DNA from: Streptomyces sp. NBC_01275
Lineage (GTDB): Bacteria; Actinomycetota; Actinomycetes; Streptomycetales; Streptomycetaceae
Assembly: GCF_026340655.1 (NCBI RefSeq)
Contig: NZ_JAPEOZ010000001.1
Span: 1-64,000 of the forward strand
DNA length: 64,000 bases
Direction of reading: 5' to 3'
Each line of letters opens with the position of its first letter. Within the stretch, counting starts at the first letter, position 1. This document shows positions 1 to 64,000 of this stretch, in pieces. A program made the translations under genes and the position numbers. The notes beneath the pieces were generated by a model that did no database searches, was not told the origin of the DNA, and saw only the letters and a program-made list of their open reading frames with translations.

Positions 1-1
1 G

Positions 2-3000
2 GGCGCGGCGACCTTGAAGGAGGCGGCCCGTGCGGTGACGGCGTACGACGGCGGGGCGTCGGCGCAGGCGGGTACCGCCCGGGTCCCGTTCCTGACGGCG
101 TCCGCCGCCGATCCGGGTGAACTGGAGCGGGTCGTGGGCGAGTTGACGGACCGCGGCCACGGCCTCTTCGTGGAGGTGGGCGTCGCGGGGTCGATCGCCC
201 CGCGGCTCACGGCCGGTGTGGCGGAGAGAGCGGTTCCGGTCGTCGCCTCCCCCGTCGGCGGCGGTCACGAGGACGAGGACGGGCATGCGCTGTGGGCCGC
301 GCTGGCCCGACTGCATGTGAGCGACGCGACCGTGACCTGGGCGGCGGCCTTCCCCGCGCCGGGGCCGGAGGGTCCGCCGCCGGTCGACCTGCCGACGTAC
401 GCCTTCCGCCGTCGCCGGTACTGGCTCGACGACGGTCCCCGTACCGTCGACCCGACGGCCGCCGGACTCGCGCCCGCCGGTCATCCGCTGCTCGGCGCGT
501 GTGTGGAACTCCCGGACGACGGCGGCCTGTTGTTCACCGGGCGGCTGTCGACGGCCACCCACCCGTGGCTGGCGGACCACACGGTCGCCGGACGGGTGCT
601 GGTGCCGGGTACGGCGCTGGTGGAACTGGCTCGCTGGGCCGGTGCGCGCGTCGGCTGCGCGCGGATCGCCGAACTGGCCCTGCACACCCCGCTGGAGCTG
701 CCCGCTCCGCGCGACGGCGACCGTACCGGGCGCGCGGTCCGGCTGCACGTCACCGCCCCGGACGCGGAGGGCCGGCGTCGCCTGACCCTCTCCGCGCGCC
801 CCGGCCCGGACGACGACTGGACCCGGCACGCGACCGGAACCCTGACCGCGGCCGCCGACGACACCGTTCCCCCCGCGACCGCCGACCTCGTGACCTGGCC
901 GCCACCCGGCGCGGAGCCCGTCCCCGTGCACGACTTCCACGACCGGGCCGCCCGCCACGGCATCGCGTACGGGCCCGCCTTCCAGGGGCCGCGGTCCGTC
1001 TGGCGGCGGGGCGAGGAGGTGTTCGCCGAGGTCGCCCTGCCCGAGGGCCTCCAGACGGAGGCCGGGCGGTACGGCGTCCACCCCGCGTTGCTGGACGCCG
1101 CACTGCAGTCGTGGTCGGCGGCGCACCCGCGCGCCCTGGAAGAGCGCCGGGTGCCCCACGCCTGGCACGGGGTGACGGCGGCCGCCGCCGGCGCGGGCGC
1201 TCTGCGGGTGCGGATCGCACCGGCCGAGGGGTACGGCGAGGACGCCGGGAACGCGGTGACCGTGCAGGTCGCCGACGCGACGGGCCTACCGGTCCTGTCC
1301 GTGACGGCCCTCCTCTCCCGCCCCCTGCCGCGCCCCGAGCAGACCGGATCGCTGCTGCGGCCCGGATGGGCGCCGCTGCCGAGCCGGCCGGGCGACCCGG
1401 GCGAGGTCGTTCAGTCCGTCGTGGCGCTCGGCGTCGAAGGCGACCTGCCGACGGTCGTCGACCGCTGGTACGCCGATCTCGACGCGCTGACCGCCGCGCT
1501 CGCCGCGGGTGCGCCCACGCCGGACGTGGTCCTGCTCCCGGTCTCCACGCTGACGGCGCCGCCCGGCGCGGACGTCCCGGACGCCGTGCACGCGGCGACC
1601 GCCGGACTCCTCGCCGTACTGCGAACCTGGCTGACGGAGCCGGGGCTGAGGGCGGGCAGGCTCGTGACGGTCTCGCGGAAGACGTACGACACGGGTGCGG
1701 GGGCCGCCCTCGTCGACGCCGCCGTGCGCGGACTGATGCGCAGCGCGCGTACCGAACACCCCCGGCGCTTCGGGCTGTTGACGGTGGCGGGCGACCCTGA
1801 GGCCTTTGGGCCGGAACTGCTGGCGGCCGCGCTGGACGCCGTACGGGACGAGCCTGAAGTCGCGATCAGGGGGGGCGGGGCGTGGGTGCCGCGGCTGTCC
1901 CCGGCCGAGTCCACGGACGACGCTCCCGCCGTCGACCCGAACGGCACCGTACTGATCACCGGTGGGACGGGCGCCCTGGGTGCGCTGGTGGCCCGGCATC
2001 TGGTCGCCGCGCACGGCGTACGGCATCTGCTGCTGCTCGGGCGGCGCGGCGAACGGACGCCGGGCGCCGCCCGGTTGGCGGCCGAGCTGGCCGCCGAGGG
2101 AGCGCGGGTCAGCGTGGCGGCGTGCGACACGGCGGACCGGGACGCGCTCGCGGCGCTCCTGGACGGCCTGCCCACGGACCGTCCCCTGACGACCGTCGTC
2201 CATGTGGCCGGAGTCACGGACGACGCCTCGGTCGGCACGCTGACAGAGGCCCGACTGACGGCTGTGCTACGGCCGAAGGTGGACGCCGCCTGGCATCTGC
2301 ACGAGCTGACGCGCGAACGGAACCTGGCGGAGTTCGTGATGTTCTCCTCCGCCTCGGGCACGTTCGGCGGCGCCGGGCAGGGCAACTACGCGGCGGCCAA
2401 CGCCTTCCTGGACGCCCTCGCCGTGCACCGGCAGGCCCAGGGGCTGCCCGGCCGCTCGCTCGCCTGGGGCCCGTGGGCCGAACGCAGCGCGCTCACCGCC
2501 GACTTGACGGCGACCGACCGGGCGCGGATCACACAGGACGGCATCCGGGAACTCGCCACGGCGGACGCCCTGGCCCTGTTCGACGCGGCCCGGGCGACGG
2601 CCGACGCCCCGGTCCTCGTCCCTCTCGGGCTCGACCCGGCACAGCTGCGCGAACGGCGGGACGAGGGCCGACTCCCGGCCCTGCTGCGCACGTTGGCGGA
2701 GCCCGGGCAGATCTCGACCCCGCTGACGCCCGCGCACACCGAGAGTGTCCACAGGAGCGCGAACACCGAGGCCACGGAGGCCTCGTACGCGGAGCGACTG
2801 CGGCGGATGCCGGAATCCGAACGTTTGCGGGCCCTGCTCGACCTGGTGCGCTCGCACACCGCCGTGGTGCTGGGCAACGGCCAGTCGGCCCAGGACATCG
2901 GACCGCACCAGGGCTTCGTCGACCTCGGTCTCGACTCCCTGTCCAACCTGGAGCTGCAGGACCGGCTGCACGACGCCACCGGTGTGGAACTGCCCAGCAC

Positions 3001-3367
3001 CCTGATCTTCGACCATCCGACCGCAGACGCCCTCGCCGGTCACCTCTGCGCGGAACTGGGCGGCGCGGCGGGCAACGGCTCCGCCGTGGCCGTGGGGCCG
3101 GCTCTGGCCGAACTCGACCGACTGGAGGCGTTCTTGGCCTCCTTCGCCGAGGACGCCGACGCCGGAGCCAGGGAGACGGTCGCCCACCGGCTGCGGGACC
3201 TGGTGTCGCGCTGGCCGGGCGGCGGACCGACCCCGGACTTCGGAGGGGACGAGGGCGGCCCGGCGCCGTCCGAGCTCGCGTCGGCGTCCGACGACGAACT
3301 CTTCGAGGTTCTCCAGCAGATGCGCTCCGCCGAAGGCGGAACGCCGACGGACCAGCAGCGTCTCTAG
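2..3367 (+). CDS. pieA3: Modular type I PKS, C-terminal part (AT end-DH-KR-ACP-docking), piericidin-type
   Basis: The reading frame is open at the left edge, so the KS and most of the AT lie upstream; a TTG at 14 is not a real start. Visible in order: last ~130 residues of the AT with the LPTYAF linker; DH with intact HxxxGxxxxP (His about residue 193) and the LLDAALQ Asp motif; a KR-like structural region; KR with GGTGALG (residue ~654) and the Tyr in [11 protein letters not shown]-type because it has TDD in the LDD position and no A-type Trp; ACP with LGLDSL (Ser ~979); a C-terminal helical docking region ending in [12 protein letters not shown]. It extends and dehydrates one unit. By position it should install the C5=C6 olefin of piericidin, which needs a malonyl AT; the diagnostic AT motif is outside the window. 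The numbering A3 is counted back from the TE protein and is less sure than the family. Confidence 0.88.
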
Positions 3368-3379
3368 GAGCAGGGAACC

Positions 3380-6300
3380 GTGTCGTCATCACAGCAGCAA
3401 CAGCCGACCCCTTCTTCGGCGCCGGCCGCATCCCAAGCGTCCTCTGCGTCCCCGGCGTCCCCGGCGTCCCCAGGGTCTCCTGCGTCCCCGGCGTCCCCTG
3501 CGCAGTTGGACAAGTTCCGTGAGCATCTGCGGTGGGCCACCGCCGAGTTGGGCGAGGCGCGCCGACGGGTGACCGAGCTGGAGGAGGCCGACCGCGAGCC
3601 GATCGCGATCGTCGGCATGGCCTGCCGCTATCCGGGCGGGGTCGCCTCCCCCGAGGATCTGTGGCGGCTGGTCACCGAGGGCCGGGACGCCGTCGGGCCG
3701 CCGCCCGCCGAACGCGGCTGGCCCGCCGAGGAGTTCCACGATCCCAGCGGACAGCGGCCGGGCACGTCGTACGTCTGGGAGGGCGGGTTCCTGGAGGGCG
3801 CCGCCGACTTCGACCCGGCGTTCTTCGACATCAGCCCGCGCGAGGCCCTCGCCATGGACCCGCAGCAGCGGCTGCTCCTGGAGACCTCCTGGGAGGCGAT
3901 CGAACGCGCGGGCGTCGACCCGACGACGTTGCGCGGCACCCGGGTGGGCGTGTTCGCGGGGCTGATGTACCACGACCACGCCACCCGGCTGGGCGAGGTG
4001 GACGAGGCCGTCGCGGGCTTCCTGGGCAGCGGCAACGCGGGCAGCGTGGCCTCCGGCCGGATCTCGTACGTCCTGGGCCTCGAGGGCCCGGCGGTCACCG
4101 TCGACACGGCCTGCTCGTCCTCACTGGTCGCCCTGCACCTGGCGGCGCAGGCGGTACGGCGCGGGGAGTGCGCGATGGCCCTGGCGGGCGGGGTCACCGT
4201 GATGGCCACCCCGTCCACCCTGGTCGACTTCAGCAGGCTCGGCGGGCTCGCGCGCGACGGTCGCATCAAGTCCTTCGCGGCGTCGGCGGACGGCACGGCC
4301 TGGGGCGAGGGCGCGGGCATGCTGCTGGTCGAACGGCTCTCCGACGCCCGTCGGCTGGGCCATCCGGTGCTCGCCGTGCTGCGCGGCTCCGCCGTCAACC
4401 AGGACGGCGCCACCAGCAGCCTGTCCGCCCCGAACGGGCCGTCCCAGCAGCGGGTGGTCCGGGCCGCGCTGACCGCGGCCCGGCTCTCCCCCGACCTGGT
4501 GGACGCGGTGGAGGCGCACGGGACGGGTACGACCCTGGGCGACCCGATCGAGGCCCAAGCCCTCCTGGCGACCTACGGCCAGGACCGCCCCGCCGAACGA
4601 CCCCTGTGGCTCGGCTCGTTGAAGTCCAACATCGGCCACACCCAGGCCGCCGCAGGCGTCGGCGGCGTCATCAAGACCGTCATGGCACTACGCCACGCCA
4701 CCCTGCCCAAAACCCTCCACGTCGACGAACCCACCCCCCACGTCGACTGGGCGGCGGGCGCCGTCTCCCTCCTCACCGAACAGCGCGCGTGGCCGGAGAC
4801 CGGCCGACCCCGCCGGGCCGCCGTCTCCTCCTTCGGCGTGAGCGGCACCAACGCCCACGTCATCCTGGAACAGGCGCCGGAGAACACGCCCCCCGAGGCG
4901 ACGCCCGACCGTCCGGCAGTCGCCTGGCCCGTCTCCGCCCGCTCCGCCGAGGCACTGCGCGCCCAGGCCGAGCAGCTACGGGACACGGTCGCCGACCACC
5001 CCGAGTGGACACCGGCGGAGGTGGGCCATGGTCTGGCGACCGGCCGGACCTACTTCGAGCACCGAGCCGTTGTCGTCGGCACCGACCGGGAGCAACTGCT
5101 GGCTGGGCTGGGTGCGTTGGCGGAGGGCGTCGAGGCTCCGGGTGTCGTCACCGGGCAGGGAGACTCCGGGCGGCCGGTGTTCGTCTTCCCCGGCCAGGGC
5201 TCGCAGTGGACCGGGATGGCCGTCGAACTCCTCGACACCTCCGCGGTGTTCGCCGAGTCGATCGCCGATTGCGAGGCGGCATTGGCCCCGCATGTGGAGT
5301 GGTCGCTGACCGACGTACTGCGCGGCGGCGAGCCGCTCACTCGTGTCGATGTCGTGCAGCCCGCGCTGTTCGCGCTCATGGTGTCGCTCGCCGCCGTCTG
5401 GCGCTCCCTCGGAGTCGAGCCCGCAGCCGTCGTAGGCCACTCCCAGGGCGAGATCGCCGCGGCCGTCGTCGCCGGAGCGCTCTCGCTGGAGGACGGCGCG
5501 AAGATCGCCGCCCTCCGCAGCCGCGCCATCCTCAAACTCGCCGGACACGGCGGCATGATCTCCCTACCTCTGACCAGCCAGGACACCGCCGGACTGCTCG
5601 AACAGCGGACCGACCGCATCTCCATCGCCGCACTCAACGGCCCCCACACCACCATCGTCGCCGGAGACGCCACCGCCCTCGACGAGTTGCTCGCCCACTG
5701 CGAGGCCGACGGCCTCCGCGCCCGCCGCATCGACGTCGACTACGCCTCCCACACCCACCACGTCGAAGCGATCCAGGACGACCTCGCCGAGGCGCTCGCG
5801 GGCATCGTGCCCCGCACCAGCACCACCCCCTTCTACTCAACCGTCACCGGCGCCCCGATCGACACCACCGAACTCACCGGCGGCTACTGGTACACCAACC
5901 TCCGCCAGACCGTCCGCTTCACCGAAGCCACCCGAGCCGCGCTCGCCGACGGCCACACCGCCTTCCTCGAATGCAGCCCCCACCCCGTCCTCACCCCCGC
6001 CATCGGCGACACCACCGAGACCGGCGCCGTCACCGGCACTCTTCGCCGTGACGAGGGCGGCTGGCAGCGCCTCCTGGCCTCCGCCGCGCACCTCCACGCA
6101 CACGGCACCCCCATCACCTGGCCCACCACCTGGACCGCCGCCCCCATCGACCTCCCCACCTACCCCTTCCAGCGCGACCGCTACTGGCTCGACGCGACCT
6201 CGTCGGCCAGGATCACGGACCCCGCCGGGCACCCCCTCCTCGACGCCTCGATCCCCCTCGCCGGCAGCGACGGCCTGATCCTCACCGGCCGCCTCTCCAC

Positions 6301-9300
6301 CCGCACCCACCCCTGGCTCGCCGACCACACCGTGTGGAACACCGTCCTCGCCCCCGGCACCGCACTCGTCGAACTCGCGGTACAGGCCGCCGACCGGGCC
6401 GGGTGCGACCTACTGGAAGAACTGACCCTCCACGCACCCCTCGTCCTGCCCGCGCACGACACGCTGTCCCTTCAGGTCAGCGTCGACGCACCGGACGAGA
6501 GCGGCCGTCGCAGCCTGGCGATCCACACCCGCCCCGACGAGACGCTCGGTGACACGGCCTGGACCTGCCATGCGACCGGCTGGGTGACCGGCGGAACGGT
6601 CCGCCCCGACTGGGATCTGACCGCCTGGCCGCCCGCCGACGCCCACCCCGTCGACCTCACCGACCTCTACCCCCGACTCGCGGCACACGGCCTCGGCTAC
6701 GGACCCGCCTTCCAGGGACTGCACGCGGTCTGGAAGCGCGGCGAGGAGCTGTTCGCCGAGGTGCGTCTGCCGGAGCAACTCCACGACTCGGCAGGCAAGT
6801 TCGGCATCCATCCCGCACTGCTCGACGCCGCCCTGCACACCGGCCTCGCCGACGGCATCGACGAAGGCGTCGACGACGTACGGCTGCCGTTCGCCTGGAA
6901 CGGCGTCACCCTGCACGCCACCGGCGCGACCGCCCTGCGCGTCCGCCTCACGCCGCAGGGGCCGGAGACGCTCGCGCTGGCCGTGGCCGACCAGGACGGC
7001 GTTCCCGTCGCCGAGGTCGCCCGCCTCACGAGCCGAGCGGTGGCCGAGGAGCAACTCGTCTCGTCCGGTGCGGACTTGATTCCGCTGCTGCACACGGAGT
7101 GGAGCGAAGTCCCCCTGCCCGAAGGCGAGTCGGACGACGTGTTCGCCCTGGGCGACGCGGACGGCCTCGGTCTCGGCTTCGCGACCTGCCCCACCCTCGA
7201 CGCCGCCCCGTCGGCCGGCACGCTCGTCCTGTCGTACGGCCGCGACACGCCCTCGCTGGACGCGCCGGACGCTCCGGACGCTCCGGAGGCCGTCCGGTCC
7301 GCCCTGCATCACGTCCTGTCCGTGGTGCGGGCGTGGCTGGCCGAGGAGCGGTTCGCCGACGGACGCCTGGTGCTGGTCACCCGCGGTGCGGTGGCGGCCG
7401 GGGACGGCGAGGGGGTGGCGGACCTGGTGCACACGCCGTTGTGGGGGCTGTTGCGCTCGGCCCAGTCGGAGAACCCCGGCCGGTTCGTGCTGGTCGATCT
7501 GGACGGGCGGGAGTCCTCGCGGGCCGCGCTGCGCCGCGCGCTGGCGTCCGGGGAGCCTCAATGCGCGCTGCGCCAGGGACGGTTGCTGGTGCCCCGGCTG
7601 GTGCGGGAGACGGCGGGGCGGCTGCTGGAGCCGCCGGTCGACGGCTCGGCCTGGCGGCTGGACACCACCGGCAAGGGCACGTTGGAGAACCTCGCCTTGG
7701 TGCCGTACCCGGAGGCGTCCGCGCCGTTGGCCCCTGGACACGTGCGGATCTCGGTCCGTGCGGCCGGCATGAACTTCCGTGACGTACTGCTGGGCCTGGG
7801 GATGGTCGACCAGGACGTGATGGGCGGCGAGGCGGCCGGCGTCGTACTGGACGTGGCGTCGGACGTCGCGGATCTGGCCCCGGGCGACCGGGTGATGGGC
7901 ATGGCGCCGGGTTCGTTCGGCCCGGTCGCGGTCGTCGACCGGCGGCTGCTCGTCCGGCTGCCGCAGGGGTGGACGTACGCGGAGGGCGCCTCGGTGCCGA
8001 TCACGTTCCTCACCGCGTACTACGGTCTGGTCGACCTCGCGGACCTGCGGGCCGGGGAGTCGGTGCTGATCCACGCGGCGACGGGCGGCGTGGGCCTGGC
8101 AGCACTCCAGCTGGCCCGACACCTGGGTGCCGAGGTCCACACGACGGCGTCCCCCGCCAAGCAGGAGACGCTGCGCGCGCTCGGCGTGCCCGAGGAGCGG
8201 ATCTCCTCGTCCCGGTCGCTGGACTTCGAGGAGCGGGTGCGGGCGGCCACCGGCGGGCGCGGGGCGGACGTCGTACTCAACTCGCTGGCCCACGAGTTCG
8301 TGGACGCCTCGCTACGGCTGCTGACCGCCGGCGGGCGCACCGGCGGGCGGTTCGTCGAGATGGGCAAGACCGACATCCGGGACGCCGGGGAGGTCGCGGC
8401 CGCCCATCCGGGCGTCTCGTACCTCTGGTTCGACCTGATCGAGGCGGGTCACGAGCGCATCGGCCGGATGATGGCCGAGCTGATGCCGCTGTTCGAGAGC
8501 GGCGCGCTGCGCCCGGTGCCGACGGCCGCCTGGGACGTACGGCGTGGGCTGGACGCCTTCCGGTTCATGAGCCAGGCCCGGCATGTGGGCAAGGTGCTGC
8601 TCACCCTGCCGCCCGCCGCGCTCGACCCGGCCGGCACGGTGCTGATCACGGGCGGTACAGGCGCCCTGGGCGCGCTGGTGGCCCGGCATCTGGTCGCCGC
8701 GCACGGCGTACGGCATCTGCTGCTGCTCGGGCGGCGGGGCGAGGCGGCCGAGGGGGTCGCCGAGCTGCGTGCCGAACTGGGCGCGGCGGGCGCGGAGTTG
8801 ACCGTGGCGGCCGGTGACAGCGCGGACCGCGAGGCCCTCGCGGCGGTTCTGGCCGGGATACCGGCGGCGCATCCGCTCACCGGGGTCGTGCACGCGGCCG
8901 GTGTACTCGACGACGCCGTCCTGACCGCCATGACTCCCGCGCAGCTCGACGCGGTACTGCGACCCAAGGTGGACGCGGCCTGGCATCTGCACCAGCTGAC
9001 CCGGGACGCGGATCTCGCCGCGTTCGTGCTGTTCTCCTCGTCCGCGGCGGTGCTGGGCGGTCCGGGGCAGGGCAACTACGCGGCGGCCAACGCCTTCCTC
9101 GACGCGCTCGCCCGGCGGCGGCGGGCCCAGGGTCTGCCCGGGCTCTCCGTGGCCTGGGGGCTGTGGGAGCGGGCGAGTGCGATGACGGGGCATCTGGACG
9201 CGGGCGACCTGGCCCGGTTGCGTCGGGCGGGCTTCCACGCGCTGTCCGACGCCGACGGGCTGGCCCTCCTCGACGCGGCCCTGCCGTCGGACCGCTCCGA

Positions 9301-10030
9301 GGTGGTGGCGGTACGGCTGGACACGGCAGCCCTGCGGGCGGGCGGCGGGCCGGTCCACCCGCTGTTGCGGGGCTTGACCGGGGCGCCGGCGCGTCGCCGT
9401 GCGGTCGCGTCGACGACGTCGGCGGCGGGGGCGAACTCCGCTTCCGGGCCACAGGAGTTGACGGACCGGCTGGCCGCTCTGCCGGTCGTCGAACGCGGGC
9501 GGGTGCTGCTGGACCTCGTCCGCGATGCCGCGGCTCTCGTGCTCGGGCACACGTCGAACACGGCGATCGGCCCGCAACAGGCGTTCAAGCAGCTCGGCTT
9601 CGACTCGCTGACCTCGGTGGAGCTGCGCAACCGGCTCAACGCCGCCACCGGACTGCGCCTGCCCGCCACCCTCGTCTTCGACCACCCGACCCCGACGGCA
9701 CTCGGCGAACACCTGCTCCGGGAACTGGCCCCGGCCGCCACGACGGCGGCCCCCACAGACCTCACGGACCCTACGGCCCTCACGGACCTCACGGACGAGG
9801 ACGTACGGCGGCTGCTGGCCACCCTTTCGCCCGCCCGGCTGCGGGAGTCCGGACTGCTCGGGTCCCTGCTGGAACTGGGCAGAGCGGCAGGGCCTGCGGG
9901 GCCCGCGGAGAGCACGGCCGCCGATGTGGGCGACCCGCAAGAGCCGTACGGCCCGGGCGACTTGGAAGACCTGGACGACCTGGACGCCGACGACCTCATC
10001 AACCTGGCGCTCGGCACGGGCGACCACTGA
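3380..10030 (+). CDS. pieA4: Modular type I PKS, fully reducing module KS-AT(mmal)-DH-ER-KR-ACP
   Basis: GTG start 12 bases after the previous stop, with GGAG upstream. Residues 1-40 are a Ser/Pro/Ala-rich low-complexity stretch, then a coiled-coil docking helix. KS begins at ~73 (active Cys ~245, then HGTGT and NIGHT histidines). AT has GHSQGE (Ser ~688), RVDVVQ and YASH (~788-791), the methylmalonyl signature. DH catalytic His is ~983, but the motif is [10 protein letters not shown], so the conserved Gly is Asn; the second-half Asp motif LLDAALH is present. ER (~1440-1740) has the NADPH motif TGGVG at ~1568 and Val where 2S-type ERs carry Tyr. KR (GGTGALG ~1758) is B-type with LDD. ACP Ser ~2076 in LGFDSL. 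C-terminal docking helices and an acidic tail [10 protein letters not shown]. This is the only fully reducing module in view and fits C3 (methyl-bearing) with saturated C4 of the piericidin chain. Confidence 0.93.
4600..6185 (+). repeat. Late-KS/AT block nearly identical to 17230-18840
   Basis: The segment from the KS NIGHT motif through the methylmalonyl AT to the LPTYPFQR linker repeats almost base for base inside the later two-module PKS gene at about 17230-18840. Long identical runs are visible around the GHSQGE and YASH motifs. Both copies are C-rich on the coding strand (cac, ccc, acc codons) compared with the G-rich flanking DNA. This suggests gene conversion or recent module exchange rather than constraint alone, because synonymous positions also match. 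Confidence 0.75.
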
Positions 10031-10102
10031 GCACCGACGTACGGACGTACGGACGTCCAGCCGGACCGCGGAGACGACGATCACGAACGGAGAGGGAACC
10101 CC

Positions 10103-16036
<5,934 letters not shown>

Positions 16037-16077
16037 CCCGCGCGGAACGAGACGCGGAACAGAGACGCGGAAGACAG

Positions 16078-23400
<7,323 letters not shown>

Positions 23401-23408
23401 GCCCAGAG

Positions 23409-24098
23409 ATGTCACCCGAGAACGGCGTACAGCCGAACGAGATCGACCAGGCGGTCCTGGACGGCCAGGCCCCCTACCACCGGCGTGCCCTCGCCTTCTA
23501 CGACCTCCTCGTGTTCCGGGGCAGCGCACCCTGGTTCTGGCGCTGCCACCCGAGCAACTTCGAGCAGCTGTACCGCACGAGCATCGGCGCCAAGCACCTG
23601 GAGATCGGCGTCGGAACCGGTTACCTGCTGTCCCGTACCCGCTTCCCGGTCTCCAACCCGAAGATCACGCTGGCCGACCTGAACCCCGCCACGCTCGACT
23701 TCACCGCCGAGCGGCTGCGTTTCTTCGAGACGACGAAGGTCGTCGCGAACGCCCTGGAACCGCTTCCGGTGCCGGACGAGAGCCACGACTCGGCCGCCCT
23801 GAGCTTCCTGCTGCACTGCATCCCGGGCAGCCTCCGGGAGAAGGGCGTCGCCATCAAGCACGCGGCGGCGGCGGTCAAGCCGGGCGGCACCGTGTTCGGC
23901 AGCACGATCCTCTCCTCCGGCATCCCCGTCACCCGGGCGGGCCGTTGGCTGATGGACAACCTCAACGCCAAGGGCGTCTTCCACAACGACCAGGACAGCC
24001 TGGCGGACCTGCGCGCCCAACTGGAGCAGAACTTCGACGACTTCGAGCTGTCCACCCGGGGCAGCGTCGGCCTGTTCCGAGCCCGCAAGCCGAAGTAG
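23409..24098 (+). CDS. pieB1: Class I SAM-dependent O-methyltransferase (PieB1-type)
   Basis: 229 residues; ATG 9 bases after the PKS stop, with GGAAGG overlapping the PKS 3' end. The SAM-binding motif I is LEIGVGTGYLL, followed by an acidic LADLNP at the end of strand 2, and VKPGG before the last strands, as in small Rossmann-fold methyltransferases. The N-terminal part (FYDLLVFRGSAPWFWRCHP) resembles polyketide and alkaloid methyltransferases. In piericidin clusters two methyltransferases O-methylate the two vicinal ring hydroxyls; this one is assigned PieB1 from its position directly behind the TE protein. Which hydroxyl it takes cannot be read from sequence; 5'-O is inferred because PieB2 is, as I recall, the 4'-O enzyme. 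Confidence 0.87.
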   Translation: MSPENGVQPNEIDQAVLDGQAPYHRRALAFYDLLVFRGSAPWFWRCHPSNFEQLYRTSIGAKHLEIGVGTGYLLSRTRFPVSNPKITLADLNPATLDFTAERLRFFETTKVVANALEPLPVPDESHDSAALSFLLHCIPGSLREKGVAIKHAAAAVKPGGTVFGSTILSSGIPVTRAGRWLMDNLNAKGVFHNDQDSLADLRAQLEQNFDDFELSTRGSVGLFRARKPK

Positions 24099-24151
24099 CC
24101 GCTCCCGCAGAGCCCACTCCAAGCCCGCTCCCCCTTCTGAAAGGACCCTCC

Positions 24152-24649
24152 ATGGGCCAACGCTGGTACCCGGTCGAAGAGGCCGACGACTCCCTCTTCG
24201 CCTCGGCGTCCCTCTATCACGCGCGCTCCGTCGAACTGCCGTACCCGGCCGAGGAGACCTGGGCCGCGCTCACCGGCACGGGAGTGTCGAGCTGGACCAA
24301 GGGGATGAAGCGCCTCACCTGGACCTCCCCGCTCCCGTTCGGCGTGGGGACCACCCGGGAGATCGAGCTGGGCGGCGACTTCGTCCTGCGTGAGCGCTTC
24401 TTCCGCTGGGAGGAGGGCCGGCGCAAGACGTTCACCGCCGTGGAGGGCACCAAGAACATCTTCCGGCACCTCGTGGAGGACTACGTGGTGGAGCCGACGG
24501 CCGACGGCTCCCGGTTCAGCTGGCGCTGGGCGGCCGAGCTGAACCGCCCGTGGGCCTATCTCCAGGGCCCGCTGGACCGGCTCATGTTCGCCCCGACCGG
24601 CCGCTCCCACATCGACGGGCTGTCCCCTTACATGGCCGCCCACCGCTGA
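24152..24649 (+). CDS. pieC: SRPBCC/START-like cyclase-type protein (PieC-type)
   Basis: 165 residues, ATG with AAAGGA upstream. The pattern (SVELPYPAEETWAALTG near the N-terminus, a curved-sheet segment GVGTTREIELGGDFVLRERF, a long C-terminal amphipathic helix) is that of the SRPBCC helix-grip fold, used by polyketide cyclases and lipid-transfer proteins. It sits between the first methyltransferase and the amidotransferase, the place of pieC in piericidin loci. It probably helps ring closure of the amidated diketo acid to the pyridone. No catalytic residue can be assigned, so a binding or chaperone role for the ring is equally possible. Confidence 0.8.
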   Translation: MGQRWYPVEEADDSLFASASLYHARSVELPYPAEETWAALTGTGVSSWTKGMKRLTWTSPLPFGVGTTREIELGGDFVLRERFFRWEEGRRKTFTAVEGTKNIFRHLVEDYVVEPTADGSRFSWRWAAELNRPWAYLQGPLDRLMFAPTGRSHIDGLSPYMAAHR

Positions 24650-24686
24650 CCGTCCCCCAGAAGCACTCGACCGAAAGAAGACGCAC

Positions 24687-26528
24687 ATGTGTGGGATCGC
24701 CGGATGGATCGCCTTCCAGCGGGACCTGGAGACACACCGGCCCGCGCTCGACGCGATGACAGCGACCATGGTCTGCCGTGGCCCGGACGCCGGGGGCAGC
24801 TGGCTGTCGCGGAACGCGGCGCTGGGGCACCGGCGGCTGTCCGTCATCGACCTCGAAGGCGGGGTCCAGCCCATGGCAGTGGACACCCCGGACGGCCCGG
24901 TCGTGCTGACGTACAGCGGTGAGGCGTACAACTTCGTCGAGTTGCGCGACGAGTTGCGGCGGCGCGGGCACCTGTTCCGCACGGCGAGCGACACCGAGGT
25001 CGTGCTGCACGGCTACCTGGAGTGGGGCGAGGAGGTCGCCGACCGTCTCGACGGGATGTACGCGCTGGGCATCTGGGACGGCCGCCGCGACAAGCTCGTC
25101 CTGCTGCGCGACCGCCTGGGCATCAAGCCGCTGTACCTGTACGAGACCGAGGACGGCGTGCTGTTCGGCTCGGAGGCCAAGGCGATCCTCGCCCATCCGT
25201 CGGTGGAGCCGGTGGTGGACGCGGACGGGCTGCGCGAGCTGTTCGGGTTCGTCAAGGAGCCGGGCCGGGCCGTGTGGGCGGGGATGCGCGAGGTCAAGCC
25301 CGGCAGCATGGTGATCGTCGACCGCGCCGGGCTGCGCGAGCGCGTCTACTGGCGGCTGGAGGTCACCGAGCACCAGGACGACACCGAGACGACGGTCCGC
25401 CGGGTGCGGGAGCTGCTGGAGGAGAGCGTCGGCCGGCAGCTCGTCGCGGACGTGCCCCAGTGCGTGCTGCTCTCCGGCGGCCTGGACTCCAGCGCCCTGA
25501 CGGCCCTCGCCGGGCGTGCCATGGCCGAACGGGGCCGGGAGACAAGGACGTTCACGGTCGACTTCGAGCAGCCGGACGACTTCCGCGCGGACGAGCTGCG
25601 GGGTTCGCAGGACGCGCCGTACGCCCGTGAGGTCGTCGCGCACGTGGGGACCGTGCACACCGACATCCGGCTGGACCACGCGACGCTGGCGGACCCGGCG
25701 GTGCGCCGTGCCACGGTCACGGCGCGCGATCTGCCGTTCGGCTTCGGGGAGGCGGACAACTCCCTCTATCTGCTGTTCAAGGCGATCCGTGAACACGCGA
25801 CGGTGGCGCTGTCGGGCGAGTCCTCCGACGAGATCTTCGGCGGGTACCCGTGGTTCCATCTGCCGGTGGTGCAGGACGTCGCCATGTTCCCCTGGGTCAC
25901 GGCCTCCGGGCTCGGGCCCAAGTCCCACCCCACCAAGCTGATCGACCCCGGGCTGCTGCTCGGCACGCTCGACGTGCCCGGGTACTGGGCGCAGCGCTGG
26001 TCCGACACCGTCGCCCAACTGCCCGTCGTACCGGGCGAGGACGCGCACGAACGGCGGATGCGGGAGTTCTGCTACGTCCATCTCACCAGCCTGCTGGGGC
26101 TGTTGCTGGACCGGAAGGACCGTATGAGCATGGCCGTGGGCCTGGAGGTCCGGGTGCCGTTCTGCGACCACCGGCTGGTGGAGTACGTGTTCAACACCCC
26201 CTGGTCGATGAAGACGTTCGACGGCCGGGAGAAGAGCCTGCTGCGGGCCGCCGTACGCGATGTGCTGCCCACCTCGGTGGTGGAGCGGGTCAAGGCGCTG
26301 TACCCGCACACCCAGGAGCTGCGCTACGTCGGCGAGTTGCAGCGCCAGGTGGGCGAACTCCTGTCGGACGGCAGCCAGGCGGTCGACTTCTTCGACCGGG
26401 CCGCGCTCGCCAAGGCCGTGACCGCGCGGCCCGAGGCCGTCGCGCGCGACGAGCGGGAGGCGTTCGAGCGGGTGCTCGACCTCGCCGTCTGGCTCGACGT
26501 GCACCGCCCCGCCGTCAAGCTCTCCTGA
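24687..26528 (+). CDS. pieD: Asparagine-synthetase-like amidotransferase (PieD-type)
   Basis: 613 residues. The N-terminal glutaminase domain begins MCGIAGWIAF, so Cys2 is the N-terminal nucleophile, and RRLSVIDLEGG, YSGEAYNF and RTASDTEV follow as in AsnB. The C-terminal synthetase domain has the ATP-binding SGGLDSSAL and GESSDEIFGGYPW. The enzyme releases ammonia from glutamine and uses ATP to amidate a carboxylate. In this cluster the natural substrate is the beta,delta-diketo acid released by the TE, and the amide nitrogen becomes the ring nitrogen. Full length; nothing is missing. A housekeeping asparagine synthetase is unlikely given its place between tailoring genes. Confidence 0.92.
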   Translation: MCGIAGWIAFQRDLETHRPALDAMTATMVCRGPDAGGSWLSRNAALGHRRLSVIDLEGGVQPMAVDTPDGPVVLTYSGEAYNFVELRDELRRRGHLFRTASDTEVVLHGYLEWGEEVADRLDGMYALGIWDGRRDKLVLLRDRLGIKPLYLYETEDGVLFGSEAKAILAHPSVEPVVDADGLRELFGFVKEPGRAVWAGMREVKPGSMVIVDRAGLRERVYWRLEVTEHQDDTETTVRRVRELLEESVGRQLVADVPQCVLLSGGLDSSALTALAGRAMAERGRETRTFTVDFEQPDDFRADELRGSQDAPYAREVVAHVGTVHTDIRLDHATLADPAVRRATVTARDLPFGFGEADNSLYLLFKAIREHATVALSGESSDEIFGGYPWFHLPVVQDVAMFPWVTASGLGPKSHPTKLIDPGLLLGTLDVPGYWAQRWSDTVAQLPVVPGEDAHERRMREFCYVHLTSLLGLLLDRKDRMSMAVGLEVRVPFCDHRLVEYVFNTPWSMKTFDGREKSLLRAAVRDVLPTSVVERVKALYPHTQELRYVGELQRQVGELLSDGSQAVDFFDRAALAKAVTARPEAVARDEREAFERVLDLAVWLDVHRPAVKLS

Positions 26529-26611
26529 CCTCCGCCCTCCCTTCGATCTCCCCTGATCCCCTGATCTCCCCTGATCTCCCCCAACTCCCTTACGAAGGAG
26601 CCCTCAAGGCC

Positions 26612-27385
26612 ATGGCAGTCGACAACGAGCTCTACGACCAGCTCTCCTGGTGGGACGACGACCAGCCGTTCGCGACGCTGGAGGCGTTCACCCCGGCCCG
26701 CTTCGAGTACTTCCACGACGTGCTGACCACGCGGCTGCGGCTGGAGTTGACGGGGCTGCGGGTGCTGGACGTGGGCTGCGGCGGCGGACTGCTCGCCGAG
26801 CGCTTCAGCCGTACGGGCGCGCAGGTCACCGGCATGGATCCGTCGGGCAACTCGTTGGAGGCGGCCCGTGAGCACGCCCTCGCGCAGGGCCTGGAGATCG
26901 AGTACCGGCAGGGCGTGGCCGAGGAACTTCCCTACCCCGACGGCACGTTCGACCTGGTCTACTGCTGCGACACGCTGGAGCACGTCACCAGCACCGACCG
27001 GGCGGTCGCCGAGGCGGTGCGCGTGCTCAAGCCGGGCGGTTACTACCTCTACGACACGATCAACCGTACGTTCCGCTCCAAGCTCGCCATGATCAAGATG
27101 GCGCAGGACTGGAAGTCGGTCCGGTTCGCCCCCAAGGACCTGCACGACTGGAACAGTTTCATCAAGCCCGAGGAGCTGTACGCGCTGTTCTACAGGCACG
27201 GCCTGGACAACCAGGAGACGATCGGTTTCGCCTCCACCAGGCCCCAGTTGGAGCTTTTGAAGGACATGCGCCGCCGCGCCCGGGGTGAGATCACCTACGG
27301 CGAGCTCGGCCGCCGCTTCGGCCTCGGCGTCCACCCGAAGGACACCTCCGTCATCTACGCCGGTTTCGCAAGGAAGGCCGCCTGA
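26612..27385 (+). CDS. pieB2: UbiG-like SAM-dependent O-methyltransferase (PieB2-type)
   Basis: 257 residues from ATG 26612, with GAAGGAG upstream. An earlier in-frame start would lie inside the amidotransferase and is rejected. Motif I is VLDVGCGGGLLAERF, an acidic GMDPS ends strand 2, and motif II lies around FDLVYCCDTLEHV, very close to the 3-demethylubiquinone O-methyltransferase family. It overlaps the monooxygenase gene by one base (TGATG), indicating translational coupling with it. That fits a hydroxylation-then-methylation pair: as I recall, PieB2 methylates the 4'-hydroxyl made by PieE. Confidence 0.88.
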   Translation: MAVDNELYDQLSWWDDDQPFATLEAFTPARFEYFHDVLTTRLRLELTGLRVLDVGCGGGLLAERFSRTGAQVTGMDPSGNSLEAAREHALAQGLEIEYRQGVAEELPYPDGTFDLVYCCDTLEHVTSTDRAVAEAVRVLKPGGYYLYDTINRTFRSKLAMIKMAQDWKSVRFAPKDLHDWNSFIKPEELYALFYRHGLDNQETIGFASTRPQLELLKDMRRRARGEITYGELGRRFGLGVHPKDTSVIYAGFARKAA

Positions 27386-29256
27386 TGAGCACCACCGAGA
27401 CGACCGAGACAAGTGAGGCGACCGAGTCGGCTGAGGCGGCTGAGGTTACCGGGTCGGCTGAGGCGGCCGAGGTGACCGGGTCGGCTGAGGCGGCCGTCCC
27501 GCCGTCCGTACACGTTCCCGTCCTGATCGTGGGCGCGGGGCCCGCCGGACTCACCGCGTCGCTGGCCCTGTCCCGCTACGGCGTCCGCCACCTCCTGGTG
27601 GACCGCTACGACGGCAGCGCGCACACCCCCCGCGCCCATCTCCTCAACCAGCGCACCGGCGAGATCCTCCGTGATCTGGGCGTCGAGGAGCGGGTGTCGG
27701 CGGAGGCGACGCCCAGTCACCTCTTCTCCAACCACGTCTTCATGTCGACCTTCGCGGGCCCCGAGGTCAGCCGGCTGGACGCGTACGGCAACGGCCCGGA
27801 CCGGATCGGGGACTACCTCGCGGCCAGCCCGAGCCGCATGTGCAACCTCGCCCAGCATCTGCTGGAGCCGATCCTCGTCGACGAGATCGAGAAGGCCCGG
27901 GTCGGCGAAGTGCGCGGCGGGCAGGACTTCCAGCGGCTGGAACAGGACGACGGCGGGGTCACCGCCGTACTGCGCGACCGGCACTCGGGGCAGGAGTACA
28001 CGGTCCGCGCGGACTATGTGATCGGCGCCGACGGGGCGCGCAGCCGGGTGCGGGAGCAGGCCGGGATCGGGATGCAGGGGCACGAGGGCATCGCGCGGGT
28101 GGCGTCGGTGTGGTTCGAGGCCGACCTGTCGCAGTACTGCGCCGACCGCCCGGCGATCCTCTACATCGGCGGCATACCGGGCCGTCCTGCGGGGGACGGA
28201 CGGGTGTTCGTGAGCATCCGCCCCTGGCAGGAGTGGGTGTACCTGCGCTTCCTCGACCACGACGACGACCCGGAGGGCTTCTCCGCCGACGACCACGAGG
28301 AGATCGTCGCCCACATCCGGCAGAGCATCGGCGACCCGTCCATCGACATCAGGATCAAGAACGTATCGCCGTGGCAGGTCAACGCGCAGGTAGCCGAACG
28401 CTTCGCCGCCGGGCGGGTGTTCTGCGTCGGGGACGCCGTGCACCAGATGCCGCCGACGAACGGACTCGGCCTCAACTCGGCGGTCGCGGACGCGCACAAC
28501 CTGGCCTGGAAGCTCCGGCTGGTCCTCGCGGGCGCGGCCGGTCCCGAACTCCTCGCCACCTACGAGACCGAGCGCCTTCCGGTCGGCGGACACGTCGTGG
28601 ACCGTGCCGTACGCAGCATGCTCGACTTCCTCGGGATCCCGGCGGCGCTGGGGTACGAGGAGGGCCAGAGCGCCGAGGAGCAGTGGGCGCTGCTGCGCGG
28701 CCTGGGCGACGACACGCCCGGGGCGGCGGCCCGGCGGGAGGCGCTGGCGGCGGCGACGGACCGGATCAACGGTCAGGTCAACGCGCACGGCATGGAGATC
28801 GGTTACCGCTACCGGGCGGGGGCCCGGGTGGACGACGGCACGCCGGAGCCGGCCCAGGACCGCGACCCCGAGCTGTACTACCAGGCGACGACCTGGCCGG
28901 GGGCCCGGCTGCCGCACGCCTGGCTGGAGGACGGACGGCGTCGCTGCTCGACCCTGGACCTGGTCGGACGCGGCCGTTTCGTCCTGCTGACCGGTCTGGG
29001 CGGCGAGGCCTGGCACGAGGCGGCCCGGGAGGCGGCCCGGCTGACCGGCGTCGAGGTCACCGTGCGGCAGATCGGCACGGCGGGGGGCCTGCGCGACCCG
29101 TACGGGACGTGGGAGCGGCTGCGGGAGGTGGACGCGGACGGCGGCGTCCTGGTCCGCCCCGACGGCCATGTGGCCTGGCGCGCCCCGTCCTGCGCGTCGG
29201 CCCAGGAGCTGCCGAAGATCCTGGCGACCCTCCTGCACGCACCGAACGGCCGCTGA
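27385..29256 (+). CDS. pieE: FAD-dependent aromatic hydroxylase (PieE-type)
   Basis: 623 residues, class A flavoprotein monooxygenase of the PheA/UbiH type. After ~45 low-complexity residues come the dinucleotide fold VLIVGAGPAGLTASLAL, the DG motif YVIGADGARSRVR and the second FAD motif GDAVHQMPPTNGLGLNSAV. A thioredoxin-like C-terminal domain follows (about residues 460-620), typical of phenol hydroxylases. In the piericidin pathway it hydroxylates the pyridinol ring before the second O-methylation. The N-terminal low-complexity part is built from a 27-bp direct repeat encoding AEAAEVTGS twice plus a partial copy, probably dispensable. It is the last gene of the operon; a strong hairpin follows. 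Confidence 0.92.
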   Translation: MSTTETTETSEATESAEAAEVTGSAEAAEVTGSAEAAVPPSVHVPVLIVGAGPAGLTASLALSRYGVRHLLVDRYDGSAHTPRAHLLNQRTGEILRDLGVEERVSAEATPSHLFSNHVFMSTFAGPEVSRLDAYGNGPDRIGDYLAASPSRMCNLAQHLLEPILVDEIEKARVGEVRGGQDFQRLEQDDGGVTAVLRDRHSGQEYTVRADYVIGADGARSRVREQAGIGMQGHEGIARVASVWFEADLSQYCADRPAILYIGGIPGRPAGDGRVFVSIRPWQEWVYLRFLDHDDDPEGFSADDHEEIVAHIRQSIGDPSIDIRIKNVSPWQVNAQVAERFAAGRVFCVGDAVHQMPPTNGLGLNSAVADAHNLAWKLRLVLAGAAGPELLATYETERLPVGGHVVDRAVRSMLDFLGIPAALGYEEGQSAEEQWALLRGLGDDTPGAAARREALAAATDRINGQVNAHGMEIGYRYRAGARVDDGTPEPAQDRDPELYYQATTWPGARLPHAWLEDGRRRCSTLDLVGRGRFVLLTGLGGEAWHEAAREAARLTGVEVTVRQIGTAGGLRDPYGTWERLREVDADGGVLVRPDGHVAWRAPSCASAQELPKILATLLHAPNGR

Positions 29257-29280
29257 CGCCCGTTCGTCGCAGGGGTCTCA

Positions 29281-29335
29281 TGGCTGGGCATGCCGTGTGT
29301 CGCACACCGCATGCCGCACACCGCATGCCCAGCCA
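29281..29335 (+). terminator. Stem-loop terminator after the piericidin operon
   Basis: Perfect 13-bp arms (TGGCTGGGCATGC and its complement at 29323-29335) surround a 29-base loop. The loop holds a second hairpin (GTGTG-TCG-CACAC). It lies 25 bases behind the last tailoring gene. There is no U tract, as usual for actinobacterial terminators. Confidence 0.7.
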
Positions 29336-29346
29336 CGGCGCAGGGC

Positions 29347-29384
29347 CTCAATCGCCCCGGGGCGATTGAGTACCGACTACTCAA
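29347..29384. promoter_or_regulatory. Overlapping palindromes upstream of the lectin gene
   Basis: Bases 29347-29370 form a perfect 24-bp palindrome with no spacer (half-site CTCAATCGCCCC). Its right arm is reused in a second inverted repeat, TTGAGTA-CCGAC-TACTCAA (29366-29384), so the two structures exclude each other as hairpins. The site is 70 bases before the lectin start and could be a dimeric operator or an RNA switch for that gene. Function inferred only from symmetry. Confidence 0.45.
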
Positions 29385-29453
29385 GCCATGCCGGGGCGGC
29401 GCGGGCACAGTCTCTCCCAGGACACACCAGCGACGAACTCATGGGGGAACAGC

Positions 29454-30083
29454 ATGCGCAAGCGGATCTTATTCGCCGTCCTGGGGGCCTCGGCCGCCAT
29501 CGGCCTGGTGACCGGTGGCACCGCGTCTGCCGGTGGTGTCGCGTCTGCCGACAGCACCGACACCGCCGCGGCCGGAACACGCGTGATCGACGTGACGTCG
29601 ACGTCGCAGATCCCGACCGTGAAGGACGGCCTCGGCGACCAGGCGGGGTTGCGCGCGATCTACCGGCTGACCATGACCAACAACGAAGGCGGCCAGTGTC
29701 TGGACGGGGACGCCGACACCATCGGGACCAATGGGACCAAGGTCCAGTTGTGGGGCTGCCACGGCGGGACCAACCAGACCTGGCTGTGGGCGCCCGCGGC
29801 CGGGCAGCCGGTCGGCTACTACACGATCCAGAACTCCCGCGGCAACCAGTGCCTCGACGGCGACCTCAACACCATCCCCGCCAACGGGGCCAAGGTGCAG
29901 CTGTGGGCCTGCAACGGCTGGACCAACCAGACCTGGCTGTGGCACGGGGCCACTCTGACGAACCTCGAGGGCGGCCAGTGCCTCGACGGTGACCTCACCC
30001 AGATCCCGGCCAACGGGGCCAAGGTCCAGCTGTGGGCCTGCAACGGCTGGAGCAACCAGAACTGGACGACTCACTCGCAGTGA
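29454..30083 (+). CDS. Secreted ricin-B-type (beta-trefoil) lectin
   Basis: 209 residues from ATG 29454. MRKRILFAVLGASAAIG and an Ala-rich end form a Sec signal peptide cleaved near ASA. The mature protein has three trefoil repeats, each with QCLDGD, an NG-(T/A)KVQLW segment and a Q-x-W or NQTW/NQNW motif, the carbohydrate-binding pattern of the ricin B / CBM13 family. There is no attached catalytic domain, so it is a stand-alone sugar-binding protein exported to the medium or wall. It is monocistronic, between terminators on both sides, and has no evident tie to the polyketide. An upstream in-frame ATG (29388) is rejected because it would bury the signal peptide. Confidence 0.88.
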   Translation: MRKRILFAVLGASAAIGLVTGGTASAGGVASADSTDTAAAGTRVIDVTSTSQIPTVKDGLGDQAGLRAIYRLTMTNNEGGQCLDGDADTIGTNGTKVQLWGCHGGTNQTWLWAPAAGQPVGYYTIQNSRGNQCLDGDLNTIPANGAKVQLWACNGWTNQTWLWHGATLTNLEGGQCLDGDLTQIPANGAKVQLWACNGWSNQNWTTHSQ

Positions 30084-30113
30084 GACCTCGCCCCTGCCGA
30101 CCCGAGGCAGGCG

Positions 30114-30146
30114 GAGCGGGCAGGGGCACCACGCCCCTGCCCGCTC
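30114..30146. terminator. Bidirectional terminator hairpin
   Basis: Perfect 14-bp GC-rich arms (GAGCGGGCAGGGGC and its complement) with an ACCAC loop. It lies between the convergent lectin gene and aldehyde dehydrogenase gene and can serve both. Confidence 0.75.
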
Positions 30147-30205
30147 TCCGCCGTGGCCAGCGACAGCGCCAGCGCCAGCGACAGGCACGGCGGCAGCCGC
30201 AGCGA

Positions 30206-31777
30206 TCACCGCCTCAGGGAGTCGAGGAACCGGGGCGAGGCCTGCAGTGCCGTTCGCTGCATCAGATCCACGACGCCCCGGATTCCCGCCAGCTCCGACC
30301 CCCCGCCGGCCCGGCCGGGGCCGCCGTGCCGCAGGGCGGGGAGCGGCGAGCCGTGTCCGGTGGTCTGCGCCAGGTTCGTCGAGTCCAGCAGGTGGAGTCG
30401 CCCGTGCCAGGGAGCGGCCTCCTGGACGAAGGCGGCGGTCCAGTCGAGGTCGTCGCCGACCACCGAGGCCGCGAGGCTGCCCAGGCCGCGCGCCACCAGG
30501 TCCGTGGCGTGCGCGGTGTCGCGGTACGCCAGGACGGTCGCGGCCGGCCCGAACGGCTCGACCTCGTGGGGCGCGGCGGCGTCCGGGTCGGCGGAGACCA
30601 GGAGGGCGTCGAGGAAGGCGCCCCGCTCGGGGTCGGCGTCGACGACCCGCACCTTGTCGGGGTCGCCGTGGACGAGGCGGCCGGACGCGGCGATCGTCCG
30701 CACGGCCCGGCGTACGTCGTCACGTTGCTCGAGGCTGACGACCGCCCCCATGCGGACGCCCTCCGCGGCAGGGTTGCCGACAGTCACCCCGGCCAGCTCG
30801 GCGGACAGGGCGTCGAGGACGGTGAGTTCGTGCTCCCGGGGGACCAGGACGCGCCGGATCGCGGTGCACTTCTGGCCCGCCTTGACGGTCATCTCGGTCA
30901 CGACCTCGCGGACGAACGCGGCGAACAGCGGCGATCCGGGCCGTACGTCCGGGGCGAGGACGATGGCGTTGACGGAGTCGGCCTCCGCGTTGAACCGGAC
31001 GGAGCGGGCGACGAGGTTCGGATGGGTGCGCAGCGTGCGCGCGGTGGCGGCCGAGCCGGTGAAGGACAGCACATCCTGTTCGCGGATCAGGTCGAGCGCG
31101 GGGCGCACCGAACCCACGACCAGTTGCAGTGCTCCGGGCGGCAGGACAGCGGCGTCGGCCACGATCCGGACGAGGTGTTCGGTGAGGTACGCGGTGGGGG
31201 TGGCCGGCTTCACCACGGTCGGCATCCCGGCGAGCACCGCCTGCGCCAGTTTCTCCAGCGGGGCCCAGACGGGGAAGTTGAAGGCGTTCACCTGGAGCAT
31301 CAGGCCCGGGGAGGGGGTGCAGAGGTGGACGCCGAGGAAGTCCTCGCCGCGCGCCAGGCGTTCGGCGGGTCCTTCGACCAGGTAGGGCGCGTCCGGCAGT
31401 TCGGCCCGGGCTCGCGTGGCGTAGTCGCGCAGGACGCGGATGCCGCCGTCGACGTCGTACCGGGCGTCCAGCAGGGTGGCTCCGGCGCGGGCCGAGAGGG
31501 CGTAGAGCTCCTCGCGGCGGGCGCGGACGGCCGCGGCCACCGCGTCCAGGAGATCGGCCCGCTGGTGGAAGGTCAGGGCGCGCAGGGCGGGACTCCCGGA
31601 CCGGCGGGCGTGCTCGAACGCGGCCGCGAGGTCGAGGCCTTGGGAGGTGACGTGGCAGATCAGGTCTCCGGTGACCGCGTCGCGTACGTCGGTGGCGGAC
31701 GTGGACTCGTGCGTGGCCGTGGGAGTGACCCAGGTGTCCTGCAAGTAGCTCTGGAGCATGGGCTGCATGGGCTGCAT
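30206..31777 (-). CDS. PaaZ/BoxD-type aldehyde dehydrogenase (single domain)
   Basis: 523 residues with the aldehyde dehydrogenase fold: NAFNFPVWAPLEKLAQAVLAG, the nucleotide-binding FTGSAATAR, and catalytic Cys in KAGQKCTAIRR. Close in pattern to the N-terminal dehydrogenase domain of PaaZ (also TGHGSPLP and HGGPGRAGGG near the end). PaaZ is about 680 residues and carries a MaoC-type hydratase at its C-terminus, which is absent here. The stand-alone form resembles BoxD (3,4-dehydroadipyl-CoA semialdehyde dehydrogenase) or PaaN-like enzymes, so a CoA-linked ring-cleavage semialdehyde is a likely substrate. Second gene of a two-gene minus-strand operon behind the extradiol dioxygenase. The N-terminus has repeated Met (MQPMQPMLQ), so the exact start is uncertain. 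Confidence 0.85.
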   Translation of the reverse strand: MQPMQPMLQSYLQDTWVTPTATHESTSATDVRDAVTGDLICHVTSQGLDLAAAFEHARRSGSPALRALTFHQRADLLDAVAAAVRARREELYALSARAGATLLDARYDVDGGIRVLRDYATRARAELPDAPYLVEGPAERLARGEDFLGVHLCTPSPGLMLQVNAFNFPVWAPLEKLAQAVLAGMPTVVKPATPTAYLTEHLVRIVADAAVLPPGALQLVVGSVRPALDLIREQDVLSFTGSAATARTLRTHPNLVARSVRFNAEADSVNAIVLAPDVRPGSPLFAAFVREVVTEMTVKAGQKCTAIRRVLVPREHELTVLDALSAELAGVTVGNPAAEGVRMGAVVSLEQRDDVRRAVRTIAASGRLVHGDPDKVRVVDADPERGAFLDALLVSADPDAAAPHEVEPFGPAATVLAYRDTAHATDLVARGLGSLAASVVGDDLDWTAAFVQEAAPWHGRLHLLDSTNLAQTTGHGSPLPALRHGGPGRAGGGSELAGIRGVVDLMQRTALQASPRFLDSLRR

Positions 31778-31846
31778 GGGCTGCTGACCGCTTTCGTCGG
31801 AGGGCCGGTTCGGGGACTGCCTGGGGCGAGGTCGGACGGGAACCCG

Positions 31847-32719
31847 TCACTCCACCGGGTGGTGGCCCCAGATGTCGGCGGTGTAGGTGCGGCTGACCCA
31901 GGTGCTCTCGTCGACCTGCACGCCGCCCGCGCCGATCTCGATGCCGAAGCCGGCGGGCGAGGTCATGTAGAAGGAGAACATCCCGTCGTTGGCGTGCTTG
32001 CCGAGCGTCGCCATGAGCTTGACGTCGTGCTCGCGCGTCCGGTCCAGGGCCCGGCCGACCTCCTCCGGGCTGGTCACCTCGCACAGGATGTGGTGGGTGC
32101 CCTCGTTCTTGTAGGACCGGATGAAGGCGATGCTGTGGTGGCGGGGGTTGCAGCCGAGGAAGTAGAAGGTGCCCCAGGGGTAGTCGGCGGTGTCGCTGAG
32201 CCGGAATCCCAGGACGTCGCAGTAGAAGTCCACCGCCTCCTGGACGTGGGGCGTCTTCATCACGACATGGCCGAGCCCCTGTTCCCCGGTCACGAAGTCG
32301 GCGCCCAGCGGTGAGACGAACTGGCTCGGGGCGAGACGGCGGCCGCAGAACAGCTCGGTGCGGATCCCCAGCGGGCCCGTGAAGTGCACCATCCGGGCCA
32401 CCTCACGCTCCCGGCACTCCTCCTCCGTGCCGACGGACACGTCGACGCCGGCCTCCTTGAGCCGCACCGTCGCCTCGTCGATCGCGGCCGGGTCGCGGAC
32501 CTCCCAGCCGATGACCGTCACCCCGCCGGTGTTCGCCTCCGGCTCCGCCTGCTCCAGCCACATCCGGAACGGATGCTGGTCCATCCGCAGGCGGTAGCGC
32601 ACGGGCTCACTTTGGTCCGCAGGCTCGACCGCGAGGCCTATCACTGTCCGGGCGTACTCCGCCCACGCTGTCGGGTCGGGCGTGCCGATACCCACGTAGC
32701 CAAGGCTCTGGATCGTCAT
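31847..32719 (-). CDS. Extradiol (type I, BphC-like) ring-cleavage dioxygenase
   Basis: 290 residues from ATG 32719; an upstream in-frame ATG at 32755 is rejected since it overlaps the promoter. Two VOC domains; the C-terminal one carries the Fe(II) ligands His151 (GLGHVV), His209/210 (THHILCEV) and Glu261 (FGIEIG), with second-sphere His194/195 (RHHSIAFI). It cleaves a catechol-type diol next to the hydroxyls (meta cleavage). The N-terminus (MTIQSLGYVGIG) is like 2,3-dihydroxybiphenyl dioxygenases, but the substrate is unknown. A predicted promoter places the transcript start at about the ATG, and no Shine-Dalgarno is seen, so the mRNA is probably leaderless. It precedes the aldehyde dehydrogenase gene. 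Confidence 0.9.
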   Translation of the reverse strand: MTIQSLGYVGIGTPDPTAWAEYARTVIGLAVEPADQSEPVRYRLRMDQHPFRMWLEQAEPEANTGGVTVIGWEVRDPAAIDEATVRLKEAGVDVSVGTEEECREREVARMVHFTGPLGIRTELFCGRRLAPSQFVSPLGADFVTGEQGLGHVVMKTPHVQEAVDFYCDVLGFRLSDTADYPWGTFYFLGCNPRHHSIAFIRSYKNEGTHHILCEVTSPEEVGRALDRTREHDVKLMATLGKHANDGMFSFYMTSPAGFGIEIGAGGVQVDESTWVSRTYTADIWGHHPVE

Positions 32720-32726
32720 GCAAAAG

Positions 32727-32773
32727 ACGATATTTGTCAGACCCTTGACGGTCAAGACTCGTACTAATACGTT
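32727..32773. promoter_or_regulatory. Divergent promoter pair with shared palindromic operator
   Basis: A perfect palindrome, CTTGAC-G-GTCAAG (32744-32756), contains the -35 box of both directions. To the right: TTGACG, 17-base spacer, TACGTT (32768-32773). To the left: TTGACC, 17-base spacer, TATCGT (32732-32727). A regulator bound to the palindrome would block both promoters. The MarR-family gene 1.5 kb away is the obvious candidate. Read directly from sequence; regulation is inferred. Confidence 0.7.
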
Positions 32774-32799
32774 GACGCCATCGAGCCGAGGAGGTCCCA

Positions 32800-33408
32800 G
32801 TGCCCGAGAAAGCCCGCGTACGGCCCGTCGACGAGGCCGACCTGCAGGAGAAGACGCTGGCGTCCCTGGCGCCCTACCGCGACCAGGACGGCCGCGTCTA
32901 CACGATCTGGGCCACCCTGGCCCACCACGAGGACGCGCTGCGCCGCTATCTCGTCTTCAGCAACCACGTGCTGGGGAAGAACACCCTGCCCCTGGCGTCC
33001 CGGGAACTGATGATCCTGCGGATCGCCGCCCGTGCCGGGGCTGCCTACGAGTGGGACCAGCACATCAGGATCGCCCGCCGCGCCGGACTGTCCGACGAGA
33101 CGATCCTCGCCGCCGCGACCGGCGCGTGGGACGGGCTCGACGAGCTCGACCAGGTCCTGCTCGCCGCCACCGACTCGCTCGTCGAGCGCCAGGGCGTCGA
33201 CGACGAGCTGTGGAGCCGGCTGGCGGCGCACCTGGGCGTCGAGCAGATCATCGACGTCCTCTACACCGTCGGCCAGTACCTGACCATCGCCACCGTCATC
33301 AACACGCTCGGCGTCCAGGTGGAGGGCGAGCTCGCGCTCGACCTCCCCCGCACCGGGCCCGACGCCGACCAGAAGCCCGACGCCCACCAGAAGGAAGTGC
33401 ACGCATGA
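32800..33408 (+). CDS. Carboxymuconolactone-decarboxylase-family protein
   Basis: 202 residues, GTG start behind GAGGAGG. The core (LPLASRELMILRIAARAGAAYEWDQH...ARRAGLS) is the all-alpha CMD/AhpD-like fold, with the E-W-x-x-H helix and AGLS turn. There is no CxxC, so it is not a peroxidase of the AhpD type. Family members decarboxylate or isomerise ring-cleavage products, but many have unknown roles. First gene of the rightward operon and overlaps the next gene by 4 bases (ATGA), so it likely works on the same intermediate as the FAH hydrolase. Confidence 0.82.
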   Translation: MPEKARVRPVDEADLQEKTLASLAPYRDQDGRVYTIWATLAHHEDALRRYLVFSNHVLGKNTLPLASRELMILRIAARAGAAYEWDQHIRIARRAGLSDETILAAATGAWDGLDELDQVLLAATDSLVERQGVDDELWSRLAAHLGVEQIIDVLYTVGQYLTIATVINTLGVQVEGELALDLPRTGPDADQKPDAHQKEVHA

Positions 33409-34253
33409 AGCTCGCCAACCTCGCCGGCCGCCCCGTCGTCGTACGCGGGGACCGCGCCCTCGACATCGCGCACGCGAGCAAGGGAGCGATCGAGCCGCGC
33501 CTGGAGGTGCTCTGCGACCTCTCGCTCCACGACGAGCTGCGCGCCCTCGCCGAGCGCGCCGCCGAGGAGGACTGGAAGGCGTTCGATCCGCACGACCTGG
33601 GCCGCGTCGCCAAGCCGTACAAGGCCATCGGGGTGGCCCTGAACTACCGGGCGCACGCCGAGGAGTCCAACCTCCCCGTGCCGGACGAGCCGTCGGTGTT
33701 CGCCAAGTTCGCCTCGTCCGTGGTGGGACCGTACGACGCGATCGTCGTGGAGCCCCGGTACGACAAGGTCGACTACGAGGCGGAGCTCGTCGTGGTCATC
33801 GGCAGGGCCGGCAAGAACATCTCCGAGGCCGACGCCTGGTCCCACGTCGCGGGCGTCACCGCGGGTCAGGACGTCAGCGACCGCAAGGAGCAGTGGCGCA
33901 AGCCGATCAACCAGTTCACGCTGCCGAAGTCGTACGACACCTTCAGCCCGATCGGCCCCTACCTGGTGACGGTCGACGAGTTCGAGGACCCGGACGACAT
34001 CGAGGTGGCCGGCTGGGTCGACGACCTCGAGGTGCAGCGGGGCCGTACCTCCGACCTCATCTTCAGCGTGCCGGAGCTGGTGGCCTGGCTGTCGAAGCGG
34101 GTGACGTTCGAGCCGGGCGACCTGATCTTCACGGGCACCCCCGCGGGCTGCGGCGTCCGCCGCACTCCGCGGCTCTACCTGACCGAGGGTAAGGTCCTGC
34201 GGACCGAGGTCACGGGCGTCGGCACTATGGTCAATCCGGTCGTCGCCGGCTGA
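33405..34253 (+). CDS. Fumarylacetoacetate hydrolase (FAH) family enzyme
   Basis: 282 residues; ATG 33405 overlaps the previous stop. Typical FAH pattern: ALNYRAHAEESNLPVPDEP, then EAELVVVIG with metal-binding acidic residues, GVTAGQDVSDRK, and FEPGDLIFTGTPAGCG near the end. The family includes C-C bond hydrolases, 2-oxopent-4-enoate hydratases and 4-oxalocrotonate decarboxylases, all acting on 2-oxo acids after ring cleavage. Next to an extradiol dioxygenase it most likely processes a meta-cleavage product. The exact reaction cannot be read from sequence. Confidence 0.87.
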   Translation: MKLANLAGRPVVVRGDRALDIAHASKGAIEPRLEVLCDLSLHDELRALAERAAEEDWKAFDPHDLGRVAKPYKAIGVALNYRAHAEESNLPVPDEPSVFAKFASSVVGPYDAIVVEPRYDKVDYEAELVVVIGRAGKNISEADAWSHVAGVTAGQDVSDRKEQWRKPINQFTLPKSYDTFSPIGPYLVTVDEFEDPDDIEVAGWVDDLEVQRGRTSDLIFSVPELVAWLSKRVTFEPGDLIFTGTPAGCGVRRTPRLYLTEGKVLRTEVTGVGTMVNPVVAG

Positions 34254-34287
34254 CACGGTCCGGCCGGACCAGGAAGGGTGGGAGATC

Positions 34288-34875
34288 GTGACCGACACCG
34301 TGCGCGAGCCGGGGACCACGAGCGCGAGCCGGACCCGGGAGTTCTCGGAGCTGCTGCGCCACCACCATCGTGAGCTGGGCACGACCGACCCCCGGGACCT
34401 CGACGCGATCGAGATGGTCACCGACCTCACCCGTCTCGAAGCCCGCCTGACCAAGGACTTCGAGAAGCACGTCCACCGGCCGCTCGGCCTGACCTGGGCG
34501 GGCTTTCGCATCCTCAACGCCCTGTGGGCCTACGGCGGGCTCGCCCAGCAGGACATCGGGCGGGTCTCCGGCTCCACGCGCGCCAGCATCTCGAGCGCGC
34601 TGACGACCCTGGAGAAGAGCGGTCTCGTCACCCGCCGCCGCGTCGAGACCGACCGGCGACAGCTGATCGTCGACCTCACCCCGGAGGGCCGCGAGACGCT
34701 ACGGCGTGCCATCGAGGCCCAGACCGATCGCGAACGGGCCTGGACGGCGATCCTGCGCGACGACCAACTCGGTGAGCTGGTGCATCTGCTGCGTACGCTG
34801 GTCAACCAGGAAACCCCGGACGCCCCAGACGCCCCGAACGCCCTGAACGCTCCGGACGCCCCGGTCACGGACTGA
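34288..34875 (+). CDS. MarR-family transcriptional regulator
   Basis: 195 residues, GTG start behind GGGTGGGAG. Winged helix-turn-helix in LTWAGFRILNALW...LAQQDIGRVSGSTRASISSALTTLEKSGLVTRR, with the wing ETDRRQLIVDLTPEG. MarR proteins bind palindromes as dimers and usually release DNA when they bind a phenolic or other aromatic ligand. It is co-oriented with the FAH gene 34 bases upstream and probably controls the divergent promoter at 32727-32773 and perhaps the cupin promoter. The C-terminal tail is a degenerate repeat of (P/N)-(D/N)-A-P/L and is probably disordered. Confidence 0.9.
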   Translation: MTDTVREPGTTSASRTREFSELLRHHHRELGTTDPRDLDAIEMVTDLTRLEARLTKDFEKHVHRPLGLTWAGFRILNALWAYGGLAQQDIGRVSGSTRASISSALTTLEKSGLVTRRRVETDRRQLIVDLTPEGRETLRRAIEAQTDRERAWTAILRDDQLGELVHLLRTLVNQETPDAPDAPNALNAPDAPVTD

Positions 34876-34882
34876 CGGGACC

Positions 34883-34915
34883 GACTGGATCGACTGGATC
34901 GACTGGATCGACTGG
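34883..34915 (+). repeat. 9-bp tandem repeat (GACTGGATC, about 3.6 copies)
   Basis: Short direct repeat just behind the MarR stop codon and before the AT-richer promoter region of the cupin-P450 operon. It follows directly on the repetitive C-terminal codons of the MarR gene. Confidence 0.85.
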
Positions 34916-35034
34916 ACTGACGGAACCCGAATACCGTCAAAACTTTTACTGTCACACCTCTAACCTTTTCGGTGCTGAGCGCCTTACCGTCTCAGCCGCC
35001 CTCCATGCCGTCATGCTTCTCAAAGGAGAGAGCC

Positions 35035-35565
35035 ATGGTCCGTCGTGTCGTCACCGGTCTCAGCGCGAGCGGCAAGCCCGTGATCGTCAGCGACGGCGAG
35101 CCGCCGCGCACCCTGCAGTTCACCCACACCCCGGGTTTCGCCCGGTCCCTGGTGTGGAACACGGCCGCTCCCGCCGTCCCGTCGGCCGATCCGACGGCGT
35201 CCCTCACGTCCTTCGTGCCCGCTCCGGGAGAGACGGTCGCGCTGACCGTCACCTTCCCTCCGGCCGGCGTCTACGCCGACCCGAGCTGGGACCCCGCGGC
35301 CGCGGCCGCCGAGCAGCTTCAGGCCAGCCCCGGCCTCGCCGAGCTCTTCGAGCCCGACAACCCCGGCATGCACACCACGCCCACCGTCGACTACGGCGTC
35401 GTCCTGAGCGGCGAGATCGTGCTCGACCTCGACGGCGGCGAGACGGCGGTGCTGAGGCCCGGCGACCTGATCGTGCAGAACGCCACCCGGCACGCCTGGC
35501 GCAACAACGGCACCGAGCCCGCCACCGCGTTCTTCGTCCTGATCGGCGCCGGCGGCACATCATGA
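35035..35565 (+). CDS. Small cupin-domain protein
   Basis: 176 residues from ATG 35035, chosen for AAAGGAGAG upstream; an in-frame ATG at 34972 lacks a ribosome site. A single cupin barrel is centred on PTVDYGVVLSGEIVLDLDGGE and LRPGDLIVQNATRHAWRN, with His in GMHTTPT and RHAWRN as potential metal ligands. Such proteins often accompany aromatic-degradation operons as isomerases, dioxygenase-like enzymes or ligand sensors. It overlaps the P450 gene by 4 bases, so it is made in step with it. No specific reaction can be claimed. Confidence 0.8.
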   Translation: MVRRVVTGLSASGKPVIVSDGEPPRTLQFTHTPGFARSLVWNTAAPAVPSADPTASLTSFVPAPGETVALTVTFPPAGVYADPSWDPAAAAAEQLQASPGLAELFEPDNPGMHTTPTVDYGVVLSGEIVLDLDGGETAVLRPGDLIVQNATRHAWRNNGTEPATAFFVLIGAGGTS

Positions 35566-36761
35566 GCGTCCCGACGACGGCGGCCCCCGGCGCCCCGGTG
35601 GTCGACCTCGACCTCGCCGACCTGCGCCACGACCCCTACCCGGCCTACGCCGAGCTGCGCCGCACCGCGCCCCTTGCCTGGGTCCCGTCGGTCGGCCGGC
35701 ATCTGCTCACCCGCTACGACGACATCGTCCACGCCGAGAAGCTGCCCGAGGTGTTCAGCTCGCGGGAGGAGGGCTCGCTGCTGCTGCGCACCGTCGGCCC
35801 GAACCTGCTCCGCGAGGACGATCCGGAGCACCGGCGGCTGCGGGCCGCCGCGGAGCCGCCCACCCGCCCCCGCCAGGTCCGCGACCAGTGGGCCGGAGCC
35901 TTCGAGCGCACCGCGCACGAGCTGCTCGACCGGATCGCGGGGCGCGGCGAGGCCGACCTCATCGCCGACTTCGCCGAGCCGCTGGCGGCGGCCAACCTGG
36001 CCCTGGTCCTCGGTCTGCGCAACGCCGGCGCGGACGACGTCGCCGCCTGGTCGCGGGCCATGATGGACGGCAACAGCAACTACGCCGACGACCCCGACCT
36101 GTGGCTGCGCGCCGAGAGCGCGACCCGGGCCATCGAGGAGGCCGTGGCGGAGGCGGCCGCGATCGTCCGGCGCGAGCCCGACGGATCGGTGATCTCCTCC
36201 ATGGTCCACGCGGCCGAGCCGGTGTCCCTCGCCGAGATCCAGAACAACGTCAAGGTCATCATCGGCGGAGGCGTCAACGAGCCGCGCGACGTCTTCGGCG
36301 TGGGCGCCTGGGCGCTGCTGCGCCGCCCGGACGTGCTGGACCGGGTGCTGGGCGATCCGGGGAGCTGGAAGCGGGTGTTCGAGGAGACCGCCCGCTGGGT
36401 CTCGCCGATCGGCATGTATCCGCGTCAGCTCACCCGGGACCACGAGATCGCCGGCGTGACCCTGCCGGCCGGGAGCCGCGTCGCGCTCGTGATCGCGTCG
36501 GGCAACCGGGACGAGTCGGTGTTCGAGCGGCCCGACGAGTTCGACGTCGACCGCCCCCACCGACCGCATCTCGCCTTCGGCGGCGGCCCGCACTTCTGCA
36601 TGGGCGCATGGGTCGCGCGCCATGAGGTCAGCGCCCTGGCCTGGCCCCTCGTCTTCGGCCGCCTCAAGGGACTGCGCCCGGCCGACAGCCCACAGGACCG
36701 CCTGGAGGGCTGGGTGTTCCGGGGCCTCACCTCGCTGAACGTCACCTGGCACACCGCCTGA
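35562..36761 (+). CDS. Cytochrome P450 with unusual I-helix (GGGVNEP)
   Basis: 399 residues. Heme ligand Cys346 in FGGGPHFCMGAW; ExxR in EETARWVSP. The oxygen-activating I-helix motif is GGGVNEP (235-241) instead of (A/G)GxDT, so the acid-alcohol pair is Asn-Glu. The C-terminal WVFRGLTSLNVTW and the E-P turn in the I-helix recall the CYP255 aromatic O-demethylases (GcoA), which also lack the Thr. It is a soluble class I P450, with its [2Fe-2S] ferredoxin and reductase encoded next door. A role in hydroxylating or O-demethylating the substrate before ring cleavage is inferred. Confidence 0.92.
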   Translation: MSVPTTAAPGAPVVDLDLADLRHDPYPAYAELRRTAPLAWVPSVGRHLLTRYDDIVHAEKLPEVFSSREEGSLLLRTVGPNLLREDDPEHRRLRAAAEPPTRPRQVRDQWAGAFERTAHELLDRIAGRGEADLIADFAEPLAAANLALVLGLRNAGADDVAAWSRAMMDGNSNYADDPDLWLRAESATRAIEEAVAEAAAIVRREPDGSVISSMVHAAEPVSLAEIQNNVKVIIGGGVNEPRDVFGVGAWALLRRPDVLDRVLGDPGSWKRVFEETARWVSPIGMYPRQLTRDHEIAGVTLPAGSRVALVIASGNRDESVFERPDEFDVDRPHRPHLAFGGGPHFCMGAWVARHEVSALAWPLVFGRLKGLRPADSPQDRLEGWVFRGLTSLNVTWHTA

Positions 36762-36784
36762 GCCGTCCCCATCGGGAGGACTTC

Positions 36785-37108
36785 ATGCCCATCGTCATCT
36801 TCGAGTTGCCCGACGGGACCCAACGCAAGGTCAGCGCCGCGCCTGGGACCGTGCTCATGCAGGCGGCCGTGTCGAACGGCGTCGAGGGCATCGTCGCCGA
36901 GTGCGGAGGCAACGCCTCCTGCGCCACCTGCCATGTCTACGTCGACGACCGGCACACCGCACGGGTGGGTCCGCCCAACGACGTCGAGGACGAGATGCTG
37001 GACTTCACCGCCGCCGAACGCCGGCCCACCAGCCGGCTCAGCTGCCAGATCGGGCTCTCCGACGAGCTCGACGGACTGATCGTGCATGTGCCCGAGGAGC
37101 AGGTATGA
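36785..37108 (+). CDS. [2Fe-2S] ferredoxin, putidaredoxin type
   Basis: 107 residues with cluster ligands Cys40, Cys46, Cys49 (ECGGNASCATCHVY) and Cys87 (RLSCQIG), the adrenodoxin/putidaredoxin spacing. ATG behind GGGAGGA. It carries electrons from the reductase encoded immediately downstream to the P450 encoded upstream. Its stop overlaps the reductase start (ATGA). Confidence 0.94.
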   Translation: MPIVIFELPDGTQRKVSAAPGTVLMQAAVSNGVEGIVAECGGNASCATCHVYVDDRHTARVGPPNDVEDEMLDFTAAERRPTSRLSCQIGLSDELDGLIVHVPEEQV

Positions 37109-38382
37109 CGAGCACACGCACGGACCCCAGCACGAACCCGAGCACGAGCGCGGCGGGTGTGGTCGTCGTCGGCGGCGGACAGGCCGGGTTCAGCGTCGTC
37201 TCGGCGCTGCGCTCGGCCGGGTACGACGGCCCGGTCACCGTCTTCGCCGACGAGCCGCACCTCCCCTACCAGCGGCCGCCGCTGTCCAAGAAGGCCCACA
37301 CCGACCGGGACGGCGTCCGCGTCGACCTGGTGCCGGAGTCCTTCTACCGCGAGCGGGACATCGGCCTGCGGCTCGGCGACGCCGTGACCGCGATCGACAC
37401 CGCCGCCCGCACCGCGACCACCGGCCAGGGCCTGCGCGTCCCCTACGACCATCTCGTCCTGGCGACCGGCGCGCGCAACCGCCCGCTGCCCGTCCCCGGC
37501 GCCGAACTGGCCGGCGTGCACGGGCTGCGCTCCCTCGACGACGCCCTCGCGATCGGCCGGGCGCTGACGACCGCCCGGGACGTGGTCGTCGTCGGCGGCG
37601 GATTCATCGGGCTGGAGCTGGCCCGGGTCGCCGTGGCCGGCGGGGCCCGCGTCACGGTGGTCGAACTGGCTGACCGGCTGCTGAGCCGGGCCGTCTCGCC
37701 CCAGCTGCAGGAGCACCTGCGGGAGCGACACGAGCGCAGCGGCGTCCGCATCCTCACCGGGACGGCCGTCCACGCGATCGAGGGCACGGACCGCGTGCGG
37801 CAGGTCGTCACGGACCGGGGCCCGCTCCCCGCCGACCTCGTCGTCTACGGCGTCGGCGCCGCCCCCCGGGACGAGCTGGCGCGGGCCGCCGGTCTGGCCG
37901 TGGACGACGGCGTGATCGTGGACGAACAGCTGCGGTCGATCACCGACCCGCGTGTCTGCGCCGTCGGCGACTGCGCCCGCCATCCCCATCCCCACGCGGA
38001 AGGGCTGGTCCGGCTGGAGTCCGTGCAGAACGCCGCCGACCAGGGGGCGCTGGTGGGCCGCCGGATCGCCGGCTCCCCGAGTCCGTACGCGAGCCTGCCG
38101 TGGTTCTGGAGCGACCAGGGCGACGTCAAACTGCAGATCGCCGGCCTGCGCGCGAACACCGACGAGGTACGCGTGGCGCCGGGCGACTCCCCGGAGCGAC
38201 TGGCCGCGTACGCCTTCCGCGACGACCGGCTGGTGGCCGTGGAGACGCTGAACTGGCCCGCGGAACACCTGGCCGCCCGTCGGCTGCTGGAACGCCGGAC
38301 GCCGGTCTCGGCGGCGGACCTCGCCGGGTCCACCCTCGGCGCCCTCGCCCGCGCCAGACGCGCCGCGGAGGTACGGACATGA
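37105..38382 (+). CDS. NAD(P)H:ferredoxin reductase, putidaredoxin-reductase type
   Basis: 425 residues. FAD-binding GVVVVGGGQAGFSVVSALRS at the N-terminus, ATGARNRPLPVPG, the NAD(P)-binding VVVVGGGFIGLELARVA with Glu at the end of the second strand (VVELADRLL, favouring NADH), and the FAD motif RVCAVGDCA. A C-terminal reductase domain has YASLPWFWSDQGDVKLQIAG, typical of BphA4/CamA. Completes a dedicated class I electron chain for the P450. Overlaps both neighbours by 4 bases. Confidence 0.94.
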   Translation: MTSTRTDPSTNPSTSAAGVVVVGGGQAGFSVVSALRSAGYDGPVTVFADEPHLPYQRPPLSKKAHTDRDGVRVDLVPESFYRERDIGLRLGDAVTAIDTAARTATTGQGLRVPYDHLVLATGARNRPLPVPGAELAGVHGLRSLDDALAIGRALTTARDVVVVGGGFIGLELARVAVAGGARVTVVELADRLLSRAVSPQLQEHLRERHERSGVRILTGTAVHAIEGTDRVRQVVTDRGPLPADLVVYGVGAAPRDELARAAGLAVDDGVIVDEQLRSITDPRVCAVGDCARHPHPHAEGLVRLESVQNAADQGALVGRRIAGSPSPYASLPWFWSDQGDVKLQIAGLRANTDEVRVAPGDSPERLAAYAFRDDRLVAVETLNWPAEHLAARRLLERRTPVSAADLAGSTLGALARARRAAEVRT

Positions 38383-39866
38383 CGGCGACCCCCGCGTCGA
38401 GGGACACGTGGTTCGGCGCTCACCTCGTGGCGAGCGCGGCCGAGGTCGGCTCCCGGGTCGCCCTGGTCTTCACGGACCGGTCCTGGACCTATGCCGAGCT
38501 GGACCTGGCCATCCGGCGCACCGTCGCCCGCCTCGACAAGTTCGGGGTGCGCAGGGGCGATCGCGTCGTGATGCAGGGGACCGCCCGGCCGGAGGCCCTC
38601 ATCACCCTGTTCGCGGTGACGAGGATGGGGGCCGTCCTCGTACCCGTCCATCCGCAGGTGACCGGCGGCGAGCTGGCGGTCGTCTGCGAGGAGACGCAGC
38701 CGCGGGCCGTGGTCGCGGACGACGGGTTCCCCGCGAGCCGGCCGGCCGACGGGTCCTGCTTCCGGCTGGCCTGGGACGACCTGCACCCCGGCGACGAGCC
38801 GTCCGCGCCCGCCGCCGAGCCCGACCCGCCGGCCGGCTCGGACGTCGCGGTCATCGCGTTCACCTCGGGCACCTCCGGGCGTCCCAAGGGCGTCGCGCTG
38901 ACGCACGACAACCTGCGCTGGAGCATGGTCAACGGGCTGGACCTGCTGCCCGTCGGCCCGGAGGACGTCGCCCTCGTCTCCACACCGCTGGCCCACGTCG
39001 CCGTACTGGGCGGGCTGCCGCAGTACACCTGGGCGCGGCGCGGGACGGTGGTGCTGGCCCCGCGGTTCGACCCGGACCTGTTCGTCGACCTCGTCCGCGA
39101 CCACCGGGTCACCTGCGCCTTCGCGGTGCCCGCCATGGCCGCCCTGCTGGTCCGCCATCCCCGCTTCGCGAGCGGCGGGCTGGACAGCCTGCGGTGGATC
39201 CTGTCCGGCGGCTCACCGGCCCAGACGGCGACCCGGGACCGGCTGCGCGAGCGGGGCGTCGCGGTGGTCGACTCCTACGGTCTGACGGAGACCAGCGCGG
39301 GAGTGACGTACTCGGCGCTCGACGCGGCCACCGCGGCCGGACGTTCCGTGCCGCATGTCGAGCTGCTGGTCGTGGACGGGACGGGGGCGCCCGCCCCGGT
39401 CGGCACGCCCGGCGAGATCTGGGTGCGCGGGCGGTCGGTGGCCTCCTCGTACTGGTCCGCCGCCGGCTCCCGGCCCGCCACGGACGCCGAGGGCTGGTTC
39501 CACACCGGGGACCGGGGCCGGATCGACGCGCAGGGCCTGCTCGAAGTCGTCGGGCGGGTCAAGGACACCATCATCACCGGCGGCGAGAACATCGACCCCG
39601 CCGAGGTCGAGAACGCGCTGGCCGACCTGCCGGGCGTCGTCGAGGTCGCGGTGTCCGGGACGCCGGACCCGATCTGGGGCGAGATCGTCACCGCCTTCCT
39701 CGTGGCCGACGTCGGCGAACCTACCCTGGACGACGTCCGCGGCCACCTCGACGGACGGCTCGCCCGGCACAAATGGCCCCGGCGTCTGTACGTCGTGCCC
39801 GCCCTGCCCCGCGGGGCGACCGGAAAACTCCAGCGCGCGCGGCTGACGACGCCGCTCGACGGCTGA
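38379..39866 (+). CDS. AMP-forming acyl/aryl-CoA ligase (ANL superfamily)
   Basis: 495 residues. P-loop-like AFTSGTSGRPKGV, YGLTETSAG, the hinge region GWFHTGDRGRIDAQG, IITGGENIDPAEVEN, and the C-terminal catalytic lysine in PRGATGKLQRARL. It activates a carboxylic acid as an acyl-adenylate and joins it to CoA. Start ATG 38379 overlaps the reductase stop, so it belongs to the P450 operon. Presumably it makes the CoA thioester used by the following dehydrogenases or by the PaaZ-type enzyme. Aromatic or fatty substrate cannot be told apart by eye. Confidence 0.9.
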   Translation: MTATPASRDTWFGAHLVASAAEVGSRVALVFTDRSWTYAELDLAIRRTVARLDKFGVRRGDRVVMQGTARPEALITLFAVTRMGAVLVPVHPQVTGGELAVVCEETQPRAVVADDGFPASRPADGSCFRLAWDDLHPGDEPSAPAAEPDPPAGSDVAVIAFTSGTSGRPKGVALTHDNLRWSMVNGLDLLPVGPEDVALVSTPLAHVAVLGGLPQYTWARRGTVVLAPRFDPDLFVDLVRDHRVTCAFAVPAMAALLVRHPRFASGGLDSLRWILSGGSPAQTATRDRLRERGVAVVDSYGLTETSAGVTYSALDAATAAGRSVPHVELLVVDGTGAPAPVGTPGEIWVRGRSVASSYWSAAGSRPATDAEGWFHTGDRGRIDAQGLLEVVGRVKDTIITGGENIDPAEVENALADLPGVVEVAVSGTPDPIWGEIVTAFLVADVGEPTLDDVRGHLDGRLARHKWPRRLYVVPALPRGATGKLQRARLTTPLDG

Positions 39867-39970
39867 CCCACGCACCCCACACCTCAGACACCCCGACTCC
39901 CAGGGACAGCACCGCCGTTGGCGCTGTCTCCCCCACCCGTACCCGGCCCACCCAAACCCGAGGAGACGCC

Positions 39971-41089
39971 ATGAGTGCGACCATGCGAGCCGCGCGGATG
40001 CACCACGTCGGCGAGCCGATGAGGATCGAGGAACTCCCCGTTCCCGAGCCCGGCCGCGGCGACGTCCGCGTGGCCGTCCACGCCGTCAACATCGTTCCGA
40101 ACCTCGCCAACATCCTGAACATGTGGACCACTTGGTTCCCGCACAGCCCCCTGCCCACCCTGCCGGCGATCTTCGGCCTCGACCCGGCCGGCGTCGTCGC
40201 GGCGGTCGGCGAGGGCGTCGAGGGCTTCGCGGTCGGCGACCGGGTGTACGTCAACCCGGGCCGCTCCTGCGGCTCCTGTCGCTCGTGCCGCGACAACGAC
40301 TCGATCAACTGCGCCAGTTACGCCTTCGCCGGGTACTTCGGCTTCTCCCCGACCGCCCTGAACCTGCTCGACCGCTACCAGGGCGGCCTCGCCGAGTACA
40401 TGGTGGCCCCGGCGTACAGCCTGGTGAAGCTGCCCGACTCGCTGTCCTTCGAGGCCGCCGCCCGCTTCGGCTACCTCGGCACGATGTACTCCGCCCTCCG
40501 CAAGGCCGGGGCGGGACCGGGCAAGACGATCCTGATCAACGGCATCAGCGGCACCCTGGGCATCGGCGCCGCGCTCCTCGCGCCCGCCCTCGGCCTGACC
40601 CATGTGTACGGCACCGGCCGGGACAAGGGTCTCCTGGACCAGGTCGGCAAGCTCGCCGACGGCCGGCTGCGGCTGCACTCCCTGGACGACGGCCCGCTCG
40701 ACGAGTGGATCCGCGAGGAGACCGACGGCTACGGCGCCGACATCTACATCGACGCGCTCGGCCCCGGCGCCCCGCACGAGACCTTCCGGGCCGGGATGCG
40801 GGCGATGGCGCGCGGCGGCATCGCGGTCAACATCGGCGCCGTCGCCGGTGATCTGCCGATCGACATCCACCGGATGATGGACCAGCAGCTGCGTCTGATC
40901 GGCTCGGCCTGGTTCACCTCCGGCGAGGGCCAGGCCCTGGCCGACCTGGCGGGGGCGGGCCTGCTGGACCTGGGCCCGCTGGAGCACCAGGTGTTCCCGC
41001 TGGAACAGGTCAACGACGCCATCGGCGGGATCGCCGAACGCAACGGCGGCTTCAGCAACTTCATCATCAGCCCGACGGCCACCGCGTAG
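39971..41089 (+). CDS. MDR-family zinc-type alcohol dehydrogenase/enoyl reductase-like
   Basis: 372 residues, ATG behind GAGGAGACG. Structural zinc site with four cysteines (SCGSCRSCRDNDSINC). The usual catalytic Cys after the first beta-barrel strand (GxCGTD) is replaced by VNIVPNLANI, so the catalytic zinc site looks incomplete. NAD(P) fold at NGISGTLGIGAALLA. The family includes cyclohexenecarbonyl-CoA-type and other CoA-linked alcohol dehydrogenases. Lack of the catalytic Cys points to a zinc-independent reductase or a diverged dehydrogenase. Third functional class of the island after ring attack and activation. Confidence 0.83.
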   Translation: MSATMRAARMHHVGEPMRIEELPVPEPGRGDVRVAVHAVNIVPNLANILNMWTTWFPHSPLPTLPAIFGLDPAGVVAAVGEGVEGFAVGDRVYVNPGRSCGSCRSCRDNDSINCASYAFAGYFGFSPTALNLLDRYQGGLAEYMVAPAYSLVKLPDSLSFEAAARFGYLGTMYSALRKAGAGPGKTILINGISGTLGIGAALLAPALGLTHVYGTGRDKGLLDQVGKLADGRLRLHSLDDGPLDEWIREETDGYGADIYIDALGPGAPHETFRAGMRAMARGGIAVNIGAVAGDLPIDIHRMMDQQLRLIGSAWFTSGEGQALADLAGAGLLDLGPLEHQVFPLEQVNDAIGGIAERNGGFSNFIISPTATA

Positions 41090-41202
41090 CGGGCTGCCGT
41101 CTCCCAGCCGGGGCCGTCGGCCTTACTCCCCTGACCGGCGGCCCCTCCCCTTCCCCTGTCCCCTCCCTGTCCCCCGCTCCGCTCCCGATCTCTGGAGTCC
41201 TG

Positions 41203-42393
41203 ATGCACGCACCGCACGCCGGACGCCCGGCCGAACCCTTCGACCTCGTCGAACTCGACACCCTGCTGACCCCGGACGAGCGTTCCGTGCGGGACGCCGT
41301 GCGCACCTTCTGCGACCGGCGCGTCGAACCGCACATCGCCGAGTGGTTCGAGGCGGGCGCGATCGAGGACATCCGCGGACTCACCAAGGAACTCGGCGAA
41401 CTCGGCCTGCTGGGCATGCACCTGGAGGGCTACGGCTGTGCGGGGATGAGCGCGGTCGACTACGGGCTGGCCTGTCTCGAACTGGAGGCGACCGACTCGG
41501 GTCTGCGCTCCCTGGTCTCGGTCCAGGGCTCCCTGGCCATGTTCGCGATCTGGGCGTTCGGCTCCGAGGAGCAGAAGGAGGAGTGGCTGCCCCGGCTCGC
41601 GGCCGGCACCGCCATCGGCTGCTTCGGGCTCACCGAGCCCGACTCCGGCTCGGACCCCGGCAGCATGCGGACCGCCGCCCGTCGCGACGGAGCCGACTGG
41701 ATTCTGGACGGGCGCAAGATGTGGATCACCAACGGGTCGGTGGCCGACGTGGCGGTGGTCTGGGCCCGTACCGACGACGGGATCCGCGGCTTCGTGGTGC
41801 CCACCGACGCCCCCGGCTTCTCGGCGAACGCGATCAAGCACAAGATGTCGCTGCGGGCGTCGGTGACGAGCGAGCTGGTCCTCGACTCCGTACGGCTGCC
41901 CGGCACGGCCGTCCTGCCCGGGGTGCGAGGGCTCAAGGGACCGCTGTCCTGCCTCAACGAGGCCCGGTACGGCATCGCCTGGGGCGCGATGGGCGCCGCC
42001 CGCTCGGCCTTCCGCACGGCGCTGGCCTACGCGGGCGACCGGGTCCAGTTCGACCGTCCGATCAGCTCGTTCCAGCTGACCCAGGCCAAGCTGACCGACA
42101 TGGCCCTGGAACTGGCCAAGGGCACCCTGCTGGCCTTCCATCTCGGCCGGATCAAGGACGACCGGGGGCTGCGCCCCGAGCAGGTCAGCTTCGGCAAGCT
42201 CAACAACACCCGTGCCGCGCTGGAGATCTGCCGCACCGCCCGCACCATCCTGGGCGCGAACGGCATCTCCCTGGAGTACCCGGTCATCCGGCACGCCAAC
42301 AACCTGGAGTCGATCCTCACCTACGAGGGCACCGTCGAGATGCACACCCTCATGATCGGCCAGTCCCTGACGGGCCAGGCGGCCTTCCGGTGA
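41203..42393 (+). CDS. Acyl-CoA dehydrogenase, glutaryl-CoA-dehydrogenase-like
   Basis: 396 residues. FGLTEPDSGSDPGSMRT and MWITNGSVADV are the acyl-CoA dehydrogenase FAD/substrate motifs. EARYGIAWGAMGAA, RVQFDRPISSFQLTQ and NNLESILTYEGTVEMHTLMIG match the glutaryl-CoA dehydrogenase branch, with the catalytic base Glu in TYEGT. Such enzymes oxidise, and often decarboxylate, dicarboxylic acyl-CoA (glutaryl-CoA to crotonyl-CoA). Overlaps the hydroxyacyl-CoA dehydrogenase gene by 4 bases, suggesting consecutive beta-oxidation steps. The 113-base upstream gap is pyrimidine-rich without a clear promoter. Confidence 0.88.
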   Translation: MHAPHAGRPAEPFDLVELDTLLTPDERSVRDAVRTFCDRRVEPHIAEWFEAGAIEDIRGLTKELGELGLLGMHLEGYGCAGMSAVDYGLACLELEATDSGLRSLVSVQGSLAMFAIWAFGSEEQKEEWLPRLAAGTAIGCFGLTEPDSGSDPGSMRTAARRDGADWILDGRKMWITNGSVADVAVVWARTDDGIRGFVVPTDAPGFSANAIKHKMSLRASVTSELVLDSVRLPGTAVLPGVRGLKGPLSCLNEARYGIAWGAMGAARSAFRTALAYAGDRVQFDRPISSFQLTQAKLTDMALELAKGTLLAFHLGRIKDDRGLRPEQVSFGKLNNTRAALEICRTARTILGANGISLEYPVIRHANNLESILTYEGTVEMHTLMIGQSLTGQAAFR

Positions 42394-42443
42394 GCGGAAC
42401 GTCCCCGGTGAGCGGAACGCCCTCGGTGAGCGGAACGCCCTCG
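42390..42443 (+). repeat. Triplicated 18-bp start-codon unit
   Basis: Three tandem copies of GTGAGCGGAACG(T/C)CC(C/T)CG encode MSGT(S/P)(P/S) three times at the beginning of the hydroxybutyryl-CoA dehydrogenase gene. Each copy carries its own in-frame GTG. Confidence 0.9.
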
Positions 42444-43313
42444 GCGGCCGACATCCGCAGGGTCGGCGTCATCGGGTGCGGGCTGATGGGCGCGGGCATC
42501 GCCGAGGTCTGCTGCCGGTCCGGCCTGGACGTGGTGGTCCACGAGGTGACCGAGGACGCGGCCAGGGCGGGCCTGTCCCGGATCACCGCCTCGCTGGACC
42601 GCGGCGTACGGCGCTCCAAGCTGACCGGCGCGGAACGCGATGCCGCGCTCGCCCGGCTGCGGGTCAGCACCGACCTCGGGGACCTCGCGGACCGGGACGC
42701 GGTCGTGGAGGCGGCGACGGAGGACGAGACGGTCAAGGTCGCGCTGTTCGCCACGCTGGACCGGATCGTCGTGCGGGAGGACGCCGTCCTCGCGTCGAAC
42801 ACCTCCTCGCTGCCCATCATGAAACTGGCCATGGCCACCGCACGGCCGCATCAGGTGATCGGGGTGCACTTCTTCAACCCGGTCCCGGTGCTCGGGCTCG
42901 TCGAGATCGTGCCGTCCCTGCTGACGAGCCCTCAGACCCAGTCCCGCGCGGAGGACTTCGTCACCGTGGCCCTGGGCAAGCGGGTGATCCGTTCACAGGA
43001 CCGGGCCGGCTTCGTGGTGAACGCGCTGCTGGTGCCGTATCTGCTCTCCGCGATCCGGATGCTGGAGTCCGGTTTCGCCTCCGCGGCGGACATCGAAACC
43101 GGCATGGTCCTCGGCTGCGCCCACCCTCTGGGCCCCCTGAGCCTGGCCGACCTGATCGGCCTCGACACGCTCACCGCGATCGCCGAGGCGATGTACACGG
43201 AGTTCAAGGACCCGCTGCACGCCGCGCCGCCGCTGCTGCTGCGCATGGTCGAGGCCGGGCTGCTCGGCCGTAAGTCGGGCCGCGGCTTCCACGACTACGC
43301 GCCCGCGGCCTGA
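42390..43313 (+). CDS. 3-hydroxybutyryl-CoA dehydrogenase
   Basis: 307 residues from GTG 42390. NAD-binding VGVIGCGLMGAGIAEVCC, the SNTSSLPI segment, the catalytic His in GVHFFNPVPV, and C-terminal GRKSGRGFHDY are the hallmark of the short (S)-3-hydroxyacyl-CoA dehydrogenases. It would follow an enoyl-CoA hydratase step after the glutaryl-CoA-like dehydrogenase; no hydratase gene is present here. Three tandem 18-bp units at the 5' end each begin with GTGAGCGGAAC, so there are three equivalent GTG starts (42390, 42408, 42426). The real N-terminus is uncertain by 12 residues. Confidence 0.9.
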   Translation: MSGTSPVSGTPSVSGTPSAADIRRVGVIGCGLMGAGIAEVCCRSGLDVVVHEVTEDAARAGLSRITASLDRGVRRSKLTGAERDAALARLRVSTDLGDLADRDAVVEAATEDETVKVALFATLDRIVVREDAVLASNTSSLPIMKLAMATARPHQVIGVHFFNPVPVLGLVEIVPSLLTSPQTQSRAEDFVTVALGKRVIRSQDRAGFVVNALLVPYLLSAIRMLESGFASAADIETGMVLGCAHPLGPLSLADLIGLDTLTAIAEAMYTEFKDPLHAAPPLLLRMVEAGLLGRKSGRGFHDYAPAA

Positions 43314-43326
43314 ACCCCGGAGCAGG

Positions 43327-44313
43327 TCAGGGGCCCTCAGTCGTGAGCGGCCTGGACGGATCCTGGGACCACTCCTCCAGCGAACCGTCGTACAGGGCGA
43401 TGTCCTGACGGCCCAGCAGGGTGAGGGCGAGCGCGGCGCCCGCCGCGGAGATGCCGCCGCCGCAGTAGAGGATCACCGGCGAGTCGTCGTCCTCGATGAC
43501 CGTGCCGACGCGTTCGGCGAGTTCGACGGCGGGCAGGAACCGGCCCGTGCCGTCGAGGAGGCCGCGCCCCGGCAGGCTGAGGCTGCCGGGGATGTGGCCG
43601 CGTCGGCGGTAGCGGGTGGGGGCGGAGCCGTCGAAGCCGCCGGGCGGCAGCGCGCACACCAGCGTGCCGGGCCGCTCGCCGCGGCTGACGGCCTCCACCG
43701 CCTCGACGCCGACCCACATGCCGGGACGGGGTACGGGGATGAGGGGCCCGGCGTCCAGAACGAGAGCGGCACCGTCCGACTCCCGGACGCCCGTCTCGCC
43801 GCCGCTCGTCTCTTCGCGGCTCGTCTCTTCGCGGCCCGTCTCTTCGCCAAGGGCGATCGGGTGTCCGCCCGCCTCCCACGCCTGCCATCCCCCGTCCAGG
43901 ACCGCCACCGGTACCGAGATCGAGCGCAGCATCCACCACAGCCGGGCCGCCCAGATGCCACCGCCGCTGTCGTAGGCGACGACCTCCGAGCCGGCGCGGA
44001 CGCCGAGCCGCCCGAGGGCTGCGGCCAGCGCCTCCGGCGCCGGGACCGCGAAGTGGTACGGCGCTCCCGGGTCCGACAGTTCCCCCGTGAGGTCCGCGTG
44101 GCGCGAGCCGGGGATGTGACGCTCGGCCCACTCGGCGCGGCCGCTGTCGGACCGGTGGTCGCCGTCGTGACGGGGTGACGGCAGCAGCGCGGTGGCGTCG
44201 AGGACGACCAGTCGGGGGTCGCCGAGGCGGGCGGCGAGCCACACGTCGTCCACCAGCGGTCCGGGGAGCAGCGGTCCGGGGAACAGCCGTCCGGGGAACA
44301 GAGGGTCGGTCAT
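43327..44313 (-). CDS. Two-domain rhodanese (thiosulfate/mercaptopyruvate sulfurtransferase)
   Basis: 328 residues from ATG 44313; a longer reading to 44448 is rejected because it runs toward the riboswitch promoter. The N-terminal inactive rhodanese domain has LVVLDAT, HIPGSRHADL and VLDGGWQAWEAGG. The C-terminal active domain has HIPGSLSLPGRG and the catalytic loop ILYCGGGISAAG, whose Cys takes the sulfane sulfur. The inter-domain linker is an in-frame repeat of GREETSREET type. It converges with the hydroxyacyl-CoA dehydrogenase gene, 13 bases apart. It lies beside cysteine- and thiamine-linked genes, consistent with sulfur transfer, though no operon link exists. Confidence 0.9.
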   Translation of the reverse strand: MTDPLFPGRLFPGPLLPGPLVDDVWLAARLGDPRLVVLDATALLPSPRHDGDHRSDSGRAEWAERHIPGSRHADLTGELSDPGAPYHFAVPAPEALAAALGRLGVRAGSEVVAYDSGGGIWAARLWWMLRSISVPVAVLDGGWQAWEAGGHPIALGEETGREETSREETSGGETGVRESDGAALVLDAGPLIPVPRPGMWVGVEAVEAVSRGERPGTLVCALPPGGFDGSAPTRYRRRGHIPGSLSLPGRGLLDGTGRFLPAVELAERVGTVIEDDDSPVILYCGGGISAAGAALALTLLGRQDIALYDGSLEEWSQDPSRPLTTEGP

Positions 44314-44408
44314 GCCGGGGATGCTAACCCGGAGCCGGTCCGGGCCGATGCACCTGAGCTGGGATTTCTCAACCACTGGGCATGATCGTCCCACATAGTG
44401 GATTCGGC

Positions 44409-44439
44409 TTGCGCAGCATCGGTTGCCCGGGGTTATGGT
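44409..44439 (+). promoter_or_regulatory. Probable promoter of the TPP-riboswitch transcript
   Basis: TTGCGC (44409-44414) and TATGGT (44434-44439) are separated by 19 bases. The predicted start, about 44446, is immediately before the P1 helix of the riboswitch. Spacing is slightly long, so moderate support only. Confidence 0.4.
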
Positions 44440-44448
44440 TTCGGCCAT

Positions 44449-44568
44449 CTACGCGGGAGCCCCTACCCGGTTGGGCTGAGAGGGCGTCTGGGAGCGGTGT
44501 CGGCACCAGTCGACGCCGGTCCCCATGGGAACGCCGACCGCATCACTTGAGCCACAGTGCCCGCGTAG
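44449..44568 (+). ncRNA. TPP riboswitch (THI element)
   Basis: The P1 helix pairs CTACGCGGG (44449-44457) with CCCGCGTAG (44560-44568). P2 pairs GCCC with GGGC, followed by the conserved CTGAGA. The 3' half has ATCACTTGAGCC...GTGCCCGCGTAGG, the pyrophosphate-sensor side of the TPP aptamer. The last bases of P1 overlap the Shine-Dalgarno AGGAG (44567-44571) of the mini-ORF at 44578. Ligand-stabilised P1 should therefore hide that ribosome site, giving translational repression when thiamine pyrophosphate is plentiful. The P3 arm is long and variable, as often in actinobacteria. Confidence 0.92.
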
Positions 44569-44577
44569 GAGTACCGC

Positions 44578-44640
44578 ATGTCTTCAGCAGTCGAGCAGCA
44601 GTGTCCCCCGGCGTCCGCCGCGGCCTGCTCCTGTTGTTGA
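44578..44640 (+). CDS. Cys-rich 20-residue leader ORF behind the TPP riboswitch
   Basis: MSSAVEQQCPPASAAACSCC: 20 codons, five cysteines, four of them in the last quarter (ending CSCC). The ATG is 6 bases behind AGGAG, the site gated by riboswitch P1. The next gene starts 105 bases later. Polycysteine short ORFs act as cysteine-responsive attenuators in mycobacteria (established). Here the same logic would add a cysteine input to a thiamine riboswitch. It has no homolog I can name, and it could also be just the coupling ORF of the operon. Too short for standard gene finders. Confidence 0.6.
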   Translation: MSSAVEQQCPPASAAACSCC

Positions 44641-44745
44641 CCCGCCCGGTCTCCCTCTCCTCCTTCTGCTCGCCCTTCCTCTCCTCACCAGGCAGCCCTC
44701 TCACGGGCCCGAACGCCTGAGTGCCGTCCACGGAGCCGTCTGCCC

Positions 44746-45678
44746 ATGTCGCACGTCCGAGTCATGCTCGACTACTTCCACCCCTGGCCGAATTCCGCCG
44801 GTTTGTACGTTGCCAGGGAGCGCGGCTGGTACCGCGAAGCGGGCCTGGACGTGGAACTCACCGTCCAGGATCCGGGACGCGGCGACACTCTGGAGTACCT
44901 GGCTCTGGGGGAGGTGGACTTCGGTCTCTTCCCGCCCAACCGGTTGCTCGCCCGCCGTACGGCTCCCGGCCGGCCGCTGCTCGCCGTGGCCGCCGTCAAC
45001 CACCGGGCCCTGGAGGCGATCCAGACCACCCGTTCCACCGGCGTCGCCCGCCCCCGCGATCTGGCCGGACGCCGCCTCGCCTTCAACCCGACCCCGCGCG
45101 GCCGCGCGATGGTCCGGCACCTCGTCGCGGCCGACGGCGGCGATCCGGACGCCGTGATCACCGTCGACGCGGGCTATCGGGAGCTGACCGTCGACGACAT
45201 AGCCGCCGGTGAGGCGGACGCGACCTTCGGCGCCTACTGGTCCTGGGACGCCCTGCGCGGCGACCTGCCCGAAGAGGAGCGCCTGACCTGGCCGGTCGAC
45301 GAGATCGGCGCTCCCCGCTACCACAGCTACCTCCTCGGCACGAGCGAGAGGCTCGCCGACGACCGTCCCGACCTGGTGCGCGCCTTCCTGGCCGCCACCG
45401 CCCGCGGCTACGCCTGCGCGGCGGCCGACCAGATCGGCGCCCGCGCCGTGCTGGAGCGGGTGATCCCCTATTTCTCGCGCCCCCTGATCACCCGTTCCCT
45501 CGCCCTGGTCGCCCCGACCTGGACCGACGCCGACGGGAACTGGGGCGTCATCGACGAGACCCGCATGGGCCCCTACGCCGACTGGCTCGCGCGGCACGGA
45601 GCGGTCCGGCACGCCCACGACTGGCGGTCGTCGTACACGAACGACCTGCTGGCCACCGCCCCGGCGGTCGCCGAATGA
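44746..45678 (+). CDS. NMT1/THI5-like (ThiY-family) protein without signal peptide
   Basis: 310 residues. VRVMLDYFHPWPNSAGLYVARERGWYREAGLDVELTV and ALGEVDFGLFPPNRLL give the periplasmic-binding-protein-like fold of the NMT1/THI5 superfamily, which binds pyrimidine precursors of thiamine. Unlike the next binding protein it starts directly with the fold: no hydrophobic signal and no lipobox, and no better start exists upstream. It is either cytoplasmic or exported by other means. The yeast THI5 CCCFC iron motif is absent, so HMP-phosphate synthase activity is not supported. Controlled by the TPP riboswitch upstream. Its stop overlaps the next leader ORF (ATGA). Confidence 0.82.
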   Translation: MSHVRVMLDYFHPWPNSAGLYVARERGWYREAGLDVELTVQDPGRGDTLEYLALGEVDFGLFPPNRLLARRTAPGRPLLAVAAVNHRALEAIQTTRSTGVARPRDLAGRRLAFNPTPRGRAMVRHLVAADGGDPDAVITVDAGYRELTVDDIAAGEADATFGAYWSWDALRGDLPEEERLTWPVDEIGAPRYHSYLLGTSERLADDRPDLVRAFLAATARGYACAAADQIGARAVLERVIPYFSRPLITRSLALVAPTWTDADGNWGVIDETRMGPYADWLARHGAVRHAHDWRSSYTNDLLATAPAVAE

Positions 45679-45755
45679 CCTGCCAGGCCAAGGAACTGAC
45701 CAGGCGTATGGCCATCGACCTCATGCGGGTCGACAGCGCGCTCTGTCGGGCGTGA
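45675..45755 (+). CDS. Putative cysteine leader peptide (26 aa, ends SALCRA)
   Basis: A 26-codon ORF whose ATG overlaps the stop of the NMT1-like gene. Its C-terminal part is RRMAIDLMRVDSALCRA. This aligns with the leader ORF at 49562 (RRRHIDLQRFTSCLCHA): R-R-x-x-I-D-L-x-R-x-x-S-x-L-C-x-A. Short peptides of this R-R-H-(I/V)-D-L...C type are annotated as putative leader peptides before sulfur-metabolism operons in Streptomyces (from memory). A Cys codon three before the stop suits attenuation by cysteine starvation. The ABC-transporter gene begins 52 bases later. Additional Cys at position 3. Confidence 0.62.
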   Translation: MTCQAKELTRRMAIDLMRVDSALCRA

Positions 45756-45807
45756 GGAGCACTCCCCCACACCCCTGACCACCGCCGCGCCCATCCGAGG
45801 AAACCCC

Positions 45808-46857
45808 ATGACGTCCCGCATGAGATCCCGTACGACCGCCCTGCTCTCCGTGGCCACCGCCGCCACCCTCGCCACGACGGGCTGCGCCGCGCAGGACTCC
45901 ACGTCGGCCGCCGCGAAGAACGGCGCCACCCAGGTCACCCTCGCCCTGGACTGGACGCCCAACACCAACCACACCGGCATCTACGTCGCCCAGCAGAAGG
46001 GCTGGTTCAAGGACGCCGGAATCGACCTGAAGATCCTGCCGTACGGCTCGACCGCGCCGGAGACGCTGATCGCCGGCCACCAGGCGGACTTCGGGATCTC
46101 CTACCAGGAGGGCGTCACCACCGCGCGCGCCGCGGGCCAGGACATCACCTCCGTGTACGCCGTCACGCAGAAGACGAACGTCACGGTCTCCGTGCGCGCC
46201 GACCGCGACGACATCGCCTCCCCCAAGGACCTGGACGGCAAGACGTACGCGGGGTTCGGCGCCCCCTACGAGAAGGCACTGCTCCAGAAGGTCGTCCAGG
46301 AGGCCGGCGGCAAGGGCACGTTCAAGCAGATCACGCTCAACACCTCGGCGTACGCGGCCCTTTACGCGGGCAAGGCGGACTTCGCGATGCCCATGCCCAC
46401 CTGGGAGGGTCTGGAGGCGAAGCTCACGGGCAAGCCCCTCAAGGACTTCCAGCTCGCCGACTACGGCGTCCCGGCCATCTACTCGACCCTCATCGCCTCC
46501 TCGGGGCAGTACCTGAAGCAGAACCCGGAGGTCGCCAGGAAGTTCCTGGCCGTGGTCGACAAGGGGTACGAGTACGCCGCGGACCACCCCGACCAGGCCG
46601 CCGACCTTCTCATCGCGGCCAACAAGAGCACGCTCACCAACACCGAACTGGTGAAGGAGAGCGAGGCGTTGCTCGCCGAGGAGTACTACCGCGCCGCCGA
46701 CGGCACGATCGGCGGCCAGACCGCGAAGCGCTGGCAGGACTTCGCCGACTTCGAGTTCACGGCCGGGCTGCTGGTGGACAAGAACGGCAAGAAGCTCACC
46801 AAGGCGCCGGACGCTTCGACGTTCTTCACCGACGCCTACCTCCCGGAAGCCAAGTGA
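45808..46857 (+). CDS. ABC-transporter substrate-binding lipoprotein, ThiY-like
   Basis: 349 residues, ATG behind GAGGAAA. Twin-basic lipoprotein signal with lipobox ATTGC, so Cys at about residue 26 is lipidated. ALDWTPNTNHTGIYVAQQKGWFKDAGIDL and ADFGISYQEG are characteristic of ThiY/NMT1 proteins that bind hydroxymethylpyrimidine or its formylamino precursor. Overlaps the permease gene by 4 bases (GTGA). Together with the next two genes it forms a complete importer. A sulfonate-type ligand (SsuA relatives share the fold) is the main alternative, given the leader peptide upstream. Confidence 0.88.
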   Translation: MTSRMRSRTTALLSVATAATLATTGCAAQDSTSAAAKNGATQVTLALDWTPNTNHTGIYVAQQKGWFKDAGIDLKILPYGSTAPETLIAGHQADFGISYQEGVTTARAAGQDITSVYAVTQKTNVTVSVRADRDDIASPKDLDGKTYAGFGAPYEKALLQKVVQEAGGKGTFKQITLNTSAYAALYAGKADFAMPMPTWEGLEAKLTGKPLKDFQLADYGVPAIYSTLIASSGQYLKQNPEVARKFLAVVDKGYEYAADHPDQAADLLIAANKSTLTNTELVKESEALLAEEYYRAADGTIGGQTAKRWQDFADFEFTAGLLVDKNGKKLTKAPDASTFFTDAYLPEAK

Positions 46858-47627
46858 GAGCGGTCCTGCGCGCGGTCTGGCCGCCGCTGCTCGTCCTCGC
46901 GGTGCTCGTGACCGGCTGGCAGGTGTACGTGGCCGCCGCCGCAGTCGATCCGACGGTGCTGCCCAGCCCCGGCCGCGTCCTGTCACAGGGCTGGGCCAAC
47001 CGTGGCGACCTGTGGGACCAGACGCTGCCCACCCTCCAGGAGACCCTGTTCGGCTTCGCGCTGTCCTTCGCCGCCGCCTGGCTGGTGGCCGTGGTGCTGG
47101 ACTTCTCGGCGGCGGCCCGCCGGGGCCTGTATCCGCTGCTCGTGGCCTCGCAGACCATCCCGATCGTGGCGGTCGCCCCCCTGCTGATCATCTGGTTCGG
47201 CTTCGGTCTGCTGCCGAAGATGCTGGTGGTCACCCTCACGACGTTCTTCCCGCTCGCGGCGAACCTGGCGGCGGGCTTCGCGTCCACCGACCGCGACGCG
47301 ATGCGGCTGCTGCGCTCGCTGGGCACGAGCCGGATGCGCGCCTTCCGGCTGGTCCGGGTGCCGAGCGCGCTGCCCCACTTCTTCACCGGACTGCGGGTGA
47401 GCATCACGTACGCCGTGGTGGGCGCGGTCTTCGCGGAGTACGCGGGCGCGGAGAACGGCCTCGGCATCTATATGCAGGCACAGAAGAGCGCGTTCCGCAC
47501 GGACCTGGTGTTCGCGGCGGTCGCGGTGACCGCCCTGTTGAGCATCGCCCTGTTCGGGCTGGTCTGTCTGCTGCAACGGATCGTCCTGCCGTGGGAGCGG
47601 GCGCTGGCGAAGGAGAGCCGTTCATGA
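46854..47627 (+). CDS. ABC-transporter permease, ThiX-like
   Basis: 257 residues, GTG start overlapping the previous stop. About six membrane segments, for example LLVLAVLVTGWQVYVAAAA, ALSFAAAWLVAVVL, IPIVAVAPLLIIWFGFG and LLSIALFGLVCLL. A BPD-type EAA-like loop (LRSLGTSRMRAFRLVRVPSALPHFFTGLR) docks on the ATPase. Family of SsuC/TauC/ThiX permeases. Coupled on both sides by 4-base overlaps. Confidence 0.9.
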   Translation: MRAVLRAVWPPLLVLAVLVTGWQVYVAAAAVDPTVLPSPGRVLSQGWANRGDLWDQTLPTLQETLFGFALSFAAAWLVAVVLDFSAAARRGLYPLLVASQTIPIVAVAPLLIIWFGFGLLPKMLVVTLTTFFPLAANLAAGFASTDRDAMRLLRSLGTSRMRAFRLVRVPSALPHFFTGLRVSITYAVVGAVFAEYAGAENGLGIYMQAQKSAFRTDLVFAAVAVTALLSIALFGLVCLLQRIVLPWERALAKESRS

Positions 47628-48397
47628 GTCTCGAAGTACGGGGAGCGGGCAAGGCGTTCGGGTCGCTCGAAGTGCTGCGCGACCTCGATCTCACCGTGGA
47701 GCCGGGTGAGTTCGCGGCCGTCATCGGTCCGAGCGGCAGCGGCAAGAGCACCCTGTTCAACCTGATCTCCGCTCTGGACGAGCCCACTTCGGGCGAGATC
47801 CTGGTCGAGGGCGCCCCCGCGTCCGTGGCCTCGGGGAAGGTCGCCTACATGCCCCAGAAGGATCTGCTGTTCCCCTGGCGCACGGTGCTCGACAACACGG
47901 CGCTGGGCCTTCAGGCGCAGGGGGTGCGGAAGAAGGAGGCGCGGCGCAGGGCCGGCGAGCTCTTCGAGGCGTTCGGTCTCGACGGCTTCCAGTCCTCGTA
48001 TCCCTTCCAGCTCAGCGGCGGGATGCGGCAGCGTGCGGCGCTGCTGCGCACGGTCGTGCTGGAGCGGCCCGTGCTGCTGCTCGACGAGCCGTTCGGCGCG
48101 TTGGACTCGCTCACCCGCACCGAGATGCAGCTGTGGCTGGCCGACATGTGGCAGCGCTACCGCTGGACCGTCGTGCTGGTCACGCACGACATCCGCGAGG
48201 CCGTCCTGCTCGCCGACACGGTGCACGTCCTCTCGCCGCGCCCGGCGACGGTCGTGGAGCGCATCGAGGTGCCGCGGTCCGGCGCACGCGGTCTCGACGC
48301 CCTGACCGAGCCGGAGTTCGCGGCGACCGAGCGGCGGCTGCTGGACGCCCTCGGCGGCCGGGCGAGCCGGGTGGAGGACGAGGTGACGGCCGGATGA
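47624..48397 (+). CDS. ABC-transporter ATPase, ThiZ-like
   Basis: 257 residues. Walker A GPSGSGKST, Q-loop MPQKDLLFPW, signature LSGGMRQR, Walker B VLLLDEPFGALD and switch His in VTHDIREA, all intact. Energises the ThiY/ThiX-like importer. Start ATG 47624 overlaps the permease stop, and its own stop overlaps the kinase gene. Confidence 0.93.
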   Translation: MSLEVRGAGKAFGSLEVLRDLDLTVEPGEFAAVIGPSGSGKSTLFNLISALDEPTSGEILVEGAPASVASGKVAYMPQKDLLFPWRTVLDNTALGLQAQGVRKKEARRRAGELFEAFGLDGFQSSYPFQLSGGMRQRAALLRTVVLERPVLLLDEPFGALDSLTRTEMQLWLADMWQRYRWTVVLVTHDIREAVLLADTVHVLSPRPATVVERIEVPRSGARGLDALTEPEFAATERRLLDALGGRASRVEDEVTAG

Positions 48398-49470
48398 GCG
48401 GGCTCCTGGCGCACGGCATGGGAACGGAGCCGGTGGCCCCCGACTGGCCGCCGCTCACCGAGGCGGAGGTCGAGGCCGTCGTCGGTCCCGCGCGCCTGCT
48501 GTGGCGCAGCCCGCGCCCGCTGTCGGCGGCCGCCCTGGTCGAGCGGGACGGGCGCCGGCTCTTCGTGAAGCGACACCACGGCGACGTACGCTCCCTGGAA
48601 GGGCTGGCCGAGGAGCACGCCTTCCTGCGGTATCTGCGCGACCGGGGCGCGCCCGTCGTGGAGGTGCTGGGGGTTCGGGCGCGCGGGGAGTGGGTGTACG
48701 AGGTCCATACGGCCGGGGTGGGGACGGATCTCTACCGGGACGCTCTGTCGTGGTCGCCGTTCGCGTCCGTGGCGCATGCCCGGGCCGCGGGCGCCGCGCT
48801 GGCCCGACTCCATCTGGCGGCCGAGGGGTTCGAGGCCCCGCGTCGGCGCCCGCAGCCTCTCGTCTCGTCGTTCGGCATCTTCGCGGCGGTCGATCCCGAG
48901 GCCGCGCTGGAGACGTATGCGGCCGAACGGCCGTCGGTGACGGCGGCGTTGGCGGGCCGTCCCTGGCGGGAGGACCTGCGCGCGGTTCATCTTCCCTTCC
49001 ACCAGCGCCTGTTGCCGTCCCTCGGCCGTCTGGCGCCGCTGTGGACGCACAACGACTGGCACGCCTCGAACCTGCTGTGGGACACGGCGGCCGGCACGGT
49101 CTCGACCGTCCTCGACTTCGGCCTCAGCGACCGCACGACCGCCGTCCACGACCTCGCCACCGCCATCGAGCGCAACACCGTCCAGTGGCTCGACCCGTCC
49201 CGCCCCGTCCGCCCGGACGACGTGGACGCGCTGCTCGACGGGTACACCGCGGTCCGCCCGCTCAGCGCCGCCGAGTCGGCCGCCCTGCCCGAGCTGCTGC
49301 CGCTCGTGCACGCGGAGTTCGCCCTGTCCGAGCTGGGCTACTTCCACGGCGTCACGGGATCGCGGGCCAACGCCGATCTGGCGTACCGGTATCTGGTGGA
49401 CCACACCCGGTGGTTCACGACCGACGACGGGCTTCGGCTCCTGGATCGCGTACGGCTGCGGACAGGTTGA
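48394..49470 (+). CDS. APH/choline-kinase-fold phosphotransferase (salvage kinase candidate)
   Basis: 358 residues. N-lobe Lys in RRLFVKRHHG, catalytic loop THNDWHASNLLWD, metal-binding VLDFGLSD: the aminoglycoside-phosphotransferase / homoserine-kinase / thiamine-kinase fold. ATG overlaps the ATPase stop, so it is the last gene of the TPP-riboswitch operon. An antibiotic-resistance role is therefore unlikely. It probably phosphorylates the imported pyrimidine or thiamine, trapping it in the cell, as thiamine kinases of this fold do. Substrate not provable from sequence. Confidence 0.8.
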   Translation: MSGLLAHGMGTEPVAPDWPPLTEAEVEAVVGPARLLWRSPRPLSAAALVERDGRRLFVKRHHGDVRSLEGLAEEHAFLRYLRDRGAPVVEVLGVRARGEWVYEVHTAGVGTDLYRDALSWSPFASVAHARAAGAALARLHLAAEGFEAPRRRPQPLVSSFGIFAAVDPEAALETYAAERPSVTAALAGRPWREDLRAVHLPFHQRLLPSLGRLAPLWTHNDWHASNLLWDTAAGTVSTVLDFGLSDRTTAVHDLATAIERNTVQWLDPSRPVRPDDVDALLDGYTAVRPLSAAESAALPELLPLVHAEFALSELGYFHGVTGSRANADLAYRYLVDHTRWFTTDDGLRLLDRVRLRTG

Positions 49471-49561
49471 GGCTGCCCGGTGTCGCCCAACACCTGGACC
49501 GCCATTGACGGACGACGAGGCCGCTTCGTACGATCACGACCGACATCAGGGGAGGACCGGC

Positions 49562-49687
49562 ATGCAGCACAGCAGTGACCTGAGTGCCTCGTCCGTCTCC
49601 CTCGCGGCCGCGACGGTGTTCTCCCGCCTCTCGCGTCGACGCCACATCGATCTGCAGCGCTTCACCAGCTGCCTGTGTCACGCCTGA
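49562..49687 (+). CDS. Putative cysteine leader peptide (41 aa, ends SCLCHA)
   Basis: ATG 49562 behind GGGGAGGA. The 41-residue product ends RRRHIDLQRFTSCLCHA, the form seen in Streptomyces leader peptides of sulfur operons, with two Cys codons just before the stop. It is followed by 156 bases that can fold into alternative hairpins before the peptide-transporter gene. Ribosome stalling at the Cys codons when cysteine is scarce would favour read-through (inference). It shares its C-terminal motif with the ORF at 45675. Confidence 0.68.
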   Translation: MQHSSDLSASSVSLAAATVFSRLSRRRHIDLQRFTSCLCHA

Positions 49688-49760
49688 TCGCCTGACCGTC
49701 TCTTTCTCCACGGTCCTCTGGCCTTTCCGCACGGCCGACCGACGTCTGTCGTCGCCCGTA

Positions 49761-49824
49761 GCTCCCGTCGGGAGCGGCACACCCATGCGCAGCTGTGATC
49801 CCCACGCGTCACGAGCGTGGTGAC
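49761..49824 (+). promoter_or_regulatory. Candidate attenuator hairpins between leader and transporter
   Basis: GCTCCCG-CGGGAGC arms at 49761-49775, then two competing pairings near the ribosome site: CCACGC (49802-49807) with GCGTGG (49815-49820), or GTCAC (49808-49812) with GTGAC (49820-49824). The competing stems lie 7-10 bases before AGGAG of the binding-protein gene. Structure is seen in sequence; switching is inferred. Confidence 0.4.
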
Positions 49825-49843
49825 ACGAGTAGGAGATTCCTCC

Positions 49844-51493
49844 GTGAGAGCACATCCGGATGTCCGACGCACCCTCCGTTCTCCCCTCCGGCCCACCCGA
49901 TACGCGGCACTGGCCGCCCTCCTGACCACCAGCGTCCTGCTGACCGCCTGCGGGTCGGGCGGCGACGACTCCGGCGCCGGCAGTGGCACCGGCCAGGCCA
50001 GGTCCGGTGGCGCCCTGACCTTCGCGGTGGGTTCCGACGCCGGCTGCGTGGATCCGCAGCAGGTGGGCAGCAACGACACCATCTACTCGCTGCGGCAGGT
50101 CGTGGACTCCCTGACCGACCAGGACCCCAGGACCGGCAAGATCGTCCCGTGGCTGGCGAAGAGCTGGGACATCAGCTCGGACACCACGACGTTCACCTTC
50201 CATCTGAGATCGGGCGTCACCTTCAGCGACGGGACGAAGCTGACCGCGCAGGTGGTCAAGGACAACTTCGACGCGGTGCCGAAGCTCGGCGCCCTGGGGA
50301 CCCTGGCCGAGGGCTATCTGAGCGGCGTGGACAGCACCAGCGTGGTCGACCCGCTCACCGTCCGGGTGACGTTCAAGCAGCCCAACGCGCAGTTCCTGCA
50401 GGCCACTTCGACGCACTCGCTGGGCATCGAGTCGTCGGCGAGCGCGAAGCGGACCCCGCAGCAGAAGTGCAGTCAGGGAGTGGTCGGATCCGGGCCCTTC
50501 GTGCTCAAGGGGTATGTGCAGAACCAGTCGATCACGCTGGCCAAGCGCGCCGGATACGCCTGGGGTTCCTCGCTGTGGAGCAAGAAGGGCGAGGCGTACC
50601 TGGACAAGCTCGTGTTCAAGGTGGTGCCCGAGGCCGGGGTGCGCGTCGGCAGTCTGCAGTCCGGCCAGGTCGACGCGATCAGCAGCGTCGGCAAGGCCAA
50701 CGAGGCGGCGCTGGGCGGCGGCCAGGTGAGCCTGGAACGGCGCGCCAATCCCGGTGCGGTGTTCAACCTGGGGCTGAACAACTCCCGGCCGGTCCTGAAG
50801 GACGCCAAGGTACGCCAGGCGATCCTGTTCGCCATCGACCGGCAGCAGATCGCCGACACCGTCTTCCCCACCGGCACCCAGCCGGCCACCAGCATCCTGG
50901 CGCACACCACGCCCGACTACGAGGACCTGGGCACGGACCTGGCCTTCGACGCGGCCAAGGCCAAGTCCCTACTGGACGCGGCCGGTTGGAAGGCGGGCAG
51001 CGACGGCATCCGCTCGAAGGGCGGCGCCAGGATGAGCCTGACCGTCAAGTGGTTCGCGAACTCGGCCACGAACCAGCCGGCGCTGGAGCTGATCCAGCAG
51101 CAGCTCAAGGCCGTCGGCATCGACGTCGTGCTCAAGCAGCTGCAGATCTCCCAGATCGCCCAGGTGCAGCAGTCCGGTGACTTCGACGCGCTCTGGGGCA
51201 ACCTGACCCGGGCCGACCCGGACATCCTGCGCACCCTGTACTCCACCCGGCTGGCCAACGCCTATCACCTGCCGACGAGCCCGCTGGACTCGCTGCTGAC
51301 CGAGCAGGCGGCGACGACCGACACGGCCAAGCGCAAGCAACTGGCCGTCGAGGCACAGCAGTTGATCGTGCGGAACGCCTACGTCGTGCCGGTGGTGGAA
51401 CTGCAGACCCAGCTGGGCGTGTCGAAGAAGGTGCACAACCTGGACTTCGAAGCGTCCAGCCGGATCCAGCTGCACGACACCTGGATCGGCTGA
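49844..51493 (+). CDS. Peptide/opine-type ABC substrate-binding lipoprotein (SBP family 5)
   Basis: 549 residues from GTG 49844 (AGGAG 8 bases upstream); the in-frame GTG at 49817 has no ribosome site. Signal with lipobox LLTAC. SBP_bac_5 features: WLAKSWDISSDTTTFTFHLRSGVTFSDGTKLTAQVVKDNFD, VRQAILFAIDRQQIADTVF and the late DFDALWGNLTRADPD. These bind di/oligopeptides, nickel complexes, opines or glutathione-like ligands. First gene of a five-gene operon behind a cysteine-type leader peptide, so a sulfur-containing ligand is plausible. Confidence 0.9.
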   Translation: MRAHPDVRRTLRSPLRPTRYAALAALLTTSVLLTACGSGGDDSGAGSGTGQARSGGALTFAVGSDAGCVDPQQVGSNDTIYSLRQVVDSLTDQDPRTGKIVPWLAKSWDISSDTTTFTFHLRSGVTFSDGTKLTAQVVKDNFDAVPKLGALGTLAEGYLSGVDSTSVVDPLTVRVTFKQPNAQFLQATSTHSLGIESSASAKRTPQQKCSQGVVGSGPFVLKGYVQNQSITLAKRAGYAWGSSLWSKKGEAYLDKLVFKVVPEAGVRVGSLQSGQVDAISSVGKANEAALGGGQVSLERRANPGAVFNLGLNNSRPVLKDAKVRQAILFAIDRQQIADTVFPTGTQPATSILAHTTPDYEDLGTDLAFDAAKAKSLLDAAGWKAGSDGIRSKGGARMSLTVKWFANSATNQPALELIQQQLKAVGIDVVLKQLQISQIAQVQQSGDFDALWGNLTRADPDILRTLYSTRLANAYHLPTSPLDSLLTEQAATTDTAKRKQLAVEAQQLIVRNAYVVPVVELQTQLGVSKKVHNLDFEASSRIQLHDTWIG

Positions 51494-51496
51494 CGC

Positions 51497-52456
51497 ATGC
51501 GCCGCTATGTGGTCAAACGGCTCGCGCAGGCGATCGGCGTGCTGTGGGCGGCGTACACGGTGTCGTTCCTCGTGCTGGACTATCTGCCCGGCGATCCGGT
51601 GTCGGCGATGGCGGGCGCCGGAGCGGACACCGGTCAGGTCGATCCGGCGCAACTCGCGGCGCTCCGCCACCAGTACGGCTTCGACAAGCCGGTGCTGGTG
51701 CAGTACGCCGACCATCTCGGCCGGGCGGTGCGCGGGGACTTCGGCGACTCGATCTCCACCGGTCGGCCGGTGACCTCGACGCTGGCCGACGCGCTGCCGC
51801 AGACCCTGCAGTTGACCGGCGCCGCGCTGCTGCTCGCGGTGGTCCTCGGCGGCGGTCTGGCCGTGCTGGCGACCTACACCACGCAGCGGTGGCTGCGGCA
51901 ACTGCTGCTGTCGTTGCCGCCGCTGGGGGTGTCGGTCCCGACGTTCTGGGTGGGGCTGCTGCTCGTCGAGTCGTTCTCCTTCCGGCTGCACTGGTTCCCG
52001 GCCTTCGGCAACGAGGGGCTGCGGGGGCTGATCCTGCCGGCGGTGACGCTGGCGATCCCGACCGGCGCACTCGTCGCGCAGGTGCTGGCCAAGAGCCTGC
52101 TCACCGCGCTGGACCAGGCCTATGTGGAGACCGCCCGCGCCAAGGGCGCCGGCCGATGGCGGGTCCACCTCCGGCACGCGCTGCGCAACGCGTCCCTGCC
52201 GGCGTTGACGGTCGTCGGCCTGCTGGTCGGGCAGCTGATCGCCGGTTCGGTGGTCGTCGAGACGGTGTTCTCGCGTGACGGCCTCGGCCGGGTGACGGCC
52301 GCCGCGGTCACGGCCCAGGACATCCCGCTGGTCCAGGGGGTGGTGGTGTTCGGATCGCTGATCTTCGTACTGACGAACCTGATCGTCGACCTCGTCTATC
52401 CGCTGCTCGACCCGCGGATCGTGGTCGCCTCGGGCCGGAAGGCGGGTTTCGCATGA
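51497..52456 (+). CDS. Peptide ABC-transporter permease, DppB-type
   Basis: 319 residues, starts 4 bases after the binding-protein stop. Six membrane segments, an N-terminal MRRYVVKRLAQAIGVLWAAYTVSFLVLD helix typical of DppB/OppB, and the coupling loop ETARAKGAGRWRVHLRHALRNASLPALTV. Overlaps the second permease by 4 bases. Confidence 0.92.
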   Translation: MRRYVVKRLAQAIGVLWAAYTVSFLVLDYLPGDPVSAMAGAGADTGQVDPAQLAALRHQYGFDKPVLVQYADHLGRAVRGDFGDSISTGRPVTSTLADALPQTLQLTGAALLLAVVLGGGLAVLATYTTQRWLRQLLLSLPPLGVSVPTFWVGLLLVESFSFRLHWFPAFGNEGLRGLILPAVTLAIPTGALVAQVLAKSLLTALDQAYVETARAKGAGRWRVHLRHALRNASLPALTVVGLLVGQLIAGSVVVETVFSRDGLGRVTAAAVTAQDIPLVQGVVVFGSLIFVLTNLIVDLVYPLLDPRIVVASGRKAGFA

Positions 52457-53384
52457 GCCAGGGTCTTGTCCATGACACCTCCCCGGTCGATCCGGCAGAT
52501 CCGGCCGATCCAGCCGATCCGGCCGATGCGGGAATCGGCCCCGGGGCGGGGCGTCGCGTCGACGTGCGGCGGGTGCTGCGGTTCCTGGTGCGCCGCCCCG
52601 GTCTGCTGCTGTCGGTCCTCGTCGTCGTGCTGGTGGTGCTGGCCTCGTTCTGGCCGGGGCTGTTCACCTCGCGGGATCCGCTGACAGGAGTGCCGTCGGA
52701 GAACTTCCGGGGTCCGAGCGCCGCACACTGGTTCGGCACGGACGAACTGGGGCGGGACGTGTTCTCCCGGGTGGTCCACGGTGCGCAACTGTCGTTGAAG
52801 GCGACGCTCATCGCGGTGGCGGTCGCCTTCGTGGTGGGCAGCCTGCTCGGTCTGGTCGCCGGGTTCGTCGGCCGCTGGGTCGACGACGTGCTGATGCGCT
52901 TCGTCGACGTGCTGCTGTCGATCCCGGCGCTGTTCCTGTCCCTGGCCCTGGTCACCGCGCTCGGGTACGGGACGGTGAAGGTGGCGGTCGCGGTCGGGAT
53001 CGCCAGCGTCGCCGCCTTCGCCCGGGTGACGCGGGCGGAGGTGCTGCGGGTGCGGCAGGCGGTCTTCGTCGAGGCCTCGCGCTCCTGCGGGGCCCGCTGG
53101 TACTCGGTGCTGGGCCGACACGTCCTGCCAAACGCCGCGGGTCCGGTGATCGTCCTGGCCACCCTCGATCTCGGCACCTCCATCCTGGCCGTGTCGGCGC
53201 TGAGCTTCCTCGGCTACGGAGCCCCGCCGCCCGCGCCGGAGTGGGGCACGCTGATCTCCGACGGCCGCAACTACCTGGCCAACGCCTGGTGGCTCACCGC
53301 GCTGCCCGGGCTGGCGATCGCCGCGACCGTGCTGGCCACCAACCGCATCGCCCGGGCGCTGGACGGCGAATGGTCCCGCGGGCG

Positions 53385-53388
<4 letters not shown>
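52453..53388 (+). CDS. Peptide ABC-transporter permease, DppC-type
   Basis: 311 residues. A cytoplasmic N-terminus with a DPADPADPADP repeat, one helix (LLLSVLVVVLVVLASFWP), the DppC signature HWFGTDELGRDVFSRVVHGAQLSL, then five helices with the EAA loop VTRAEVLRVRQAVFVEASRSCGARW. Pairs with the DppB-type permease. The start overlaps the previous stop and its own stop overlaps the ATPase start. Confidence 0.92.
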
Positions 53389-55069
<1,681 letters not shown>

Positions 55070-55073
<4 letters not shown>

Positions 55074-56092
55074 CCCTCACCCCCCTCACTTCCCTCGCCT
55101 TCCTCACCCCGGGCAACTTCGCCGACGACGACCCGTACACCGGTCTGGAGGAGACGCTCGGGCTCTTCGAGTACGGGGAGCGGTCGGGCTTCGACGGCGC
55201 CTGGATCCGGCAGCGCCACCTCGAACACGGCGTCGGTTCGGCCGCCGTGTTCCTCGCCGCCGCCGGACAGCGCACCGAGCGGATCGAGCTGGGCACCGCG
55301 GTCATCCCGATCGGCTACGAGAGCCCGTTCCGCCTCGCCGAGGACCTGGCGCTGGCCGACGTGCTGTCCCGGGGCCGGCTGCAGATCGGCTTCAGCACCG
55401 GCATGCCGCACGCCGACCTCCTCGGCGACCTGGTGTACGACGGCGACTGGCGCGCCTTCGACCTGTCGTACGGCAGGGTCGCCCGGGTCGTCGACAACCT
55501 GCGCGGCGACTACCTCGGCGGACCGGACACGGTGATCCACTCCCCCGGCAACACCCAGCGCCCCCGTCTGCAACCGCACAGCCCCGGCCTGGTGGACCGT
55601 CTCTGGTACGGCGGCGGCAGCCTGCGCTCGATCCGCTGGGCCGCCGGGCAGGGCCTGAACCTGCTGAGCGGCAACATCGTCACCGGCGAGGACACCGACG
55701 ACTTCACCACCGCCCAGTCGAGGCTCCTCGCCGAGTACCGGCGCACCCGGCCCACCGGCCGCGTCGCCGTGGGCCGGGTGATCGTGCCGTTCGACAGCGC
55801 CGACCGGGCCACCCGCACCCGCTACCGGGAGTACGCGGCGAGCCGCCACGCCCGCACCCTGGCCCCCCAGGGCCCGAAGCGGACCCTGTTCGCCCCCGAC
55901 GTGGTCGGCACGGCGGAGCAGATCCTGGAACAACTGGCGGCGGATCCGGCGGTGTCGGCGGTGTCGGAGCTGCGCCTCGAACTGCCGTACGAGTTCCGGC
56001 GGGAGGAGTACGAGCAGATCCTGCACGACGTACGCCATCTGGTCGCGCCCGAACTGGGCTGGCGGCCCGCCCAGTCGGAGACCGCGCGATGA
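55070..56092 (+). CDS. Luciferase-like (LLM class) flavin-dependent oxidoreductase
   Basis: 340 residues. Bacterial-luciferase TIM barrel: YTGLEETLGLFEYGERSGFDGAWIRQRHLE at the N-terminus, RIELGTAVIPIGYESPFRLAEDLALADVLSRGRLQIGFSTG in the middle, GTAEQILEQL near the end. Uses FMNH2 or F420H2 to oxidise a substrate, and relatives release sulfite from sulfonates. Translationally coupled to the transporter, so it probably acts on the imported compound. The leader peptide points to sulfur recovery. Specific substrate unknown. Confidence 0.88.
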
Positions 56093-56285
56093 GTGCCGTA
56101 CGACTTGACGTCCACGCCCGGGAGCCGTTCGCCGACGGTCATCGCTTCGACGGGGCCGGGGCGTACGAGGTGATCACCGCGACGGCGCACTACACGGTCG
56201 ACCCGGCCGCGCCCGCCCACCGGCCGGTCACCGATCTCGAACTGGCCGGGAACCCGGTGCGGTTCAGCGGGGACGTCGAGATCCT
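56089..56285 (+). pseudogene. 5' fragment of an alpha/beta-hydrolase-domain protein
   Basis: ATG overlaps the flavin oxidoreductase stop and reads about 65 residues (REPFADGHRFDGAGAYEVITA ... [12 protein letters not shown]) that match the N-terminus of the large alpha/beta-hydrolase-domain proteins (usually over 400 residues). At about 56285, near a NotI-like GCGGCCGC, homology stops and unrelated antisense DNA begins. The frame then runs to 56355 in arginine-rich nonsense. It was once the last gene of the sulfur-type operon. Confidence 0.75.
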
Positions 56286-56289
56286 GCGG

Positions 56290-56693
56290 CCGCGCGGTCG
56301 ACGCGGCTCGCCCGGCCCTGCTCGACGCCGAGGACGACGTTCTCGGCGATGGTGAACGACGGGACCAGCATCAGGTTCTGGTGGACCATGCCCACGCCGA
56401 GGGCGATGGCGTCCTGGGGCCCGGCGAACCTGACCCGTCGCCCCCGCACGCTTGAGCTGCCCGGCCGACGGCTGCTCGAGCCCGTACAGCAGCTTCATCA
56501 GGGTGGACTTGCCGGCGCCGTTCTGTCCGACGATCGCCCTGATCCCGCCGCCGGGCACCGACAGGTCGACGTCGCCGACGGCGCGGGTGCCGTTGGGGTA
56601 GTTCTTGCCGAGGCCTGTGGCCTCCAGGGCGGGAGGGGCTTCGGCGGGGGGTGCGTCCACGGTCTCGTCCCGGGTCTCGTGCATGGGTTCCAC
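56290..56693 (-). pseudogene. 5' fragment of a BmpA-type ABC ATPase, frameshifted
   Basis: Starts at ATG 56693 (or 56684). [25 protein letters not shown] and Walker [25 protein letters not shown] are in one frame. After a frameshift near 56450 the match resumes in another frame as [24 protein letters not shown] and [15 protein letters not shown], then ends at the junction near 56290. The signature motif, Walker B and the second ATPase half are missing. Typical of the sugar/nucleoside family that works with BMP lipoproteins. Not functional. Confidence 0.8.
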
Positions 56694-56717
56694 CAGAGTT
56701 CCTCGAAGGTCGGAAGG

Positions 56718-57160
56718 TCAGAACGCCGAAGGGACCTTGACGGCACCGGACTTGACCTTCGCGGCCTGCGCCTGGAGCTCGGCGCGCACGGCGGCGGGAA
56801 CGAGCTTGTCGAAGTTGGCGTTGTCCAATAGCCCACGCCGTCCTCGGCCAGGCCCACGGCGGCGGGCTTGCCGTAGGCGAGCGTTCCGGCCTTGTTCGCC
56901 TCGGCCGCCAGGTAGAGGGCGTTGCCGGCGTTCTTGAGGACGGAGGTGACGACGGTCTGCCGCTGGGCCGCGTCGGTGAGGGTCTTGTACTGGTCGGAGT
57001 CGACCCCGAAGGCGTACCGCTTGGCGGCGACCGCCGATTCGAACACCCCGAGACCGGAGGATCCGGCGACGGGCCACACCAGTTCGGCGCCCTGCCCGTA
57101 CATCGCCGAGGCGATCTGCTTGCCCTCGGCCGGGTCGACGAACGCCGCCTGGCCCACGTA
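56718..57160 (-). pseudogene. 3' fragment of a BMP-family (nucleoside) binding lipoprotein, frameshifted
   Basis: Reading leftward from about 57160: YVGQAAFVDPAEGKQIASAMYGQGAELVW, SSGLGVFESAVAAKRYAFGVDSDQY and AVGLAEDGVGY. A one-base loss near 56828 shifts the frame, and DNANFDKLVPAAVRAELQ then continues to a normal stop at 56718. The N-terminal half with signal peptide is gone. With the ATPase fragment 25 bases downstream it forms a piece of a BMP transporter operon in natural order, inserted between two unrelated gene ends. Confidence 0.8.
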
Positions 57161-57616
57161 CGGGCCAGCTTCGGTCCGTCGCTGTCGCTCGTCGCGCAGG
57201 CCCTCTCGCTGCCGGTCGACTCCATCGAGGCGAGCGGGGAGTTCGCGACCGCCCGCCGCCGGACCGCCATCGCCGCCGGGACGCTGCGGCCCGGCACCGT
57301 GGCCACGCAGCGGATGACCGTGACGGCCGTGAGCGGCGGCCGCCCGCTCCTGCGGTTCGCCGCCACCTGGTACTGCACCACGGACCTCGACCCCGCGTGG
57401 GACGTACGCGCCACCGGATGGCATCTGAAGGTCGAGGGCGACGCGCCGCTCGACGTCGACATGCGCTTCCCCGTCCCCTTCGAACGCCTGGGCGCCGTCT
57501 CCCCGAACTACACCGCCAACCGCGCCGTCAACGCGGTCCCTTCCGTCTGCGCGGCCGCCCCGGGCATCCGCACGACCCTCGACCTGCCGCCGTTCACGGC
57601 GACCCTCGCATCCTGA
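57161..57616 (+). pseudogene. 3' fragment of a DapB-like/amine dehydrogenase family gene
   Basis: From about 57161 the plus strand reads ASFGPSLSLVAQALSLPVDSIEASGEF ... TVAAGTLRPGT-like sequence through VATQRMTVTAVSGGRPLL to the stop at 57616. This resembles the C-terminal half of NAD(P)H-dependent amine/2,4-diaminopentanoate dehydrogenases (dihydrodipicolinate-reductase family). The NAD-binding N-terminal half is absent and no ribosome site is near any start codon. It ends the scar on the right. Confidence 0.65.
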
Positions 57617-58109
57617 CGCTGCGCGATCCCCACCGCGGCCACGGCGGGCGCGAGGGCCTGCGGCGCGGAGTGGGGGGCCGTTCAGCGGGGGCCGGAGCAC
57701 ATCGGCTCGGCCGGGTGGACATGCCCGTGCGCGCGGAAATCCTGCCGGGGGAAGCAGGAGACGGGGAACCGAGCGGTCGGATCAAGCCACCTGGCCGAGC
57801 TGTGCACGATTCAACCACATAGCGTGCACATTTCATCCACATCACGAGGAGCCGTTAGCCGAATCGATACATCGGCATCACTGCGTACATAACACCCCCG
57901 GCCGTGCGGCCGAACTCACCGCGTCGGCCGCGATTCAACCGAACTTCTTCATGGCCAAAGGGAGTTGACGAGACCAGCGACACGATCGCAACGGCGGGGC
58001 GAACTGCGGCGAGACCGCCGAGCCGGTATCCGAAGCGGAGGCCGAGGGTGATCGGCGCCCGGCACTTCCTGAGGGACCTCGCCGCGGGGGGCGACGAAGA
58101 TGCGACCCC
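57617..58109. other. Intergenic region without recognisable gene
   Basis: About 490 bases. Locally AT-richer around 57805-57900 (CATTTCATCCACATCACGAG, TACATAACACC) than anything else in the window, which may mark old promoter DNA or a junction. Short open frames on both strands match nothing I recognise and have poor codon bias. No hairpin terminator was found behind 57616. Confidence 0.5.
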
Positions 58110-58150
58110 ATGACCACCGTCATAGGGACGGCTATCATGACCGCTGTCAT
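58110..58150 (+). promoter_or_regulatory. Tandem palindromic operator ATGAC-N4-GTCAT
   Basis: Two perfect copies of ATGAC-N4-GTCAT (58110-58123 and 58137-58150), 27 bases centre to centre. A TATCAT -10-like box (58133-58138) runs into the second copy. Upstream of the hydroxyisobutyrate-dehydrogenase-family gene. Such sites suit a GntR/FadR- or TetR-type dimer. No matching regulator gene is adjacent. Confidence 0.55.
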
Positions 58151-58276
58151 AGTCGGCGGCCGCGACGGCTGCGGCCGAGGGCGCGGGCGCAGGCGCAGGC
58201 GCAGGGCCTCAGCCCAGACCTCAGCCCCGGCTTCGGCCTCAGCCCCGGCTTCGGCCCGGGACAGAACTGGCGGTGC

Positions 58277-59194
58277 ATGGTGGTGTACGTGGGTTTCATC
58301 GGCCTGGGGGTCATGGGGCAGCCCATGGCCCTCAACCTCGCCCGCGCGGGGACGCCCCTCGTCGTCTTCAACCGCACCCCCGCGCGGTGCGAGCCCCTGC
58401 GCACCGCCGGGGCCGAGGTCGCCGCGAGCCCCGCCGAGGTCTTCGACCGGGCCGGCACGGTGATCCTGATGCTGGCCGACGAGACCGCCGTCGACGCCGT
58501 CCTGGGCCGGGCCACTCCCGACTTCGCGGGACGGGTCGCCGGTCACACCGTCGTCCACATGGGAACGACCTCGGCGCAGTACTCGGCCGGCCTGCGGGAC
58601 GCCGTCCGCGCCGCGGGCGGAAACTATGTCGAAGCCCCGGTCTCCGGCTCCCGAGTCCCGGCCGAGCAGGGGCAGTTGGTGGCGATGCTGGCCGGCGACG
58701 ACGACGCCGTGGCAGCCGTACGGCCGCTGCTCGCCCCCGTGTGCCGGGAGACGTTCGGCTGCGGACCGGTCCCGGGCGCGCTGCTGATGAAGTTCTCGGT
58801 GAACCTGTTCCTGATCACGATGGTCACCGGTCTCGCCGAGGCCTTCCACTTCGCCGACCGCCACGGACTCGACCAGCGTCTCCTCGGCGACGTCCTGGAC
58901 GCCGGCCCGATGGCCAGCGCGGTCTCCCGGGTGAAGGGCCCCAAGCTCCTCACCCGGGACTTCACCGTGCAGGCCGCCGCCGAGGACGTGCTGAAGAACA
59001 ACCGCCTGATCGCCGAAGCCGCCCGAAACGCCGACCTGGCCTCCCCCCTCCTCGACGTCTGCCACACCCTCTACGGCGAGACGGTGGCCCAGGGCCACGG
59101 CATGCAGGACATGGTGGCCGTGCTCCACGCCCTGGAGACCCGCACCGCCGGCGTCCGCCTCCCCGGCTCGCCCGACGACCCCGGAGGTCGTTGA
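58277..59194 (+). CDS. NAD(P)-dependent beta-hydroxyacid dehydrogenase (HIBADH/GarR family)
   Basis: 305 residues from ATG 58277. A longer frame to 58100 is rejected because it crosses the operator and encodes Arg/Pro-rich sequence. NAD-binding [21 protein letters not shown], substrate motif [16 protein letters not shown], catalytic Lys in [11 protein letters not shown], and a C-terminal helical domain with [10 protein letters not shown] and DVLKNN. The family includes 3-hydroxyisobutyrate dehydrogenase and tartronate-semialdehyde reductase. Intact despite the broken genes on both sides. 126 bases of GC-rich direct repeats (GCGCAGG, CAGCCCCGGCTTCGGC) lie between operator and start. Confidence 0.9.
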
Positions 59195-59328
59195 CGGACG
59201 GCGGCGCCGCGGATCGGCTCCCGGCGTGGGCGAGCTGGCGGCGCAGGCCGTTCCCCGACGCCAATCTGCTTCTGCTGCACGGCCGCCGGCCCGCCCTCGT
59301 CGACAGCGGGTTCGTCGGCACGCGCCCT
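59191..59328 (+). pseudogene. 5' fragment of an MBL-fold metallo-hydrolase
   Basis: TTG start overlaps the previous stop (TTGA) with a fine GGAGG in front, so it was a coupled gene. About 45 residues match the start of MBL-fold hydrolases (LPAWASWRRRPFPDANLLLLHGRRPALVDSGFVG). The frame then loses homology just before the convergent SDR stop at 59335. The HxHxDH metal site is missing. A third broken gene within 3.2 kb. Confidence 0.7.
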
Positions 59329-59334
59329 CGGCTG

Positions 59335-60030
59335 TCAGTAGGTCGCCCTTCCTCCGCTGATGTCGTAGACCGCCCCGGTGGAGAAGCTGACCCTCTCGGA
59401 GGCCAGGAACGCGACCAACTCGGCCACTTCCTCCGGTCGGCCGATCCGCCGCATGGGGATGAGGCCGGTGATGTGGGCCAGCACGTCGGGAGCGGTGCTG
59501 TCGTTCATGGGGGTGGCGATGACCGCGGGGGTGACGACGTTGACCAGGACTCCGCTGGTGGCCAGCTCCTTGCCCACGGACTTGGTGAGGGCGATCGCGG
59601 CGGCCTTGGACGCGGAGTAGACCGACAGGTCGGCGTTGCCGTCCTTGCCTGCCATGCTGGCGAAGTTGACCACGCGCCCCCAGCCGCGCTCGCGCATGCC
59701 GGGGACGAACGTCCGCAGGGTGTTCACGGTCCCCAGGACGTTGACGTCGAGCACGCGGCGCCACTCCTCGGCGGTGGTCTCGATGAGCGGCTTGTTCGGT
59801 CCGACGATGCCCGCCGAGTTGACCAGTACGTCCACGGGCCCGATCTCGTCGGCGATCCTCCGTAGTGCCTGTTCGTCCGTCACGTCCGCGCGGACGTCGG
59901 CGCCCTGGAGGTCGAGGGTCGTCACCGTCAGCCCGTCGGCCCGGAGCCGTTCGGCGGCGGCCGCGCCGAGCCCACGGCCGCCTCCGGTGACGAGGGCCGT
60001 CCTTGCGGCCGTGGGGTCAGTGCGACTCAC
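59335..60030 (-). CDS. Short-chain dehydrogenase/reductase
   Basis: 231 residues, GTG 60030 with GAGG upstream, overlapping the end of the dehydratase gene by 14 bases. Cofactor motif TGGGRGLG, NSAG at the fourth strand, catalytic Ser in VVNFASMAGKDG and YSASK. Classical SDR, FabG-like. With an aldonate-type dehydratase and an FAH hydrolase it may oxidise a sugar or 2-keto-3-deoxy-sugar acid, as in the non-phosphorylative L-fucose/L-rhamnose routes. Substrate not certain. Confidence 0.9.
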   Translation of the reverse strand: MSRTDPTAARTALVTGGGRGLGAAAAERLRADGLTVTTLDLQGADVRADVTDEQALRRIADEIGPVDVLVNSAGIVGPNKPLIETTAEEWRRVLDVNVLGTVNTLRTFVPGMRERGWGRVVNFASMAGKDGNADLSVYSASKAAAIALTKSVGKELATSGVLVNVVTPAVIATPMNDSTAPDVLAHITGLIPMRRIGRPEEVAELVAFLASERVSFSTGAVYDISGGRATY

Positions 60031-61729
60031 GGCTCACCTCCGAGCCGCTGGACCCGACGAGGAAGTCCAGGTCGGCGCCGGTGTCGGCCTGCAGGACATG
60101 GTCGACGTAGAGCCGCTCCCAGCCGCGCCGGGGCGTGGCGAAGCCGGTGAGGGCGGCCTCGGAGGGGGGCCTGCGGGCGAGTTCGTCGGCGGGTACGTCG
60201 ACGTCGATGCGGCGGGCCTCGACGTCGAGGGTGACGAAGTCCCCCGTCCGCACCAGCGCGAGGGGACCGCCGGCCGCGGCCTCCGGAGCCACGTGCAGGA
60301 CCACCGTGCCGTACGCCGTGCCGCTCATCCGGCCGTCGCAGACGCGGACCATGTCGCGGACGCCCTGCTCGAGGAGCTTCTTCGGCAGGGGCATGTTGGA
60401 GACCTCCGGCATGCCGGGGTAGCCCTTGGGGCCGCAGCCGCGCAGGACGAGGACGGAGTCGGCGTCGACGTCGAGGCCGGGGTCGTCGATGCGGGCGTGG
60501 AAGTCCTCGATCGAGTCGAAGACGACGGCCCGGCCGCGGTGACGCAGCAGGTGGGGGGAGGCGGCGGCCGGCTTGATGAGGGCGCCGTTCGGTGCGAGGT
60601 TGCCGCGCAGGACGGCGATGCCGCCCTCGGCGACGAGGGGTTCGGCGCGGGTGTGGATGACCTCGGAGTCCCAGATCGGGGCGTCGTCGAGGTGGTCCAC
60701 CAGCGGCTTGCCGGTGACGGTCAGCGCGTCGGGGTCGAGCAGGTCGCGAACCTCGCGCAGAACGGCGAGCAGGCCCCCGGCGCGGTGGAGGTCCTCCATG
60801 AGGAAGCGGCCGGCCGGCTGGAGGTCCACCAGGACGGGGACGCGGGAGCCGATGCGGTCGAAGTCGTCGAGGGTCAGGTCGACGCCCGACCGGCCCGCGA
60901 TGGCCAGGAGGTGGACGACCGCGTTGGTCGACCCGCCGACGGCGGCCAGCGCCACGATCGCGTTGTGGAAGGACGCCTTGGTCAGGAAGGCGCCCGGCCG
61001 CCGGTCGGCGCCGACCATGTCCACCGCCAGTCGGCCCGTGCGGTGCGCGGCCTCCAGCAGCCGGCTGTCGGGGGCGGGGATGCCGGCCGTACCGGGGAGG
61101 ACCGTGCCCAGCGCCTCGGCGACGAGCGCCATCGTCGAGGCGGTGCCCATCGTGTTGCAGTGTCCGCGGCTGCGGATCATCGACGACTCAGAGCGGGTGA
61201 ACTGCTCCTGGGACAGCGTGCCGGCCCGGACCTCCTCCGACAGCCGCCACACGTCGGTGCCGCAGCCCAGCGGTGTGCCGCGGAAGGTTCCGGTGAGCAT
61301 CGGACCGCCGGGCACGACGACGGCGGGCAGGTCCACCGAGGCGGCGGCCATGAGCAGCGACGGGATCGTCTTGTCGCAGCCGCCCAGCAGGACGACGCCG
61401 TCGATGGGGTTGGCCCGCAGCATCTCCTCCGTGGCCATCGCCGCCATGTTGCGCCAGAGCATGGCCGTGGGCCGCACCTGCGTCTCCCCCAGCGACACGA
61501 CGGGCAGGTCCAGTGGGATGCCGCCCGCCTCGTACACGCCGTTGCGGACCGAGGCCGCGACCTCGTTCAGGTGCGCGTTGCAGGGGGTCAGGTCGGAGGC
61601 GGTGTTGGCGACGGCGATCTGCGGACGGCCGGCGAAGGCGCCCCCCGGAACACCCCGGCGCATCCACGCCCGGTGGATGTAGGCGTTGCGGTCCTGGCCC
61701 TCGTACCACTGTGCACTACGGAGTCTCAT
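60017..61729 (-). CDS. IlvD/Edd-family dehydratase (aldonate dehydratase type)
   Basis: 570 residues from ATG 61729 (AAGGAG upstream); an in-frame ATG at 61756 lies in the operator. Fe-S cluster Cys candidates in ANTASDLTPCNAHL, LGGCDKTIP and GHCNTMGTAST; later GGSTNAVVHLLA and KGYPGMPEV. The missing acetolactate-type neighbours and sugar-acid context favour an arabinonate/xylonate/fuconate dehydratase over branched-chain dihydroxy-acid dehydratase. First gene of the leftward operon with the SDR. Divergent from the IclR gene across a shared inverted repeat. Confidence 0.88.
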   Translation of the reverse strand: MRLRSAQWYEGQDRNAYIHRAWMRRGVPGGAFAGRPQIAVANTASDLTPCNAHLNEVAASVRNGVYEAGGIPLDLPVVSLGETQVRPTAMLWRNMAAMATEEMLRANPIDGVVLLGGCDKTIPSLLMAAASVDLPAVVVPGGPMLTGTFRGTPLGCGTDVWRLSEEVRAGTLSQEQFTRSESSMIRSRGHCNTMGTASTMALVAEALGTVLPGTAGIPAPDSRLLEAAHRTGRLAVDMVGADRRPGAFLTKASFHNAIVALAAVGGSTNAVVHLLAIAGRSGVDLTLDDFDRIGSRVPVLVDLQPAGRFLMEDLHRAGGLLAVLREVRDLLDPDALTVTGKPLVDHLDDAPIWDSEVIHTRAEPLVAEGGIAVLRGNLAPNGALIKPAAASPHLLRHRGRAVVFDSIEDFHARIDDPGLDVDADSVLVLRGCGPKGYPGMPEVSNMPLPKKLLEQGVRDMVRVCDGRMSGTAYGTVVLHVAPEAAAGGPLALVRTGDFVTLDVEARRIDVDVPADELARRPPSEAALTGFATPRRGWERLYVDHVLQADTGADLDFLVGSSGSEVSRESH

Positions 61730-61740
61730 CGTTGAGCTCC

Positions 61741-61775
61741 TTCCAATAATCGACACGATGGTCTAATTTTTGGAA
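61741..61775. promoter_or_regulatory. IclR-type operator between divergent genes
   Basis: Inverted repeat TTCCAA (61741-61746) and TTGGAA (61770-61775) separated by 23 AT-rich bases (TAATCGACACGATGGTCTAA). It fills the whole gap between the dehydratase and IclR starts. A TCTAAT -10-like box points toward the IclR gene, whose ATG follows 12 bases later, so that mRNA may be leaderless. Confidence 0.55.
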
Positions 61776-61779
61776 CGCC

Positions 61780-62613
61780 ATGGAGCATACGCAGACGGAC
61801 GGTGGATCGACAGACCCCGGCGAGGACGGCGCGGCAGGGCCGACAGGCCCCGACAGCAGTCGACTCGTGGGGTCGGACCGGGTGCTCGCCGTGCTCAGAG
61901 AACTCGCCCGGTATCCCGGCGGGGTGGGGCTGGAGGAGCTGACCCGGGTGATCGGCAGTCCCAAGCCGACCGTGCACCGGGCCCTGGGGGCCCTGCGCCG
62001 GGCCGGTCTGGCCGATCAGGACGCCCGTGGTCACTATCTGCTCGGCGACGAGTTCCTCCGTATGGCCTTCGCCCACCACGAGGCCCGGCCCGAGCACATC
62101 CGCCTCCGTCCCGTGCTGGAAGCGCTGGCCGCCCGGTTCGGCGAGACCGCGCACTACGCGATCCTCGACGGCCGTGAGGTCGTCTACCGCGCCAAGGTCG
62201 ACCCGCCCGCCGGCGCCGTACGGCTGACCTCGACGGTGGGCGGCCGCAACCCCGCGCACGCCACCGGCGTCGGAAAGCTGCTGCTCGCCCACCAGTTGGA
62301 CACGGTCGAGGAGGTCGGGGAGTGGATCGGCGACTCCCCCCTGGAACGCCGTACCCCGCGGACCCTGTGCACGGCCGACGACCTCCATCGCGACCTGCAC
62401 GCGAGCCGTGTACGGGGCTACGCGCTCGACGACCAGGAGAACGAGAGGGGGGTCAACTGCCTCGCCCTGCCCGTGTACGCGACCTCGCCGACGACCCCGT
62501 CCGGCGCCGTGAGCATCAGCGCCCTGACCTACCGCACGCCCCTGTCCACCCTGGTCGACGCACTCGACGAGATCCGTGCCGTGCTCGGAACCCTGGGTGA
62601 GCCGCACCGATGA
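61780..62613 (+). CDS. IclR-family transcriptional regulator
   Basis: 277 residues. Winged helix at ~35-90 (RVLAVLRELARYPGGVGLEELTRVIGSPKPTVHRALGALRRAGLA) and the C-terminal IclR effector domain (RLTSTVGGRNPAHATGVGKLLLA, RGYALDDQENERGVNCLALPVY). Such proteins sense small organic acids and control adjacent catabolic operons. Probably binds the inverted repeat in front of it and governs both the dehydratase-SDR operon and the FAH-dehydrogenase genes. Confidence 0.92.
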   Translation: MEHTQTDGGSTDPGEDGAAGPTGPDSSRLVGSDRVLAVLRELARYPGGVGLEELTRVIGSPKPTVHRALGALRRAGLADQDARGHYLLGDEFLRMAFAHHEARPEHIRLRPVLEALAARFGETAHYAILDGREVVYRAKVDPPAGAVRLTSTVGGRNPAHATGVGKLLLAHQLDTVEEVGEWIGDSPLERRTPRTLCTADDLHRDLHASRVRGYALDDQENERGVNCLALPVYATSPTTPSGAVSISALTYRTPLSTLVDALDEIRAVLGTLGEPHR

Positions 62614-62646
62614 AGGCCCGCCGACCCCGTGAGGGAGACTGACCCC

Positions 62647-63507
62647 GTGCACCTCATGCGTATAGGCGCCCCCGGCGCCGAGAAGCCCGTCGCCCGCATC
62701 GACGACGAGACGTACGTCGACCTCTCCGACCTCGTCACCGACTTCGACGAGGCGTTCTTCGGCTCGGGCGGCGTCGACCGCGTCCGCCCGGTCGTGACCG
62801 AGCGGGCGGACGCGGGCCGGGTGTCCCGCTTCGCCGGGGAACGCGTCGGCGCCCCGATCGCCCGCCCGCACCAGATCCTGTGCATCGGGCTGAACTACCG
62901 CGACCACGCGGCCGAGAGCGGGATGCCCGTCCCCGACGAGCCGATCCTGTTCACCAAGTCGCCCAACACCCTCGTCGGCCCCTACGACGACGTCCGCGTC
63001 CCCCGCGGCTCCACCAAGCCGGACTGGGAGGTGGAGCTCGGCATCGTGATCGGCAGGCGCACCAGCTACCTGGACGACGTGGACCAGGCCCGCGACGCCA
63101 TCGCCGGGTACCTGGTCGTCAACGACGTCAGCGAGCGCGCCTTCCAGCTGGAGCGCGGCGGGCAGTGGGCCAAGGGCAAGTCCGCCGAGACCTTCAACCC
63201 GGCGGGCCCCTGGCTGGCCACCGCCGACGAGATCGACGACGTCCTCGCACTCGACATGTGGCTGGACGTCAACGGCGTACGCCGCCAGACCGGCAACACC
63301 AAGACGATGATCTTCGACCCGTACTTCATCGTGCACTACCTCAGCCAGTTCCTCGTCCTGGAGCCCGGGGACCTGATCAACACCGGCACCCCGCCGGGCG
63401 TCGGCATGGGACTCACCCCGCCGGTGTGGCTGCGGCCGGGCGACGTCATGGAGCTGGGCGTCCGGGGCCTCGGCGCCCAGCGCCAGAACGTGGTCGCGCC
63501 GCGGTGA
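62647..63507 (+). CDS. FAH-family hydrolase (2,4-diketo-3-deoxy-sugar acid hydrolase type)
   Basis: 286 residues from GTG 62647 (GGGAG 10 bases upstream); GTG 62629 and ATG 62656 are alternatives. CIGLNYRDHAAESGMPVPDEPILFTKSPNTLVGP, DWEVELGIVIGRR, NDVSERAFQLERGGQWAKGKS and LEPGDLINTGTPPGVGMG are the FAH core with acidic metal ligands. Unlike the FAH gene at 33405, its neighbours are sugar-acid enzymes. It likely splits a 2,4-diketo-3-deoxy aldonate into pyruvate and a hydroxy acid. Overlaps the next gene by 4 bases. Confidence 0.88.
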   Translation: MHLMRIGAPGAEKPVARIDDETYVDLSDLVTDFDEAFFGSGGVDRVRPVVTERADAGRVSRFAGERVGAPIARPHQILCIGLNYRDHAAESGMPVPDEPILFTKSPNTLVGPYDDVRVPRGSTKPDWEVELGIVIGRRTSYLDDVDQARDAIAGYLVVNDVSERAFQLERGGQWAKGKSAETFNPAGPWLATADEIDDVLALDMWLDVNGVRRQTGNTKTMIFDPYFIVHYLSQFLVLEPGDLINTGTPPGVGMGLTPPVWLRPGDVMELGVRGLGAQRQNVVAPR

Positions 63508-64000
63508 GCAGCCGTTCCCTACGCGCCTTCGTGCTGACGGCCCCCGGGGAGTACGCGGTCCGGGAGGTCCCGGCGCCGGTGGCGGCCTCCGGCGAAGCCG
63601 TCGTCGACGTCGAGCGGGTGGGCGTGTGCGGCACCGACATGGAGTTCTTCACCGGCGCGATGGCCTACCTCCACCAAGGCCACTCCTCCTACCCCATGCG
63701 CCTCGGCCACGAGTGGGCGGGCCGGGTCGCGGCGGTCGGCGCCGGGGTCGACCCCGGGTGGGTGGGCCGACGGGTCATGGGCGACACCATGCTCGGCTGC
63801 GGCGCCTGCCGTCGCTGCCGCCGGGGCCACCAGCATGTGTGCGAGCAACGGCAGGAAGTCGGCATCCGCGGAGGGCGGGCGGGTGCCCTGGCGGAGCAAC
63901 TCGCGGTGCCCGTCTCGTCGTTGCACGTCCTGCCCGACTCCGTCGACGCCGTGCTGGGCGCACTGGTGGAACCGGGAGGCAACGCCCTGCGCGCCGCACA
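63504..64000 (+). CDS. Zinc-dependent alcohol dehydrogenase (MDR), N-terminal part
   Basis: Runs off the right edge; 165 residues visible. GTG overlaps the FAH stop (GTGA). Catalytic zinc ligands Cys (RVGVCGTDMEFF), His (LGHEWAG) and Glu (ALVEPGGNA). Structural zinc site of four cysteines (GCGACRRCRRGHQHVC). Sorbitol/threonine-dehydrogenase-like. In this operon it probably oxidises a sugar or a deoxy-keto acid. Confidence 0.9.
   Translation, partial: MSSRSLRAFVLTAPGEYAVREVPAPVAASGEAVVDVERVGVCGTDMEFFTGAMAYLHQGHSSYPMRLGHEWAGRVAAVGAGVDPGWVGRRVMGDTMLGCGACRRCRRGHQHVCEQRQEVGIRGGRAGALAEQLAVPVSSLHVLPDSVDAVLGALVEPGGNALRAA

Follow-up and report, generated by a model that had tools for sequence, protein, structure and literature searches.

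What does an RNA resembling a TPP riboswitch control when the SD sequence that it covers is not that of the transporter gene downstream, and what might it sense? The question is raised by the leader of an ABC importer operon in a 64,000-nt stretch of Streptomyces sp. NBC_01275 DNA (the whole stretch analysed, hereafter the window). According to the initial annotation, helix P1 ends inside the AGGAG of a 20-codon ORF closing in CSCC, with the first gene 105 bases on, and both the window sequence and the ORF translation bear this out (Table 1). The two P1 strands are perfectly complementary, the final two bases of the 3′ strand fall within the SD sequence of the mini-ORF and 6 bases separate this AGGAG from the start codon. 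The P1 strands enclose a TPP-type P3 with CUGAGA, then a P3a hairpin, GACCGC and, at the place of P4/P5, a short segment. At the sequence level, comparison of related loci shows that the RNA is conserved, that the leader ORF is kept with its Cys codons in frame, that the RNA is inherited together with gene 1 and that P4/P5 has been lost.

Table 1. Leader elements and neighbouring genes, with positions in the window
Feature	Position	Strand	Basis or remark
Divergent rhodanese-type sulfurtransferase (start chosen by eye)	43327..44313	-	Family matches
Promoter-like TTGCGC-19 nt-TATGGT	44409..44439	+	Sequence; putative function; predicted transcript start ~44446, just 5′ of the aptamer
P1 5′ strand CUACGCGGG	44449..44457	+	Identical in 29/29 leaders (alignment)
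Alternative TPP-type P2	GCGG 44453-44456 with CCGC 44538-44541	+	Possible competing pairing
TPP-type P3 (AGCCC/GGGCU) and J3/2 CUGAGA, pyrimidine-sensing half	44458..44481	+	RF00059 alignment
P3a: GGCGU/ACGCC, GGGA/UCCC and CAUGGG bulge kept, tip hairpin variable	44483..44535	+	Leader alignment
Segment in place of TPP P4/P5, AUCACUUGAGCCACAGUG in the window	44542..44559	+	Sequence and length differ among relatives
P1 3′ strand CCCGCGUAG (44560-44568) merging into SD AGGAG (44567-44571)	44560..44571	+	CCCGCGTAGGAG identical in 29/29
Polycysteine leader ORF MSSAVEQQCPPASAAACSCC* (ATG 44578 to TGA 44640)	44578..44640	+	Counterpart in 29/29 leaders
Helix within mini-ORF: CAGCAG (44585-44590)/CUGUUG (44631-44636), GAG/CUC extension	44585..44636	+	Leader alignment
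C-rich, G-poor spacer, candidate Rho-loading (rut) region	44641..44730	+	Base composition
Gene 1, NMT1/THI5-like substrate-binding protein, starting straight at the binding domain	44746..45678	+	Profile and structure-sequence matches
Gene 2, NMT1/THI5-like, lipoprotein-type N-terminus (by eye)	45808..46857	+	Family matches
ABC permease	46854..47627	+	Family matches
ABC ATPase (start approximate)	47630..48397	+	Family matches
APH-family small-molecule kinase (start approximate)	48397..49470	+	Family match

Conservation of the element among relatives

Related loci were selected by the aptamer alone, using blastn with the leader, a covariance model and a DNA pattern. Blastn returned matches in 27 of 199 genus genomes, six of which (the genome of the window included) carry the element; the other 21 matches (L009–L029) were short, lacked the aptamer and were discarded as chance by eye. 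A covariance model built from the six elements and run with Infernal's stricter filters, which lose weak matches, matched 9/392 genus genomes, all at no less than 129 bits, and 11/297 genomes of a family sample (the window's own, seven at 114 bits or more and three with weak canonical matches only). Matches in a class sample came from 34/345 genomes, and only the genome of the window matched strongly; 28 of the 29 loci from the others (24–42 bits) read as canonical TPP riboswitches, one (L056) did not, and five matches were without a locus. Finally, a DNA pattern scan of an 84,980-species collection gave 22 loci: 20 from Streptomyces, one from Streptacidiphilus jeojiense and one from 'Actinobacteria bacterium OV320'. 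The total is 37 strong loci representing 29 distinct leaders from Streptomyces, Streptacidiphilus and one further genus.

The aptamer core is far better conserved than its surroundings, with a mean pairwise identity of 96.8% (minimum 92.0%) against 65.5% at fourfold sites of gene 1 (28/29 sequences). Gene 1 itself was found at E ≤ 1e-40 in 5 of 150 genus genomes, all five with the RNA. Upstream, the promoter-like sequence recurs as TTGCRC-19-TATNNT in 26 of the 28 leaders whose upstream sequence is long enough to judge (the exceptions are L044 and L086; L091 was left out), and a generic sigma-70 scan called no promoter at the leader. The genome of the window contains the core motif GCTCCTGTTGTTG a single time, so a second leader of exactly this kind was not seen there, and no plasmid-borne copies were found. 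A search for gene-1 orthologues with a canonical TPP riboswitch, as a possible ancestor, returned only the genome of the window from the class sample (1/246) and, from the phylum sample, the same genome plus 13 others at only 28–36% identity (14/296). Some loci lie within ~100 kb of a contig or chromosome end (the window, G011:C1:4675 and G306:C1:8842948) and others well inside (G068 at 10.27 of 12.1 Mb and G236 at 1.58 Mb).

Relation to the TPP riboswitch

The name TPP riboswitch, given initially, fits the 5′ pyrimidine-sensing half and fails for the rest, and we rejected the element as an ordinary member of that family. The Rfam TPP model RF00059 scores the leader at 12.9 bits (E 8.5 in 501 nt), missing the family cut-off of 54.3 bits. 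When 18 loci were scanned jointly with this model, none of the 14 variants was reported at E ≤ 10, compared with all four canonical controls (50.9–61.1 bits, three above the cut-off). Two of the canonical elements are from elsewhere in the genome of the window, one over the cut-off (61.1 bits) and one under it (50.9 bits), and no TPP match reaches the gathering score anywhere in the 64-kb window. A search of positions 44300–44800 for a T-box or other Rfam leader at E ≤ 10 returned only the 12.9-bit TPP match and a lncRNA model, TTC28-AS1_3 (16.8 bits, cut-off 55); a T-box-like UGGG bulge was therefore rejected as a T-box.

Side by side with actinobacterial TPP riboswitches of RF00059, the variant shares the sequences of the P2 strands (GCGG/CCGC), P3, the CUGAGA of J3/2, P3a (GGCG/CGCC) with GACCGC, and a 3′ GCGUAGG that overlaps an SD sequence. 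The sequence of the pyrimidine-sensing half (P2, P3 and J3/2) is nearly invariant except in the P3 loop. In contrast, the GAACCU...GGGUAAU of P4/P5, the pyrophosphate-sensing part, is missing from the window leader, and neither GAACCT nor a GGGUAAU-like L5 is present in any of the 29 variant leaders, compared with GAACCT..AGGGA (GAACCU...AGGGA) in 34 of 35 canonical loci inspected. The variant P1 pairs with the counterpart of the P4 3′ strand of TPP riboswitches, and the SD sequence belongs to a leader ORF rather than to an enzyme gene. The best reading of these alignments is that the aptamer derives from a TPP riboswitch, having kept the pyrimidine half and swapped the pyrophosphate helix P4/P5 for a variable segment. 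Given the missing domain and the failure of the Rfam model on all 14 variants, 'thiamine sensor' is only a candidate label.

The replacing segment comes in more than one form. CACUUGAG is found in 8/29 leaders (the window type) and GUGCCCGCGUAGG in 7/29, both resembling the lost P4/P5 half when aligned by eye; we take the aligned positions to be TPP residues G60, A61, G72, C77 and G78 (E. coli thiM structure numbering). A CUUG/UAGG pairing is possible in window-type leaders, and among the other 21 only L007 has a CCUG able to pair with UAGG. Placed on a gene-1 tree (28 rows), the two leader types are separated by a single branch (support 81/91; recovered in 78% of 200 bootstrap trees). In L084 the segment is 60 nt long compared with 17–21 nt elsewhere, as though its loop had received an insertion.

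Folding was modelled thermodynamically only. Folded alone, the 136 nt from 44445 to 44580 form P1 and P3 in both the MFE and the centroid structure (z −2.0; 7 of 200 shuffles fold equally well). In aptamer-only models, P1 has a mean pair probability of at least 0.5 in 22/29 leaders, the seven failing ones forming one close group, and P3 reaches this level in 13/29 (0.82 in the window). The TPP-type P2 has a probability of ~0 in all 29; imposing it costs a median of 10.9 kcal/mol (4.2 in the window) and raises the mean modelled openness of the mini-ORF SD from 0.25 to 0.49. With the whole leader folded to gene 1, the outer pair of P1 is kept at 0.5 or above in 4/29 leaders, the window not among them, and P2 appears nowhere. 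Since the P1 and P2 strands are invariant, covariation proves neither.

The mini-ORF SD nonetheless lies inside the aptamer fold, as in riboswitch-controlled uORFs, with CCCGCGUAGGAG in 29/29 leaders. The proposal that the RNA gates the mini-ORF rather than the transporter gene is upheld to the extent that the element covers the SD of the conserved Cys mini-ORF and not that of the transporter. Because one GCGG, in the P1 5′ strand, has two possible partners, CCCGCG (long P1) and the CCGC of GACCGC (TPP-type P2), ligand binding would alter access to this SD; on the aptamer-only models a ligand-bound TPP-like fold might be the open state, opposite to canonical TPP control, but either sign is possible. 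A further ORF, from an AUG at 44525 in P3a, was dismissed as coding: no SD was seen, and the hairpins behind it differ in length by amounts not divisible by three.

The polycysteine mini-ORF and the importer operon

The mini-ORF, whose conservation behind homologous riboswitches the initial annotation had made one test of its idea, is present at 37/37 strong loci and in 29/29 distinct leaders, and the idea survives on this point. Every leader has AGGAG followed 5–6 nt on by a start codon (7 ATG, 22 GTG) and an ORF of 20–36 codons with Ser-Cys near its end, continuing as Ser-Cys-Cys in 27/29 and as Ser-Cys-Arg in L040 (core CRC) and L044 (one core Cys). The second or third core Cys is replaced by Arg in L007, L040, L044, L081 and L089. 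This layout, a short ORF with its own SD and start and with repeated codons for a single amino acid close to its end, is that of a Cys leader-peptide attenuator. The TCC-TGT core is in frame with the start in 29/29, at 51, 54 or 57 nt, and the adjoining non-coding hairpins take any length.

Cysteine accounts for 14.3% of mini-ORF codons compared with 0.59% (87 in 14,752 codons) in 19 window ORFs of at least 300 codons that passed a base-composition filter. By frame, the whole mini-ORFs hold 108/786, 46/757 and 10/757 Cys codons, and past the core 22/151 (frame 0), 4/130 and 0/130; as these sequences are related, the counts are not independent. Within three codons after Ser all 74 Cys codons are TGT, although window ORFs prefer TGC (77 of 87; 10 TGT), so part of the conservation acts at the RNA level; elsewhere in the mini-ORFs 18 are TGT and 16 TGC. 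Between start and core no amino-acid constraint was detected (non/syn 3.25 observed compared with 2.54 expected), and third codon positions vary least. Leader peptides usually lack such constraint, but its absence does not prove translation. The arms of a helix, CAGCAGnnGAG/CUCCUGUUG, fall on the conserved AVE and SCC codons; its columns each pair in 26–28 of 28 leaders and are mostly invariant, which offers no real covariation test; RNA and codon constraints may both act on the mini-ORF.

The spacer that follows is unusually rich in C (0.51) and poor in G (0.19), a C-over-G excess equalled by 0.46% of same-length stretches of the window; for the 29 leaders, with the last 15 nt of the spacer set aside, it is matched by at most 2.1% (median 0.44%). 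No intrinsic terminator was found in the leader. Ribosomes parked on the Cys codons do not free the gene-1 SD in models of 28 leaders (0.13 without, 0.11 with), so unmasking by a stalled ribosome is unsupported, and an anti-SD role of CUCC for gene 1 found no support either (probability ≤0.32 in whole-leader folds and ≤0.05 from the mini-ORF onwards). With a C-rich spacer, no terminator and no modelled SD unmasking, Rho-dependent attenuation is our better guess for how the mini-ORF might be coupled to the operon. The same was proposed, and called weak by its authors, for mycobacterial cys leaders with polyY spacers (Seliverstov 2005, PMC1262725).

The operon itself is probably an HMP/FAMP-type (thiamine-precursor) ABC importer, its substrate judged from family resemblance. 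The nearest solved sequences to genes 1 and 2 are 4nmy and the FAMP-binding 3ix1; the best NCBIfam matches are sulfonate-type (SsuA family), under their cut-offs, and a sulfur compound may be the substrate instead. In the window and relatives, gene 1 starts at once with the binding domain (MPHIRVMLDYFHPWPN...), with no signal peptide visible by eye, beside a lipoprotein-type paralogue, and its product is possibly a cytosolic binding protein. In S. pseudovenezuelae (L088) an ATPase ORF follows gene 1, and no gene 2 or permease ORF is among the listed ORFs of at least 180 aa.

Proposed mechanism, alternatives and precedents

On balance we lean slightly towards reading the leader as a two-stage attenuator, in which a TPP-riboswitch derivative gates a Cys leader ORF that is in turn linked to the importer operon by a C-rich and perhaps Rho-sensitive spacer. 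In the scheme that we infer for the ligand, sign, cysteine response, role of Rho and substrate, the long P1 of the TPP-descended RNA would hold the mini-ORF SD, and binding of a thiamine-pathway pyrimidine (HMP, FAMP, thiamine or a related compound) would alter the balance of P1 and P2 and with it SD access. Translating ribosomes would then reach the Cys-codon run near the mini-ORF stop, where charged tRNA-Cys would decide between stalling and release, and thereby Rho's access to the spacer ahead of gene 1; the operon so controlled would be an ABC importer of HMP/FAMP type. A single RNA leader would on this view respond to a thiamine-type signal as well as to the supply of cysteine, and the cysteine sensing and AND/OR gate raised initially would form part of it. 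Beyond this, it is conceivable, if some way short of probable, that the element represents a new riboswitch class, evolved from the TPP riboswitch through loss of the pyrophosphate-sensing domain and reading the thiamine pyrimidine (HMP, FAMP or unphosphorylated thiamine) with a polycysteine leader ORF as output, a two-input device weighing pyrimidine import against cysteine for the thiazole half.

Because the other explanations are not fully exclusive, the probabilities we give them need not sum to one. We think it unlikely that the RNA is still a TPP riboswitch that binds TPP via a remodelled P4/P5 and simply switches the leader ORF off: the CACUUGAG and GUGCCCGCGUAGG motifs that resemble TPP residues and the possible CUUG/UAGG pairing would fit, but the GGGUAAU-like L5 is missing from every leader, L007 alone among the other 21 has CCUG and the Rfam TPP model reports none of the 14 variants tested at E ≤ 10. 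We similarly doubt that only the cysteine leader regulates, the TPP-like RNA being a relic with a fixed SD-occluding fold that binds no metabolite. Such a relic would accord with the loss of P4/P5, the strongly disfavoured TPP-type fold in our models and the prediction, in the available part of one study, of Cys leader ORFs with polyY spacers but without riboswitches in other Actinobacteria (PMC1262725); yet J3/2, the P3 strands and the P3a base, none of them needed to occlude the SD, vary hardly more than P1 does in the three genera.

Little credence can be given to the notion that the mini-ORF is kept for its RNA helix and not for the reading of cysteines. The AVE and SCC codons do sit on the helix arms and the core Cys codons are uniformly TGT, but SD, start codon and frame are kept in 29/29, extra Cys codons fall mostly in frame 0 and pairing in the helix would be improved by TGC at the first core codon, so that the helix does not account for TGT. 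Chance or an annotation artefact, for which one could cite the lack of an Rfam call and the many short GC-rich ORFs nearby, is refuted by conservation in 29/29 against a 65.5% silent-site background, and we regard it as practically negligible.

Canestrari 2020, cited in PMC13236596, reportedly describes actinobacterial Cys-run leader ORFs of the same class as those of Seliverstov 2005 and Shell 2015. The sections of the latter two available to us (PMC1262725; PMC4633059) describe a short ORF with a Cys run near the stop, a pyrimidine-rich spacer and no intrinsic terminator, as here. Those leaders precede cys, cbs or cysA2-type genes, with no riboswitch over them mentioned in these sections, whereas in the window a TPP-like RNA covers the SD and the operon downstream probably encodes an importer of thiamine precursors. 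Riboswitches acting through uORFs are known from Mycobacterium tuberculosis: judging from source excerpts, the pe20 Mbox likewise occludes the SD of a conserved uORF with Rho-dependent termination, but has a Mg2+ aptamer and no amino-acid codon run described (PMC12810186), and the ppe2 B12 riboswitch controls a uORF whose translation the downstream gene needs, but with a B12 aptamer, stop/start overlap and termination-reinitiation, Rho not being favoured (PMC11260477), compared with a gap of 54–128 nt from mini-ORF to gene 1 across our leaders. Tandem TPP/HMP-PP riboswitches also give two-input control of thiamine genes, using two aptamers and intrinsic terminators, with no leader peptide mentioned in the extract available (PMC6478431).

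The initial remark that no TPP riboswitch with such a leader ORF was known fits the bacterial literature searched, in which we found no case, and needs qualifying elsewhere, as fungal TPP elements act through uORFs (PMC10043782) and other bacterial riboswitches do so too (PMC11260477, PMC12810186), again judging from partial texts. According to a review citing unpublished work of its own laboratory, thiamin or TMP is preferred by some RNAs classed as TPP riboswitches (PMC9481103). Neither a P4/P5-less TPP aptamer nor a TPP-like RNA joined to a Cys leader ORF was found in a literature that covered subscription papers thinly, which makes this weak evidence; the separate parts (Cys leader ORFs, and M. 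tuberculosis Mbox and B12 riboswitches acting via uORFs) have precedents, and for the combination we found none.

If the two-stage attenuator is correct, a riboswitch aptamer has shed half of its ligand-binding domain with the remainder frozen, and the window-type group, with its possible relics, would offer a direct test bed for riboswitch ligand change. It would also unite two controls known separately, a metabolite aptamer and a Cys leader peptide, acting on the pyrimidine and sulfur inputs to a single vitamin. The arrangement of a riboswitch-gated leader peptide can be searched for elsewhere. Among 34 actinobacterial canonical TPP elements (the two of the window's genome and 32 weak covariance-model matches), none has a Cys-rich short ORF within 45 nt. 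Three loci, L059, L061 and L074, have a short ORF of similar sequence (MAV.RPAPI.S...) 3–9 nt behind a canonical TPP riboswitch; it lacks a Cys run and may be a further leader ORF under TPP riboswitch control. Elsewhere in the window, on the minus strand, Rfam matched ASpks four times (4550–4624, 11165–11239, 17179–17253 and 20278–20352), which probably reflect antisense conservation across repeated PKS modules and not four separate sRNAs.
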